NCBI GenBank assembly: GCA_021234155.1 | Contig: JAJEKV010000055.1 | Location: 1,221,090-1,285,089, forward strand | Direction of reading: 5' to 3' | DNA length: 64,000 bases | Source of the DNA: Isoetes taiwanensis | Taxonomy: Eukaryota; Streptophyta; Lycopodiopsida; Isoetales; Isoetaceae | Shown here: positions 1 to 64,000 of the stretch, in pieces | Numbering within the stretch: position 1 is the first letter of the stretch | Layout of the letters: each line of letters begins with the position of its first letter | Translations under genes and position numbers: made by a program | Notes under the pieces: model-generated | Database searches by the model: none | Seen by the model: the letters and a program-made list of their open reading frames with translations, nothing else | What the model was told of the DNA's origin: nothing

Positions 1-16
1 TAATAATCAAATTTCA

Positions 17-160
<144 letters not shown>

Positions 161-203
161 CAATGGCGCACAAAACTAGGGCAAAGAAAAATACACGAGG
201 GAG

Positions 204-1440
204 TTGGAAAGCAGGAAAACCGGGGGCGGTCATCGCCCGCTCGGGGCATTGCGAGGCCTCCACATAGTGGAGGGGATTGTTCATCCAAAAATAAACATAA
301 AAAAATCAGATATAGCAGTGGAGAGGTCGGAATCGGAAGACTCAGGTAGCAGCGCAGAAAACGTCGATGTTGATGCATTGGAAGACCTGTTGTTGTCACA
401 GGAGCAGTCGGAATTAGTGGTGGGCTTGGATTCGCTGGTGGCAGATGGGCCCCGGTAAAAAAAGGGGCTTTGCATCGGGGGATTCTCGCAGATGGTCACG
501 GGTCATTCATAACCGTAAAAAGCAGAGGATTTGAACCTCGTTACAGGGAATCCAAATCCGAAAACAGGGGGCTTTGTCTCGCAGAAGGCTATTGGGCTCA
601 TAACAGGGAAAACAGGGGATCTGAATCTCCCTAAAGCAGAGAACTCGAATCTGCTCACTGCATCATTATCCATAGCAGAAAATACGGGCACCCAAAAGGT
701 TATGAATTCCTGGCAGCAAGGTAACATGGAGAAATCGAATATAATCACCTTGATCATGAAGATGTGGGATTCAATGGAGCACTCACCGAATAGAAGCAAA
801 GAAAAAAGAAGCGTAAATGGTAATGCGTGCCCTACAACGGATCTCTAATACATTGCTAGAACTGAAGGCAGAAAACCATGGCATTGCGAATACCCTGGAA
901 GAATTAAAGGCAGAGAATCAGGAACTACGCCATGAAATTGAAATTCTTAAAAACAAGGAAGATGTGTCTGAAGGAGAAGATGTTTGACCTCGTGATCTTG
1001 GAAAGAGGTGGTAGAAAAATTAAATAACGGAATGATCCGATGTTCGAGCAACAGACAGCAAAGCGAGCACTAAATATCCCAAATAGCTGGATTAGCGAGA
1101 AAGAAGATGAGAATATCAAACAAGAGGTCTTGAATCGCTTTTAGCACATTGGAGGTTCCGGTTGGTTAACCCGTTGAATCATATCAGCGTAGGTAAGAAA
1201 GGGGACAAACCCAGGGAATATTATTGTCAAACTTCAAGAGCTTGTGGATGATAAAATGAGGGTATTGCAAAATCGAGAACCAAGCTTAAAGGTAAGAACG
1301 TTTGGATTAACGAGGACCTCCTCACTCAAGAAACGATCTCAAAGAAGATAAGATAGAAATGCAAAAATTCAAGGAGGCAAGGCAGAATAACCAAAAAGCT
1401 GTTTGGAAGCGCGGCAAGGTTTGCATCATTGGGGACGCAT
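204..1440 (+). pseudogene. LINE A ORF1 remnant with a coiled-coil stretch
   Basis: Two open stretches (204-458 and 531-848) are rich in Ser, Glu and Lys and have no recognisable domain. Around 888-960 the sequence reads as a heptad-like helix with regularly spaced Leu and Ile (LKAENQELRHEIEILKNKED), the sort of coiled coil found in LINE ORF1 proteins, which coat element RNA. Stops and shifts separate these pieces. The assignment to ORF1 rests on the position upstream of the endonuclease and the coiled coil; no RNA-recognition or zinc-knuckle motif is visible. Confidence 0.5.
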
Positions 1441-1455
1441 AGGAAATACAGGCCA

Positions 1456-2628
1456 TCAGGTTACTTGCGTGGAACATCAATCATCTAAACAAGGGAAAGG
1501 TTGAGGAGATGGGAGATGTACTAGCATCAGTAGATATGGCATTTTTTGTAGAGACTTGGGAGCATGAAGAAAGCGGGCTTCCAGAAATACCAGGGTTCGT
1601 GGTTCTGCATTCAACATGGAATAGAAAAGGGTGGCGCAGGAGAGGATATGGGGGGATTGCGTGCTACGTAAGAACGGAAATAGTGCACCTTGTGAGGTTG
1701 GTCATAAAACGAGATACCAAGCAATTTATATGGGTGGAAATACCGGGAAAGGATGGCAGACGGGTCTTTATTGCAGGATGTTACTTTTTACCATTACAAA
1801 AGCACACATACCAAAGATATGGCTTAGATTTTGAGGATCCATTCCAGCAGCTAACGGAGTTAGGAGAGGTTGTTTTGATAGGAGATTTCAATGCGCGAAC
1901 CGCGGGGAAACAAGCATCATTAGCAAGCAGCAGTGGGGATCCTATCTGGATGAATCAAATGGATGAAGGTGAGTTAGAACTGGCAGGTTGGAATCGTATC
2001 ACATCGGATACAGATAAGTGGCCTACCGCAAATGGGGAACCATTTATTGGGAATGTGCAGTGGTCTAAACCTTGTGATTTACAATGGGGTTAAGCATTTT
2101 GCAAGCACGGATAAGTGCATCTGTAAAGGAAAGAGTATTGTGGATTACTTTATTGCATCTGAGCTATTTGCGGAGCAAGTGACATACTTGCATGTATCAG
2201 ACATTAGGAAAGAATCGGATCATGTCCCAATGATAGTACACATTGCTGCAACGGGGGAAATTAAGCAAGAGAAGGAAACTAGCAAGGGAGGTATACGGGT
2301 GAATCAGAAAAAGGCAGAGCAATATATGACATATTGCGAGCAACGGGTGGGAGGCACAGCATGGCCCCAGGGTGCTGCAAAGATAAGCGAGGTTTTGACC
2401 TCTTTGGTGCTAGAGGCAGCAAATACATGCTTTAGCTCAGGAAGGCGGGAAAAAGGTCTACCCTGCAATGGGTGGTTCGATGAAGAATGCAAACTTAAGA
2501 GGGAACAATATAAAGGTGCACAGGGGGGGTACAGAATGGAATTGATTAAAAGCACAAAAAGGCTGGTCGATATAAGAAAAGAGCATTCCTGCGACTTAAG
2601 CAAGAGGAGCTGGTTGCTAGCTTGGTGA
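1456..2628 (+). pseudogene. LINE A apurinic-type endonuclease domain and linker
   Basis: The domain would nick the target strand to prime reverse transcription. Motifs of the exonuclease-endonuclease-phosphatase fold appear in order: LLAWNINHLNKGK near 1460, FFVETW near 1540, GGIACYVR near 1650, LIGDFNAR near 1877 and SDHVPM near 2216. The first five lie in one frame up to 2093; the rest continues in another frame from about 2032, so a frameshift sits near 2040-2090. The linker before the RT contains WFDEECKLKREQYKGA near 2474, a motif repeated in the LINE at 40.7 kb. The fold is nearly complete but the frame is broken, so no product is expected. Confidence 0.85.
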
Positions 2629-3990
2629 TTGACCCTAACAAGTTTTGGAAAAAGATGAAAGAAGGGAGGCAACATGCGCAGCATTTGCAATTGGAGGATC
2701 TTGTGGCACAAGTCCAAAGTCTTTATCACATCAATGATATACCAGAAAACCAACAGAAAATCAGGACTCATTTCTCATTCACCATCAATGATGTATGTGA
2801 AGGTTTGAACAAACTGGCTAATGGAAAAGCGGCAGATACATTGGGCTTAGTGGCCGAAATGCTCAAATGGGCAGGAGGGGGAGTAGCAAGCAAAATAACA
2901 CAGATGTTCAATGATGCAACGCAAGAAGGTTTCCCCACAGAATGGCAAATCAATAGGGTTGTACCCATACATAAAGCTGGTAATGAGCGCGACCCGAATA
3001 ACTACCGCATGATTATGGTAAGCAATCTTTTTGCAAAGCTATTTGCCAATATTATTGAAAGCAAGATTAGTGTTTGGGCAGAGATGCATAATGTCCGAGC
3101 TAAGGGTCAAGCGTGCTTTAGGCCAAGAAAATGCACCACTGATCACCTAGTGACCTTCCGAGCTATGATAGACCGCAATAAAAAGGGACAAGAAAACCTA
3201 TGTTTGCAGGATTTGTAGATTTCACTAAAAGCGTTTGACATGGTTCATCTGGGAATTTGTGGGAAAGCTTGGAACAATGCGGTGCGCGAACAACTAAGAA
3301 ATGCAGTAAGGTTGATATATGAGAGGGTTATTGTAAAACTATCCTTCCCTTTTGATCATAATGATGTGCAAGTGGAGAGCAATTCTGGTGTCAAACAAGG
3401 ATGTCCTTTATCACCAACCTTGTTTGGAATTTTCATAGACGATTTAGAGGGTGGATAACCATGCAGGGGGGAGATGGGATAAGACTTGCAGGGCATGTCA
3501 TTCTCTTGCTGCTCTACGCGGACGACATTGTATTGCTATCACGCTTGATAAAGAGGGGATGCAGAAACACTTGGACACACTATCGACATTTTGTGATGCA
3601 ACAGTATGAAAGTCAATTTGGGAAAGACCAAATCAAATTGTGATATTCGAACTAACCCGGATCAGAACTATACATTTTCATATAAAGGGGAGTCGGTAGA
3701 GATTTCTAGCACCTACAAATATCTAGGGCTCATTGTAGACAAGCACTTTAGGTGGAATCAAACGGTGGGAGCAAGGGGTTAATGGAGGGTTGAAAGCGTT
3801 CTTTGCTATGCAAAAGAAATGCTTAAAAGCGAGATATCTCCGGAACTTTGAGCTAAAAAGATGTTGTTCAAAACACTAGTATGCATAAGATGTAGTGTTA
3901 TATGGATGTGAAGTCCGGGGGCCCTGACTCTCACTTGAGCTATGGCAAAAAATAGAGCGAGTGCAAAAGAAAAAGTTTCTACACACCGAG
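2622..3990 (+). pseudogene. LINE A reverse transcriptase
   Basis: Reverse transcriptase motifs follow in order: LANGKAADTLGLVAEMLKWA near 2812, VVPIHKAGN near 2959, NYRMIMVSNLFAKLF near 3000, GVKQGCPLSPTLFGIFID near 3388 and the catalytic YADD of LLLYADDIVLLS near 3510. The region changes frame near 3220, 3400-3460 and 3640 and contains stops after 3780, so it is inactive although the YADD box itself survives. The palm-to-thumb piece SSTYKYLGLIVD is readable near 3706 in a broken context. The same motif series is present in copies B, C and E. Confidence 0.9.
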
Positions 3991-4209
3991 CTTGGAGTTA
4001 AAATGCAACCTCGTATGACATGATGTTTGGTAGAATGCGGTATGATGCACCGGAATGTGAAGCTTTATGTCGCTTTCTAACATATTTAAGCGAGATGGGG
4101 GTTAGAGGAAGAAAGTTACCCGCCGCTAGCACTAAATGCGACAATGGATAAGGGATGGTATGCGATATATGAATATGGCTGCTAAAAATGGGGTCTTCAG
4201 ATTCAAGAC

Positions 4210-4743
4210 TTGGCACGCAATAAGAACCGAATCCATGACTGGGTAAGAGACACCGTTCAAGCAAGAATCTGGCACACACCTGGTATCAAAATGTTGCAGT
4301 ATAGGGAGAAGATGAATCCAACACTACAGGCAATGAGGTACTTGGGTGAGAACCTCTCCCTAGCAAAAAGGCATGCTATCTGCCGGATGAGGCTGAGTGC
4401 GCACCACTTAAGTGTAGAGGTCGGCAGGTGGTATAACATTCAGAGGGAATACCGAACGTGCCAGGCATGTGGGTCAGATGAAATAGAGGACGAGGAACAT
4501 GCAATTTTACTCTGTCCAGCGTATCAAGCCCTGCGGGATAGGTTTGGTTTTAGTATACTTAATTTACAACAATTCTTCGACATGCCAGCTACTATAGTAG
4601 GTAGTTTTTTAATTGATATGTTGGCCCTGAGGGAGGCAGCAATCAAGCATGTTGTAGAATCCAGCGGAGACGAGGAAGAAGAGAGCGATGGCGAGCAACT
4701 CGATGAGTACTTGCCAGATGATATGATATTTGGTTTTGGATAA
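4210..4743 (+). pseudogene. LINE A C-terminal domain with Cys/His knuckle
   Basis: This 177-codon open stretch is the C-terminal part of the LINE ORF2 protein. It has a knuckle of the form CxxC-x(n)-H-x4-C (CQACGS at about 4462, HAILLCPAY at about 4498), thought in LINEs to help bind template RNA, then an acidic tail (GDEEEESDGEQLDEY). Close relatives occur in copies B (5797-5860), C (9168-9230) and D (9727-9790). It is open here but is cut off from the RT by stops upstream. Confidence 0.8.
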
Positions 4744-4815
4744 GTTTTATGGTTGTACTCTGTCTTATAGACCTGATGGTCTGACAAGACGAAATAATAC
4801 AAATCACTTCACTTC

Positions 4816-5012
<197 letters not shown>

Positions 5013-5019
5013 ACCCCCC

Positions 5020-6131
5020 AGCGGTAGAAAGCAATATTGGCGTGAAACAGGGATGCCCGTTGTCCCCCACATTGTTTGGCCTGTTTATTGATAGCCTTGA
5101 AGCTTGGCTTAATACTAATTGCCCAGGAGGAATGGAATTACATGGATATATTGTTCAGTTACTCATGTATGCAGATGATGTGGTCATTTTTGCACGGTCA
5201 AAAGAGCACATGCAGGAACACTTAAACGGATTGGCTGATTTCTGTGACCACACTGGTATGCAGGTAAATTTGGATAAAACAAACATCATGGTCGTTGGGG
5301 CCCTTAGACAAGAGCCAATTTTCAGCTATAAGGGAAATTCTGTAACTATGTTTGCGACTCTTACAAATACTTGGGTCTTATTTTCAGCAGAAACCATAGG
5401 TGGAATGCATGTATTACACAACGAGTTGCTGGAGGGGAAAGAGCACTATATGCATTACAGAGCATGTGTCGAAGAATACATTTATGGTCCTGGACTCTTA
5501 AGGTGAAATTGTATCAATCCCTGGTGCAGAGTGTGCTTTTGTATGGGTGCGAAGTTTGGGGGCCAGGTCTTCCTCAATGTCTATGGGCTGATATGGAGCA
5601 AGTCTTGAAGAAGTTTTTAAGGCTAGAGCTAGGAGTCAAGACCCAAACACCATACCCAATGATGTTAGTAGAAAGCATTTACAGGCAAATATATCAATGC
5701 AGAAGAGACACAAGCAGGATCCGTCTTAGCTCACATCATTTGGGGGTGGAAACAGGTAGATGGGGACATATCATACCGAGAGATCAAAGGTATTGTAAGG
5801 TTTATAACACAAATCAGGTTGAAGACGAGGATCATACATTACTTCGATGTGTGGCATATGATACATTAAGGGTTAAATATGGAATAGACCATGTAGATCT
5901 CCCGACTCTCTTCACATATGATAGTGATATGCTGGGGAGTTATTTGATTGAACTTTTGCGACATAGAGATACATGTTTAGAATCACAATAGAATATTGAT
6001 GAGGGTGATTCAGATAACTGGAGTGAGAGTGATGAGCTAGATGAGGATATGGAAACTCATCTATTATTTTATGAAGATATTTAAACTGATTGTCTAATAG
6101 GCCTTTGAGGCCTCCCAATGGACATAATAAA
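5020..6131 (+). mobile_element. LINE copy B, 5'-truncated
   Basis: This copy begins inside the reverse transcriptase (GVKQGCPLSPTLFGLFID near 5040) and runs to a 3' UTR ending ...CATAATAAAC, where another CT/CCCT microsatellite starts. The catalytic box is MYADDVV near 5167 and the thumb strand GMQVNLDKTN near 5256. Beyond a frameshift near 5370-5500 the second part reads LYGCEVWGPG near 5537, then a Cys/His knuckle (DEDHTLLRCVAYDTLR near 5826). The terminal acidic segment is broken by a TAG at 5989. Truncation at the 5' end is normal for target-primed reverse transcription. Confidence 0.9.
5026..5991 (+). pseudogene. LINE B reverse transcriptase and C-terminal knuckle, frameshifted
   Basis: The first frame (to 5506) holds the second half of the RT palm with an intact YADD and the sequence HTGMQVNLDKTNIMVVGAL. 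The second frame (5371-5991) holds the thumb, the LLYGCEVWGPG motif, the ELGVKTQTPY motif and the knuckle. The overlap means one frameshift between them. The motifs match copies A, C and E, so this is the same broad LINE lineage, but the wording differs enough that B is not a recent duplicate of A. Confidence 0.85.
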
Positions 6132-6132
6132 C

Positions 6133-6174
6133 TCTCTCTCTCTCTCCCTCCCTCCCTCCCTCCCTCCCTCCCTC
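6133..6174. repeat. (CT)n(CCCT)n microsatellite at the 3' edge of LINE B
   Basis: A short CT run followed by about seven CCCT units; same compound design as at 19-160 and 9626-9671. Confidence 0.95.
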
Positions 6175-6365
6175 GATGATGATGACTATTACAGCAGACA
6201 TAAGAGTCATTCCTGCTTGATGCAATGTGTTGTCACACATTCTCGAATGTTTATCAATGTGAATGTTAGTAGAGCCTGCTATTCAAATGAATGGCAAGAA
6301 AATTAACAGGAGAGGAGAAATCCTAGATGCAGATGTGACTGTCACTATCTCTCCATTGTTGTTAG

Positions 6366-6731
6366 GTGATAAGTAGAAGGTTCTTAATAAAGGTATTTGC
6401 AGATGGTACATGGTCTTTTAGCAAGTTTAACAAGAGGATTTGCAAGGGCAGAGTTTGTGTAGAGAATGGCTTTGGGATTGTAAAAGAGAAATTCAGGATC
6501 CTTAAGGCTTTGCCTATTCACGTTGGCAGGCAGCCAAGATTATTCATGCCACGTGTGCTATGGAACTTCGGCATAATGGAAGATTTGGGAATGGAGATGT
6601 TGCCCTTGGAGGCTGACTTGCCAAACACCAACTACTATGAGATAGAAGAAATCAACAAGAAAATGAAGAAGGAAGGAGACTTAATCAGACATGTCATGTA
6701 CCAGAACAGGGATGGCAAAAATGTTGCTTGA
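6366..6731 (+). pseudogene. PIF/Harbinger-type transposase C-terminal fragment
   Basis: The open stretch contains FNKRICKGRVCVENGFGIVK, which fits the C-terminal block of DDE_4 (HARBI1-like) transposases, where an Asn-x-x-x-Ser/Cys-x-x-Arg segment precedes ENxFGxxKxxFRIL; here the latter reads ENGFGIVKEKFRIL. It continues with a Trp-Asn-Phe motif (VLWNFGIM) in place of the usual LHN and ends in a charged tail. The final catalytic Glu would be the one in VEN. The N-terminal two thirds, including both catalytic Asp residues, are missing, so this is a remnant. No terminal inverted repeats were found. Another nuclease-fold transposase is possible but less likely. Confidence 0.6.
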
Positions 6732-6734
6732 CTT

Positions 6735-7100
6735 CTATTCAGATATTTCTACTTTTATTGAATTGCATTCTCATATGCTTTCACTCATTCATTGTCACAG
6801 ACTGATATGCAAAATTGCATGACAATACTTCATTCTTCACCACATGACTATCATTCTAATTGCTTTCCCATTTTTGGGAAAAGCTGCTTTCATTCAATTC
6901 AATCTCAGCTTACAAATTTAAGTTTTCATGTGAATCTTTTAGGGTATTCAGTTTTAGGGGATTGTAAGGATCTGCATTTGAAATTTGTTCAGGTCACTTG
7001 TGTGGTTTGGAAAATACAGACATTTGATTTGAAGTCAATTTTTAGTCAATGAAAGTCAACTCAGCATAATCAGGTTCTCCACAGATTCATAGAATAACTG
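6735..7100. other. noncoding spacer
   Basis: AT-rich sequence with scattered stops in all frames. No coding, repeat or RNA signal is visible. Confidence 0.6.
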
Positions 7101-9420
7101 ATACTTGAGGCAATTATGTGGGTGAACTAGCACCTGAATCTGACCACATGCCCCTACACATTGCCCTGCAAATAGAAGCAACGAAAAACAAAGAACAATC
7201 CACATTCTTTCAACCAAAATTGAAAATCAGCTATGAGCGAAATCTTGAGTACAAAAGGCATGTAGAAGATTTGCTGGGTGAATACACATGGTCAGGTGAC
7301 TTGCAAGAGGATGCAATGCAATCTAAGAACATACTTTTTGAGGCTATATTTGGCTTAACTAAGAAGCCAAAGCATGGAAGACCATGCAACTCTTGTTGGG
7401 ATAATGAGTGTCAAATAGCTAGAGATTTACTGCACAAGAACTGTATGATCAAACCAAAATGGTACAAACAAAGTTTCTGGTCCATGCTCCCAGACAAACA
7501 AAAACAGACCGAGTTAAATTTAAACGCTTTGGTAAAGCTTGTGCGAGATATTTACGAGAAATCAGGTAAGTAATATGCCCATATCAGGCAAAGACTCAAA
7601 TATGTTCACCATAATGGAAGTAAAAGAGATATTATCAGATTTGGCTTATAATAAAGTCCATGATTTAGATGGCATGTGTGTGAAACCATTGGAATTGGGG
7701 GGCAAGATGAGATACTCCCAGTTTGCTAAATAAGAGTGTGAGGCAAAGATTACCTCTCTTCTGAAAGAAGAATAGGGTACATCCCATCTACAAATCAGGG
7801 GACAAACAAGTGGTTGATAATTATAGGACAATTTTGATTGGCAGTGTGTTTGCCAAAATACTAGGAAGCTTATTGGAGGTAAAATTAAACACGTGGGCCG
7901 AACTGAAAGAGGTGTGCTCCAGAGGACAAGCTGGATTCAGGAAAGGACATAGTACATTAGATCATATCCTGACATTATGTGTATTGATAGGAAAAAGCAA
8001 AGACTGTTTGTTGCATTTATAGATTTTCGTAAAGCATTTGATACAGTCTCACAAGGAAAGCTATGGGAGAGGATGGCACAACTTGGAGTGCCTTAGGACA
8101 TCCAGGGAGCAAGTATCTTAGTTATACTCAGAAGTATTAATAAATATTTCCTGGGATTTAGATGACCATATCAGAAGCACTATCGGGGCCCGTCAAGGAT
8201 GCCCACTATCACTGACGTTATTTGGCATTTTTATTGATGAGTTAGATGAATGGCTGAGGGCACATTCTTTCCAGGAACCACTCTGGATTTGTACATAATC
8301 CAACTTCTCTTGTATGCTGATGACATGGTTATATTAGCCCGAAAAAAGAAAATCGTACAGGAGCACTTAAACAACCTAGCAGGATTCTGTGATTGTAACG
8401 GCATGGAGGTAAACATCCCAAAATAAAAAATTATGATATTCGGGACTCGAGATCGTCCATCATTTAAAGGGCAAGAAATGGAAGTCGTTGAATCCAACAG
8501 GTATCTGGGAATTGATATATCTTCAAGATATGACTGGAAACAATGCATAAAAAGAAGAATCTCAGGTGGAAGAGCAGCCCTATTTAGCATGCTAGGGAGA
8601 TGCAATAAGGCAAATTTGGTGGACTTCGGTCTCAAGAGAATTCTATTCAAAACACTGGTGCAGATAATTCTTCTATACGGAGTCCCCATCTGGGGACCAG
8701 GAATTTCATCACGGAATCCATATGCTATCATGCTGGCTGAAGTTGGAATACTGCCACTTGAGGCTGAAGGGCTGTACCAAACAATGAACTTCAATCACAG
8801 AATTAAGAATTAAGATGCAGGCAGGGTTTCGGATCAGGCGCTGGCATGTGCAAGCCAAGGATGGGAGAAGGATTTACTTGTGTGGGGAGAAAGATGGGGA
8901 ATTGAAGCACTGGCTTGGCCTTTTGACAAAGAAGAGGCGAAAACATTATTGCGCAGGGTGACTATGGACAAATTATGGGCAGATCCAGGGAGACGAATGC
9001 AACAGTACATGCTAAATACTAATCTAGATAAACATTCGGGTCAAAAATATATGTTCTCGTCTATTCCCAAACAACACAAACATTTGATTGCCAAGTATAG
9101 GACAGGTGTGCATTACCTGGAAGTTGAAACCAGAAGATGGTATAAGATACCTAAAGAAGCAAGACAATGCAAGATTTGTGATTCGGGAGAGGTTGAGGAA
9201 GACGATCACACATTCTTACACTGCTCGAGTTATGCACACATAAGAGAGATTCATGACATTCATATTAGTGATTTTAGTACATTGTTAAAAATTGAACCAC
9301 TTATGCTCGACGCTTACATCAAGGCAGTGGATGGACACCGCTCTCTGGTGTTGAAATTGTAGACACTTATGTAATTTGTGCTCCATGACCTCAAGTTCTA
9401 ATGTGAGCAATTGAATAATA
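7100..9420 (+). mobile_element. LINE copy C, 5'-truncated within the endonuclease
   Basis: The copy starts at the end of the endonuclease (ESDHMPLHIALQ near 7139), passes through the linker (NSCWDNECQIARDLLHKN near 7388), a decayed RT and the C-terminal knuckle, and ends in an AATAAT/AGTAGT trinucleotide tail (9412-9438). Unlike A, B and D its ends are not at a CT microsatellite. Confidence 0.85.
7118..9362 (+). pseudogene. LINE C ORF2 remnant (endonuclease end, RT, knuckle)
   Basis: Pieces in several frames give the expected order: linker to 7573; RT start VDNYRTILIGSVFAKILGSL near 7810; RGQAGFRKGHSTLDHILTL near 7921; RQGCPLSLTLFGIFIDELDE near 8193; LLYADDMVILAR near 8307; GMEVNIPK near 8401; then SNRYLGIDISSRYDWKQ near 8493 and LLYGVPIWGPG near 8671. 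The last part (8880-9362) is open and carries the knuckle CKICDSGEVEEDDHTFLHC. At least four frame changes and several stops make it inactive. The YADD box is intact. Confidence 0.85.
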
Positions 9421-9526
9421 ATAATAGTAGTAGTAATAAAATATACTAAACAAAAATACATTAAACAAGATCTTGTACAAAATACATTAAACAAAAGGAT
9501 TACTATTAGCACAACTGCAAACTGCT

Positions 9527-9614
9527 ACAGAATATATTGATAAAATGGAATGAGTTCTGTTTACAGAATATATTGATCAATTGGAATGAGTTCTATTACA
9601 AAATATACTGATCA
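9527..9614. repeat. short tandem repeat, unit about 36 bp, 2.5 copies
   Basis: The unit beginning CAGAATATATTGAT and continuing with GGAATGAGTTCT starts at about 9528 and 9564, with a partial third unit at about 9599. Confidence 0.7.
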
Positions 9615-9625
9615 TAATATACAGT

Positions 9626-9671
9626 TCTCTCTCTCTCTCCCTCCCTCCCTCCCTCCCTCCCTCTCTCTCTA
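9626..9671. repeat. (CT)n(CCCT)n microsatellite at the 5' edge of LINE D
   Basis: A CT run, about six CCCT units, then CT again; LINE D begins immediately after. Confidence 0.95.
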
Positions 9672-9674
9672 TCT

Positions 9675-10066
9675 TGGTGTGGAGGTAGGGAGATGGGCAG
9701 ACATCGCTCATGATCTTAGACAATGTAACTTGTGTAGTGACGGTGTGGTGGAGGATGCGGCTCATATCTTACTTTGTTGCCGTGCTTATTCAGACTTAAG
9801 AGTCATACATGGGATCAGTGCTACCTCCCTTGAGGAGTTCTTTCGGTACCCAGGGGCATCCATTGGGGGATATATTATTGACATTCTTAAACATAGAGAT
9901 GCTTGTTTGAAAAATCAGAAGGTACGAGAGATTGAGATAGAGGAACCCAGTGTGTTACTCTCAGCAGACACACTGGATGACTTGTTTTATTAACTTGTAA
10001 ACGTCTCATAGACCTGGTGGTCTCGAAGACGGAATAATAGATTTCATTTCATTTTCATTTCATTTC
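9675..10066 (+). mobile_element. LINE copy D, C-terminal fragment
   Basis: Only the last part of ORF2 is present, open to the stop at 9991: GVEVGRWADIAHDLRQCNLC, then HILLCCRAYSDLR, the knuckle seen in copies A-C, then an acidic C terminus. The 3' UTR contains ATAGACCTGGTGGTCT near 10009, almost the same as copy A, and a TTCAT-type pentamer tail at 10041-10065 followed by a short CT run. The 5' end sits on the CT/CCCT microsatellite. Confidence 0.85.
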
Positions 10067-10095
10067 TCTCTAAGGTCGGCCACATGCTTGAATGT

Positions 10096-10135
10096 TTTTT
10101 TTGTCTCTCGTCGTGTACGGCGAGAGACAAAAATT
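10096..10135. repeat. perfect hairpin, 15-bp arms
   Basis: TTTTTTTGTCTCTCG is followed after 10 bases by CGAGAGACAAAAA. It lies in a structured region with a second hairpin at 10235-10265; it may be the end of a small inverted-repeat element. No protein signal is present. Confidence 0.65.
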
Positions 10136-10234
10136 ATACAGTATGGCTCGAAAATTCTTTCGGCCCATTATCCTTAACGGACATTTCATTAATGGAAACG
10201 CCCCTAACAGCAGTTAGAGGCGAATTGTCTCTTA

Positions 10235-10265
10235 ATGCGAGAGTGCACTATGTGGACTCTCGCAT
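10235..10265. repeat. hairpin, 10-bp arms
   Basis: ATGCGAGAGT pairs with ACTCTCGCAT across an 11-base loop. The GCGAGAG core is also present in the hairpin at 10096-10135. Confidence 0.6.
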
Positions 10266-10627
10266 CCCTCTAATTATCTCTCCTCAACTCCAAAGTAAAA
10301 AGATGTTAATCCTAGATATTGGCAGCAAACTACATTATCGTCTATAGTCGGTGAGGAAGGCAAAGCCGAACTCATTGTTCTAGTCTTTGCCAAGAAAAAA
10401 AATCAAATCATCTTCTTAGTCGCCTATAGTTGTAGTCATAGCTTGCTTGTAGCTTTAATAGGTCGAAAGAAAACACGAGCTACAAAACAAAGGGCGAACG
10501 GAGCATACAAGGCCATAATTTTGCTTCATCGGCTTATCGTGTCATAGCTGCTGCGAGAGCCACAGCAGCGCTTGATTAGGCTATCGGGACCATTAGTGTC
10601 AAGTTGGTTTTGCGAATGAATGATCAG

Positions 10628-10709
10628 GCTATACCCATCAGTTAACACTTGTTCCTTGCTGCTAATTCTTATGCTATACCCATCAGTTAACACTTGTTCC
10701 TTGCTGCTA
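10628..10709. repeat. tandem direct duplication, 37 bp, period 45
   Basis: The segment starting GCTATACCCATCAGTTAACA occurs at 10628-10664 and, identically, at 10673-10709. Apart from this and the two hairpins, 10066-10918 shows nothing recognisable. Confidence 0.85.
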
Positions 10710-10918
10710 GCAGGAGTGTACGCAGATCATGGACCTTGTCCTGTTCTGTGGGATAAACGAAAACAGCGTCAACAGTTATGCAGAAACTTTTCGAACGAGC
10801 TGAATTTCGAATTTCTTTTGTTTAACAGCCGTACAACCATTTCTAAGCAGAGTGCAAAACCCCACGACCCAGCATAAGATAGTGTCATGTTATAAGAAAA
10901 AACCGTAAAAATTTCAAT

Positions 10919-11920
10919 GTGAGAAGCCACCAGGGACAAGATGTAGCGATGGCTCCGACCTACAAGTATTTGGGGATCGAGTTCTCTACTACCACCCACT
11001 GGGATGTTGCCATCAGGTTGCGTGTCATGGCAGATTGGAAAGCACTATCTGCCATGCAAAGCAATAGCCACAATGCAGAGTTGTATGCCTGGAGCGACCA
11101 GTCACACCTATTTAGGGCCTTGGTCGAGCCAGTTCTCCTGTGTGGGGCAGAGGTGTGGGGTCCGGTGATATCCCTCACCACCTGGAATGATCTCGAGCAG
11201 GTGCAGAAAACCTTCTTGGCACGAGCCCTTGGGGTAAAGTACACAGTTCCAGACCAGATCCTATTCCAGGAGATAGGTTTTCTACTCCTTCAATGGGCTG
11301 CATTGGAACGCCATATTATTTACTTCCAGAAGGTGGTCGCTATGGGTGATACACGTTTGCCCAACCTTGCTTTGGCCGTAGCAATGGGTCCCCAATGCCT
11401 CAAAGCCTGCTGGAAGGACAAGCTTAGTAGTTTTCACAGTGGGATGTACAGGCAAACAGATGCGTATAAGTACGAACAAAGAAGGATCACAATGCATTGA
11501 AGCTGTACCTAGATGCTAGTTTCCTTCGCAAGCTCTGGGATGCAGATGCTCTGACACACGTTAAGATGGCACACGATCAGCAGCAAGTCAATCGTATGCT
11601 TATGAGAGGCCCACACCAATATCTGTGCATCCATTTGCCCATGAAGAAGCGTAGACTTATAGCTTCCATTCGCACGGGTGCACATCGTCTCCCCATTGAG
11701 AGAGAGGGTTGGACTGAGGAAAGCACGGGAGGATAGGCTTTGTCAGTGTTGCCACCAGGGCACCATTGAAGATGAATGTCATGCCCCCCAGATCTGCCCA
11801 GCATTTATCCATATCCGAGCGCAGTATCTTCGATTAGTTGTGCCTGACTAGCCGCTGCATGAGTTATTGAATACGGCGTCCGTGGACTTGTTGGGGTCAT
11901 ACCTCCAGAAGGTTATAGAT
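10919..11920 (+). pseudogene. LINE E ORF2 C-terminal half
   Basis: An open stretch to 11500 includes SDQSHLFRALVEPVLLCGAE and VWGPVISLTTWNDLEQVQKT, equivalent to the LLYGCEVWGPG block of the other LINEs, then ARALGVKYTVPDQILFQEIG. A second frame from 11497 gives MKKRRLIASIRTGAHRLPIE, and a third near 11745 gives the knuckle (CQCCHQGTIEDECHA, then CPAF). Two frameshifts (near 11490 and 11730) show decay. The YADD part is absent. Confidence 0.8.
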
Positions 11921-12060
11921 ACATGAACTCAGTTGTGTCCTCTGGGGCAGTATTGAATTGTCTTATATAATTGTACAGTGTACCAGCACACTTATTACTG
12001 CTAAGGTTTTTCCCTCGAAAACCCTTCGGGACATGGGTTTTTTATCCTGACAGTAATACG
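10919..12060 (+). mobile_element. LINE copy E (QSHLF family), 3' part
   Basis: This copy belongs to the same family as the split LINE at 33.7-40.9 kb. It runs from the RT thumb (APTYKYLGIEFSTTTHWDVA near 10953) through the 3' UTR. Both copies share a distinctive 3' UTR block, TTATTACTGCTAAGGTTTTT near 11992, followed by a run reading CTCGAAAACCC; the minus-strand copy has the equivalent block at 33720-33780. There is no poly(A) or microsatellite tail that can be fixed with certainty. Confidence 0.85.
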
Positions 12061-12339
12061 CTTGCTGCTCTCTTTTTGTTTGGGTCCCATAGGCCAATTG
12101 GAATTCCTTTATTAATTAGCCACTGACTTAGGCAAGTTTCTCAAGGTCTTATCTTCTTTTTCCTTTTTTTTTCTGATTGAAGGCCGATATGTATATTATG
12201 TATAGGTAATGGTACAAAAGTTACTTTTTACAAGGAAGTATCACCCATTAGCTTATATAAGTTAAAAAAGTTAGAAAAGTATTAAACGTTCAAATCATGT
12301 GATAGTTTTCATCTATGATATCAGAAAGGTTCTGCCAGA
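11940..12339. other. LINE E 3' UTR and noncoding spacer
   Basis: The first 120 bases are the LINE E 3' UTR; the rest is AT-rich with no coding or repeat signal. Confidence 0.5.
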
Positions 12340-12672
12340 TTAGACGGGGGCCCTGAGATTGAAATTTGTGATCTTCCTCCCTCTTCCCCTAACCATGATC
12401 GAGAGGATGCAAAATGCACATAAACAAGATTCTGCTTTGGTCATATTGAACCTTCCTCTGCTATCCTTGGCCTTGCATAATAACGCTCTTCGGACATCCG
12501 GATTCTGATCACAGCGACAGTTGCAGAAGCAGGGTTCCTCATGCCCATAAATATTTGGTGGTCCAAAAACCTTGAGCCATTCCATGTTGGTATTAGGATC
12601 AATCTTCCTCCATTTGATTTTCCGCACCAATATGAAAATGATTCCTGAAAATAAAGAACAATAAAGATCCAT
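12340..12672 (-). CDS. unrecognised Cys-rich ORF, possibly a transposon remnant
   Basis: A 110-codon open frame has a cluster of cysteines (CFCNCRCDQNPDVRRALLCK, then CLCAFC) which could be a decayed zinc finger, somewhat like the GRF type (CxC ... GRF ... C). The similarity is weak and I do not claim the family. It lies next to a LINE fragment on the same strand and may be part of a transposon. It could equally be a chance frame. Confidence 0.25.
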   Translation of the reverse strand: MDLYCSLFSGIIFILVRKIKWRKIDPNTNMEWLKVFGPPNIYGHEEPCFCNCRCDQNPDVRRALLCKAKDSRGRFNMTKAESCLCAFCILSIMVRGRGRKITNFNLRAPV

Positions 12673-12681
12673 AAGTACTAT

Positions 12682-12903
12682 TTAGAGAGCATCATCAATC
12701 CATTTAATGTCATAAGAAATCTGTTTGATAACAGCTTCAGGGTGCGTGATTTCATTATTGAAGATAAAAGCATTCTGCCCTTTCCAGATTCTCCATAGGA
12801 GGATATAAATCCTCCAGTCATTTGGGTTGTTAGGCATGAAGAAGTCCAGAGAGATCATAGAGGATAAGTCATAGCCAAAGAGATTTGAGGCCAGCTCCAG
12901 CAC
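12682..12903 (-). pseudogene. L1-like LINE C-terminal fragment
   Basis: The frame contains ILLWRIWKGQNAFIFNNE followed by THPEAVIKQ, the familiar linker after the zf-RVT domain in plant L1-like LINEs (Trp-x-x-Trp-Lys-x-Arg/Gln-Asn-x-x-x-Phe). Only about 70 residues remain. It abuts the left, truncated end of the retrotransposon whose protease lies at 13033-13446, and may be the insertion that truncated it. Confidence 0.6.
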
Positions 12904-13032
12904 TCATTCTGACCACATACAACCTCTGAAGAGATGATTATCTTCTTTTTCCTTGCTTGAGTCTGTACCACGGATTTTATTTTGAAAATGTAGGCAATCT
13001 ATTCTCTCTTTATGCATTTGAGTAATTTCTTA

Positions 13033-13446
13033 CTAGACATGCATTGCATTATCTATTATTGAGGTAACCTCTTTACCTGCTATCTCTATGGTCTTTCCTT
13101 TAGGTGTCGTTAAGGTGACCTTTCTGTTCCCGCAATCGATGCATGCCTTTGCTGAGCTCAAGTATTCCATTCCTATTATGAGATCATATTTTCCCATTTC
13201 TCTTATTTCTGCTCCCATACCCACTGGCCTTGGGTTCGTCTGAAGGGTTTTCATTTTCAACATTTCGACCATTCTAGGCGAAGCAAAGTTATGGGAGCTC
13301 CCCGTATCAAAGGGAACAATGAACGACTTGGCTTTTACCTTACCGATGGTGGATATCATATTATACTGACTCTCTGCATTTTCTGAATCAATTGCAGCTA
13401 GTATATGACACTCACCATGGATATAATCGCGGACCTCATTATACAC
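13033..13446 (-). pseudogene. retrotransposon aspartic protease fragment
   Basis: The product would cleave the Gag-Pol polyprotein. The fragment reads YIHGECHILAAIDSENAESQ, then the active-site loop FDTGSSHNFASP near 13290 and the flap/second lobe region GKYDLIIGMEYLSSAKACID. The catalytic Asp-Thr-Gly is intact here. Compared with the plus-strand homologue at 62594-63000 about 30 residues are missing between RPV and GAEI, which removes part of the protease core, so it is dead. It starts abruptly; gag proper is deleted. A TAG ends it at 13033. Confidence 0.8.
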
Positions 13447-13537
13447 TTACAGTGAGTTAACTGTTACGCTTGTAGTTGAAATTGTGGTTATTTTCTAGAG
13501 GTTTCAATAACACTTACAAGTACAAAATTTTATATAT

Positions 13538-15013
13538 TCATATATGCGGAAGTACAGAATACAATAGATGTGCTAGATTTTTTTCTAAGAACTTTTTCAC
13601 TTGAGTCATGCCAACTGTGCAGCCCAAGTTCCTAAGGACATCGTGGGATAAACCTCTGCGAATGGTTGATACCATCTCCTCCACTTTCTTATCGATGGTG
13701 AAGGCTGCAGTGACAGCAAGCCTTCCTTGTCGAAGGTGGAGAACTGCGAAGTCATAAACGCTCAAGGATATGGAGCACTTGACTAGAATGACGTGGTCGA
13801 TGTGGTCATATAACCTCGCATGTCTCCCAAATCCTGTGAGGCTAACCAATAGACAAATAGCCTCTTCGGCCGAGGGACTGGATTCCTTCTGTATCACTAT
13901 AACTCTGCCATCGACCAAGCGAGGCAAGTAATACATAAGTGCAGTTGCCCTTTGCCGAGTGTCTGTTCATGGACCCGTTGCCTCCCTGTGCCTGGATGCG
14001 TATTCATCCATCGGTATGGTCATCATGTGCTCATAGTCTGCCTTGAGTGATCGGTTGCTACTCAGGCTGACAGATCGTCCCATATACCTGGTCGCTGCTG
14101 CTGCGGACGAAGAGCTCGGCATTAAGGCACTTGTGGTCGTGCCTCTGATTCCCATTCGTTCATGAAGAGCTATAAACTCCACATCTGTCATTGGATCTTT
14201 GGTTGGGATCATACTCCTGATGGTGCTATAGGCTTCTATGTCTGTCACTGTCTTGCTGTATACGTCTCTGCTTCATGAATGTGGACAAGGAATTCTTGGG
14301 TTTCCCAGTCGATGAAGCTGTCGAAATCTTCTTGCTGTTGAAGCAAGTGTAGGAGTTCATCTGTGCGATATTCTCTGTCCCGACACTCTGGTAAATTCTT
14401 GATATCATTCAGGAGGAGATACTCCTGTCCTTCCACCATTATTGGGGCCAAGCTGGTAATGCCAAGGTCCAAAGGTGATGCTACTCTCTGTGTTTGAAGA
14501 TCCTGGTCGAAGAAAGGGGTGAACTCTTCGGCCTCCAGCCTGTCCTCCTCTGGGTCCTCCTGGATTAGATCTTCGACATCTTCTTCGTCGTCTTGTTCTT
14601 CCTCCTCGTCATTCGACCCCTGAGGTTGGCCATACTGTAAAAGCAGGCGCTCTTCTGTGATAGAGTCGAGAGGCTATCTTCTGCTCTTGTAGGTTATGGT
14701 CATGTAGTCTGGGAAGCGTTGAGCTCTATTGTTCAGCTTGGTCTTGATGCTGGGTACATGACAAAATGCTTCCTTGAGGGCAAGCTTAGGCACAAAGTAT
14801 CCTTATACACGGAGGGAATTCTTGCAAGTGGGGTCCTAATTTGGTCTGGAATTCTTGCAAGACTTGCTGACAGAAGGGGTTTGCTGTTAGAGTGGCTACT
14901 AAATCAAACTCTTTCTGGAATACATTGAAAACTAGGTAACATCTACTTCGGCAATATGAGATGAGGCGCTATACCAAGTGATGAAGGATCTAGTGGCCAT
15001 GTTGGAGCTGAAG
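13538..15013 (-). pseudogene. retrotransposon accessory ORF (QEYLLL family), copy 1
   Basis: The pieces, in several frames, begin MATRSFITWYSAS at 15013 and include an acidic segment near 14560-14620, EGQEYLLLNDIKNLPE near 14410, FDSFIDWETQEFL near 14310, PMTDVEFIALHERMG near 14190 and a C-terminal module from 13936 (YLPRLVDGRVIVIQKESSP, then SVYDFAVLHLRQGRLAVTAA). Each has a counterpart in the same order at 59005-60400 (MAATDLLAWYQ, HQGQEYLLLDDI, DDFIDF, QGQVLFIGRDLGPEAE). The family is not one I recognise. Several stops and shifts interrupt it, some perhaps sequence errors. Conservation of order in two diverged elements argues that it was a working element gene. Confidence 0.65.
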
Positions 15014-15705
15014 CTGGGGATGTCGAACAGATCTAGAGAAGGCTGGAAAATCGCCTCAAAGCAGGAGCAAATGATGAAGTCCAAATGTGGGGGGGTTATG
15101 CTTCTATTTATAGAGAAACCCTAATTTTTCAAATTTTAGGGTTAGGGCGCTTTAGTCCATTTGAGTTGTTCATTGTTCCTATGTCTGTTTGATGTTTTAT
15201 TTGTATGTAGATGACTATCTAAAGATCCTAATGCAACAAATTCCATGTGATTTGGGGCTGGTATGGTCAAGTTATTGGCCTTTGAAATTTGAGCAATCTG
15301 AGAATGCGCCAGGAGGGCGTTTGGATTCTTCTTATAGTGCTCTTGCGCATTTTCAGATTTAGGCCTTGTTTTGGGTTTGATACTTCGATAAACTGGTGAT
15401 ATGATAATGTAATTCTACCCTACTCGATTAGTGGTGCTCAAATCTGGTCTTAGTTTATGGTTTAGGTGCTTAGAACTAGGTAAACTATGGGCGAGTAGTC
15501 TGAGAATGCGCCAGAGGGCAATTTGGACAATCCAAATGTAGCTGTCGCGCATTCTCGGACTAGTGGGTATCTTTTTGGTCTCGGACTTTATTTGTTTTTC
15601 ATGAAACAAATCACAACTAGGTACAGATTAACAAGTGTAGAGACATTATAACACATCATAACTTATATTTATCAAAATTTTTGCTTACATGAAATGTTAA
15701 TTCTA

Positions 15706-15897
15706 CTATCTACTCCTTCTTGCTGCTTCTTGCATTGCTAGTAGCATGTCATTGGTCACTCTGAATCCTGTGACGAACTCGTCCATTATCTCCCTGACGA
15801 GCCTCGCGAATGGTGCTCGTGGTATTAGAAAGCCGTAGCTTCGCTGAAAGTGACAAATCTCTTTGGCAGCTTGAGAAGACCGAGTCTCTTCTCCGCT
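15706..15897 (-). pseudogene. histone H3-like fold encoded by the LTR retrotransposon, copy 1
   Basis: A 63-codon frame, opening after two TGA codons and ending at TAG 15708-15706, reads KEICHFQRSYGFLIPRAPFA, then RLVREIMDEFVTGFRVTNDM and LLAMQEAARRSR. It aligns without gaps to H3 residues about 49-98: the alpha-N helix (REIxxFQ), alpha-1 with the LPFxRLVREI core, loop 1 (FR) and the first half of alpha-2 (ALQEAAE). It stops there, so alpha-2 is cut short and alpha-3 is absent; alone it cannot make a complete histone fold. Just upstream EET matches the EET in the H3 ORF of the 55-63 kb element at the same spacing from the fold, give or take three residues. No start codon lies in the frame, so it is probably the end of a longer, broken ORF. 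Confidence 0.75.
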
Positions 15898-16576
15898 TCA
15901 TCAGCTTCTTCGATGGCTCGGGTAGTGTCTCTGGTGGGGGCTTCAAGGCGGTCTGCTCCTTCGTAGGTTTGCCTCCTTCAATGTGTAGGTACTCTATGAG
16001 CATCGTAGTAGTTCTTGTAGGCCTAGTACATCTTCATGTAGGCACGATGGCAACCGACTCCTTCACAGATTCCCTATCTTGGGACAGAACATAGGACTCC
16101 CGCGTTGTTTTATGTGGTTTCTTGGGATTGTCGAGGATGGGCTTCCACATGGGAACGGTGGAACCTGTGACTCCTGTGCATGTACGTTTTCCTCCCCTAT
16201 TTGCTCGGGCTCTCCATCCAACATGGCAGTTTCCTCAGGATCCCTGGAGGGCTTGCCCGCTCCTGAAGATCCCTCTTTTCTGTAATTTCATTAGGATAGG
16301 CGACGAGCGGTTTCCAACTCCGAGTTTGTGCCGGATTCGGATCTTGGAGGATTATGCGGTTCCCGTGTAATGATAATGCCCTCAGTCTTACGTTTCTTGA
16401 CGTAGACTTGGTCCTTCTACGCGGGTGGACTTGTTCTTCCTGTTCATGATCTTCTGTGGCCTTCCCTTTCCCCTTCGGATCCTCTCTATTCTTTATCCTC
16501 TGCTCCGCATGCCTCTCTTCTTTCCTCTTTTCTCTCTCCTCTCCCTGCTTCCTCTTTTCCTCTTTCTCTGCACGCT

Positions 16577-16711
16577 CTACTCCAGTTTGGTGGTGTCTTT
16601 ATTCTTGGCCTTAAAGCGTTCGAGCTTTTGCTGACAGGCGAGGACCTGGGTGCTTGCTCTTTCTAGACGAGTCATCTTCTTCGTCGTCTGTTTGGTGCAG
16701 GCCATGGCCAT
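16577..16711 (-). pseudogene. first short ORF after the leader, basic N terminus
   Basis: The frame starts at ATG 16711 or 16705 and reads MACTKQTTKKMTRLERASTQ, ending at TAG 16577. In another frame the next 300 bases (16570-16280) give a strongly charged coiled stretch (EKEEKRKQGEEREKRKEERH) and a basic piece (HPRRRTKST). The unit as a whole probably formed the N-terminal part of the H3-like protein or a separate basic protein. The start resembles the H3 tail (ARTKQTARK), but unit 2 reads TKRDFKKM here, so this likeness is not supported. Confidence 0.4.
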
Positions 16712-17379
16712 GTCTTGAAAATATCTCGAATGTCCGGAGGCTCTAAGCCTAAAATTGCCTCTGAAGCAGAGAGCAAGAACGAAAATGAAAACCTAACTTA
16801 TGGTAGGTCGAAGTCTATATTTATAGGGTTGGAAATTTTTTAGGGTTTGGCATGGAAAAATGGTATTACCTAATTACTTAAATAATTAGTATTTAGTAGC
16901 TTCAAAGACCTTAGTTCTTTAAGACATTTTTGGTTTGAGTAATCTGAAAAAGTGCCAGAAGGGCATTAGGATAATCCTAATGGTGTCATCTGGACTGTTT
17001 TTGGTATTATTTAAGATATTTAATTGTTGGTAATTCTACTATGATATCCTAGCTTTGAATTTAATTCTAAGCTATAATTGATTCTTCTTTTTATCTTTAG
17101 ACTTAAGTTTCACTGCCAACTAGGGTCGAGTAATCTGAAAGTATGCCGGAAGGGTACTAGAATAATTCTAATGGTGCTCTAGCGCATTCTCAGATTACTA
17201 GAGGTGTTTTCTAGGTAAATATTAACTATAGCTAACTAGCTAATACTCTATTGTGGGGAAGAAAATTTTCTCCCCGTTTTCGAGGTTCTTGCCTGGGTTG
17301 TTAACTCCAAACTGCGTTCTAGGACAGTTAGTACTATTGGGTGATGGCCAGTGATCGATCTTGGTCAACCAAGATCATT

Positions 17380-17391
17380 GCTCTGATACCA
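17380..17391 (-). other. primer-binding site, initiator tRNA-Met type
   Basis: On the minus strand TGGTATCAGAGC matches 12 bases complementary to the 3' end of plant initiator tRNA-Met. It lies one base after the LTR end ...GACGTCACA, the standard arrangement for an LTR element read on the minus strand. Confidence 0.9.
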
Positions 17392-17392
17392 T

Positions 17393-19319
17393 TGTGACGT
17401 CCCCCGATCATATACGATGCTCCCATCGTACAGAAACTAGAGATTCCCCATCTTTGGCCATGCTACCATCGAGAGGTCGCCCATCTAATGTGGGATTCCC
17501 GATGGTGGGCAGGAATCCTACGTGGGAGGACTGGCACTGGACGTGTCATTTACCCCATCTCCCTCGGGTTCCACCTAGCAATGTGGAAGCATGTAACATA
17601 AGTACATAACAACAAATAATACATATAACCCTCCCGAAGGGTGGAGATCACCACAACAACATGAGCTTTCATCATAACAACATAGACAGCAATGGCGCAT
17701 CCTACCTAAGGCTCAGTCTCAAGGTATGACTGACGGCCTGGGATCTCCAGAGGTCAAAGCAGACAGAATTCATGGCAAATGGATTTGGCTGGCATAGAAC
17801 ATGTTCGTTGGGTAGTCCACTCCATCCGCCCCTCCTGTACATACTTTGCAGATAGGCTGATAAGTTTTGGGACCGGACCGTAGCTTGCCCGGGGCATAGC
17901 CAAAGGGGCTACTCCTGGGTTGCATCTCCCCAGTCCCGATGATGCAGGAGGAGATCACTCTCTCCTCTAGAAGACACATGCTAATGACAAGCAGACTAGA
18001 GAGCCACTGCTTGTCTACGACTTCAACCCCGTTGAAGGTGGCCTCACCACCCAAAAGGTGTCGAGCCCATACCAGAGCCACACACAGTGCATAAGGTATT
18101 AGGCCTAGTCCGCAATGTTCCCCGGTAGGCTTTACACACCAGAGGGATCAACTGCCATCGGACAAGTTCCCCCTTGTCAGCCGGACTGGCCCCTCCACCC
18201 ACAACGCAGGCAGGCTCTTATGCACAGGCCACATTAATTGGGAGTTAATAAGGCTAATCTAGGATCACATCTACTAAGGCTTGGGTCTCTAACCCCCTTC
18301 CCAATACACCGGAGTGCGAACAGATTATACATCATAGATCCATATGAATCGAATTAACAGAATATCACACCCAACACTCCATGAGGCCGTTGGATTCGCC
18401 CATCCTATGGCTCCAATATGGCCAGTGCGCAACTAGCACGAATACACTTAGAAATGATTGGTCACATCGTATTGGTAAGCAAATACCCTATGATTTGCAA
18501 TGGTTGTCACTGTCACCCCGTCAATACAGGGACTCGAACCCCCACAAAAGAACAAAACCTTTTTGAGGAGTCCTCTAACCAACACCCCTGGTGCCTTTAC
18601 GTGCTTGACAATAAAGGCATCTTCCTAGCCTTTTTTTTGTGATCCTACTTCTCTTATACATCATTGGCATAGGACCATGGTCTATCCCACCGTATTCATT
18701 TCCCCCCTGCACACCCCAATCATTTTTATGCTTATTCACATAAATCTAATCTAAACATACATAGTTAGGGTTCATTGGCTAGTTTTTGGCATCTATGGGT
18801 TAGATAGGGACAAGAATGGCTAATGGCTGATCTAAGAATCAAACAAGGTCAGTGGCACCTACTGAATCCTTGGCTGCTGGGCATTCCTCCTCCGAAAGCG
18901 TCCATGGCAGTGATCGAAGCGGCTGTTCGGGACTTGAGGTTACTGAAGGCGACTTTGTTTGGCGAATCCCAATGCAAGCGGAGGCGTCCCGTTCTTTGGA
19001 GGCGATCTGCTCTTTGGCAGCCGATCACAAGGTAGCCAAAAGGGCTCTTTAGGGGTAGCCCCTTTTTATAGAAAGGGTACTTTTAGGATACTCTTTTAGG
19101 GTTGGGAATGAAAGGTCGGGGTCAATGGGGTTGTGTCATGTGGCGGTCGGACAATATATTCACATGTCACAATATGTACAATATATTGGGATCTAGGAGT
19201 TGCGCCCCCATGGGAAATCTATGCCGGCTAACGTGTCGTACGTACATAGAGCATGTACTAGTGACGTGGCAAGTATAATATACATATTTATACCCAGAGT
19301 ATATTATCACGGAACGTCA
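17393..19319 (-). repeat. 5' LTR of retrotransposon copy 1
   Basis: On the minus strand it runs from TGACGTTCC (19319) to GACGTCACA (17393), about 1.93 kb. The 3' edge is fixed by the adjoining primer-binding site. The 5' edge is inferred from likeness to the plus-strand LTR start TGTGACGTTCC at 55180, with a TATAAATA box shortly after in both. Blocks such as GGAGGGGCGGATGGAGTGGA are shared with 55180-56789. Confidence 0.75.
18530..18584 (-). promoter_or_regulatory. Pol III-like A and B boxes inside the LTR
   Basis: On the minus strand TGTTGGTTAGAGGA (18584-18571) resembles a tRNA A box and GGTTCGAGTCC (18540-18530) is a perfect B box, 31 bases apart. The intervening sequence does not fold into a convincing tRNA, so this looks like a tRNA-derived relic (SINE head). 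In unit 2 the B box is damaged (GGTTGAGTCC at 24591-24600). Confidence 0.5.
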
Positions 19320-19741
19320 TAGGTTTTAATGTCCACGGGGATCCCAGTGGGCCATGGGACGAGTACATGCAGAGGGCGAGAGCCCAAATGAAACTTGGGG
19401 GACTAAGCCCCATCACCAAAGCACAAGAACAGATAGAAATCACAAACAAATATGAAGAAGATAAGGGCTATACAAAACCATCCACGGATTAGAAGGCCAC
19501 CGATCCCTAGTGATAGCCTGACCTCCTCTGTACACTATCCATTTCCGTTAAGAAATGAACAATATGCAACAATTTACATTTTTTGAAGGCATGCAAGTAT
19601 ATACACTCGTGGAAAATCAACCATGGCGTATTTAGGTATGCAATTTAGGTTTTCATTGTATATTTGTACGTTCTGTACTTTAGAAATGTGTTATTCAAGT
19701 TGGTGGTCAGGATGTTAGGAGTTTGAACATTTTTCAGGATA

Positions 19742-21078
19742 ATACCATCTCCTCCACTTTCTTGCTGCAGTGACAGCAAGCCTTCCTTGTCGAAGGTGGA
19801 GAACTGCAAAGTCATAAACGCTCAAGGATATGGAGCACTTGACTAGAATGACGTGGTCGATGTGGTCATATAACCTCGCATGTCTCCCAAATCCTGTGAG
19901 GCTAACCAATAGACAAATAGCCTCTTCGGCCGAGGGACTGGATTCCTTCTGTATCACTATAACTCTGCCATCGACCAAGCGAGGCAAGTAATACATAAGT
20001 GCAGTTGCCCTTTGCCGAGTGTCTGTTCATGGACCCGTTGCCTCCCTGTGCCTGGATGCGTATTCATCCATCGGTATGGTCATCATGTGCTCATAGTCTG
20101 CCTTGAGTGATCGGTTGCTACTCAGGCTGACAGATCGTCCCATATACCTGGTCGCTGCTGCTGCGGACGAAGAGCTCGGCATTAAGGCACTTGTGGTCGT
20201 GCCTCTGATTCCCATTCGTTCATGAAGAGCTATAAACTCCACATCTGTCATTGGATCTTTGGTTGGGATCATACTCCTGATGGTGCTATAGGCTTCTATA
20301 TGCATCCTTTGTCTTCTTTGTATCGTCTACGCTTCATGAATGTGGACAAGGAATTCTTGGGTTTCCCGATCGATGAAAGCGTGGCCGAAATCTTCTTCTT
20401 TGTTGAAGCAAGTGTAGGGAGTTCATCATGCGATATTCTGTCCCGACACTCTGGTAAATTCTTGATATCATTCAGGAGGAGATACTCCCTTCCACCATTA
20501 TTGGGGCCAAAGGCGGTAATGCCAAGGTCCAAAGGTGATGCTACTCTGTGTTTGAAGATCACAGTGAAGAAAGGGGGTGAACTCTTGACCTCCCGGCCAA
20601 TCCTCCTCTGGGTCCTCCTGGATTAGATCTTCGACATCTTCTTCGTCGTCTTGTTCTTCCTCCTCGTCATTCGACCCGAGGGTTGGCCATCTTGTAAAAG
20701 CGGCTCTTACGTGATAGAATTCGAGGCTATATCTTACGCTCTTGTAGGTTATGGTCATGTAGTGCGGGAAAGCGTTGAGCTCTATTGTTCAGCTTGGTCT
20801 TGATCTTTGGGTACATGACAAAATGCTTCCTTGAGGGCAAGCTTAGGCACAAAGTATCCTTATACACGGAGGGAATTCTTGCAAGTGGGGTCCTAATTTG
20901 GTCTGGAATTCTTGCAAGACTTTGGCGTGAAGGGTTTTTTGTTAGAGTGGCTACTAAATCAAACTCTTTACGGAATACATTGAAAACTAGGTAACATCTA
21001 CTTGACAATATGAGATGAGGCGCTATACCAAGTGATGAAGGATCTAGTGGCCATGTTGGAGCTGAAATTTGGGGATGT
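19742..21078 (-). pseudogene. retrotransposon accessory ORF, copy 2, truncated
   Basis: The same accessory ORF as at 13538-15013, but cut by the duplication junction within the C-terminal module (LAVTAARKWRRW, then spurious residues). MATRSFI lies near 21052, the acidic segment near 20650 and EYLLLNDIKNLPE near 20470. It differs from copy 1 by many small indels that shift the frame, for instance at 20300-20420. Confidence 0.6.
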
Positions 21079-21814
21079 CTCAATGAGATCTAGAGAAGGT
21101 TGGAAAATCGCCTCAAAGCGAGGAGCAAATGATGAAGTCCAAATGTGGGGGTTATGCTTCTATTTATAGAGAAACCCTAATTTTTTCAAATTTTAGGGTT
21201 AGGGCTTTAGTCCATTTGAGTTGTTCATTGTTCCTATGTCCGTTTGATGTTTTATTTGTATGTAGATGACTATCTAAAGATCCTAATGCAACAAATTCCA
21301 TGTGATTTGGGGCTGGTATGGTCAAGTTATTGGCCTTTGAAATTTGAACAATCGAGAATGTGCGGGGAGGGCGTTTGGATTCTTCTAATAGTGCTCTTGC
21401 GCATTTTCAGATTTAGGCCTTGTTTTGGGTTTGATACTTGATAAACGGTGATATGATAATGTAATTCTACCCTACTCGGTAGTGGTGCTCAAATCTGGTC
21501 TTAGTTTATGGTTTAGGTGCTTAGAACTAGGTAAACTATGGGGTGAGTAGTGTCGAGAATGCGCCCGAGGGGCAATTTGGACAATCCAAATGTAAAATTT
21601 GTCGCGCATTCTCGGACTAAATGGGTATCTTTTGGTCTCGGACTTTATTTGTTTTTCATGAAACAAATCACAACTAGATCTGATTAACAAGTGTAGAGAC
21701 ATTATAACACATCATAACTTATATTTATCAAAATTTTTGCTTTACATGAAATGTTAATTCTACTATCTACTCCTTCTTCTTTTGCTTCTTGCATTGCTAG
21801 TAGCATGTCATTGG

Positions 21815-21955
21815 TCACTCGAATCTGTGGCGAACTTCGTCCATTATCTCCCTGACGAGCCTCGCGAATGGTGCTCGTGGTATTAGAAAGTCGTAGCTTC
21901 GCTGAAAGTGACAAATCTCTTTGGCAGCTTGAGAAGACCGAGTCTCTTCTCCGCT
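21815..21955 (-). pseudogene. histone H3-like fold, copy 2, frameshifted
   Basis: The frame gives KEICHFQRSYDFLIPRAPFA and RLVREIMDE as in copy 1, then shifts (VRHRFE, stop TGA at 21817) because unit 2 has different bases at 21828-21840. The rest, RVTNDMLLAMQEAKEE, continues in another frame. Apart from one residue (G to D after SY) the shared part of the two copies is identical, so copy 2 adds no independent evidence on selection. Confidence 0.65.
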
Positions 21956-23426
21956 TCATCAGCTTCTTCGATGGCTCGGGTAGTGTCTCTGGTGGGAGCT
22001 TCAAGGCGGTCTGCTCCTTCGTAGGTTTGCCTCCTTCAATGTGTCGTACTCTATGAGCATCGTAGTAGTTCTTGTAGGCCTAGTACATCTTCATGTAGGC
22101 CTGATAAGCAGCCAGCTCCTTCCTGTATTCCCTATCTTGGGACAGAACATAGGACTCCCGCGTTGTTTTATGTGGTTTCTTGGGATTGTCGAGGATGGGC
22201 TTCCACATGGGAACGGTGGAACCTGTGACTCCTGTGCATGTACGTTTTCCTCCCCTATTTGCTCGGGCTCTCCATCCAACATGGCAGTTTCCTCAGGATC
22301 CCTGGAGGGCTTGCCCGCTCCTGAAGATCCCTCTTTTCTGTAATTTCATTAGGATAGGCGACGAGCGGTTTCCAACTCCGAGTTTGTGCCGGATTCGGAT
22401 CTTGGAGGATTGTCTGGTTCCCGCTGTGTAATGATAATGCCCTCCGTCTTCTGTTTCTTCGGCGTAGACTTGGTCCTTCTACGCGGGTGGACTTGTTCTT
22501 CCTGTTCATGATCTTCTGTGGCCTTCCCTTTCCCCTTCGGATCCTCTCTATTCTTTATCCTCCTCTCATGCCTCTCTTCTTTCCTCTTTTCTCTCTCCTC
22601 TCCACTGCTTCCTCTTTTCCTCTTTCTCGCACGCTCTCTACTCGGTTTGGTGGTGTCTTTATTCTTGGCCTTAAAGCGTTCGAGCTTTTCTTGACGAGGA
22701 CACAGGTGCTTGCTCTTTCTAGGCAGTCATCTTCTTAAAATCACGTTTGGTACAGGCCATGGCCATGTGCGAAATATCTCGAATCGGAGGTCGGGCGCCT
22801 AAAAATTGCCTCTGAAGCAGAGAGCAAGAACGAAAATGAAAACCTAACTTATGGTAGGTCGAAGTCTATATTTATAGGGTTGGAAATTTTTTAGGGTTTG
22901 GCATGGAAAAATGGTATTACCTAATTACTTAAATAATTAGTATTTAGTAGCTTCAAAGACCTTAGTTCTTTAAGACATTTTTGGTTTGAGTAATCTGAAA
23001 AAGTGCCAGAAGGGCATTAGGATAATCCTAATGGTGTCATCTGGACTGTTTTTGGTATTATTTAAGATATTGTTGGTAATTCTACTATGATATCCTAGCT
23101 TTGAATTTAATTCTAAGCTATAATTGATTCTTCTTTTTATCTTTAGACTTAAGTTTCACTGCCAACTAGGGTCGAGTAATCTGAAAGTATGCCGGAAGGG
23201 TACTAGAATAATTCTAATGGTGCTCTAGCGCATTCTCAGATTACTAGAGGTGTTTTCTAGGTAAATATTAACTATAGCTAACTAGCTAATACTCCTATTG
23301 TGGGGAAGAAAATTTTCTCCCCGTTTTCGAGGTTCTTGCCTGGGTTGTTAACTCCAAACTGCGTTCTAGGACAGTTAGTACTATTGGGTGATGGCCAGTG
23401 ATCGATCTTGGTCAACCAAGATCATT

Positions 23427-23438
23427 GCTCTGATACCA
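23427..23438 (-). other. primer-binding site, copy 2
   Basis: TGGTATCAGAGC on the minus strand, duplicated with the rest of the unit. Confidence 0.85.
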
Positions 23439-23439
23439 T

Positions 23440-25369
23440 TGTGACGTCCCCCGATCATATACGATGCTCCCATCGTACAGAAACTAGAGATTCCCCATCT
23501 TTGGCCATGCTACCATCGAGAGGTCGCCCATCTAATGTGGGATTCCCGATGGTGGGCAGGAATCCTACGTGGGAGGACTGGCACTGGACGTGTCATTTAC
23601 CCCATCTCCCTCGGGTTCCACCTAGCAATGTGGAAGCATGTAACATAAGTACATAACAACAAATAATACATATAACCCTCCCGAAGGGTGGAGATCACCA
23701 CAACAACATGAGCTTTCATCATAACAACATAGACAGCAATGGCGCATCCTACCTAAGGCTTTCCGCCTCAAGGTATGGTACGGCGGCTGCAGGATCTCCG
23801 TGAGGTCAAATGAGGGCGAATTCATGGCAAATGGATTTGGCTGGCATAGAACATGTTCGTTGGGTAGTCCACTCCATCCGCCCCTCCTGTATATACTTTG
23901 CCTTGATAGGGCTGATAAGTTTGGGACGGGACGTAGCTTGCGGGGGCATAGCCAAAGGGGGCTACTCACGGGTTGCATCTCCCGGTCCCGATGATGCAGG
24001 AGGAGATCACTCTCTCCTTTAGAAGACACATGCTAATGACAAGCGAGACTAGAGAGCCACTTTGCTTGTCTCTACGACTTCAACCTCATGAAGGTGGCCT
24101 CCCTACCACCCAAAGGTGTCGAGCCCATGCGAGCCACACCACGCCGTGCATAAGGTATTAGGCCTAGTCGCAATGTTCCCGGTGAGCTTTACACACCGGA
24201 GGATCAGCGCCATCGGACAAGTTCCCCTTGTCGGCCGGACCCCCCTCCACCCACAGCGCAGGGCTCTTATGCACGCCACGTGGTGGGGAGTTAATAAGGC
24301 TAATCTAGGATCACATCTACTAAGGCTTGGGTCTCTAACCCCTTCCCAATACAGTCGAAAAGTAAGCAGTTATACATCATAGATCCATATGAATCCAATT
24401 ACCAGAATATCACACCCAACACTCCATGAGGCCGTTGGATTAAGCCCATCCTATGGCTCCCATATGGCGGTGTGCAGCAACTAGTACGAATATACTTAGA
24501 AATGATTGGTCACATCGTATTGGTAAGCAAATACCCTATGATTTGCAATGGTTGTCATTGTCACCCCGATCAATCTGAGGGGACTCAACCCCCACAAAAG
24601 AACAAAACCTTTTGAGGAGTCCTCTAACCAACACCCACGGTGCCTTTTACGTGCTTGACAATAAAGGCATCTTCCTAGCCTTTTTTGTGATCCTACTTCT
24701 CTTATACATCATTGGCATAGGACCATGGTCTATCCCACCGTATTCATTTCCCCCCTGCACACCCCAATCATTTTTATGCTTATTCACATAAATCTAATCT
24801 AAACATACATAGTTAGGGTTCATTGGCTAGTTTTTGGCATCTATGGGTTAGATAGGGACAAGAATGGCTAATGGCTGATCTAAGAATCAAACAAGGTCAG
24901 TGGCACCCTCTTGGAATCCTTGGGCTGCTTTGGCATTCCTCCTCCTCGGCGTCCATGGCGGTGTGTGGATCGGTAGTTCGGGACTTGAGGTTACTGAAGG
25001 CGACCTGTTTGGCGCGAATCCCAATGCAACTGAGACGTCCGTTGCTAGAGGCCGATCTGCTGCTGCTGGGCACTGATCACAAGGTAGCCAAAAAGGGCGC
25101 TCTTTAGGGTAGCCCCTTTTATAGAAAGGGTACTTTTTAGGATACTCTTTTAGGGTTGGGAATGAAAGGTCAGGTCAATGGGGTTGTGTCATGTGGCAGT
25201 CAGCTTAATATATTCACATGTCACAATATGTACAATATATTGGGATCTAGGAGTTGCGCCCCCATGGGAAATCTATGCCGGCTAACGTGTCGTACGTACA
25301 TAGAGCATGTACTAGTGACGTGGCAAGTATAATATACATATTTATACCGTATATTATCCTGGAACGTCA
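23440..25369 (-). repeat. 5' LTR, copy 2
   Basis: Duplicate of the LTR at 17393-19319, with the same ends (TGACGTTCC at 25369 and GACGTCACA at 23440) and about 1.93 kb long. Confidence 0.75.
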
Positions 25370-25792
25370 TAGGTTTTTAATGTCCACGGGGATCCCAGTG
25401 GGCCATGGGACGAGTACATGCAGAGGGCGAGAGCCCAAATGAAACTTGGGGGACTAAGCCCCATCACCAAAGCACAAGAACAGATAGAAATCACAAACAA
25501 ATATGAAGAAGATAAGGGCTATACAAAACCATCCACGGATTAGAAGGCCACCGATCCCTAGTGATAGCCTGACCTCCTCTGTACACTATCCATTTCCGTT
25601 AAGAAATGAACAATATGCAACAATTTACATTTTTTGAAGGCATGCAAGTATATACACTCGTGGAAAATCAACCATGGCGTATTTAGGTATGCAATTTAGG
25701 TTTTCATTGTATATTTGTACGTTCTGTACTTTAGAAATGTGTTATTCAAGTTGGTGGTCAGGATGTTAGGAGTTTGAACATTTTTCAGGATA

Positions 25793-26390
25793 TGCTCTCG
25801 ACCAATTGTCGAGATTTAGCCATAAAACAAATTTAGCCATAAATAAAACACTTTTCTGCCAAAGAGAGAAAAAAATGAAATGAAAGGTTGCTCCCAGGTG
25901 AGACAATGGAGCCAGCAAAGAATCACTATAGGGATTCATGGTGTCTTAAAGGCAATAATTGCCATGGTTTTTGTAGCCCTTCAAATGTGATAAAATAAAT
26001 AATGTACGCATCACACCCAAAATCTGTGGCAACTTGATGTCTACGAATGGTTCAAGAAAAGCCTCAGGCCATCCATTACCATCAAGAGTGAAAATAAACT
26101 TACCTTTAATGTAGTGATGTGGCATAATCCCAACGGTTAGGATCTCCAACGGTCATGATTCTGCCACGAGAGTACATTAACGGGAGGTTTATTTTCACCC
26201 GTCCAGCTGTATCAGAAGAATGTCAAGGAAAGGAAATTTGGAATGGCCAACCAATGAAAGGGGCATAGAGGATAAGGCGACATCAGCCCAACAAAGGAAA
26301 AAAAAAAAATGTAGTGTGTGGCTCTTTCAATACCACCACTTCCCTCTCTTGTTTTAAGGGAAGAGAGGTTGCCTGTGGGTGGATGCAGCT
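25793..26390. other. unique spacer and presumed PSB28 5' region
   Basis: Single-copy sequence. No clear TATA box or repeat stands out; an A tract lies at 26302-26310. The last 100 bases presumably hold the PSB28 5' UTR. Confidence 0.4.
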
Positions 26391-27302
26391 ATGGCTACAC
26401 GTAGTGTTTTGCAGCAACACATGGGCGTTGCCATTAACTTGCAGACCTCTTCCTGTACAGCTCTAGCTGGGTGGCCTTCTCCCTCTTCTTCAAGCCCTGG
26501 ATCTTCATATTCTACAACAGGTGAGTCTAGTTTACAATCCATTTCCAATTTGATTATGTCTTCCATATGCCAATACCTGCTTTCCATCTTTTTTTCTTGC
26601 AATTTCAATTGGTAGCAACTTGCTACATTCTGGATCCTCAATGCACATATTTATCACCTCCACATGGATATGCTTACATTCTGGATATAGTTACGCAACC
26701 ATAGACTTCCAGTTCTTGGTGGCCTCCTGCGCATTGTGAATCCTCAATGCCGCTCACTCTATCATATGATCTTAGTATCAACAGACACATTGTTTTTTTA
26801 AATGCTTGTTCCTCATAATTGTGCAGGCTTACATAAGGCACAATGTCTTGGTGTATCAAACTCTATGAAGACTTCAGTTTTTGGTGATGTGAAGCAGCTG
26901 TCAAGTAGCATCATACTGCCTTCTGCTCCCATTCGAGGCCGTAAGCCTGTCATCACCATGGTAAAACCTACCCTTCAGTTTATCAAGGGTGTAGATGAGC
27001 TATCAGTTCCAGAGGTTAAAATGACGGTATCCAGAGATGGAGACAATGGAACTGCTACATTTATATTTGACCAGCCTTCAGTATTTGAGTCTTCCTTAGA
27101 GCTAGGAGATATCACAGGCTTGTACATGATTGATGAAGAAGGCACAATGTCAACTGTGGAAGTAAGCGCTAAATTTCTAAATGGCAAGCCATCCAAGATT
27201 GAAGCTAGATACATTATGCGCAACAGAAAGGAATGGGATCGTTTCTTGAGATTTATGGAACGGTACTCTGAGGCAAACAATTTGTCGTTTGTCAAGAAGT
27301 GA
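26391..27302 (+). CDS. PSB28: photosystem II assembly protein Psb28, nuclear-encoded, plastid-targeted
   Basis: Psb28 is a small soluble thylakoid-associated protein that binds photosystem II intermediates during assembly and repair. Two exons, 26391-26520 and 26827-27302, join across a GT-AG intron (GGTGAGT donor, TTGTGCAG acceptor) to give 201 residues. The first 70-80 residues are rich in Ser and Ala with few acids, as in a chloroplast transit peptide. The conserved domain starts about residue 85 and includes [43 protein letters not shown] and [20 protein letters not shown], all typical of the family. ATG at 26391 is preferred: it is the first in-frame start and gives a plausible transit peptide. 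It converges with the PRD3-like gene 350 bp downstream. Confidence 0.95.
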
Positions 27303-27654
27303 TACACAAGGTCAGTTTGAATATTTTTTTGGCTGATTAAAAGAAGAAATGCTGGCATTCAGCCTCTTGTCTTCTGCTCTATGTATTCCTTTGCCAAAGC
27401 ATTATTAACAGAACTACTCTAAATCACCATTGGTTCTTTAAGCTGCTGTGTTCTCAATTCTGTCAATAAGATCTACTGAACGTTGATAGCCTGAATAGAA
27501 TCATTTTTGCAATAATTTTCAAACTAAGACCTATACAAGAGTACAAAGTAGTTTATATAACTTTCAAAAGTCACATTGTACAGCTATTATGATGATACAA
27601 TACTTTCCTGACCCCCCTAGTTTAAAGAACTCATCAGCACTGGGATGGCTCATC

Positions 27655-29903
27655 TCATGGATGTCTTCGTTTTTGTGCTTTTTTCCGTGCCATAAGTATC
27701 TTTTGGCGTATCTGCTGCATCCTGTGTTCATCTTCATCATATAAGTTATGCATATTTTTGTGCTTTCTGGTATCTGAAACAAATATGATACAGTTAGAAA
27801 CTAATGCAAACGAATGTTGAAGACAATTCAAGCATGTGCACTACACCTTCATCCAAGATGCACAGGGACTCCTCGTCTTCATCATCAAAAGGCACCATAC
27901 TTTGCTGAAAAGTTGTTTGTTGTATTTGAGGGACATCATTTTGCTGAGAAGTGTTTCTCTGTGAGAGCAAATGGTAAATCAGTCAAATAAGGCTCTTACT
28001 TTTTGCCAAAACAATGCCTCTTCATAATTTTCCAGATGCATACCTTGTGGATATGCATTTGGTTTGAGCTTCCTCTTTTCTTCACCCAACCATCATCAAG
28101 TGCAGGAATTGTCCTTGGAGAATTCTCAAGAACCTCTTTAGTTGCTCTAGGGGGTTCTTCCTTTGCGGCTATGCATGCCTTTGAAGAACTATCAAGAGTA
28201 ATCTTACAGGGACCCCTTTTGTTCGCTCTAGGGGGTTCTTCTTTGATGTGCATACTTTTTGCAGATCTCCCCTTCTTTACTGGCTGATTTCTTGAAAGAC
28301 CTTCCGTGCATTGCGTGGCAGCAGGAGATGGATGAACTTGATCTTCATTTCTACAGTTGGACATAATCATAATTGCAGAGTTGCTAAGAGGATGGAACAC
28401 AGAGTCTGGTCTTACTTTTTGGAAGAACTTGGTGTGTGTTGCACAGAAACCTGAGACAGTAAACAGGAGAACAAGCAGGATAAATTAAAAGAAAAGATAC
28501 TTAAGATTATCACACTTATTAGGACTTTTACCTTTTTGGGAGGCCTTCCTCTTTTAGCACAGGGTTTGTTATAAGTACTAATGATGCTCTGTAACTCAAA
28601 TATTTTGTACATTAAGCTAATTTAAGCATCGCTTAGAAAACCAACAAAGCAGACCTTCATTTCATTATGCATCACAGAGATTAAGTCGTCCTTCAAAGTT
28701 GCAAATAGCCCAGGAATCTCTTTTATGGCCTGAGACAATGTGTCTAGCTGTAATTTCTTAATTTCTTCAATCAGACTTTCCGGTAGTTTGATAAGACCAT
28801 CCACAATGTTTTTGATCGCGGTATCCTCTTGTTTCAACTTGAGTAAACACATTCAGTCTTCAATTTCTAAACCGTAGATAACAAGGATGCTTAACTTCCT
28901 TTTGAATATTACCATAGATTGAAGAATGCCTTGTTGGTGAAGTAAATTTTGTGTGCTTCCATTAGCTGCACGTTGTCTTGCCCGTCATCAATTCCTTGGA
29001 AACAGAAATCCATGACTAGCAAAGACTGATCACAATAAAACAACATCAAGAATCATACATTCTGAAAAGGCCTCTTTTATTGAAATCTTCAGCTGCTCCA
29101 AATCCCCCTTCATAGAGTCAAGGCATTTAGAAATTCCAGTTACCATTTTGTTTAACGTTGCTAACTTTTCTTCCAGCTTCTCTGATATCCGGCCTGCCAT
29201 TCAGTACATGTAAGCCTTAAGAACAACATCGCTAATCCTACAAGAAACACAAAATGAAGCCATTACATTTATTTTCTGGCCAAGAACCAGTGGATATCTG
29301 TTGCAACAGATTCTGTGCCGTAGGAGCTGGAGCTGGTGCTGGTGCTAAGGCTAATCGAGAATTCGAGCTCGCATAAGGATAGCCATATGAAGAAGATGGT
29401 CTTAAGGCCGTTAAATCTCTTCCTCTAGCATTCAATCTCCGCTACAAACATTTCAAATTCAGGCCTTTACTCGAATTCCGAAATCAAATCTAACTGGGAG
29501 AAGAAACATTAAATTGGACGCACCAGATCGTTAAAATTTCCAAAGTCTTCCAGCGAATTTTGCGAGAACTGGTCTGTAGTTTGCGACTGCGAAATGCATT
29601 GTGAAACAGAATGCTGGCTTTGAGAAGCAAATGCAGAGCGGTTCTGCATTTGAGAAAACTCCCTTTGATGCTCTAAATTTGGAAGGCCCGAAGCATAAGA
29701 AAACCTTCAGAGATCAGCAAATACGTCAGTTTTAGGAAGGGAATCGGCAAAGAGAAACTTGTTGCAAGAAGCAATTGAATAAAGAAATCAGACCGCAAGA
29801 AGCAAAGGAAAATATTTTTGTTTAGAACAGACCTGGATTTATCGACAACGGCAAATGAAGAAAGAGATGCGAGGTCGGGCTTGTTAATCCGGAGCTTCTT
29901 CAT
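27655..29903 (-). CDS. PRD3: PRD3/PAIR1-like meiotic double-strand-break protein
   Basis: PRD3 (rice PAIR1) is needed for meiotic double-strand breaks with SPO11. Exon 1 (29903-29833) gives MKKLRINKPDLASLSSF, matching the family's N-terminal K-x-NK-x-x-DLASIS signature. Exon 2 (29704-29524) is a Ser-Gln-rich region (ASQSQHSVSQCISQSQ, then DQFSQNSLEDF), as in PAIR1. Later exons hold coiled coils (KLEEKLATLNKMVTGISKCL near 29160; KLPESLIEEIKKLQ near 28770), an AT-hook-like CAKRGRPPKK near 28540, a KEEPPRA repeat near 28150-28260, an acidic DDEDEESLCILDE near 27860 and a basic C terminus (RKKAQKRRHP, stop 27657-27655). This is the family's order of regions. Interior exon edges are approximate; residues 1-84 are joined with confidence. 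The divergence makes the name a strong but not certain inference. Confidence 0.78.
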
Positions 29904-30310
29904 GTCCGTCAGACTTTTCTCCTATCAAGGGCTAGGTAGGTTGAAAGACGTAAAAATTTTGAAATTTTGAAGCTGGTTCTTTTCTTCCCCCCTTCTAAAG
30001 GATAATGGACTAATGGGCACATTTTCTCCTTTGGATGCAACAATTATGAGTAATGACTTACATGGCATAGATTGTCGTGTGGAAGGGACTATGAGGACAC
30101 TCTTAAGGTGGTTTCCGTCCTTAACACACTGCCCCTCAAGTTTATAGTGATCCAACGGTTCAGATCAATCTTGATCAGTGTGTTACTGGAGCTATAACAC
30201 ACTGCTACTCCATAACACCCTAGGATGTTATGAAATGGACGGATCCAGATCAATTTTGATAATGATCGGATGGCCCAAAACTCTGGGCGGTGTGTTAAGG
30301 CGATAGCATA
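29904..30310. other. presumed PRD3 promoter side and spacer
   Basis: No coding signal. The segment 30060-30290 contains repeated phrases (TGTGTTA, AACACACTGC, CAGATCAAT..TGAT) that belong to the foldback repeat beginning at about 30311. Confidence 0.4.
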
Positions 30311-30447
30311 CGCCCTGGCCCTCGGGTGTTACTTCAAAAAAAAATTTGGGGCCATCAAAATGAAACAAGGCGTGCGCCACGGCGCCGCCCTCCGCCATTT
30401 TGATGGCCCTCAAATTTTTTTTTCAGTAACACCCTCGGCCCAGGGCG
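30311..30447. repeat. foldback repeat, about 52-bp arms
   Basis: The left arm, 30311-30362 (CGCCCTGGCCCTCGGGTGTT ...), pairs with the right arm, 30396-30447 (... AACACCCTCGGCCCAGGGCG), with few mismatches, around a 33-base GC-rich loop. It resembles the core of a MITE or other foldback element. Open frames across it are mirror images of each other and not genes. Confidence 0.8.
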
Positions 30448-31712
30448 TTATCTACTCCATAGCTTCCAGATTATGTTGGAAATATAACAAAGCAAGGAGA
30501 GAGAGAAGACAAGAAATCATCCCAAAGTAAATAATCTATTGAAAAGAGCATGCTCTAGATACAATGAAGAGCTAAAAGGCAAAAGCCCTTTTTAGCCCCT
30601 TGAGTACAAAAATGGACAAAGCCGAACATTGCATACACGTGTATATACATTCCAACGGATTCCTCTGCTCAAGCACAAAATGTAGGTACGTTTAGCCGAA
30701 TTGAGGATTGTGAAATATCTTTAGAATACTTAGAAATCAGGATTACATGGGAATGTCAAAATTTGATATCTACGCTTTAAAAAACCTCAAGGTTTTCGTC
30801 CATTAGGAAACCACATTTAGATAGGAGCGCCATCTAGAACGACCTAGGTGTCTCTTCCACAATGCTATGGATGAAGGAGTGCCATTTGGGGCAACCTAGT
30901 GTCTATTCCATAATGTCATTGACGAAGATACATGTTGCAACAGGTAAATGCAATAATATCTTGATTGTTTTCATTATTAAGTGCAAGAATGCCTAGCCAT
31001 TTACAAGAATGAGATGCCGACGTCCATGACATGCTTGGAAGAGACTTAAGCAGTAATTTTCCTTTGCCAAATTCTATCGTGACTTTTTGAGGCATCAAAT
31101 TGGTTCTTGCTCGCTTGATGACTTAAGGTTAAGAACCGTTGGATTGGACAATAGGAGGCATTATGTGGTAATCTAACACGTATGTTGAAGATGCAGTGTT
31201 GTAGAAGATTCATATCCATGGACCATGTATGGATACCTCATTAACATCTCATCTTGTTCATTAGATCAACCATACTTTCTGTAAGAATGGACATAGGGTC
31301 GACCAAATCTATAGAATCTGGTAAAGTGGAACACCTTGGTTCGCCAATGATATGTTAAGTCAATCATTGGAACAACGGGAATGTTGTCTCAAAATATATT
31401 CTGAGTAACATACGCATGTACATTCTTCAGCCACACCAACCAGCATGAGGTAAGTCTTTGATTTTTAAATAAGTTAGCTTTTTTTTATTTTATTTTTTTT
31501 TAATTGTTTGCATGGTGTTGCGGTGGTTCATATGTCAGCCTTTTCTTCTCATAAATTACTTGGCTTTTGATTCTACAGATAAACTTTTTGCAATGAAAAC
31601 ACCAATGGACTGTTTAGGAAGTGGTTTCACATGTTCTTTGTGGCTTCAATGAGGGATTTATTATGTTCTATGGGATTTGGAAAAAGAAAATAAACTTTAT
31701 GTGATCGTAAAA
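30448..31712. other. intergenic, nothing recognised
   Basis: AT-rich sequence with stops in all frames and no convincing repeat apart from short A/T runs. Confidence 0.5.
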
Positions 31713-31899
31713 ACCACTTAGTCTCCATTCTCCCATTGTCCAATGAGATGTCGCCATGTGGCAAGTTTCATTTTCAAGAATCTCCATCTACTTGCATTCT
31801 ACTTTTACTTACATTCTGTTTTTTTTTTTATTCCACTAACATTCTTGACTTTAATCGTTGGATGTTTGACACGTGTCATAGAATGGACGACTAAGTGGT
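31713..31899. mobile_element. MITE-like element with about 20-bp inverted termini
   Basis: ACCACTTAGTCTCCATTCT (31713-31731) is matched inversely by AGAATGGACGACTAAGTGGT (31880-31899), with one extra base. The interior is AT-rich and noncoding. Target duplications are not clear. A palindrome, AATGTCACTTTAAGTGACAT at 31914, with an inverted partner at 31986-32006, follows directly and may belong to a second small element. Confidence 0.5.
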
Positions 31900-32006
31900 C
31901 TCCACGTAAAGGTAATGTCACTTTAAGTGACATTAGGTGTCAACCGGACTCCGCACTAATGGCGTCGCCCTGTTTCCACCTCCATAATGTCACTTAAAGT
32001 GAAATT

Positions 32007-33719
32007 CCCTTATACAAGAACATGATGGGATAGTCCAATTTAAAAAACAAAAAAGTTTGAACCTGTCATGCAGATAGTAGATTTCTTTAGACAATTGCAT
32101 CTATGATAATTATATATACAAGAAATTTGTTGCGCTGCCGCGAACATTTTGTTTACCAACTTGATGTGAGTTCAAAACTGCCTAGGCAAATGTTTCCCAA
32201 AATTTTACCATGGGAACATTCTTATGTACAAAAGGATTACTTCATGATGCATCCCAAACAAAACATGAGGCATGTTAAATTAGAGTCTAGAATTCTTCTA
32301 AGACACCAGAGTAACTTATAAGTTGTGATGTTATTGAACACGGGTGCATGAAAATTTTGTACTCATGCACGATGTTGATTTCAAGTTTAGTGTTTATCAT
32401 TTAGTTTGTTGGAGGTGCTTTCACAAAACATTTCAAAGGCTAAGAACTTTTTTTTTTTTTTTTTTTTTTTGTTTCCCTACTGGCGTGATGTAGCTCCACA
32501 ACATGTGGCTCAAGTGGTTTTACATATTAAGTTTTGCAAGAATAGTCTTTCAGATTTTGCTATATATCCATTCAACAATGCCACCATAAATGAATGTTAT
32601 TTCTTTATTTACCTTGGAAGAAAGGTGTCCCAGTTTTTGCAGCAAAATAACTACCTTTTATACCATCTGGGTTGTTTGCAAGCTTAGGAATGTATGTTGG
32701 AAGTTAAATCATAACATTTAGCCGGAATTCCATTAGAATGGAAAAAAATATTCTCATTTAACTCCAAATAATTTGCAGTATGTGCATAGGAACCAAATTT
32801 TAGTTATAGCTAGACATATATCCACAACACCAAAGGAAACCTCAATCAAGAAGCATGTGGTCCGAAAATACCAGAAACCAAGTCACGTACGTGCACTACT
32901 AGTTTAATAAAGATCATCCATTAAGTATGGTATATAGTATTATTTTGAACAAATCGCCAATGCGATCTTATTCAGTAGTATAGGTGCATCATAAATAGCA
33001 TGAACAACAAGACATTCACCAAGAAATATTCACATAAGCATTCGTGGAACAAAATATAAAACAAGCATTTTATTTTATACAAAAATTACGCATTCTAAGA
33101 AAGTCTGATTCATTTAATCATTTATAGAAACAAGGTCGTCTACATACATAGAGCTTAAAACAATCGCAACTATGATTTAATTTACAAGTAATTACAAGTA
33201 AAAAAAAGATAATTGTCATTGTATTCAAGATATTTTTATATTCAAAGGTGAAATTATATAGGAGACCCTTTAAAATTTTCTAGAGGGACTCAGATCTGAT
33301 ATTTTGAATATGCTACTGATCAATAGTTATATGATCCTTGATATCCATCTCGATATAATCGAACTTCTCAAGGATATCAAACTCCATATCAACAACATAC
33401 TGCATTAACGTAGCTTCAGTTGTCAGAATACATGTAACGCTATTACGTATTAAACAGAGCAAATCATCAAAATGGGAGCAAAAGGAATATTCCCAAGGGG
33501 GAGTAAAGTGGGGTAGAAAAAAATAGGACATACAATTATGCCAAAGTGACACTTTTTCAAACAATTAAAATTTTTCTGAAATGTGTTTTTAGAGAGAAAC
33601 TTCTATTTTTCAAGAACATAACTTTTGATTGAAAATAGAATTGAATTTGTTTGTATCATCCATGGAGACCAATAGGGCTATGGAACTCAAACAAAGAGAG
33701 AGCACAACATGATATTTAC
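32007..33719. other. intergenic, nothing recognised
   Basis: AT-rich, with a pure T run at 32449-32470 that could be the tail of a minus-strand retroposon. No coding similarity is visible. Confidence 0.5.
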
Positions 33720-34670
33720 TGCTTGGGATTAAAAACCCCCGTCCCAAGGGGTTTTCGAGAGAAAAACCTTAGCAGTAATAAACCTGCTGACAAACTGTAT
33801 ATGATACATATCAATGAAGTGTTGGAGGACACAAGAGGGTGCGCATATCCATCACCTCCTGGAGATATGATCTCAGTATTCCCACTGAAGCTATGTGTAG
33901 CATCACATGGAGCGGCTGGTGAGGCAGAATCAACTCATCATAGCGTGCACTGATAGGTCCAAATGTTGGACAGTGCTGAAGAGTCTAGTACTCGTCCTCA
34001 ATAACTCCCAATTGGTAACACTAACATAGCATGCTCTCTCGTGCTTTTCGGATCCATCTACCTATCTCAATCGAAGGCGATAAGCACCTGTGCGAATGGA
34101 CACAATGATTCTGCACTTCTTTAGAGGTAAATATGTCCACAGATACTCTTGTAGACCTCGCTCAAGCGTGGAATTGATCTGGCCCTTATAGTATGCAGTG
34201 TTTACCTATTCCAAAGCCCCAACATCCCAAAGCTTGTCGAGGAAGCATGTATCGAGATACTGCCTCAAGTGATTATGATCCTCCTTAATTTCTACCTGTA
34301 TGCACTTGTGCTTCTGCACATTCCATCTGAAGAGCCAATTAGCTCGCTTGTGCTTCCACCAGGATTTGAAGTGTTGTGGACCCATTGCCATGGCATATAT
34401 AAGCGAGGTGTGGAAGGCGAGTGTTGCCCATACTGACCACCTTTTGAATTGGTGACAGTCTAGCACCGCCCGCCGCAAAGGCAAGAAATGGTCTCCTGCT
34501 GAAGTATCTGATACGGCACCGTGGACTTGATTCCAAGTGCCCCCGCCAGAAAAGCCTTATGAACCTGCTCGAAGTCATTCCATGTGGCAAGTGGTATCAC
34601 TGGTCCCCATACCTCCATCCCATATAGGAGAGTGAACTTAACCACAACCTTGAACAAGTGCGATTGGTGT
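33720..34670 (-). mobile_element. outer LINE (QSHLF family), 3' part, left of the nested insertion
   Basis: On the minus strand this is the end of ORF2 and the 3' UTR of a LINE of the copy E family. From the junction at 34670 it reads QSHLFKVVVKFTLLYGMEV, then WGPVIPLATWNDFEQVHKAF and ALGIKSTVPYQILQQET, then decays into several frames. The 3' UTR block at 33720-33780 matches copy E (TTACTGCTAAGGTTTTT). The upstream remainder of the same LINE continues at 39384. Confidence 0.88.
34660..34670. repeat. target-site duplication, left copy
   Basis: GCGATTGGTGT, identical to 39384-39394, flanks the inner LINE. Confidence 0.93.
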
Positions 34671-34827
34671 TTTTTTTTTGAAGGACGAAAGCCAAAAAGT
34701 TTATTAATCGGAGAAAAAGTACAAAATTTACATGTCTCATCTAACCGTGTAAGCACACAAAGATGCCACAGAGAACGAGCACGGAGCACAATGTACTTAC
34801 TCGAGAATAGGAGACTAATGATAAGAA

Positions 34828-36203
34828 TCAATTCGAGATCTTGAATCCGGTCGATCCACCGCCTCTGAAATCAAGGGAAGAACACTTTCGTAAAAACACA
34901 ATATCTTTTTTCCGGGCCATGTAATAACACCGTAATGCGAGATGAATAAATGCCCCGAAAGATGTGGTGTCCGCGACGCCTCCCATATCGACCATAGGAG
35001 CCAACGGAACCAAGGTGAAATGCCCTTTGTTTAGTGAAGGCCATCCATTGGGATAGGGCGCCAAAAAGGATGCATCGGCGATCCGATTAATCGTTAAACA
35101 AACCTTGTAGCGAGGACCCGCGGCTGGATTGAACCTGGGACAATCAAAGAGACAATGCTCAAGAGTCTCAACGTCCGAGAGGCCGGGCATACCGCAGATA
35201 TCACGAGGATCATAGCGATGTCGAAAGGCATTAACCCGTGAGCACGTGGGATAACACGCCACCACAAAGATGCAGAGACTTTAGGGTGGAGCAACCTATC
35301 CCAAAGCCATCGCCACGTCACGACACAACGTGGGTTGTGGAACATGTAGGTGCCACGATCGGCAAACCGGAGGGGTTGTGGTGCTAAAAAGAAGGCGATA
35401 TCTTGATCGACAAATTGCTTGCCTTTGTGAATATTTTCATGATGTCCCCATGGCACCCTTTCAAAGAAAGACCAACTTGCACTATGAGAGGCAAATTTTC
35501 TGCGACCTTCTCCCATAGAGATACATCCCAACGAGAGAGGCGAGAATTTTGCACGAAATTCAGCCAAAACAAGATGGCGACCCTCCTCATACCATGCTTG
35601 AATAGAGACAACACCTGCAAGAACCCATCGTCTCTGTGTAAGGGGATGAACTGAGGCTGCCAATGGAGGTGCTGAGGGGTCTGGAGGCAGTGGTGCCCAC
35701 CACCATGGAGTCTCCAATAGGGTGTGGATAGAGGGGCATGGCCAGAAAAGATGTCTGACTGCCTCCCATGCTGCCAACAAGCCACGCAAAAATGGAGAAG
35801 CGCTTGGAAAAGGCTGCAGAGTCTGAAATAAAGCCCAAGGTAGGACTGGTTTGACAGCCTTCTTGCCTAGAGGGATACAGTGACCAAGAGCTTGTCTAAG
35901 AAGGCGTGAACCAGGAGAGTCATCCCCACCATTCAGAAGTCTCCAAATGAACTTTGAAATAAGCACTTTGCTCTGCAGTAAGAAGTCCATCATACCCAGA
36001 CCACCTGCCCATTTTGGAAGGATGCACTTCGACCAAGCCACCTTAACCACAACACCTTCCTCCGTACCTGCCCAAATAAAGTTCCGAACTATTGCAATGA
36101 GCTCACGCACTTTGATCTGTGGTGCTAGCAGTAAGGATGCCATATAAACATGGGTACTACTAAGGACTGACTTGGCCACTGTAATGCGACCTGCAAGAGA
36201 CAA
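34828..36203 (-). pseudogene. inner LINE: RT C-terminal region and zf-RVT domain
   Basis: An open stretch (36203-35094) begins MSLAGRITVAKSVLSSTHVY, the well-known post-RT motif of plant L1-like LINEs (LSLAGRxxLxKSVLxxxPxY), followed by VAWSKCILPKWAGGLGMMDF, equivalent to the VxWxxVCxPKxxGGLG motif. A second frame (35265-34828) contains the zf-RVT knuckle (CGMPGLSDVETLEHCLFDCP), overlapping by about 170 bases, hence a frameshift. This region shapes template binding. No RNase H domain is visible after it. Confidence 0.85.
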
Positions 36204-36204
36204 C

Positions 36205-37776
36205 TTAGCGATGGACCACGGAACAAGTGCTTCTCCAAACCCCTAATGATCTCCTCCCAAGCAGCTCCCATAGTAACATGGATGCCAAACCGGAATCCCC
36301 AACAACTTGGCGGCTTTGTCCATGCGCCGTAATTTCCATGGATAATCGTGAACACATGCCGGGCCGGGGATTGTCCAATGTCCACAAAGGCGTACATACG
36401 CCACCCCACAAGAATCTAGGAAGCCGGTGAAAAAGTGTCTAAAAGCATTTTGGCAGACAGAAGATTCTCATCATTAGCGACTAGGAAGAGGAACGTGTAA
36501 ATGCATATTGATTGCAAACCTCTTGCGTGCCATCCTCCATTGCAAGACCATGGAGAAGTCCCTCTGTCGTTGCAATGGTGAATAAGCGTGATAAAGCCTC
36601 TCGCAACAATTGTGAAAAGCAATGGTGCTAAAGGGCATCCCCTGGCGAATACCACGGCCAAAGTGAAAAGGCATGTGACGGCTCACCATGGAGCAGACCG
36701 AAAGCCCGGCGAGATATGCAGACTTCATAATATCCGATGTGAATTGTTCCCCAAATCTCGCCTTAGCATACAACGACGCATGAATTCCGGTGACATCATA
36801 AAGCTTTTGCAAAATCAAGCTTAAGGTATACAACTGGAAGGTTTTGCCTACGTGCCCAATAAATTCCCTCGTAAGCAGCGGCAGAACATTATTCAAAATG
36901 CACCGCTTTGGAAGAAAACCCCGACTGGGTTGTTGAGATGGACTCGCCAAGATGTCCCTTTACCCGCTCTGCAAAAGCCTTGGCGAAGATCTTATATCTG
37001 GGATGACAATAAGGTGATGGGCCGCCACCAAAATAGTCGAGGATCCTTGACCTTGGGGATAAGTGAGATGGCACCGTGTTTAGAATTCTATCCAAAGCGC
37101 TGGACCGTAAAGTCACGAAAGCATCATACATCGGCTCCAGCCATTCCCAATACTCTGAAGAACTCAATTGGCAACCCATCCAAACACCGGCATTTGCCTC
37201 TTTTTCGCCTCAAAGATCGCTTTATTTTAAATCGTCACCGTCATAAACTGCCTCTATTGACTTCGCTACCGCTCACCGAGATGATAGGGAAATCCTAGAT
37301 AAAACAGCATCTTGCATTTCTGATTGAAAGGGAAGATGTTTCTCAGCAAAAAACGTCTGGAAGTGGTTATGCAGATGCTGCCTGAGTTCAGTCGGTTCTG
37401 TTAGCATCGAACCATTCGGCAAAAGCAATGAAGACATGGTTGATGTCATTCGACGCCTCTTAGCTGCGAAAAAAGCCCGTACAACGGTCTCCATCCGCGA
37501 AACCACTGCCGGACCTGCCTTTATCTTTGCTTGCTGAATTTGCTCCTCCTCCAATGCTTGGATCTGTGCCAAAATATCACGATCATGAACACCTGGAAGA
37601 CGTCCCTGTCGAGAATGGAGCAGGTCCTGATACAAAGTGTCCAGTAAAGCACGACCTGCTGCTGCAGACTGTCGACCCCACTCTTTGGCAAAACCCTTGA
37701 CTGCCGCAATTGCATCCACTATGCCAGTCATACCTCGACGTCGATTGAAGGTGCGCTTGTCCAAGCATTCTTGCAA
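36205..37776 (-). pseudogene. inner LINE: reverse transcriptase, decayed
   Basis: In broken frames the region yields an endonuclease-RT linker (37776-37273), the finger region and GRGIRQGMPFSTIAFHNCCE / RGCPLAPLLFTIV near 36620-36670, equivalent to GxRQGCPLAPLLF. Where FADD is expected the sequence gives LFLVANDENLLSAKMLLDTF near 36430-36500, so the catalytic Asp pair is lost. At least five frame changes are needed to link the motifs. Confidence 0.8.
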
Positions 37777-37963
37777 CCTTCTTGAAAGTTAGCATCCTTA
37801 AGAACTTCACGTTCAAAGCGAAAACACGCCCTTCCGTGCCGCGCCGCTGCGGGGGCTCGTCGAGATGAATTGCGGATGGTGGTCTCGAAATCGAAGTTAT
37901 CTCTCGGCGATGAATCGAAAGAGACACGGAAGTGCCGCAACTGTCATCGCATTCCAATAGGCT

Positions 37964-38764
37964 CTATCCAAATGAGAGCTTGCGCCGACCCCCACCAACT
38001 TGACCATTGCACCAAGTGAAGGCACCCTCACCATCAATCTCCAGAGAGGTTGCGGTCATGGAGTAGACGAAGCCACCTTTGGCGTTCAAATCCGAACACC
38101 ACCATAGAGGTCGCCCCCAACCGTCGGACTCCACTTCCACCATATTGAGATCCCCAACAAGAAGCCATGAAATGTGGCAGCCCAAACCGAGTATCTTCCC
38201 TGCAAAGAGGCCCACAAAGGAAGCTCTCCGATGAGGTCTATTGTGGGCATAAACATTAATTAGACCATATTTAACCCCTTGCTCCTGCCATACAATTAGG
38301 GCCCAACGACCAAAGCGATCAGCCTGAGTAAAGATGACTGGCAAGGAAGGAAGCCATGCTATCACGACCCCTGCACTGGCAGAATCAGCTGCTGCGATAA
38401 GGACATTAAACCTGCGACCAATCATGTCTGCAAGCTTTGATACGTCTCCCTTACGACACTTATGCTCTTGAAGACTGTTGAAATATGGGGTTCTTGGCAT
38501 GCACCTTGCTGCAGCAGACCATGGCTGCCGGATGCAACAAGGCTGCCACAAATGCTCAAGAATGACAAAACAAAGGGGGAGGAAACTCCAAGAACACAAA
38601 CAGGGCACAAATGCCAAGAAATGAACAAAGTGGATCATATTGCCAAAATGAGGCGCTCCAAAACGTGAGCTGAAACCTAAACAATGAGGGGAAATGCTCT
38701 CTCTATATAGTGAGCAAACCCTAACCCTATATGATGACAACATGTGGCCATGTGCCACTAACAT
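37964..38764 (-). pseudogene. inner LINE: apurinic-type endonuclease
   Basis: The frame contains SAGVVIAWLPSLPVIFTQAD, GLINVYAHNRPHRRASFVGL and WLLVGDLNMVE, matching the endonuclease strands around the catalytic Asn/Asp of the GDFN motif (here GDLN). The N-terminal 90 residues look unrelated to the domain and probably precede the true start. The final frame is lost near 37960. Confidence 0.8.
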
Positions 38765-38917
38765 CTATGATGACATGTGGCCTATGCCACTAACGTCTAT
38801 GACTTAGCCCAAGGGGCTAACACTGACATACAAACTGAGCATCCAATCTAGATAAGTAAAAAGAAATACGACTCCGCTTGAGGGGAGAGGAGGCAACCCC
38901 CTGAACATTCCATGAGA

Positions 38918-39361
38918 CTAACCGCATTGATCTTGTGATGGGGCTAATTCAGATGAGACCCCTGGTGTCTCAAGGGAACTTGAGGATGTTTCCTGGGCAC
39001 CTGGCATGGCAGCAACCTCATCAACCAAATCAGCCCACTGAAGTGGCTCAAACCGACCACCATGGGATGCAATGGGAGGGGCAGTGCCATCTGAAGCAGG
39101 AACTGAGGGCCGGGACGCAGAGCAATTAGATCCCTTAGCAGACTTTCGTGGTTGACGAAGAGCCGATGGATGTTTAGGTGGTGGGTGGATGCCACGCCGA
39201 TCAATGTCCATATACTGCCCACGAGCCTCTTCAATTTGCTCTTGCGACTTCTGGATTTCAGCCAGTCTCAACATTTGGTGATCCAGAGACTGAGGTGGAG
39301 GAGCTGCAACTGGAAGAGCAGGGGGGGCAATCACAGGCACAGGGACTTGTGAGATATCCAC
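38918..39361 (-). pseudogene. inner LINE: Pro/Gln-rich ORF1-like piece
   Basis: The 147-codon frame, rich in Pro, Ala and Gln (MDISQVPVPVIAPPALPVAA), ends in a Ser/Pro-rich segment. It lies at the 5' end of the element where ORF1 is expected, but no RRM or zinc knuckle is visible. Confidence 0.4.
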
Positions 39362-39383
39362 TGAGGTAGGAGCTGATCTAGGA

Positions 39384-39394
39384 GCGATTGGTGT
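39384..39394. repeat. target-site duplication, right copy
   Basis: GCGATTGGTGT, identical to 34660-34670. Confidence 0.93.
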
Positions 39395-40930
39395 GCCCAG
39401 TCATAAAGCTTTGCTTTATAGGTATTGTTCTGCATTGTGTACAGAGCTTTCTAGTCTATCATCACTCATTGCCGGAAGTATTGAACTTCACTCCATGTAC
39501 TTGTAGGTGGGCACAACCTCCATATTCTAGCCTTGATAAGTGAAGGAGGATGGCCTTAATTGACGTGAAGGCAAGACGGCGAGCACCTTAGTCTTAGCCA
39601 AATTCACGCGCATTCCAGTGTCTAGAGCATCCAAATGCTCCTGTATGTCAAACGGGGTGTGAGCTAGGATATCTCGGTGTAGATGAGATGCCCCGACGAT
39701 AGGTGCATGAGCTGAGCTCCTTTACCCACTTGCGGAACAAGCCAACCCTCGCTGGTCAATATACAGGCCAAACAATATTAGAAAGAGTGGGCATCCTTGG
39801 GGACCCCAATACTACTGTTTACAAGACCTGATGGTGGCATTCGGGCTGAGCGTGTTTCCTACAATCAACATACAGTATTTTGCAACTCCAGGGGGACTCG
39901 TATCTAAGTCAATCTCTCGCATAGCTTCTCCCTAGGAACTATGTGAAAAGCTTTTGCAAAGTCGACAAAACAACAATACATGTCATGCGGTGATTTCTGT
40001 TGTCTTCTATCAAGGCCTACAAGATGAAAATATGATCAATGGGGTGGAGTATCGGGACCTAAAACCTACCTGTGTGAGGGCTCGGACCTCTGTTTTCTAT
40101 GCCCGCACCATCAATTGTTGCTCCAGTATGCCAGCCAACGTTTTTGCAAACAAGGAGCTGACCATGATCGTGGAATAGTTGGTTGGACAGTGAGAATCTC
40201 CTACCTTATAGATGGGAACTACTCTACTAATGGTCTACTATGGGGAAAAGGCTTCCTAAAGTGCCCTATTGAACAGCCTGGCTAGGAGGTGTACGATCTG
40301 TGGCCCTATCCACTTAAGGAGCTCTGTCTGCATTCCTTTTAGATCTGCAGCCTTGCCATTGGCGAGATGTCGCAAGCACGAGCAAGCCCCCCCAAAAAAA
40401 CACCCCCAACATAATTACTAGTGGCAGACCCATTTGTGGGGGTACCCTCGAATTCCGAGTGGATTATAGAGCTGCATTAGGTACTGTACCCACTGTTCGG
40501 AAGAGATGTTTCCGTGGACGTTAAAAAAACTATTCTATTCTATTCTATTCTATAGGATGTAGAGGCTTCTATAGTATTCTTCTCCAGAATGCCTTGGGGT
40601 GACGATCAAGAAGGTAAAACGTTTCTCGTCGATGCCTCGCAATGTACTGGGTCTTTTTGCATTTGATGGAAGTGCAGTATTGTTTGATCGCTTGTACTCG
40701 CAAAGCAGGGTCAATGATTAGTTGAAGCAAGCATTTAAGTTTCGTACATTCGGCATCAAACCACTGGTTCTGAGGAAAGCTTGCCGCGCACGAGGGCCTC
40801 TGTGGGGGGGATCTCCCAAAATATCTCTCACCAGCAGTGAGAAGTACATTGATTAATTGACCAGTCTGTTATTGTAACGTGGAGAGCTGCAAAATTCCCT
40901 CTAGCTCATCTATAAGCATCTTGTTTAGTG
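39384..40930 (-). mobile_element. outer LINE (QSHLF family), RT part, right of the nested insertion
   Basis: On the minus strand the piece gives the linker QNQWFDAECTKLKCLLQLII near 40760, NGKAAD near 40360, GVVPIYKVGD near 40220, STIMVSSLFAKTLAGILEQQ near 40150, PQGCPLFLILFGLYIDQ near 39800 and GMRVNLAKTKVLA near 39620. It ends at 39384 in KLYDWAH, which joins QSHLF at 34670 in frame once one copy of the 11-bp duplication is dropped. A small insertion-like segment with TATTC repeats (40530-40552) interrupts it. The 5' end is not defined. Confidence 0.85.
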
Positions 40931-43555
40931 CGTGCGTTGAAGTTTTCAACTAGCATCACATGCCCCAGCTGTCTGTGCTGCTGTATGTCAATATATAGAT
41001 TGACATATGGGTATCCATGTCTGAGTGACAGTAATAGAAGTTTGAATCACTATGCGGGAAGTAACAAGCTGCACAAAAAGAGGGTCCCCACTGCGATTGT
41101 GCACTCATTTGCACATGTAACGATTATATTTGTCATTGCATCTTAGGCAAGTTGCCTTGCAACTCAATTGTCTAGACACAAGGCTGGGCATGCTCATTGT
41201 TTGAGTTCTCAAGCTTGGTATGGTTTTAGTGTGTTGTCAATTAGTGTACTTGAAAGTCGCTTTATGCTCTGCAATAAATACTACAAAACTCAACAATTCT
41301 TGAGAGCAGTTGCACAAATCAACTAAGAGCCAATCTAATGAGAAGAGAACCATTTAAGGCAATTAAGATTTAGCCTATTAGAGATATATATGAGTAAGTT
41401 GAGTGACCTCTTGAATCTGATTAAAGAATCTCCAGAGCTTGGACTGAATACTATTGAATAGCTCTAGCATATTAATATTATTGGGCTTGATGTTGATGTT
41501 ATTCATCTGAAAAAATCCGTCATTCGCGAGTTACTGGATAAGCTATCAATATTCTACAACACAACCTCCTTGCTCGACATAATATGTAGCACAATAATAG
41601 GGGGTTTTAGGGGGATTTGATATGGATGTATAAATCACCATTCGTGAGACTATAGACCATATCCCTAAAACAGTTGAATGGGTTAAAAAAAAAAAAAAAA
41701 AAAAAAACCTTTAAACTGCAAAAAAAAAAAAAAAGGTCTTTTATCTAGTTAAAACCCATGCGGGTAATTATCTAGATACAATAAGCAATCCTAGAAACAG
41801 TAGGTGCAAAACTGGATCTAGACAAAGACTTGGTGTTTACTTGAGAAGAAAAACCAAAATTATAGTTCAAAAGCCAAAAACCTTTTACATTAATCAAGAT
41901 AAAATGACAGATTTCTTTGATCATTTGCCAAGAATCAAGTTTGATAAGAAACATAATCTAGAGAAAGTAGACAGTAAATGTATTGCAGAATTCAATAATA
42001 AATATGTTGCGGAATTCAAATGTTACATAACATTTTATGATCTTCAAGGTTCATCTTCGTACGATTTATCCGCATCAATGCAAAATCCACTCGCTACATA
42101 TTGGGAAAACATAACAGAGAGTAAAGGATCCTGTTACCTACACCAACGTTACAAAAAACAAGCATTAGAAATGGTTGCCTTGTACATGGTAGCAGGTGTC
42201 ATGGGATCCTTTAGGGTCATCCCCCTTCACACTGCTTGTGATCCTATTAAATATCAGAAATAATCCACAACACATCCATTAGCAATTAGTAACCAGATGT
42301 TTATCTAGTGGATCATTAAAAGAAAATGCTAAATACCAAATGCTCACTTTCCATGTTACACTAGTGAAGCAACTAAAAAATATATGCAACCAAATGGGCG
42401 GGCAAAACATAATATAAGCATAATAATATAAGCATAACATGGCAATAAATGCATATTATCATAAGCCATAGGATATATGTCTAAGCAAGTTGCTGCCACT
42501 GTGCTCAAAGACATCTATGTAATCGGATCTAAGACATATGCCACTCTAATAGTCAGTCATATATTCAGCATTATAACCATAGTGTATTTAATCTGCTGAT
42601 TTACAAGTATATTGTAGTCTCCCATGATCTGTCACCTCACATATTATCCAACATACTATCTTATGATGTTATATCCAGCATACTATCTTATTTCCATAAA
42701 AATGCATGCAGTCACCAAGTTCAGGCAGAAACGCGCATTGTCTATATTAATACCATCAACTACTCTCATGAGCCAAATGTACTTCCTATTTACCAACAAA
42801 TGTACTTATTTCTAGGTTGCATAGGTACTATGCATCACCAAAGTGACAGTGCATGCAGGAAGTCTACTTTAGGCCCTTCTGCCCCTATAAGGTCTTCGGC
42901 ATAGCGACAACAACCATCAACATCTAAACCAATATCCATGTTTAAGACCACGGCCTGCACGCTGTCATGCAACACAACTTCCCCAGCAATAAAATTCTGG
43001 TTGGATCGATTAGATCTATATTTTTTAGTTATATTTATGTGACTAACCTATGTTCAAACAGTTATATGTTTCAGCAGTTTCAAAAGTCAAATATCTCATT
43101 CAACTTATGAAGAATACAACTACATGGACATATCCAATATTAGCTATCTGTATTCCTACCAAAAATACAGCATGTACTCCCCAATAACAAGTCATTTAAG
43201 TCATCCGAAAAAAAATTCTGGACTCACAAGCTTAATGATAAGGTAAGAAAATGAGCATGCTTAAGCATTGTTGTATCTACCACTGCATGCCAAAACGATT
43301 TCAGTCTTAAAGACCAAGATTATGCTCTATTGGTGCAATAATGGCCTGATCTGAAAAGCCCCACATCTCAAGCTTATATGAATATCATTGCAAGCTGCAG
43401 ACCTCTCACTACTTAGAGGCCTACTCCAATGTGTTTAATGGCAAGCAAATTAATGGATATCAATAAGAATATAAAGAACATAGTACATCGGCTTAACCAA
43501 AGTCAGATCCATACACATAATGCTTTTCTTGATCATTGAGGACCAGATCTAGGAT
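40931..43555. other. intergenic, no recognised gene
   Basis: AT-rich sequence with A runs at 41685-41706 and 41720-41734. The 140-codon frame at 41841-42263 has no recognisable motif, is Lys/Asn/Tyr-rich as expected from base composition, and is not supported as a gene. Confidence 0.45.
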
Positions 43556-43927
43556 TTAAAACTCAGAGCAATAACTATAAATCACAATCCGATTAAGACG
43601 ATTTGCCTCGGATGGAATTTCGATGTAGTCTTTCATTGTGGAATCACCATCCTGCTCCATTCTGGAAATCGAAATAACAGTATAATGAGATTTGAAGATG
43701 CCATATGGCGTTTGAAGATTCTCCTTGCGAAATCCAGACATCTGCTCGGAGCAACCAGGATGCCCCATGCAAGTTGATTCTCCAAATCCATATGTTCGCA
43801 TTGGCTCAGACCATTTTGGTGCCGAACGAGCTCCCAGGCGGTTTGCCCTAAAATGTGAAAAAATCTCACGAGCAGTAGCATCCAAGAAGTGTTGTATTAA
43901 CAAATCATATGCGCTATTTATTCTCAA
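43556..43927 (-). CDS. unrecognised ORF, possible exon or pseudogene
   Basis: A 123-codon frame of balanced composition (FLDATAREIFSHFRANRLGA, RTYGFGESTCMGHPGCSEQM). Unlike its AT-rich surroundings it looks protein-like, with several Trp, Cys and His residues. I cannot assign a family. It may be an exon of a host gene or a transposon relic; no neighbouring exon with clear splice sites was found. Confidence 0.3.
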   Translation of the reverse strand: MRINSAYDLLIQHFLDATAREIFSHFRANRLGARSAPKWSEPMRTYGFGESTCMGHPGCSEQMSGFRKENLQTPYGIFKSHYTVISISRMEQDGDSTMKDYIEIPSEANRLNRIVIYSYCSEF

Positions 43928-45869
43928 AACATGACCATTACATCCCCATGTTATTATTTGGGATGCCGATAATTCAAGTACCTCTCCTTAATGCCAAAAG
44001 TACCACAATCAGTATTATTTAAGCAGTATTTACCCAAAATGTCTTGCCATCAGATTACAATTTATTTCGGATATCAATAATCCAACTCCAAGTGTGCCAC
44101 ATCTTAAGAAAGTACCAAAAGCACTCTTCTGCTCAAAGCCAGAAACATATCAAATGCAATCCGATGCTTTCCTTTTTAAAGCAAATGCTCAGAACCCCTT
44201 TGGTATAAGAATCCAAGCCATCACTAAGCAATGAAAAAAGTTCGAACCACTGCCATATCATTTTTACCCTTTGCGTAGCACATTTGGCAACTACTACAAT
44301 GAACCATACCATCCTCGTATCCAGCTTCACAAAAATCCAAGAATTAAGAGGTAATAACAGTGCAATACGCCACATCTAGAGTATCAAAATGCACTCATTA
44401 TATACAACTAATTAAAAAAAAAAATAAGAACATTTAATAGAAAAAATAAGCATGTTAGCTCGTTAGTTGCATTGGTTAATCAGATGCCCCAACATACGGT
44501 CTTAGGCCATGGGATCGACAGATCCAATGATCGAGGTAGGGTGCACCTCGCAAAGATTGAGAAAATCTCAAAACCTAGTGAACAAACTAAATCAATGTTT
44601 GGCTAAAATTATCATGAACCTACAATAATACATAAAGGAACTCAGCATATGCAATTGGAATTACTTCTGCAATGAAGAAAGGGGCAGGTGTTACATACGA
44701 TTGTTTATAGTTTTGGCATGTATAAGTATGCCAAATCCATATCTTGATGATGATAATACATAGGACTTGGAATTTATATGGATTTGAATTTTTTTGGGGT
44801 TATTTCTAGTAAGTTTTGAATAGAGATGTTTTTATGGAAGGACTAACCACGTAGAGACGATGGCACGACTGAGGCTTCGCCATGGCGGTGGAATAAGCAA
44901 AAGAGTCCAGATGCCAGACTTGACTGGAATAGATCCACAAAGGCAGAAGTGGGCAAAAGAAACAGTGACAAAGAGAGTTGGGTGACACCCAGTTAGAGAA
45001 GTTCCATTTACAGGAACAAAGCAGGCAAGAGCTGCCTTGCTTAGCTTCGTTACAACATTATAAGGACATAGTTTACCTCCCATTCTTTTTTTGCATTTTT
45101 AGAAGCCTTGCTTGTACATCAAAATTAGAATAGATGGGTAAAGGATGGGATGCTTCAACTTTTGAGTGCACCACAAGGCATTCCTATAGTCATAAACTTG
45201 AGCTCTGCATATGGTTGCAGGCCTGAGAAGTGCAATGTGTATTTGAATTTTGAATATTTGGATCTAGATCGTGGATATGGGGGAAATCTATGTCGGTCTC
45301 ATTCATTTTGTAGTGTACAGCTGCCTCTGTATTCTATGCCTTTTGGATGCAGAATATCCACCCTCAAAGGCCATTTCTTTCACAGAAAATAATCGATGCT
45401 TGCATGGAACTAGTCTTCTCTAGAAAATGTGGGATCAGTTGAATTTTGTTCTGCATTATGGAAATGTTAACATTCATGTGTGCTCTTTATGCTCTAATTA
45501 TGATTCTTTCGAACTTCGAGTTGCAGTCAGATGATTGGTTCATATGTTGTTTACTTAATTCTAATTTGTTCTGCTTCGTAATTTTAGTTCCAGGGATGCT
45601 ATGCCAGAGTCTTGGAAGCTGTGACATGTTTATTTCTCTTTTGCTTCAGCAAAGTTCCTTACTTTTTGTAGGGACATGCACTGTTGTGATTTGTGACATG
45701 TGTATTGCTCATGGTTCAGTTCTGTTGAAGCCTGTTGCATCACTTTTTGTTAAACCTAATAAGGCTGGGAATGCAAACTTGTTACATTTGATATTTGTTG
45801 TAGCAGAAATATAGTCATTTGATGTTTGCATAAAAAAAGATCGTGTAATGTTAGTTTCTTTTTGGGTCT
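43928..45869. other. intergenic, no recognised gene
   Basis: AT-rich. The open frames here (for example 45446-45814) are hydrophobic and T-driven; none has a motif. Confidence 0.45.
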
Positions 45870-45970
45870 TCGACTTCAGTTATGTTGAAGCCTGTTCTGT
45901 GACTTCAGTTATGTTTGAACCCTGTTCTGGGACTTTCAATTGAATTTGAAGCCTGTTTTGGGGCTTCTTA
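45870..45970. repeat. imperfect tandem repeat, about 33-bp unit, three copies
   Basis: Units of the form GACTTCAGTTATGTTGAAGC followed by CTGTTCTG occur at about 45870, 45900 and 45935 with increasing divergence. Confidence 0.65.
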
Positions 45971-47416
45971 TTGAACTGGAACTACGCACTGAAGGCACAA
46001 TTGTTGCACTTCACATATGTTGTAGCAGATCTTTGTTTAAGAGTATTTCATATTTGGATTTTGTCCTCCTTGCTTGAACGTATCATTGACTCCTAAACCA
46101 TGGTTTTGAAATCTTAGGCGAACATGGAAAAGCCTATTTGACCCCATCTTGTTTTTAGGTCGGCTAGGCTTGCAGGATATGGAATATCATGTGGTAGATC
46201 AAGAGCAATGCACCCATATGTACGGAAGGAAGGATTGGCAAAAAAAACCCTGCATACGGATTTTTTAGAAGCTAATTTTGATCCCTTCTAAATAAAATTT
46301 ACCTAGTGTGCTGCCTAAAACCCTTTACCAAAAAAATACAATAAGTAAAAAAAAACCCGTGCATGCAGATAGGTTATGTCTTGATAAAACGGTGAACCGC
46401 CCTTGTGGTAGATTTTATGAACCAACGTTCTAGGTGAGACGTGTAACTAACGCAAGATGGTACAAGGTCATAACTGGTACTTAACAAAAAACGATTTTCC
46501 TTGACCTCGACCTTGCCTTATCTATAGGTGTGGACATGGCATGCATGATCGCCACTTGACATCATGCCACTTGGAGTCATGATACCTAGCATATCCATGA
46601 AGTGTGAAACATATCTAGATTAGGAAGGCATGTTTGGTACAACTCCTCAAATTTTGAATTTCTCCTTCTCTTAATTTTTTGTCCTGTGTGACAGCCATAT
46701 CTGCATTGCATGCCACATGTCGTCATATCCATTAAATATGTGCGTGTATGGCTAGGCATGGAACACCCATATGTATTGTATGCATCATAGTCTTATGCTG
46801 GGTTCATATGCACAGATTGTCCCAGGGCGACTGAGTCTTTGCTGAACTTCGGCTGCGCCAAAAGAAATTCAACCCCGTTATGAGAGTTCAGCTGTCACGG
46901 GATGCTAACCGCATGGCTGATTCAGCGGGACGTATTTGGAGCAGCGCGGAATCAGCAGCTTACATCTGCTGACTCAAAAGATTATCATGTGAACGGCCCT
47001 TTAATCTTATGGAAAGCTGAATCTTCACTATGTGTACTGAGATTATTTGTTGAGCACATTGGTGCAAAGTAAATTCACACTCCAATTCTTATGTAATTGT
47101 TAAGTTTTGGTTTCACATTACAACCAATGGAAGACTAGTTAAAGATCCACCTACCAAAGGTGAAGCATCAAGCCTTTTAGTAATTGTGCCCTGAACCCAC
47201 CGCTAAAGTCGAGGCATGCTGGCTAGACAAAATAAAACGTCTGGTAGAAGGTTGCCCACGTCTTTATAGCAAGCAAAGGCGCTCCTTGCATGTGATGACA
47301 CAATTTAGGTGGCCCTTGCATTTCACACAATTCGGGTGGCCCATGGCCAAAAGGCTTGCATTTGAAATTTGGCACCCAATTCGGGTGGCCCATCTCAGTT
47401 ACACATACAATGCTTC
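45971..47416. other. intergenic; possible small MITE at 46800-46997
   Basis: GGGTTCATATGCACAG near 46801 and the inverse TCATGTGAACGGCCC near 46986 could be the short inverted ends of a GC-richer 200-bp element. At 47277-47395 the phrase TTCGGGTGGCCCAT recurs. Otherwise nothing is seen. Confidence 0.35.
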
Positions 47417-50354
47417 CTAACGACTCTTCTTCTTCTCTATCAAGAGCTGATCCTTCAATGGTGCAAAGGAGCGGCGATGAATATCACAAGGTCCATGTTT
47501 TAGCAAAGCTGCAGTATGTCCAGCCGTGCCATAACCTTTATGTTCCTTAAACCCATATTCAGGCCACTTTCTGCACGAAAATCATATAAAAATATTTAGC
47601 AAGCCACTTAAAATAAACATGCACAGGGGACACAAAATATTTCTTCTGTGCATACTTGTCGTAGCCAATCATCAGGCGATCCCTGGTCACCTTAGCTAAG
47701 ATTGAAGCTGCAGCAATAATTTGACACTCAGCATCTCCCTGCACGAGACATGGCTAAGCCAATGAACTATAGTATCAAAAAAACCAATGTATAGATACCT
47801 TAATAACACACCGGGTCTTCTCAGCAGGAAGTCCATCAGGAATCCGATTCCCATCAATAAGTATGTAATCAGGAACAATTCCAGCCATTTTGTTCAACTT
47901 ATCCAAACAACCTTGCATTGCTTGCATCGTTGCCTGCATCATTTTGCATGAATATGTCAAATGCAAATGCTTCAGAAGCACCTTACTTCTTTGGCACTAG
48001 GATAACCAGGTTCTACAACAATCTTTTAATCGCAATGTAATGGCTAAGCACTGTACATACTAGGCTATGAACAGTTTGGTCCACCTTCTAACGAAAATTC
48101 GCTGCAATTTCTAATAAGCGAAGGGTTCATCTATCTAAAGTGTCGGGATTGTCCAGGAAGAAAAGGCATGTTACAACTTGTTTTGTTTGAGCTCGTATCA
48201 CTTAAATAATGAAGTTGGTAAATGGCAAAAACCTTCTACAGGGAAGATTAATAATAAACACAAAATCTTTGATGTGGAAGTGAAGGTATAGCGCTATACA
48301 GTACCAAACATATTCATCTCAACTAAACCTATTGACAGAAGAAAAGAGAATCAGAATAACTTTGAATGGTAACTCACTCACCTTATACACAATTAAAAGT
48401 TTTCAATTTCCATAAAAAACAGGTTGAGTGACAAGTTATCAAACCTGCAAAATATTGATCTCATCAATTGTCTGGGCATCTACCACACAAACCTGTATCA
48501 TAAAACTTCCAATAAGTATTGATAGCAGAGGGGTGATGCGAAAACAGTCAATGAGTTTGACACAACTAAGAAGCCTTTCATGGAAAGCTTTACAAATGCG
48601 ATTTGCCATGGACTCATAGATGCCATTAGGGAAAAAAAGATTGTTAATGCATGGCCGTTATTAAAATGACACTAAATGCCAGGTGGACCAGACATCTTAG
48701 TTCCAAAAATGTGAGCCTTTTTCAACTTAAGATACTTCCATAAATCTTAATCTAGAAATAAATAGCACTTCGAATGGCTTCCTACGTATAATTTTCTTAA
48801 AACGAAAACATATTTTAATCAAGTTATGTCACACAAGAACATAAAAAACCCCAGTATTTTAATGAAACATAAAGAAGAGATGTTGATAATACTATTTCCA
48901 TGGCAATGCCCACGCACAGAAAATGAGACTCCTGGAGCAGAAATGATTGTAGAATACAGCTCCTCCCTTCTATCTGCTGTTAGTTTCTTGCTGTCATCAA
49001 TGCCTGCATGGGAAATTAGGCAAGCCCAGAATAGTAAAGAAGAAATGACATGGCATATAAATGATATTGTTTGGCATGACCAATGCTATTTCATAGCTAC
49101 CTAATTTCCTGCTCGCAATGTCAAACAAATCCTCATCTTATTATGATTGAGGACTTTCTATAGTACCTTCAATATCAAGATTTTGTGGTATTATACAGGC
49201 AGCAGCAACAACAGGCCCTGCAAGTGGCCCCCTTCCTGCTTCATCAACTCCTACCACGCTTTGAAAGCCCATTTGCCAGAGCTCCATCTAGAAGTAAGCA
49301 TAAAAAAATAAAATTTGTGATGTTAGAAGATATCACACTTTTGCCCCCATATCTAAAGCAGTCATTTACAAATTGATTAGGTTATTTGCACAATTCTTTG
49401 AATTTCTGATTTAACATAATGGTAGTATCAGAAGAGTACATGCCATTTTGCACAGGTTTAGTGACATTTCCACCCCTTTAAAAATTCATTCCCTGCTTTG
49501 TTAAATGGCTTCACAATAATGGAAGGGGACCATTTCTACGATCATGCCAGCATGCCATACAGTCATCATCCTAGCCCCTCTCAGTTTATAAAGCTGTCTG
49601 GTAGTCAGCCTATATTACCAACCCAACCTTCAGTCTAACCCACCAAAGCCAACCAAACAGAAGTGAAACATAATTTTAAGCGGGGGTTCAAATTTTATGC
49701 AGACAATGGGCATTACAAACGGGCCATGATTGCACAAAATTTCGGCAAACAGCCATAATTCTTGCCAGTGCCTCTTAATCTTTCCTTCATTTTCAATCTT
49801 GAGCAAAGAGATATATTTGTGCCTTGAAATAGATATACCTCTAAGTCCCTGCTAGGAAGCCGCCTTAATGTTTTCGTAACTCGTTTAACTACGGTGACTG
49901 ACTTGGACTTCTTGGTGCCACCAATCTCTTCTTCCGTCGACTTTTTGTATGATGAAGACTGGGCTCGTTTAAGACTTCCTATAGACGCAGCATCTGTTAG
50001 GCTTTTACTAACACCAGTCTTGAACTCTCTAACCACTCGCAGTTAAAAATTCTTTTAAAAACAATTACGCATCAGCATTGCTATACTGACCTACAGGAAT
50101 AGTAATGGCTGCTATTCGTGCTGATCTTCTTACGACGCTAACTCCTGCCATAGAATCCTAAACACCACAAAATGGTAAGCAACATTGCCAATTCAAATGC
50201 AGGTCCCAAATATTATTCATTGTGTAGAAGATGATTATTAGTTCCATTGGGTTGTGAAGGCAGTCAAATATTGAGCAAAAGAATGCAGAGAAGGCCTTAC
50301 CGATTGAATCTTGGAAGATCTGGATGCTCTGCCTGGCGTCTTTGCATCCGCCAT
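47417..50354 (-). CDS. bacterial-type ribonuclease HII, nuclear gene with about nine exons
   Basis: RNase HII cuts RNA embedded in or hybridised to DNA, including single ribonucleotides. Exons on the minus strand: 50354-50301, 50157-50091, about 50034-49839, 49287-49167, about 49008-48926, 48492-48445, 47933-47799, from 47738, and 47570-47417. The active site is complete: [20 protein letters not shown] (49250), [17 protein letters not shown] (49000), [14 protein letters not shown] (48485), [15 protein letters not shown] (47870) and [12 protein letters not shown] (47710), with the Asp-Glu-Asp-Asp set. The C terminus reads [14 protein letters not shown] and [12 protein letters not shown]. The wording is that of the bacterial rnhB family, not eukaryotic RNASEH2A, suggesting an organellar origin. 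The N-terminal 110 residues are basic ([14 protein letters not shown]) without a clear transit peptide, so the compartment is uncertain. The eighth exon's donor is not fixed. Confidence 0.93.
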
Positions 50355-50872
50355 TATTTGGAATGAAAATTCGAACTGTTGGTATATACCCGTTCTTTTG
50401 TAAAATCCTAAAAGGGTAACATGGGTGCCACAATTCCTTTAATTGGTCAAATATTAATAGTGCCCAACATTACTATTAATGGTGCCTAACGTTGCTGGCC
50501 ATAAAGTAGCCAACTATTGGTTTAAACATTGGCAACTATTGGTTTGAACATTGTAGTCTACAACTTAAATATAGTAGATTAAAAATAGATATTGCATAGT
50601 TTGTGATTTACATTTGTATGATATTAATTATTTTACATTAAAAAAACTTTTAAATCTTTGTTTTGGTGTGTTACGGGAGATGTTTTTTTGTCTATGGGGG
50701 AGATCTTGTGTTTTTGTCTATGGGCTTGTTTTTTGTTTTTTATATTTTCTATTGGGCTTGGCATGGGCTTGTTTTTTGTTTTTTATATTTTCTAGGGTGG
50801 TGTTGCCATGTTCCGCGCACTTAAGAGGCGTGCACCCATTAAATTGTCAAAAAATTGTCCAATGGCATCAAT
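50355..50872. other. presumed RNase HII promoter side and spacer
   Basis: Short imperfect repeats are seen (GGCTTGTTTTTTGTTTTTTA at 50724 and 50768; AACTATTGGTTT at 50511 and 50528). No gene is visible. Confidence 0.45.
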
Positions 50873-50877
50873 TCAGG

Positions 50878-51331
50878 TGTAACGGGCTCATGGTAGACCG
50901 CTCGAGTATTCGAACCTTGAATGTGCCTCTGGGGCGTTCCCGAGACACCGGCATAAATGGGTAGAAGCGACTACTCATAAACGTCTAGACGGTTTTGCCC
51001 AATTGGTTAAGGGCATGTCGGTTAGAAACGTTACAGTTGGTATCAGAGCAGGTCTCGAGTTCGAGTCTCCATGGGTACCTATATGCATGGGTAATTTGCA
51101 AAGACTTGGTAATCATTGTGACATGGTATAGCCTTGGATGCTCGAGGACGAGCATAGTTCTAGTGGGAGAGACTGTAACGGGCTCATGGTAGACCGCTCG
51201 AGTATTCGAACCTTGAATGTGCCTGTGGGGCGTTCCCGAGACACCTGCATAAATGGGTAGAAGCGACTACTCATAAACGTCTAGACGGTTTTGCCCAGTT
51301 GGTTAAGGGCATGTCGGTTAGGAACGTTACA
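50878..51331 (+). mobile_element. complete TRIM (miniature LTR retrotransposon), 454 bp
   Basis: Two 158-bp direct terminal repeats, 50878-51035 and 51174-51331, begin TGTAACGGGCTCATGG and end GAACGTTACA (or GAAACGTTACA), with four visible differences (about 97% identity). Two bases after the left repeat is the primer-binding site TGGTATCAGAGC (51038-51049); just before the right repeat is a purine tract (AGTGGGAGAG, 51162-51171). The 138-bp interior has no coding capacity. A 5-bp duplication, TCAGG, lies at 50873-50877 and 51332-51336. All hallmarks of a TRIM are present; it must be moved by proteins supplied in trans. Confidence 0.96.
51038..51049 (+). other. TRIM primer-binding site
   Basis: TGGTATCAGAGC, complementary to the 3' end of initiator tRNA-Met. 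It is followed by a B-box-like GAGTTCGAGTCTCC at 51058-51071. Confidence 0.92.
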
Positions 51332-51361
51332 TCAGGTGTCATTGGATACCTAATCAGATAT

Positions 51362-51440
51362 GCCACTAGTAAACGTGTGCCCGGCGTTGCCGGGCTAACA
51401 TCCTGGCATATGTTTTTACTCGGCCTTTAACATCTATATA
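51362..51440. repeat. dispersed repeat, copy 1
   Basis: The block CCACTAGTAAACGTGTGCCC, continuing GGCGTTGCC and later TTTTTACTCGGCCTTTAACA, recurs in direct orientation at 55052-55135. It contains the short palindrome GCCCGGCGTTGCCGGGC. It may be a terminus of an element spanning or dispersed in this region. Confidence 0.75.
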
Positions 51441-51656
51441 TGTAACTTTCGACAATAGCAGATGCTGATATTGGCAATAGTGGACATTAACCTCTAAAGA
51501 CGAAAATTTAGAAAGACGTATCCAAAACTTATGCTCAAAATGTCACGCTTAGAAGTAGTTAAGTACATCAACACAAAATAGGTACAAAAATGCAAAACAC
51601 AAAATTTTGTCATGTTTCATTGGCATACTTTAGTTTATGATGGAACTCTACATATG

Positions 51657-52021
51657 CACACAAACCATTACATCCAACACTCTAAAATTAAATCCCCTTG
51701 AAACCCCCTTTTCGTTTTGGGTGCATATTCACACCTGGGGGGGACTCAGGGCATCGAGAGCGTTGGATAGGCATATTCACCCTTTATTCCTTAATCTACA
51801 CCATACATAAAGTTCCTCATTTGTGGGGTATGCAAGTACAAAATTTGCTATACTGTATAACAAGATTTTCAAAATACCATAAGTGTTGATTTTGTACATG
51901 CGAAACATAATTTTAGGGGATCTCGCTGCCCTACGTCACCCCCCGTGTGAATATGCACCCAAACGAAAGGGGGTTTCAAGGGGGATTTAATTTTAGAGTG
52001 TTGGATGTAATGGTTTGTGTG
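51657..52021. mobile_element. foldback element, about 77-bp inverted termini
   Basis: The left arm, 51657-51734 (CACACAAACCATTACATCCA ...), is the inverse of the right arm, 51945-52021 (... TGGATGTAATGGTTTGTGTG), with only a few small indels in the C and T runs. The 210-bp interior has no protein. Target duplications are not evident. Size and architecture suit a non-autonomous DNA element (MITE). Confidence 0.85.
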
Positions 52022-53424
52022 TTAACCTAAAAAAATTTTGGCCCCTTCGGGGCCTTAAATTGTAGCAAAGATTATCTACAATTGGGCCTACACCTTGTTT
52101 ATGGAAAACTATTCAAATCTCCGAATCAAATATACAATCTTAATTTATAAAAAAAATATGTAGAGAACGTAGTTAATATAAAAGGTTCTGTGACCTTACA
52201 AGGTGCTTTCACATGTGCATGCAATGCTTTGCTGTTAAGCATAGCCAAACGGATTAGTATGTTCTTTGTTGAAAATCATTAGAAAAGCTGGCAGGAGTTG
52301 CACAATATGCATCGGAGTTGCACGATATGCATCGCTTCAACAGTGGCGATTTCATGTGGAAACAAATGGCATTGTTTTTATAAGTAGTACGTCATAGAGT
52401 TCCATTTATGCCAGAATGAAACTCATTATGGACATAAGGATCCATCTCAAATAGCCATAGCATAGCCATAGCACCTTCTACTTGTTGCATATATGTAATT
52501 ATATGAGGTGCAACAGTGAAGAGTTACATTTGTGCAGAACAAGAATCGTTATGGAGATAAAGATCCATCTCAAATACCTAGTGTAATACCTTCTACTTGC
52601 ATGTTATGCCCTGTCATTGGGCAGCAATCAATGGCCAGGGACGCATTCATCTAAAAGCATGCCGGTTAAAGATTTGTTATGAATATGGAAAACCTCGGCA
52701 ATTCACGTTCTATCTTACAAACTCATGAGCACTATTGGCGGAACTGGGATTTTCAAAGACGAGGTCTTTCACTGGCTCATACCCCTTTTCAGCTTGTCAC
52801 ATCACTATTTCAAATGCTTCTTTTGGATACATTGAAGATCAATCATATATAATTGCAACTATCATTTCTCAGAGGGCCTTTGACAGAAAGTCACTGGTTT
52901 CTCCGAGGCCAATGACATGCGCATATACCTGCCCTAATATTTTACCCTCTCTTATCTCTGTCACTTGAGCTATGTCTGGAAGTAATAAGTGTGACTTCCC
53001 ACCTATATGGATAGAATGTGCGTCTGATAATCTTCAAATAGACAACTTCTCCCAAACTTCTTCCATCGCCTCTTCATCCTCTCCTTGCTGCATAAGAAAC
53101 TTCTCTTCTTCAAGGATCTATGAATTTCTCTGCTGGTCAACCAAGATGTTCTATCTAAGCACCGTGTACCTTGAAGCAGACTCAGCAACTTCATTCGACC
53201 TACAACAAATTATGTAAGTGTTTAGCATGATATCTAGGCCATGGATTCCCGCCTTCTTGGCTACATAAATTTAGAAGCATCCTCTTCAAGGACCTCCTAA
53301 TCTGTTCATGATCATGAAAACATTTTAAGCTAACTCTATGTGCTCATGGAAAGCAATCCAGCAAGAGGACACAGTTTCATGTATGCTCTTGCTGCTGCCA
53401 TGAACTTGAAGATAACACTTCCAC
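52022..53424. other. spacer with possible decayed minus-strand coding at 52700-53215
   Basis: On the minus strand around 53130-52880, frames joined by shifts read FLMQQGEDEEAMEEVWEKLS and HIGGKSHLLLPDIAQVTEIR, which look protein-like, but I do not recognise them and the frames are interrupted. The rest, 52022-52700, is AT-rich with no signal; the phrase TGCACGATATGCATCG and its near copy at 52300-52332 form a small direct repeat. Confidence 0.3.
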
Positions 53425-54103
53425 ATGAACAAGTATCCTAAGGATGAATTATCTCGTCTAGTGCTGCAATGGAGTGGCTGTTCTATTGATTTGCATGGAT
53501 TGTCAGAGCGAGATTTTGAAACCTTTGTGGAGAGTTCTGGTCTAAGTGGTGGAACCGAGCTAACAAATGATTTAGATCAGCTTAAGCAAGAAGAACGTTG
53601 AAGATTTTGTTCTTGTACAGGAAGAAAAGCTTCTAAAGGTGTTCGCCAAAGGTCTTAATGCTTATTTGAGAATACATTATCCTTGGGAAGAGGCAGTTTA
53701 TGCAGGCACTGGAGAGGCAAGCAAGCAGTTGGAGAGCTTTGCTGGTTTCACAAAGTATTCAGATTATTCAGCTCAGCAATCCCAACTTGCGGATGAAGCT
53801 TCATTGGAGAACCTAGAGAAAGATCTAACTGAGATTTGGTCTGGTGGCTCCGATTTTGAAAACCAGAAAATGTTGTTTGTTGGTGATGAGGTTACCTTTG
53901 AGCATGGAGCTGCATGTGACCGTCAAACATTTTCTGCTATATTAAGAAGCTCTGGTGGAAGGACAAGTGGACCAGTCTTGTATAAGGAAGATGTATGTAC
54001 TGAAACTGATAATCTCAACGTATGGGCAATAGAAGTATCTGCCAGCACCTCGAATTCAAAAATAGCAAACTTGGCACTAGAGCATTGCTTCCATTATCCC
54101 TAA
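53425..54103 (+). pseudogene. unrecognised protein-like ORF with one frameshift
   Basis: From ATG 53425 the frame reads MNKYPKDELSRLVLQWSGCS and SSGLSGGTELTNDLDQLKQE to a TGA at 53599; a +1 frame then continues KNVEDFVLVQEEKLLKVFAK, GLNAYLRIHYPWEEAVYAGT and further to 54103. The two pieces look like one protein of about 220 residues with an acidic middle. I do not recognise the family. The lack of introns and the frameshift fit a retrocopy or a decayed host gene; a single sequence error is also possible. Confidence 0.4.
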
Positions 54104-55051
54104 ATCAATTATTGGAAAAATGGCCAAAACGCAACCTGAACTCTGTATTCTTTGACAACATCCATCGTGAAAAGAGAATCTGTAGAAAACATGCTTCAAC
54201 CATTGCTGTACGTTTTTAAAAGATAGATGGCCATTCTTGGAGGATGAATGATTGCTCTGAGAAGAAACCATGTACCTTCTTACACTGCCGAATTGGAAGC
54301 TTCAGGCCACTGCATAAGAGCATCACTACAACCAGGAAAAATCGCTTCGCCGTCCAATCCCTCCATGGTTCTGCCATTGCGAAATTGCCACAGAGCAGAC
54401 GAAGAACAGCAGACGATTCGGGAGGGCACGATTTACCCTAATCATTCTAGGAGAACCCTAAAGTAACAGCTCTCGAGCCTTGCATGCCATATTAGAAATT
54501 TTTTATTTTTGAAGGGGATAAACCATTGTCTAAGTGCCATAAAAAATAATGAAAGCGTATACGCACTCTAGATGTACGCATTAGTACATCAACTGAAATA
54601 CACCACAAAATCATAGCAAAACCTTAGTGAAAAGTGTACAAAAATACAAAATAACCCCCTGTTATTATGCTATATATGCATCTCCACATGGCGCACATCA
54701 CCAAAAGCCTAATGTTGTACTTTTTGGGATCCGTGATGTCTTCACTTCTCCTACAGATAACATCTTAGCCGGTGTAAAAGTGAAATGCACGTGCAGGTCA
54801 TTGATTCGAACTGCACACGATGTCTCATGACTACCAAGCACGTAAGACGATTCATCCCAAAGGTAGGCTCGTACAATGGAATCAGATACTGCCTCAGGAT
54901 AAAAGGATTTGTAGATCCTAAAATGCGCTCCATTACATATTCCAACACAGGTGAATTCTTTTGCTACTAAAACGCCAATTTACCAGTGCACAGTGTCGTT
55001 TGTCATCTGATAAAATAGACAATCAATTGAGTTAGTCAAAACACTACATTA
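54104..55051. other. spacer, possible minus-strand retroposon end
   Basis: TTTTTTATTTTTGAAGGGGA at 54499 resembles the poly(A)/3' UTR start of the inner L1-like LINE (TTTTTTTTTGAAGGACGAAA at 34671), so 54499-54960 may hold another minus-strand LINE end. No domain is readable. Confidence 0.3.
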
Positions 55052-55135
55052 CCCACTAGTAAATGTGTGCCCGGCGTTGCCTCGCTAATGTCCTGGCTTG
55101 TGTTTTTACTTGGCCTTTAACATCCATATGTGCAA
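55052..55135. repeat. dispersed repeat, copy 2
   Basis: Direct repeat of 51362-51440: CCACTAGTAAATGTGTGCCC, then GGCGTTGCC and TTTTTACTTGGCCTTTAACA. Confidence 0.75.
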
Positions 55136-55179
55136 TTACTCACAACACCACAACTACTCCATATGTACAAATCCCCAAG

Positions 55180-56789
55180 TGTGACGTTCCAAGTATTTAT
55201 ACGGTATATGTATAAATACATTGACATGTCACCCAGTACAGATACGCCACCATGGGGTATGGTAACCTAGGGGGTTGACCTAAAAGGGATTTAATTAGCT
55301 ATGTTAATTAAACCATTAAGGATAATAACCTATGATTAAGGAAATTAATAATTAAGAAGGATAATTAAGCCAATTATGGTTAGGGAAGGCGGGCCAAACT
55401 CAATTGGCCAGCATGGTGACTACTATTTGGATTCAATTAGGTGGATCACCACCCCCGTATCAGCCAAAATTGAACCAGTTGAGCACCCAAGGAGCAGTTG
55501 AGCGCCCAAGCACTGTTGCTGACCTCACCAAAATCACTGAACAACCACTAGCTGTTGCTGCCGCCCTACCTACAGCATCATGGAAGCACCATGATAACGG
55601 TTCCAGCCGAAACACGGATTAGTAGTAGATTAGCTTGTGAATTGCAGGATAGTACTTCAGTACTCTCTTTGCTGATCGCTTTTGTTGAGATTAACCCTTC
55701 TCTGGTAAGTAGGATTACATTTCAATTATGAATGGTGCTCTGTTAAGGAATTGGTTGATGTATCTATGAAGTATTTCGGTAGCTTCCATTAAACAGGGGT
55801 TTAAAGGGGGGGTAGAGACCTCTGAGCTCATGTATGATAGTATGCTCCTAGATAGAGCCCTGTAATATTCCCATTAAATGCGGCCTGTGTGCAAGAGACT
55901 GCCGGGTCGTAGACGCTATGGTCTGGCTTAGCACCAGAAAAGGGACACAGTGGTGAAGTGGGGGTGGGGTCTTGCACGAACATAAAAGGCTCCTGAGACT
56001 CCTACAAATGGGCTAGGCCCGATAGTCGGGCCACGTAGAGGGCCGGTATGGATCTGACACTTCCTGGGTGTAGAGATGTGATCCGTATGGAGCATCTTGC
56101 ACTTTGAGTAGATTTAGGGTGAGTAAGTTGGGTACGGATGCGGGGGTCGCTGATGCGGCACGTATTCTCTAGCTCACCCATGGAACCACTGTGATCCTGG
56201 AAGGGGACGCTTCTCTGACCTGCCTCATCGGACCGGGGCGTCATGAACCCTGGAGTAGACTCAGAAAGGGTGATACCTTGAGTCTGCGTATCCGGAAGGC
56301 TATAGCGAAGCCATAGCGTGAATCGACCCATCTGCAAAGTGTGCACAGGAGGGGCGGATGGAGTGGACAACCCTAGCCGATGTTCTATGCCAACCAACGC
56401 CATGCCAAGACTCGGTCTGCTGATCTCTTGAGGCCCAGCCGTCAGTCGATCCTCACTGGAGTCTGAGCCAGGGTAGAACCTGAGGTTTGGGGTGTTTTCT
56501 TAGTTTAGATGCACATTCTTTGCCGTTGGTATTTGGATGGATGCGCCACCCTTCGTGGTGGATAATTATATATATATAATTTATGCTGTGTGCTAACCCT
56601 TGTATTCATGCTTCCGCGACGTAGGAGCCCATCGAAGGCGTGGGCCGAATGACACCTCCGTGCCCTTCACTCGAGCATCTCTACGTAGATGGACGGAGGG
56701 CCCTGCTCATGGCGAGATGGTCGCCATGGGAGGGGAAAGTCCCCGTATGTATACGGCCGGGGGTCGATATATATTCGAGGGAGCCACCA
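55180..56789 (+). repeat. 5' LTR of the H3-carrying element
   Basis: It begins TGTGACGTTCC, with a TATAAATA box at about 55211, and ends in GAGCCACCA shortly before the primer-binding site. Blocks such as AGGAGGGGCGGATGGAGTGG near 56347 match the LTR at 17393-19319 in inverse orientation. An AT-rich tract at 56565-56580 (ATATATATATA) lies near the 3' end. The 3' LTR is missing, so the ends are inferred. Confidence 0.75.
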
Positions 56790-56792
56790 CGA

Positions 56793-56810
56793 TGGTATCG
56801 AGTCAGAGCC
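56793..56810 (+). other. primer-binding site interrupted by four bases
   Basis: TGGTATC, then GAGT, then CAGAGCC: the initiator-tRNA site TGGTATCAGAGCC is split by a 4-base insertion. The bases after it (ATAGCACTGGCC) match those after the intact site in the minus-strand element (CGATCACTGGCC), confirming the identity. The insertion would weaken priming. Confidence 0.7.
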
Positions 56811-57574
56811 GATTTCGGTTGCTCGAAATCATAGCACTGGCCAAACCCTAACTCGTAGTTCGTTAGTTAGGAGGAGGCTAATCTAGTGTGTTGCTTAGTC
56901 CTCTTTGATGCTTGGCTTTGTGTTAGGTTAAAGTAAGAAATTGTAGGTTCAAAGAAGTTAGGGCGACTGGAGGCCCCAAGTTTGGAGGGGTTATAAATTT
57001 TTGTAGGTAGTTTAAATGAAGGAGAAAGTGGTTCCATTGGATTGGGCGTACTCCAAATACCCTAGGACAGTCGTCGCTGGCGGAAAAATGGTCAAGGGAA
57101 GGCCCAAAAGTCAACTCGGGTGCCGCTTGATTTTTGTCGCCTTGCAGTCGAGGTGGGAGACCCAAAAATGCAGTCGGCGCCGACCCATCACTGCCATCCT
57201 TGTCAACGGGCCCGAAGTCAACCCGGCGCCGCTTGCTTTTCGTGGAACCCGGTCAGCGGTGGGAGCGTAGAATGCGATTGGCGCTTCCGACCATTATGTC
57301 CCCGCACATTTCTGCCCAGATAAATATCTTTTTAATAAAGAAATAAAAAGTTAATAAGAAAAATTTTAAAATTTAAAAAGTTAGCCGGCTGTACAGATAT
57401 TACCTCCGCCTTGTCTTCAGCGCCTCCGCCTGCCGGAACCGCCGCCCGCCATAGCCACCAGATCCGACCTTGCTTCTTCGCCCTAGTTCCTCGCTAACCC
57501 TAGCGCCCTCACTGCCGCTTCCCTAGCCGCAAGCGCCCTACCGCCTGTTCTTCTAGACCTTAGCGCCATAAGCC

Positions 57575-58081
57575 ATGGCCAACACTAAGAGTGCTCCGGA
57601 CCCCACTATAGCCCAGATCTACGCTTTGATCGCTCGGAATATGGCTACCGACCCTGCTTTGATTGACATACTCCTAGACGAGCTAGTAAACAGATTTGAG
57701 AACAATGATAGGATCCCCTATCCTATTTACCACTTCTCGGAGCCATTCTTGATCCGACTGAACCTCCGCCAGCTTCCTTACACCATGGCCGAGCAACCTG
57801 ACTTGGTCATGATGCTGATTAAGTTCTACCCTCCCGAATGTGAAGGACACACCGAGGAGGGGGACATAAGGGATGAGGCCGACCGCATCAGAAACTTGGC
57901 CAGGGAGGATGATCGCCGAGAGATAGAACGAGCCGATACGGCGGCTCGGGGTAGGGAATATCGGTACCTGGGGGATGGCGTTGCCGTTATAGATGGCAGG
58001 GCCATCGAGATTCCCCCATACCGATGGGATGAGGATTCCCGCAGCTTCATATGGGGGCAGATCCCCGAGCATCGGCATTGA
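57575..58081 (+). CDS. retrotransposon accessory ORF A, unknown function
   Basis: An intact 168-codon frame starting MANTKSAPDPTIAQIYALIA, preceded by a 770-bp C-rich leader. The first 90 residues look like a compact helical domain (DILLDELVNRFENNDRI, PFLIRLNLRQLPY); residues 95-130 are strongly charged (DEADRIRNLAREDDRREIER) and the end is Trp-containing (YRWDEDSRSFIWGQIPEHRH). No known family is recognised. It is the first gene of the element and is followed after 150 bp by the H3-like ORF. The intact frame in an otherwise damaged element is notable. No clear counterpart survives in the 13-25 kb element. Confidence 0.65.
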   Translation: MANTKSAPDPTIAQIYALIARNMATDPALIDILLDELVNRFENNDRIPYPIYHFSEPFLIRLNLRQLPYTMAEQPDLVMMLIKFYPPECEGHTEEGDIRDEADRIRNLAREDDRREIERADTAARGREYRYLGDGVAVIDGRAIEIPPYRWDEDSRSFIWGQIPEHRH

Positions 58082-58448
58082 TTATTTAATAACCATCCGT
58101 GATTGATATGAGTCACGCCCAACCGGTACCACGCTGAACTTCTTTTCACAAGCAACCAGTAGCACAACATTACGCCAAAGTTGAAGAAGACCTTAGGAGA
58201 GCCCGGAGTTCCTGGAAGGGGCGTGAGAGGATCCAACGGAGAAGGAGGAGAAGGCAAGAAGACCAAACAACCCACGGGGGGGGGGCATCCGAGGTGGGCC
58301 CAACCCCAACAAGAGCATACGAAAACACCGGAGGAAGGCCGCCGCCCAAGTCCGGGCAATAATACAAGGAAAGTTAAGGGACCGCCCTACGCTTTTGGCA
58401 AGAACGCTGAAGCCACCGAGGCGTGAGCGGGTGGATGCGCCCCACCCC
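58082..58448 (+). other. region between ORF A and the H3 fold, basic coding-like
   Basis: In one frame (58147-58330) it reads [20 protein letters not shown] then [10 protein letters not shown], a basic coiled stretch resembling the charged piece before the H3-like fold of the other element (16280-16570). Two other frames are also open and Pro/Gly-rich. It may be the original N-terminal extension of the H3-like protein, now out of frame. Confidence 0.4.
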
Positions 58449-58805
58449 ATGTTGGGGCCAAGATCGTACTCGCACAAAGGGGCCGCCCTAACCCTCGCCC
58501 ACGAGGAAACCCCATCGGTCTGGACCGGCACTGTCGCCTTACGGGAGATCCGTAAGTTTCAGAAGTCAACCCAACTTCTGATACGGAAGCTTCCCTTTCA
58601 GAGGTTGGTTCGGGAGATTGCCCAGGAGTTCAAGACCGACCTCCGCTTCCAGACTTTTGCCATTTTGGCACTCCAAGAGGCTGCGGAGGCCTATCTAGTG
58701 GCACTTTTTGGTGATGCCAATCTTTGCGCAATCCACGCAAAGAGGGTCACCATTATGCCTAAGGATTTAGCCCTCGCCCGCAGGATTCGGGGGGAGCATC
58801 CTTAG
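58449..58805 (+). CDS. histone H3-like protein encoded by the retrotransposon
   Basis: The frame from 58530 to the stop at 58803 gives [80 protein letters not shown] and [12 protein letters not shown]3 residues 45-135 without gap or stop, about 85% identical by eye to plant H3. Alpha-N, alpha-1, loop 1 (R83), alpha-2, loop 2 and alpha-3 are complete; K56, C110, H113, K115, T118 and K122 are kept. Changes include Y54F, E59Q, H/S87F, G102A, E105G, I124L, Q125A, R134H and A135P. L90 is as in plant H3.3, and there is no CENH3-type longer loop 1. The N-terminal tail is not H3-like: from ATG 58449 it is only 27 residues ([20 protein letters not shown] ...), lacking K4, K9 and K36. The frame is open back to 58227; counted from TTG 58395 the tail has exactly the H3 length (ART to TVA, 47 residues). 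It lies between accessory ORFs of the element on the same strand. Confidence 0.9.
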
Positions 58806-59004
58806 CATATTTTGCTGAGTTCCGCATTGTAAATATTTTTTTAAGATTTAATAAAAACTTTTTGTTTTGTATTAAGAACCTTTTATTTTGTGTTAAATAC
58901 GAAAATGCTGCCGTCAGCATAATAAAAAGGGTTAAAAAGGATCTTCAAAGTTTCATTTCATTTGTCATATCTGTTTTTCTTGCTTCCTCCTCCCTTCTAG
59001 CGCC

Positions 59005-59583
59005 ATGGCAGCCACCGACCTTCTTGCATGGTATCAAGACGGAGAGCATTGGGATCCGCAAGTGCCCTTCGACCTGTTGCAGCCCTTGCTATGCCAGCGC
59101 CTAGACGTCATCACTAATATGCAGCGGCACCCAGATTATGCCGGGTTTTTAGACTTTTACATGGAGGAGATGCTTCCTTTGTGTATCCCTCTTGGGGATC
59201 CTCCCCAATTGTATCTAGAACGGGAGGTAGTCCGGGATATGTTAGGGGGCGACACCCATGCGTATGATGTGCTGAAAGGAAAGCTCAGATGGGGCAAACA
59301 CCTGCCCGTTGTGCAGCATCAGGGGCGACAATATCTTGAGGTTTCCTTCGCCCTAGCCATCCTCATGGATCAATACGTTGAGGATGAAACTTTGCCTGTA
59401 GAGAAAGGCAAACTCCCTGAATCTTCCGAGGAGGGAGAAGATGAGCATATAGGTATGGGCGACTCGTTGGAAGCAGTTAGCAGAGGAGATGCCACCACGC
59501 CGGGAACAAGCTGCACGCTTGTCAGGGCTGGACGCCCTTCCAGTTGTGTATCACCAAGGGCAAGAATATCTTCTCTTGGATGA
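59005..59583 (+). CDS. retrotransposon accessory ORF C (N-terminal part of the QEYLLL ORF)
   Basis: It starts MAATDLLAWYQDGEHWDPQV and has a helical N-terminal domain, then LPVVQHQGRQYLEVSFALAI near 59305, which is echoed in ORF D (LPVVYHQGQEYLLLDDIIWT), so the pair looks like an internal duplication of one module. An acidic hinge (ESSEEGEDEHIGMGD) follows. The last 35 codons overlap ORF D in another frame and look spurious, so C and D were probably one protein now split by a frameshift near 59490. The start resembles MATRSFITWYSAS of the 13-15 kb element. Function unknown. Confidence 0.65.
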   Translation: MAATDLLAWYQDGEHWDPQVPFDLLQPLLCQRLDVITNMQRHPDYAGFLDFYMEEMLPLCIPLGDPPQLYLEREVVRDMLGGDTHAYDVLKGKLRWGKHLPVVQHQGRQYLEVSFALAILMDQYVEDETLPVEKGKLPESSEEGEDEHIGMGDSLEAVSRGDATTPGTSCTLVRAGRPSSCVSPRARISSLG

Positions 59584-60400
59584 TATCATCTGGACCTATC
59601 ACATGGTGGCCGGGTTTAAGCGCCGGCGTAAGGACCATGTGCTCTATGAGCTAGCGGAGTACTGTTTGGATGATTTCATCGACTTCGCTCCTATTGAGCT
59701 TCCCCCGGAGGTGCAGCAGTTACTCCAGTTCCGACAGGACACCATAGAGCCAGCTGAGACTTTGCTACGGCTTCGGGAACTGGTGATGCAGGATCCGGCC
59801 TCTCAGCCCTCACCGGATGCCTTTACAGCTATGGGATCTCATGTTCCCAACATTAATATGGTTGAGGTTCCCTCCGATTCGGATGAGGAAGGAGAGGATC
59901 TATACCATAATCCTGCTCATCTGAAGGAAGAGCAGCAAGAACTCAAGGAAGAAGAAGTCCCTATGGACTTAGACAAGGAGGTGGCCACGTCAGAGACCCC
60001 GCAAGGGAAGGTATTGGGAAACCACCTTACCCGCTTTTTCTTATCAGCTTTTCGCCAGGGGCAAGTTCTTTTTATAGGCCGAGATTTAGGGCCGGAGGCT
60101 GAAGCTTCATGGTGGACCCTCCGTGCTCTCTCCACATTGGCCGGGCACAAGAAGCTTCCCTATCGTACGTTCACTTATGTACTCGTACGACGAGATCTTG
60201 CCCTGACGGCCTTGGGGCAAGACATTGCACCCTGGATGAGCATGAAGCTCCTTACGGCAGCCCCATTGGCTGTTGCTTATCCGCCAGAGGTTGCTTCCAT
60301 TGCGGCTGCCACAGTAGACCCAGGGGTGACTCTGCTACGACACCGACCGCCGCCACCACCTCCTCGGTCTACGAATGAAGAGGGAGGACCTAGCTCTTAA
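59489..60400 (+). CDS. retrotransposon accessory ORF D (C-terminal part of the QEYLLL ORF)
   Basis: An intact 303-codon frame. Regions in order: module repeat (LPVVYHQGQEYLLLDDI), a segment with CLDDFIDFAPIELPPEVQQL, an acidic hinge (VPSDSDEEGEDLYHNPAHLK, EEQQELKEEEVPMDLDKE), a globular C-terminal domain from about residue 185 (FRQGQVLFIGRDLGPEAEAS, then FTYVLVRRDLALTAL) and a Pro-rich end (HRPPPPPPRS). The same order is seen in the minus-strand element at 13538-14472 with clear but distant similarity, meaning the two elements diverged long ago while retaining this gene. I recognise no known domain; a structural or nucleic-acid-binding role in the particle is one possibility. Confidence 0.7.
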   Translation: MPPRREQAARLSGLDALPVVYHQGQEYLLLDDIIWTYHMVAGFKRRRKDHVLYELAEYCLDDFIDFAPIELPPEVQQLLQFRQDTIEPAETLLRLRELVMQDPASQPSPDAFTAMGSHVPNINMVEVPSDSDEEGEDLYHNPAHLKEEQQELKEEEVPMDLDKEVATSETPQGKVLGNHLTRFFLSAFRQGQVLFIGRDLGPEAEASWWTLRALSTLAGHKKLPYRTFTYVLVRRDLALTALGQDIAPWMSMKLLTAAPLAVAYPPEVASIAAATVDPGVTLLRHRPPPPPPRSTNEEGGPSS

Positions 60401-60593
60401 ATAATTGTATTACGCATTTTGTATTGCGTATAGATGTAGGATTTTGGTTTGGCAATTTCTAGCCATTCTATGGTTATGATATACCATCTTTTTATCAATT
60501 GTGACTATTGTCTCAATGAATACAATTAAGATTGTTCTCTTCCATGATGTGTTCTTCTATCTGTTAGAGTTTAGGGCATAACGAAATTGTTCA

Positions 60594-61120
60594 ATGTTCT
60601 ATATTCATTTTTATTGTCTTACAAAAGAAACACTCGAAGAATATGAGGAGAGGATTACCGATCTGATAAGGAGAGATGATCCAGGGCCGCCAGAACAGGA
60701 TTATGGCCAAAGATATGGGGAGTACCCGGAATGGGACGAAGGTTATGAGATAGAACCTGCCACCACGGGGGAGTCCTATGATCCAGCCAAGGGATGGAGA
60801 TAGTTAGCATTCTCGTGGAACGAGCCTACGAGGACCTGAAGCAAACGCCACCCACATGGGACTATTGGGATATGTCCAGGCACGAAGCTTTCGAGGATGC
60901 CAACGACCACCTGTGGCAAATCTTCTATGCTTTAGGGAGGCTTTTCAATCTCCTTATTATTAGCCCAACTGGATTACCAACTTTGTTATCGTTCGGGCCC
61001 GGCACGCGTTACAAGCTCGTTAGGGTCATGCACGAAAAGTGTTCGCTACTCAATCCTCTACCCATTTGCGAACCCCTAGGGCCGGTCTCTTTAGTTTGGT
61101 TTTGTTTATGCTATATGTGA
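60594..61120 (+). CDS. small acidic ORFs between accessory ORF D and gag
   Basis: The first frame (to 60803) reads ETLEEYEERITDLIRRDDPG and YGEYPEWDEGYEIEPATTGE and overlaps a second (60794-61120) starting near VERAYEDLKQTPPTWDYWDM and continuing EAFEDANDHLWQIFYALGRL. The two may once have been one frame. They are acidic and Tyr/Trp-rich, unlike gag, and I recognise no family. The last 40 residues of the second frame look like noncoding sequence. Confidence 0.4.
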
Positions 61121-61339
61121 GTTGAACTTCCAATCTCCAATGTATAAATGTTTGTCCTTGTATTGTATCTTTGTATCAACTTATATTACCATCAATGTAT
61201 GGAACTTTAATGGAATGGCAGTTTTCACTTGTAATAAGAATCTTTACCATCGTAATTTTTCTTGTAATCTCTCTCTACCCTATCCGAAATGATATTTCTG
61301 TGAGACTTTATGTTACTATAATTCTGCTTATACTTTCAT

Positions 61340-62111
61340 GTATGCTCGATATAGACGGTGCACGCAACGCCGCCTGGCAGACGCCCTCGAATGCCAGTAG
61401 GCTAACACCTGAACAGGAACTGATGTTAATGAAAAGACAATTAGGCGAGTTACAGGCTTATGTGTTGCATTCCAACCCACCATAGCATACACCAGAAAAC
61501 GGACCGGAGTTACCTTTGCAACCGCCAAGTCCGCTGCCGACAAAGCCATCTCCACTGAAACCCACCGCACCTGCACAAAGGAGGTCCCGTTCTAAACGTC
61601 GTCGCAGTTCCTCTAGAGATAGCGCCACCTCCTCACAATCAGCCATTCAGATCTTCCGAAGTCAGTCCGTATCACCGGGTGACCATGCAAAGCCGATAAG
61701 GAATACCGCAAGATTCGCTGATACAAACCATAACTAGTATATGGAAGAATAGGAACCGCCCGGTTTGATGGGAAATCTAGAGGCGGACTGAATGCAGAGT
61801 CCTGGTTGGACGAAATGAAGGAGTTTGGGAAGTCCTATGGCATGACAGAAAAGGATACAGGAAAGGTTGCTACCACAAACCTTACAGGAGCTGCCCGTAT
61901 TTGGTGGAAGGGCTATGCTAGAGCCAAGCATCTGGATAGAAGTAGGTGCAAGTTAAAAAAGTTTGCAAAAGCTTTTAAGTCGCATTATGTGCCTCGTGCG
62001 CACAAATGCCAACAAATTCAGACCTTCTACAGGTTAGAGCAGAAGGGTATGTCAGTCCAGGCCTACACTGATGAATTTATGCTTTGGTCAGTATGTACCA
62101 GGTATGAATGA
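61340..62111 (+). pseudogene. retrotransposon gag, N-terminal and capsid-like part
   Basis: Gag forms the particle that packages element RNA. From MLDIDGARNAAWQTP the frame shows LTPEQELMLMKRQLGEL, a TAG at 61483, then a Pro/Ser/Arg-rich spacer (QRRSRSKRRRSSSRD), a break near 61735, and the capsid core of the retrotransposon gag family: IGTARFDGKSRGGLNAESWL, then AARIWWKGYARAKH and FYRLEQKGMSVQAYTDEF. A frameshift near 62090 leads into the next ORF. One stop and at least two frame changes make this copy defective. Confidence 0.8.
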
Positions 62112-63312
62112 AAAGAGGGCAGTGGAAGGCTACATTGAGGGGTTGGCCCCATCAATTAAACGAATGGTTAAGGCCATAGACCCGAAATCAGTTGCGGAGG
62201 CTGAGGCTAAGGCATTGAGCCTCGAGGAGGACACACCAAGGAACCAGTATCCGCGTCCTGACCCTTACTCGCAGCCACGGCCGTCCACACCTTACAAACC
62301 CCGCTCGCCAAGTCCGGGGCCCTCTCAGCAGAACTCTTATGGCCGCCAGGAAAAGAAAGTCACCTTTAGCACGACCGATAAACAGAACAATGTCAGTAAG
62401 GAAGTTCGGAACCTCTTACAGTCTATTCCTAAAGAGGCCCGAGAACAGCTCCGCCGAGATAAGGCATGCTACAGGTGTATGCGGCCCGGACACTTCATGC
62501 AGAATTGTCCTTATGTCACGCAGACTGCCCAGCTGGCCATGGCCGACCTCGATTGGGACGATCTTGAGTCAACACAACCTGTCGAGGAGGAGGCTCCCGA
62601 GTACATTCACGGTGCGTCTCATATCCTTGCAGCTATAGAAACCGGCAATGCTGAAAGTCAGCCTGCTGTCATTTCCACCATAGGTCAAGTAGACAGTAAG
62701 CCTTTTATAATTCTTATGGATAGGGGAAGCACACATAATTTTGCTTCTCCTAGAATGGCCCAAGTCTTACAGCTTGAAACATTGAGGTCCCGATCGAGGC
62801 CTGTCACACTAGCCAGTGGTAAAGTCAGACATACTCATGGCCGTCGCATCAATCTCAAGATGCAACTGCCAGGTGCACCAGTTGCTTTGGGTGCCGAGTT
62901 GATGGATATTGGCAAATACGACCTTATTATCGGTATGGAATTCTTGGCATCTGCAAAGGCCAACATAGACTGCGAGAAACGGGAAGTTACCTTCAACGCA
63001 GCTAATGGAGCCCGCGTAACTATAAAAGGTGAACCATTCAACCCTATTATGCAGTCTATGTCCATCAGGCAGTTAGATAAAGCTATACGCAAGGAAAAGC
63101 TCCTTTGCGTCATTAGACTTGCCTCCATTGAGTCAGATGCTAAGCAGAAGCAAGTAATCGACACCCTGCCAGAGGGGATTGCTAATCTTCTCCGAGAATT
63201 TGGTGATCTTTTTCCGGATGAGATCCAGAAGCTTCCTCCTTTTAGAGGGGTAGAATGTGAGATATCTTTAGAGCCTGATTTCGCCTCCTCTATATGTTCA
63301 TCTGGTCACTAA
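62071..63312 (+). pseudogene. retrotransposon gag end, CCHC knuckle, aspartic protease, start of the RT linker
   Basis: The 413-codon frame continues gag (NEKRAVEGYIEGLAPSIKRM), then a Pro-rich region, a nucleocapsid knuckle CYRCMRPGHFMQNC (CX2CX4HX4C, near 62468), and a retroviral-type protease near 62594-63030 with GKYDLIIGMEFLASAKANID. The active-site loop reads LMDRGSTHNFASP: Thr/Ser of the Asp-Thr-Gly triad is replaced by Arg, whereas the relative at 13290 has DTGS, so cleavage is probably abolished. It ends in the linker to the RT (REFGDLFPDEIQKLPPFRGV) and stops 20 residues later. RT and everything after are missing. Confidence 0.88.
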
Positions 63313-64000
63313 GATATTCGAAGTGAGGAGAGAATGCTGGAATGTTCGACGATATATGTTTATCTAGTTCATTTAAAATAAATTAAATAACAATTTCTTA
63401 TTGGCTTGGTGGTTAAGGTTTTGGCCTTGTGTGTTTCAAGTGTTAACTTCGAAACCGACTTGTGACATTTAGAGGACCTTTTTTTTTCCGTTAATTTTAT
63501 GTTTATTAATTGTAGATAAATTCGACTTGTGATATTTAGAGGGTTTATTTTTTTCGACAGGATTTATATGCTTTCTTTTTAATATTACCAAGTTGTAGAT
63601 AAAGATCAATGTTGTTGATTGCAATGCAGCAGCAAATAGGGCGGTCACCCAATTTTCATTAACACGGCATGGGAAATAAAAACTTACATCGTGGATAGTA
63701 TAATATATTATAAAACACGCATTATATAACTATGTATTTTATAATACTTTGTATTGAACAGTTGTATGTGTATCAAATAGTTGGGGTTTCAAGCTATATT
63801 AACTTATAATTCTTTCAGCGTTCTTTACATTTTGAATGAGAATGTACCCTACAGATCCTTGTTCGAGGTAATTTGGGAACTGTATGGACTTGGGGAAAGT
63901 CCAAAAATAATGAAAAGGCGCTTTTTGGCCTCATTTCTATAAATAGATAGATAGATAGTAAATCAGGAAATTCATAATCCATATCAGCCTCTAAAACAAA
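63313..64000. other. unrelated AT-rich sequence; possible SINE-like fragment at 63405-63475
   Basis: GGCTTGGTGGTTAAGG (63405) resembles a tRNA-type A box and GTTAACTTCGAAACC (63441) a weak B box, as in tRNA-derived SINEs. CGACTTGTGAYATTTAGAGG occurs twice (about 63459 and 63523). A GATA run lies at 63942-63958. No coding signal is seen. Confidence 0.35.

Follow-up and report, generated by a model that had tools for sequence, protein, structure and literature searches.

Core histones have already been described in DNA viruses (PMC9145170), and DNA transposons can carry them as cargo (PMC6710886). In Pseudocercospora, the H3 copies captured by hAT elements are described there as mostly truncated and inactivated by RIP (PMC6710886). 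LTR elements with captured genes are known as well, and there is a strong case that the resident histone H3 described below is the first of its sort. The accessible portions of the open literature, which mostly excludes subscription papers and preprints, yielded no retroelement with a resident, selected histone gene. The main text of a review of viral histones contains neither "retrotransposon" nor "retrovir" (PMC9145170), and the word "Histone" has no occurrence in the main text of the Isoetes taiwanensis (PMC8566536) and I. sinensis genome papers.

Plant chromoviruses, including those of lycophytes, share with the present element the gag-PR-RT-RH-INT-chromodomain order and 5-bp target duplications (PMC3350952, PMC2864245). 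No histone gene is named in the available text of these two papers, whereas the element found here carries, before gag, an ORF1 with an H3 fold, an orphan ORF2 and an ORF3.

The window, i.e. the whole stretch of I. taiwanensis DNA analyzed, has a length of 64,000 nucleotides. An earlier note on this DNA had proposed that an H3-like gene resides in a Ty3/Gypsy element. This proposal is supported, since none of the results named there as refuting it arose in the tests run, and two features can be added: an orphan N-terminal part precedes the H3 in a fusion protein, and the integrase bears a chromodomain. It is probable that a chromodomain-bearing Ty3/Gypsy family has a histone H3 variant of its own, encoded by an accessory gene that is a permanent part of its 5′ region. 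The features distinguished within the window copy are as follows.

55180..56790 (end approximate), + strand: 5′ LTR, starting with TGTGACG; 88-92% to the 3′ LTRs of two other copies over 55180-56784 (BLAST)
56793..56810, + strand: degenerate primer-binding site, TGGTATC...AGAGCC, compared with TGGTATCAGAGCC of two full-length copies
57575..58081, + strand: N-terminal orphan part of ORF1 (ORF list; tblastn with L030 ORF1 begins at 57575; without Pfam match)
58082..58526, + strand: linker region of ORF1, frame-broken in the window copy (ORF list; tblastn with L030 ORF1)
58527..58805, + strand: C-terminal H3 fold of ORF1 (92 aa) with stop codon (Pfam Histone; PDB H3.3; identity to host H3)
59005..60400, + strand: ORF2, orphan accessory gene, frame-broken near 59464 (tblastn with L030 ORF2, 92% and 96%; without Pfam match)
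60582..61120, + strand: ORF3 region, orphan, two overlapping frames (ORF list; related open frame in L041 6384-6881; without Pfam match)
61734..62635, + strand: gag (capsid and zinc knuckle), frame-broken (Retrotrans_gag 4.7e-10, Ty3_capsid 1.6e-7, weak zinc-knuckle matches)
62635..63006, + strand: aspartic protease (RVP_2 3.3e-13)
63275..63276, no strand: end of homology to other copies (BLAST to L039 and L041 stops at 63275; the remaining pol and 3′ LTR are absent from the window)

The open reading frame at 58227-58805 (+ strand, 192 aa) matches the Pfam Histone family with an E value of 1.3e-37 over its residues 100-188, and its best relative among solved structures is H3.3 (chain 7ux9_E, E 3.2e-47). 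The fold itself, GTVALREIR...RIRGEHP, was found to be intact and stop-free, as the earlier note had stated, with 92 residues (58527-58802, + strand) in place of the 91 counted there. Its identity to plant H3, estimated by eye at about 85%, was computed as 87% to each of eight H3 proteins of the same genome (L001-L008), a likeness that is not due to chance. Characteristic residues of these host proteins are E77, L90 and either S or T at position 87.

Oriented in the sense direction, the fold is preceded by an LTR (55180 to about 56790) and the degenerate primer-binding site and followed by gag-protease (61734-63309, Pfam), which agrees with the first description of the locus. The gene start formerly placed at 58449 had to be abandoned: this is no gene boundary. 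Elsewhere in the family the fold forms the C-terminal end of ORF1, and the ORF1 of the window begins at 57575. The N-terminal part of the window ORF1 is open up to a stop codon at 58079-58081, and the frame is interrupted between 58081 and 58527. The window copy is cut at 63275, because homology to two full-length copies stops there; owing to this cut, a search for an LTR pair within the window found none. LINE-like remains, with Exo_endo_phos (1e-8) and RVT_1 (3.3e-18) matches in separate frames, occupy window positions 1443-5991.

Two full-length copies of the element, each read as two pieces, were examined: C923 (L041/L042; ~13.2 kb, target duplication GCTGT) and C1081 (L039/L040; ~14.5 kb, target duplication TCTTC). 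Their LTRs, ~1.6 kb each, start with TGTGACG and end with CGTCACA, with K2P distances of 0.038 and 0.040 in the two copies, and their primer-binding site is TGGTATCAGAGCC, which we take to match the initiator methionine tRNA. The Ty3/Gypsy hallmarks, i.e. LTRs of the TG...CA type, a primer-binding site and matching 5-bp target duplications, are present in both (2/2). The open frames of L041 and L042 encode gag, protease, RT, RNase H and integrase in Ty3/Gypsy order (Pfam), and the integrase ends in a chromodomain (PF00385, 4.1e-8; L042 1375-1923), a chromovirus feature. Among the 120 protein matches listed for the RNase H-integrase region, identity does not exceed 51%; the best of those with names come from Closterium, Adiantum and eukprot PITA entries (presumably pine), and flowering plants and fungi score lower.

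In other copies ORF1, located between the 5′ LTR and gag, encodes a protein of ~420 aa composed of an orphan N-terminal part (~290 aa), a basic linker (20 K/R versus 3 D/E in 78 residues) and the C-terminal H3 fold. In copy L030 it forms a single open frame (832-2091; 420 aa stop to stop, 419 from the ATG) that starts with MANTKS and has its stop directly after RIRGEHP. An uninterrupted frame from MAN to the H3 C-terminus is present in eight distinct copies (L010, L012, L026, L028, L029, L030, L047 and L050), which were drawn from loci fetched by similarity and provide no rate of intactness. The canonical H3 N-terminal tail, ARTKQTARKSTGG, is absent from ORF1, and the linker and orphan part stand in its place. 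A linker motif, ARKS or similar, resembles the surroundings of K9 and K27 of H3.

Among 4157 candidate proteins drawn from 5.8 billion, none matched ORF1 residues 1-290 with E <= 1e-3, and Pfam gave no match for the ORF1 N-terminus, ORF2 or ORF3. Homology between the ORF1 N-terminus and ORF2 was also looked for, with no significant match (best E 0.91). The whole-ORF1 protein search returned 5327 matches; among the 120 listed, the names are mostly those of histone H3 proteins and the best local alignments cover 23-46% of the query. Single-sequence structure prediction for the 169-aa N-terminal part of the window ORF1 reached a pLDDT of only 50.

The searches for related copies covered the I. 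taiwanensis assembly (1,658,258,908 bases, 1110 contigs). First-look candidates numbered 8705 (Histone family), 8763 (window ORF), 4243 (ORF1 residues 1-250) and 6435 (ORF2), which are loose counts and not copy numbers, the best 120-150 of each having been scored. The family to which the H3-bearing element belongs is very large, as first-look candidates run into the thousands in this 1.66-Gb genome. Among the best 150 of 8705 scored in the Histone-family search, 15 match profile positions 2-122 like canonical H3, and most of the remaining matches begin near profile position 20. Transposon copies can inflate histone gene counts in such genomes.

An H3 match was located downstream in 40/40 copies picked by the ORF1 N-terminal part and upstream in 20/20 copies picked by ORF2. 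The 40 were hand-picked across the ranks of ~150 scored (the best of 4243 candidates) and the 20 from the best 120 of 6435 (by eye, ones not in the other lists); all 60 are anchored on the ORF1 N-terminus or ORF2, by similarity to one reference copy, and not on pol. Some of the matches are partial, frame-broken or weak (e.g. L060, L069, L083 and L092 among the 40, and L097, L101, L107 and L108 among the 20). Copies without H3, the first refuting outcome foreseen in the earlier note, were encountered in neither group (0/40 and 0/20), and with 60/60 hand-picked copies carrying it, the H3 of ORF1 is present in most copies, as for a family-wide additional ORF. It can stay close while the N-terminal part diverges: L086 shares with L030 96% identity in H3 and 71% in the N-terminal part.

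Comparison of six element folds with the eight host H3 genes revealed 84-87% protein identity without gaps and 67-71% nucleotide identity, far from the nearly identical host gene that would have marked a recent insertion. Synonymous sites differ at 86-104% (uncorrected; saturated) and nonsynonymous sites at 11-12%. Because of this saturation the capture looks old on sequence grounds, although saturation is a weak clock, since even between two host H3 genes, the one pair compared, 65% of synonymous sites are different. A single recent chance insertion is ruled out by the saturated sites together with the H3 match in 60/60 sampled copies. Nearly all copies depart from host H3 at ten positions (54F, 86T, 87F, 89I, 102A, 105G, 107A, 124L, 125A and 135P), which fits one capture; positions 59 and 134 also differ from the host, yet vary among copies. 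E77 occurs in host H3 and in 31/47 element copies (Q in 12/47), and D77 in 15/15 other H3-like proteins aligned; against this comparison set of 14 proteins from flowering plants and one from Closterium, the shared E77 hints at a capture within the host's lineage. Fourfold-site distances of the N-terminal part and H3 are correlated (r 0.66, 0/999 permutations as high, 32 copies), and therefore both parts travel together. Gene conversion by host H3 is countered by this correlation and by the ten element-specific substitutions. CENH3 has a diverged fold with an altered loop 1, and a CENH3 origin was ruled out on the basis of the best structure (H3.3) and the gapless 84-87% identity to host H3.

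Selection was assessed by counting substitutions per column against the majority codon, binned by the number of copies carrying each. The relaxed H3 set comprised the 49/52 copies (L043-L094) having at least 50 codons, the N-terminal set 52/52, and the ORF2 set 23/29 copies (L010-L038), originally fetched for H3 similarity. For changes found in at least four copies, the per-site nonsynonymous to synonymous ratio was 0.03 in H3 (85 synonymous, 9 nonsynonymous), 0.17 in the N-terminal part (285 and 175) and 0.06 in ORF2 (131 and 30), while single-copy changes gave 1.23 (37 synonymous, 142 nonsynonymous), 0.92 and 0.85, respectively. The difference between shared and single-copy changes in H3 is significant (Fisher p 2e-30), and, for shared changes, H3 is under tighter constraint than the N-terminal part (Fisher p 1.5e-8). 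A dN/dS near 1, which the earlier note would have read as an argument against function, is not what the shared H3 changes display. The pattern is the usual one for dead copies descending from lineages held under selection, and it shows purifying selection in the lineages behind the copies. ORF2 (window 59005-60400; L030 2296-3591), an orphan without Pfam match, appears from its shared ratio as a second conserved gene.

Changes present in two or three copies gave a ratio of 0.76 in H3 (29 synonymous, 69 nonsynonymous; relaxed set), with lower values in the N-terminal part (0.32) and ORF2 (0.12). Like the many frame-broken copies, this H3 value counts against the reading of a resident, selected H3; the value may come from misalignment across broken frames. 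In a stricter set (32/52; 20 dropped for short matches) the ratios were 0.03 for shared and 0.51 for single-copy changes in H3, and 0.17 and 0.60 in the N-terminal part. Pairwise H3 dN/dS was 0.36 for the one pair with the smallest distance and 0.04 in the largest bin (131 pairs), the bins shown holding 241 of 496 pairs.

Among the kept residues of the element H3 are H113 (69/69), K115 (69/69), R116 (67/69), D123 (67/68), L126 (67/68), R83 (62/67) and R63 (55/64), and at every interface or contact position checked the majority residue is that of the host (50-69 copies having the position). We take these positions to serve H3-H3 pairing (tetramer) and DNA contact in canonical H3, and their retention supports, without proving, pairing with H4 and nucleosome entry. 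Positions 86-89 and 105/125 are altered in nearly all copies; these presumably fall within or close to the parts of H3 that histone chaperones recognize, so that deposition may follow another route than for canonical H3.

We propose that the ORF1 protein would pair with host H4 and join nucleosomes on element or host chromatin, where these nucleosomes would display the orphan N-terminal part in place of a modifiable tail and could withstand or weaken by dilution any silencing of the element that acts through H3 tails. Taken alone, countering such silencing is tentatively the likeliest use of ORF1. We would rank this use first, an integration tether a close second and packaging third.

As a tether, the ORF1 protein would be seated in host nucleosomes, and the integrase, e.g. 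through its chromodomain, would bind either the N-terminal part or the ARKS-like linker of this protein, guiding insertions to chromatin that the element has already marked; we consider this possible though doubtful. The chromodomain lacks, by eye, the first and third cage aromatics, as do those of group II (defined in PMC6317226). The binding partner of plant group II chromodomains is given as not known in the available text (PMC6317226, PMC3350952), and for this integrase it could be the element's own H3 variant. The linker motif reads ARKS in 44/73 readable loci (two copies counted twice; e.g. L010, L027 and L085), but the other 29/73 read ARKT, AHKS, AHKA and similar, and within a basic linker ARKS may be a chance resemblance. 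Both uses might also be joined in a closed loop, which we regard as rather unlikely: the element H3, with its own domain as a tail and with host H4, would set an element-specific chromatin, and the element's own integrase chromodomain would read this mark, so that silencing is evaded and integration self-targeted.

In a packaging role, which is unlikely, the ORF1 protein would compact the cDNA of the element inside the particle or the pre-integration complex, with or without H4. The basic linker, the kept DNA-contact residues and the position of ORF1 upstream of gag would suit such packaging, but the kept H3-H3 interface and the changes at 86-89 and 105/125 suit nucleosomal or chaperone use at least equally, and no separate H4 gene was seen among the ORFs of the two full-length copies. 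A useless passenger, picked up by chance and multiplied along with the element as reported for the hAT-captured fungal H3 (PMC6710886), would agree with the many frame-broken copies and has that precedent, but is highly improbable and was rejected on the shared-change ratios (0.03 versus near 1 for single-copy changes), the more so as protein identity is 84-87% although synonymous sites are saturated.

With an H3 apparently retained by selection, this retrotransposon family would be a genomic parasite that brings along a piece of chromatin of its own. If the ORF1 protein enters nucleosomes, a selfish element owns a histone variant, which would give it a new route for evading silencing through H3 tails or for marking chromatin. 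The variant would then also be a tail-swapped H3 occurring in nature, and plant group II chromodomains would have in it a candidate partner.

Described systems share single aspects of this arrangement, as far as their available texts extend. The fungal hAT elements likewise amplify an H3 sequence, but they are DNA transposons and their H3 is not described as a fused, selected element gene (PMC6710886). Large DNA viruses are also genomic parasites that encode histones, in their case as doublets or multiplets of diverged folds (PMC9145170). The bracovirus histone CpBV-H4, likewise of mobile or viral origin, has an N-terminal tail of its own and becomes part of host nucleosomes, but it is an H4 of a polydnavirus acting on an insect host (PMC5423620). 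An orchid Ty3/Gypsy lineage has kept a host-type gene as an extra ORF that may act on host epigenetic control, this gene being an RNA demethylase with an AlkB domain and not a histone (PMC12786077). CENH3 combines an H3 fold with a non-canonical N-terminus, as ORF1 does, whereas the fold of the element is H3.1/H3.3-like, aligns without gaps to host H3 at 84-87% identity and is encoded by a retroelement.
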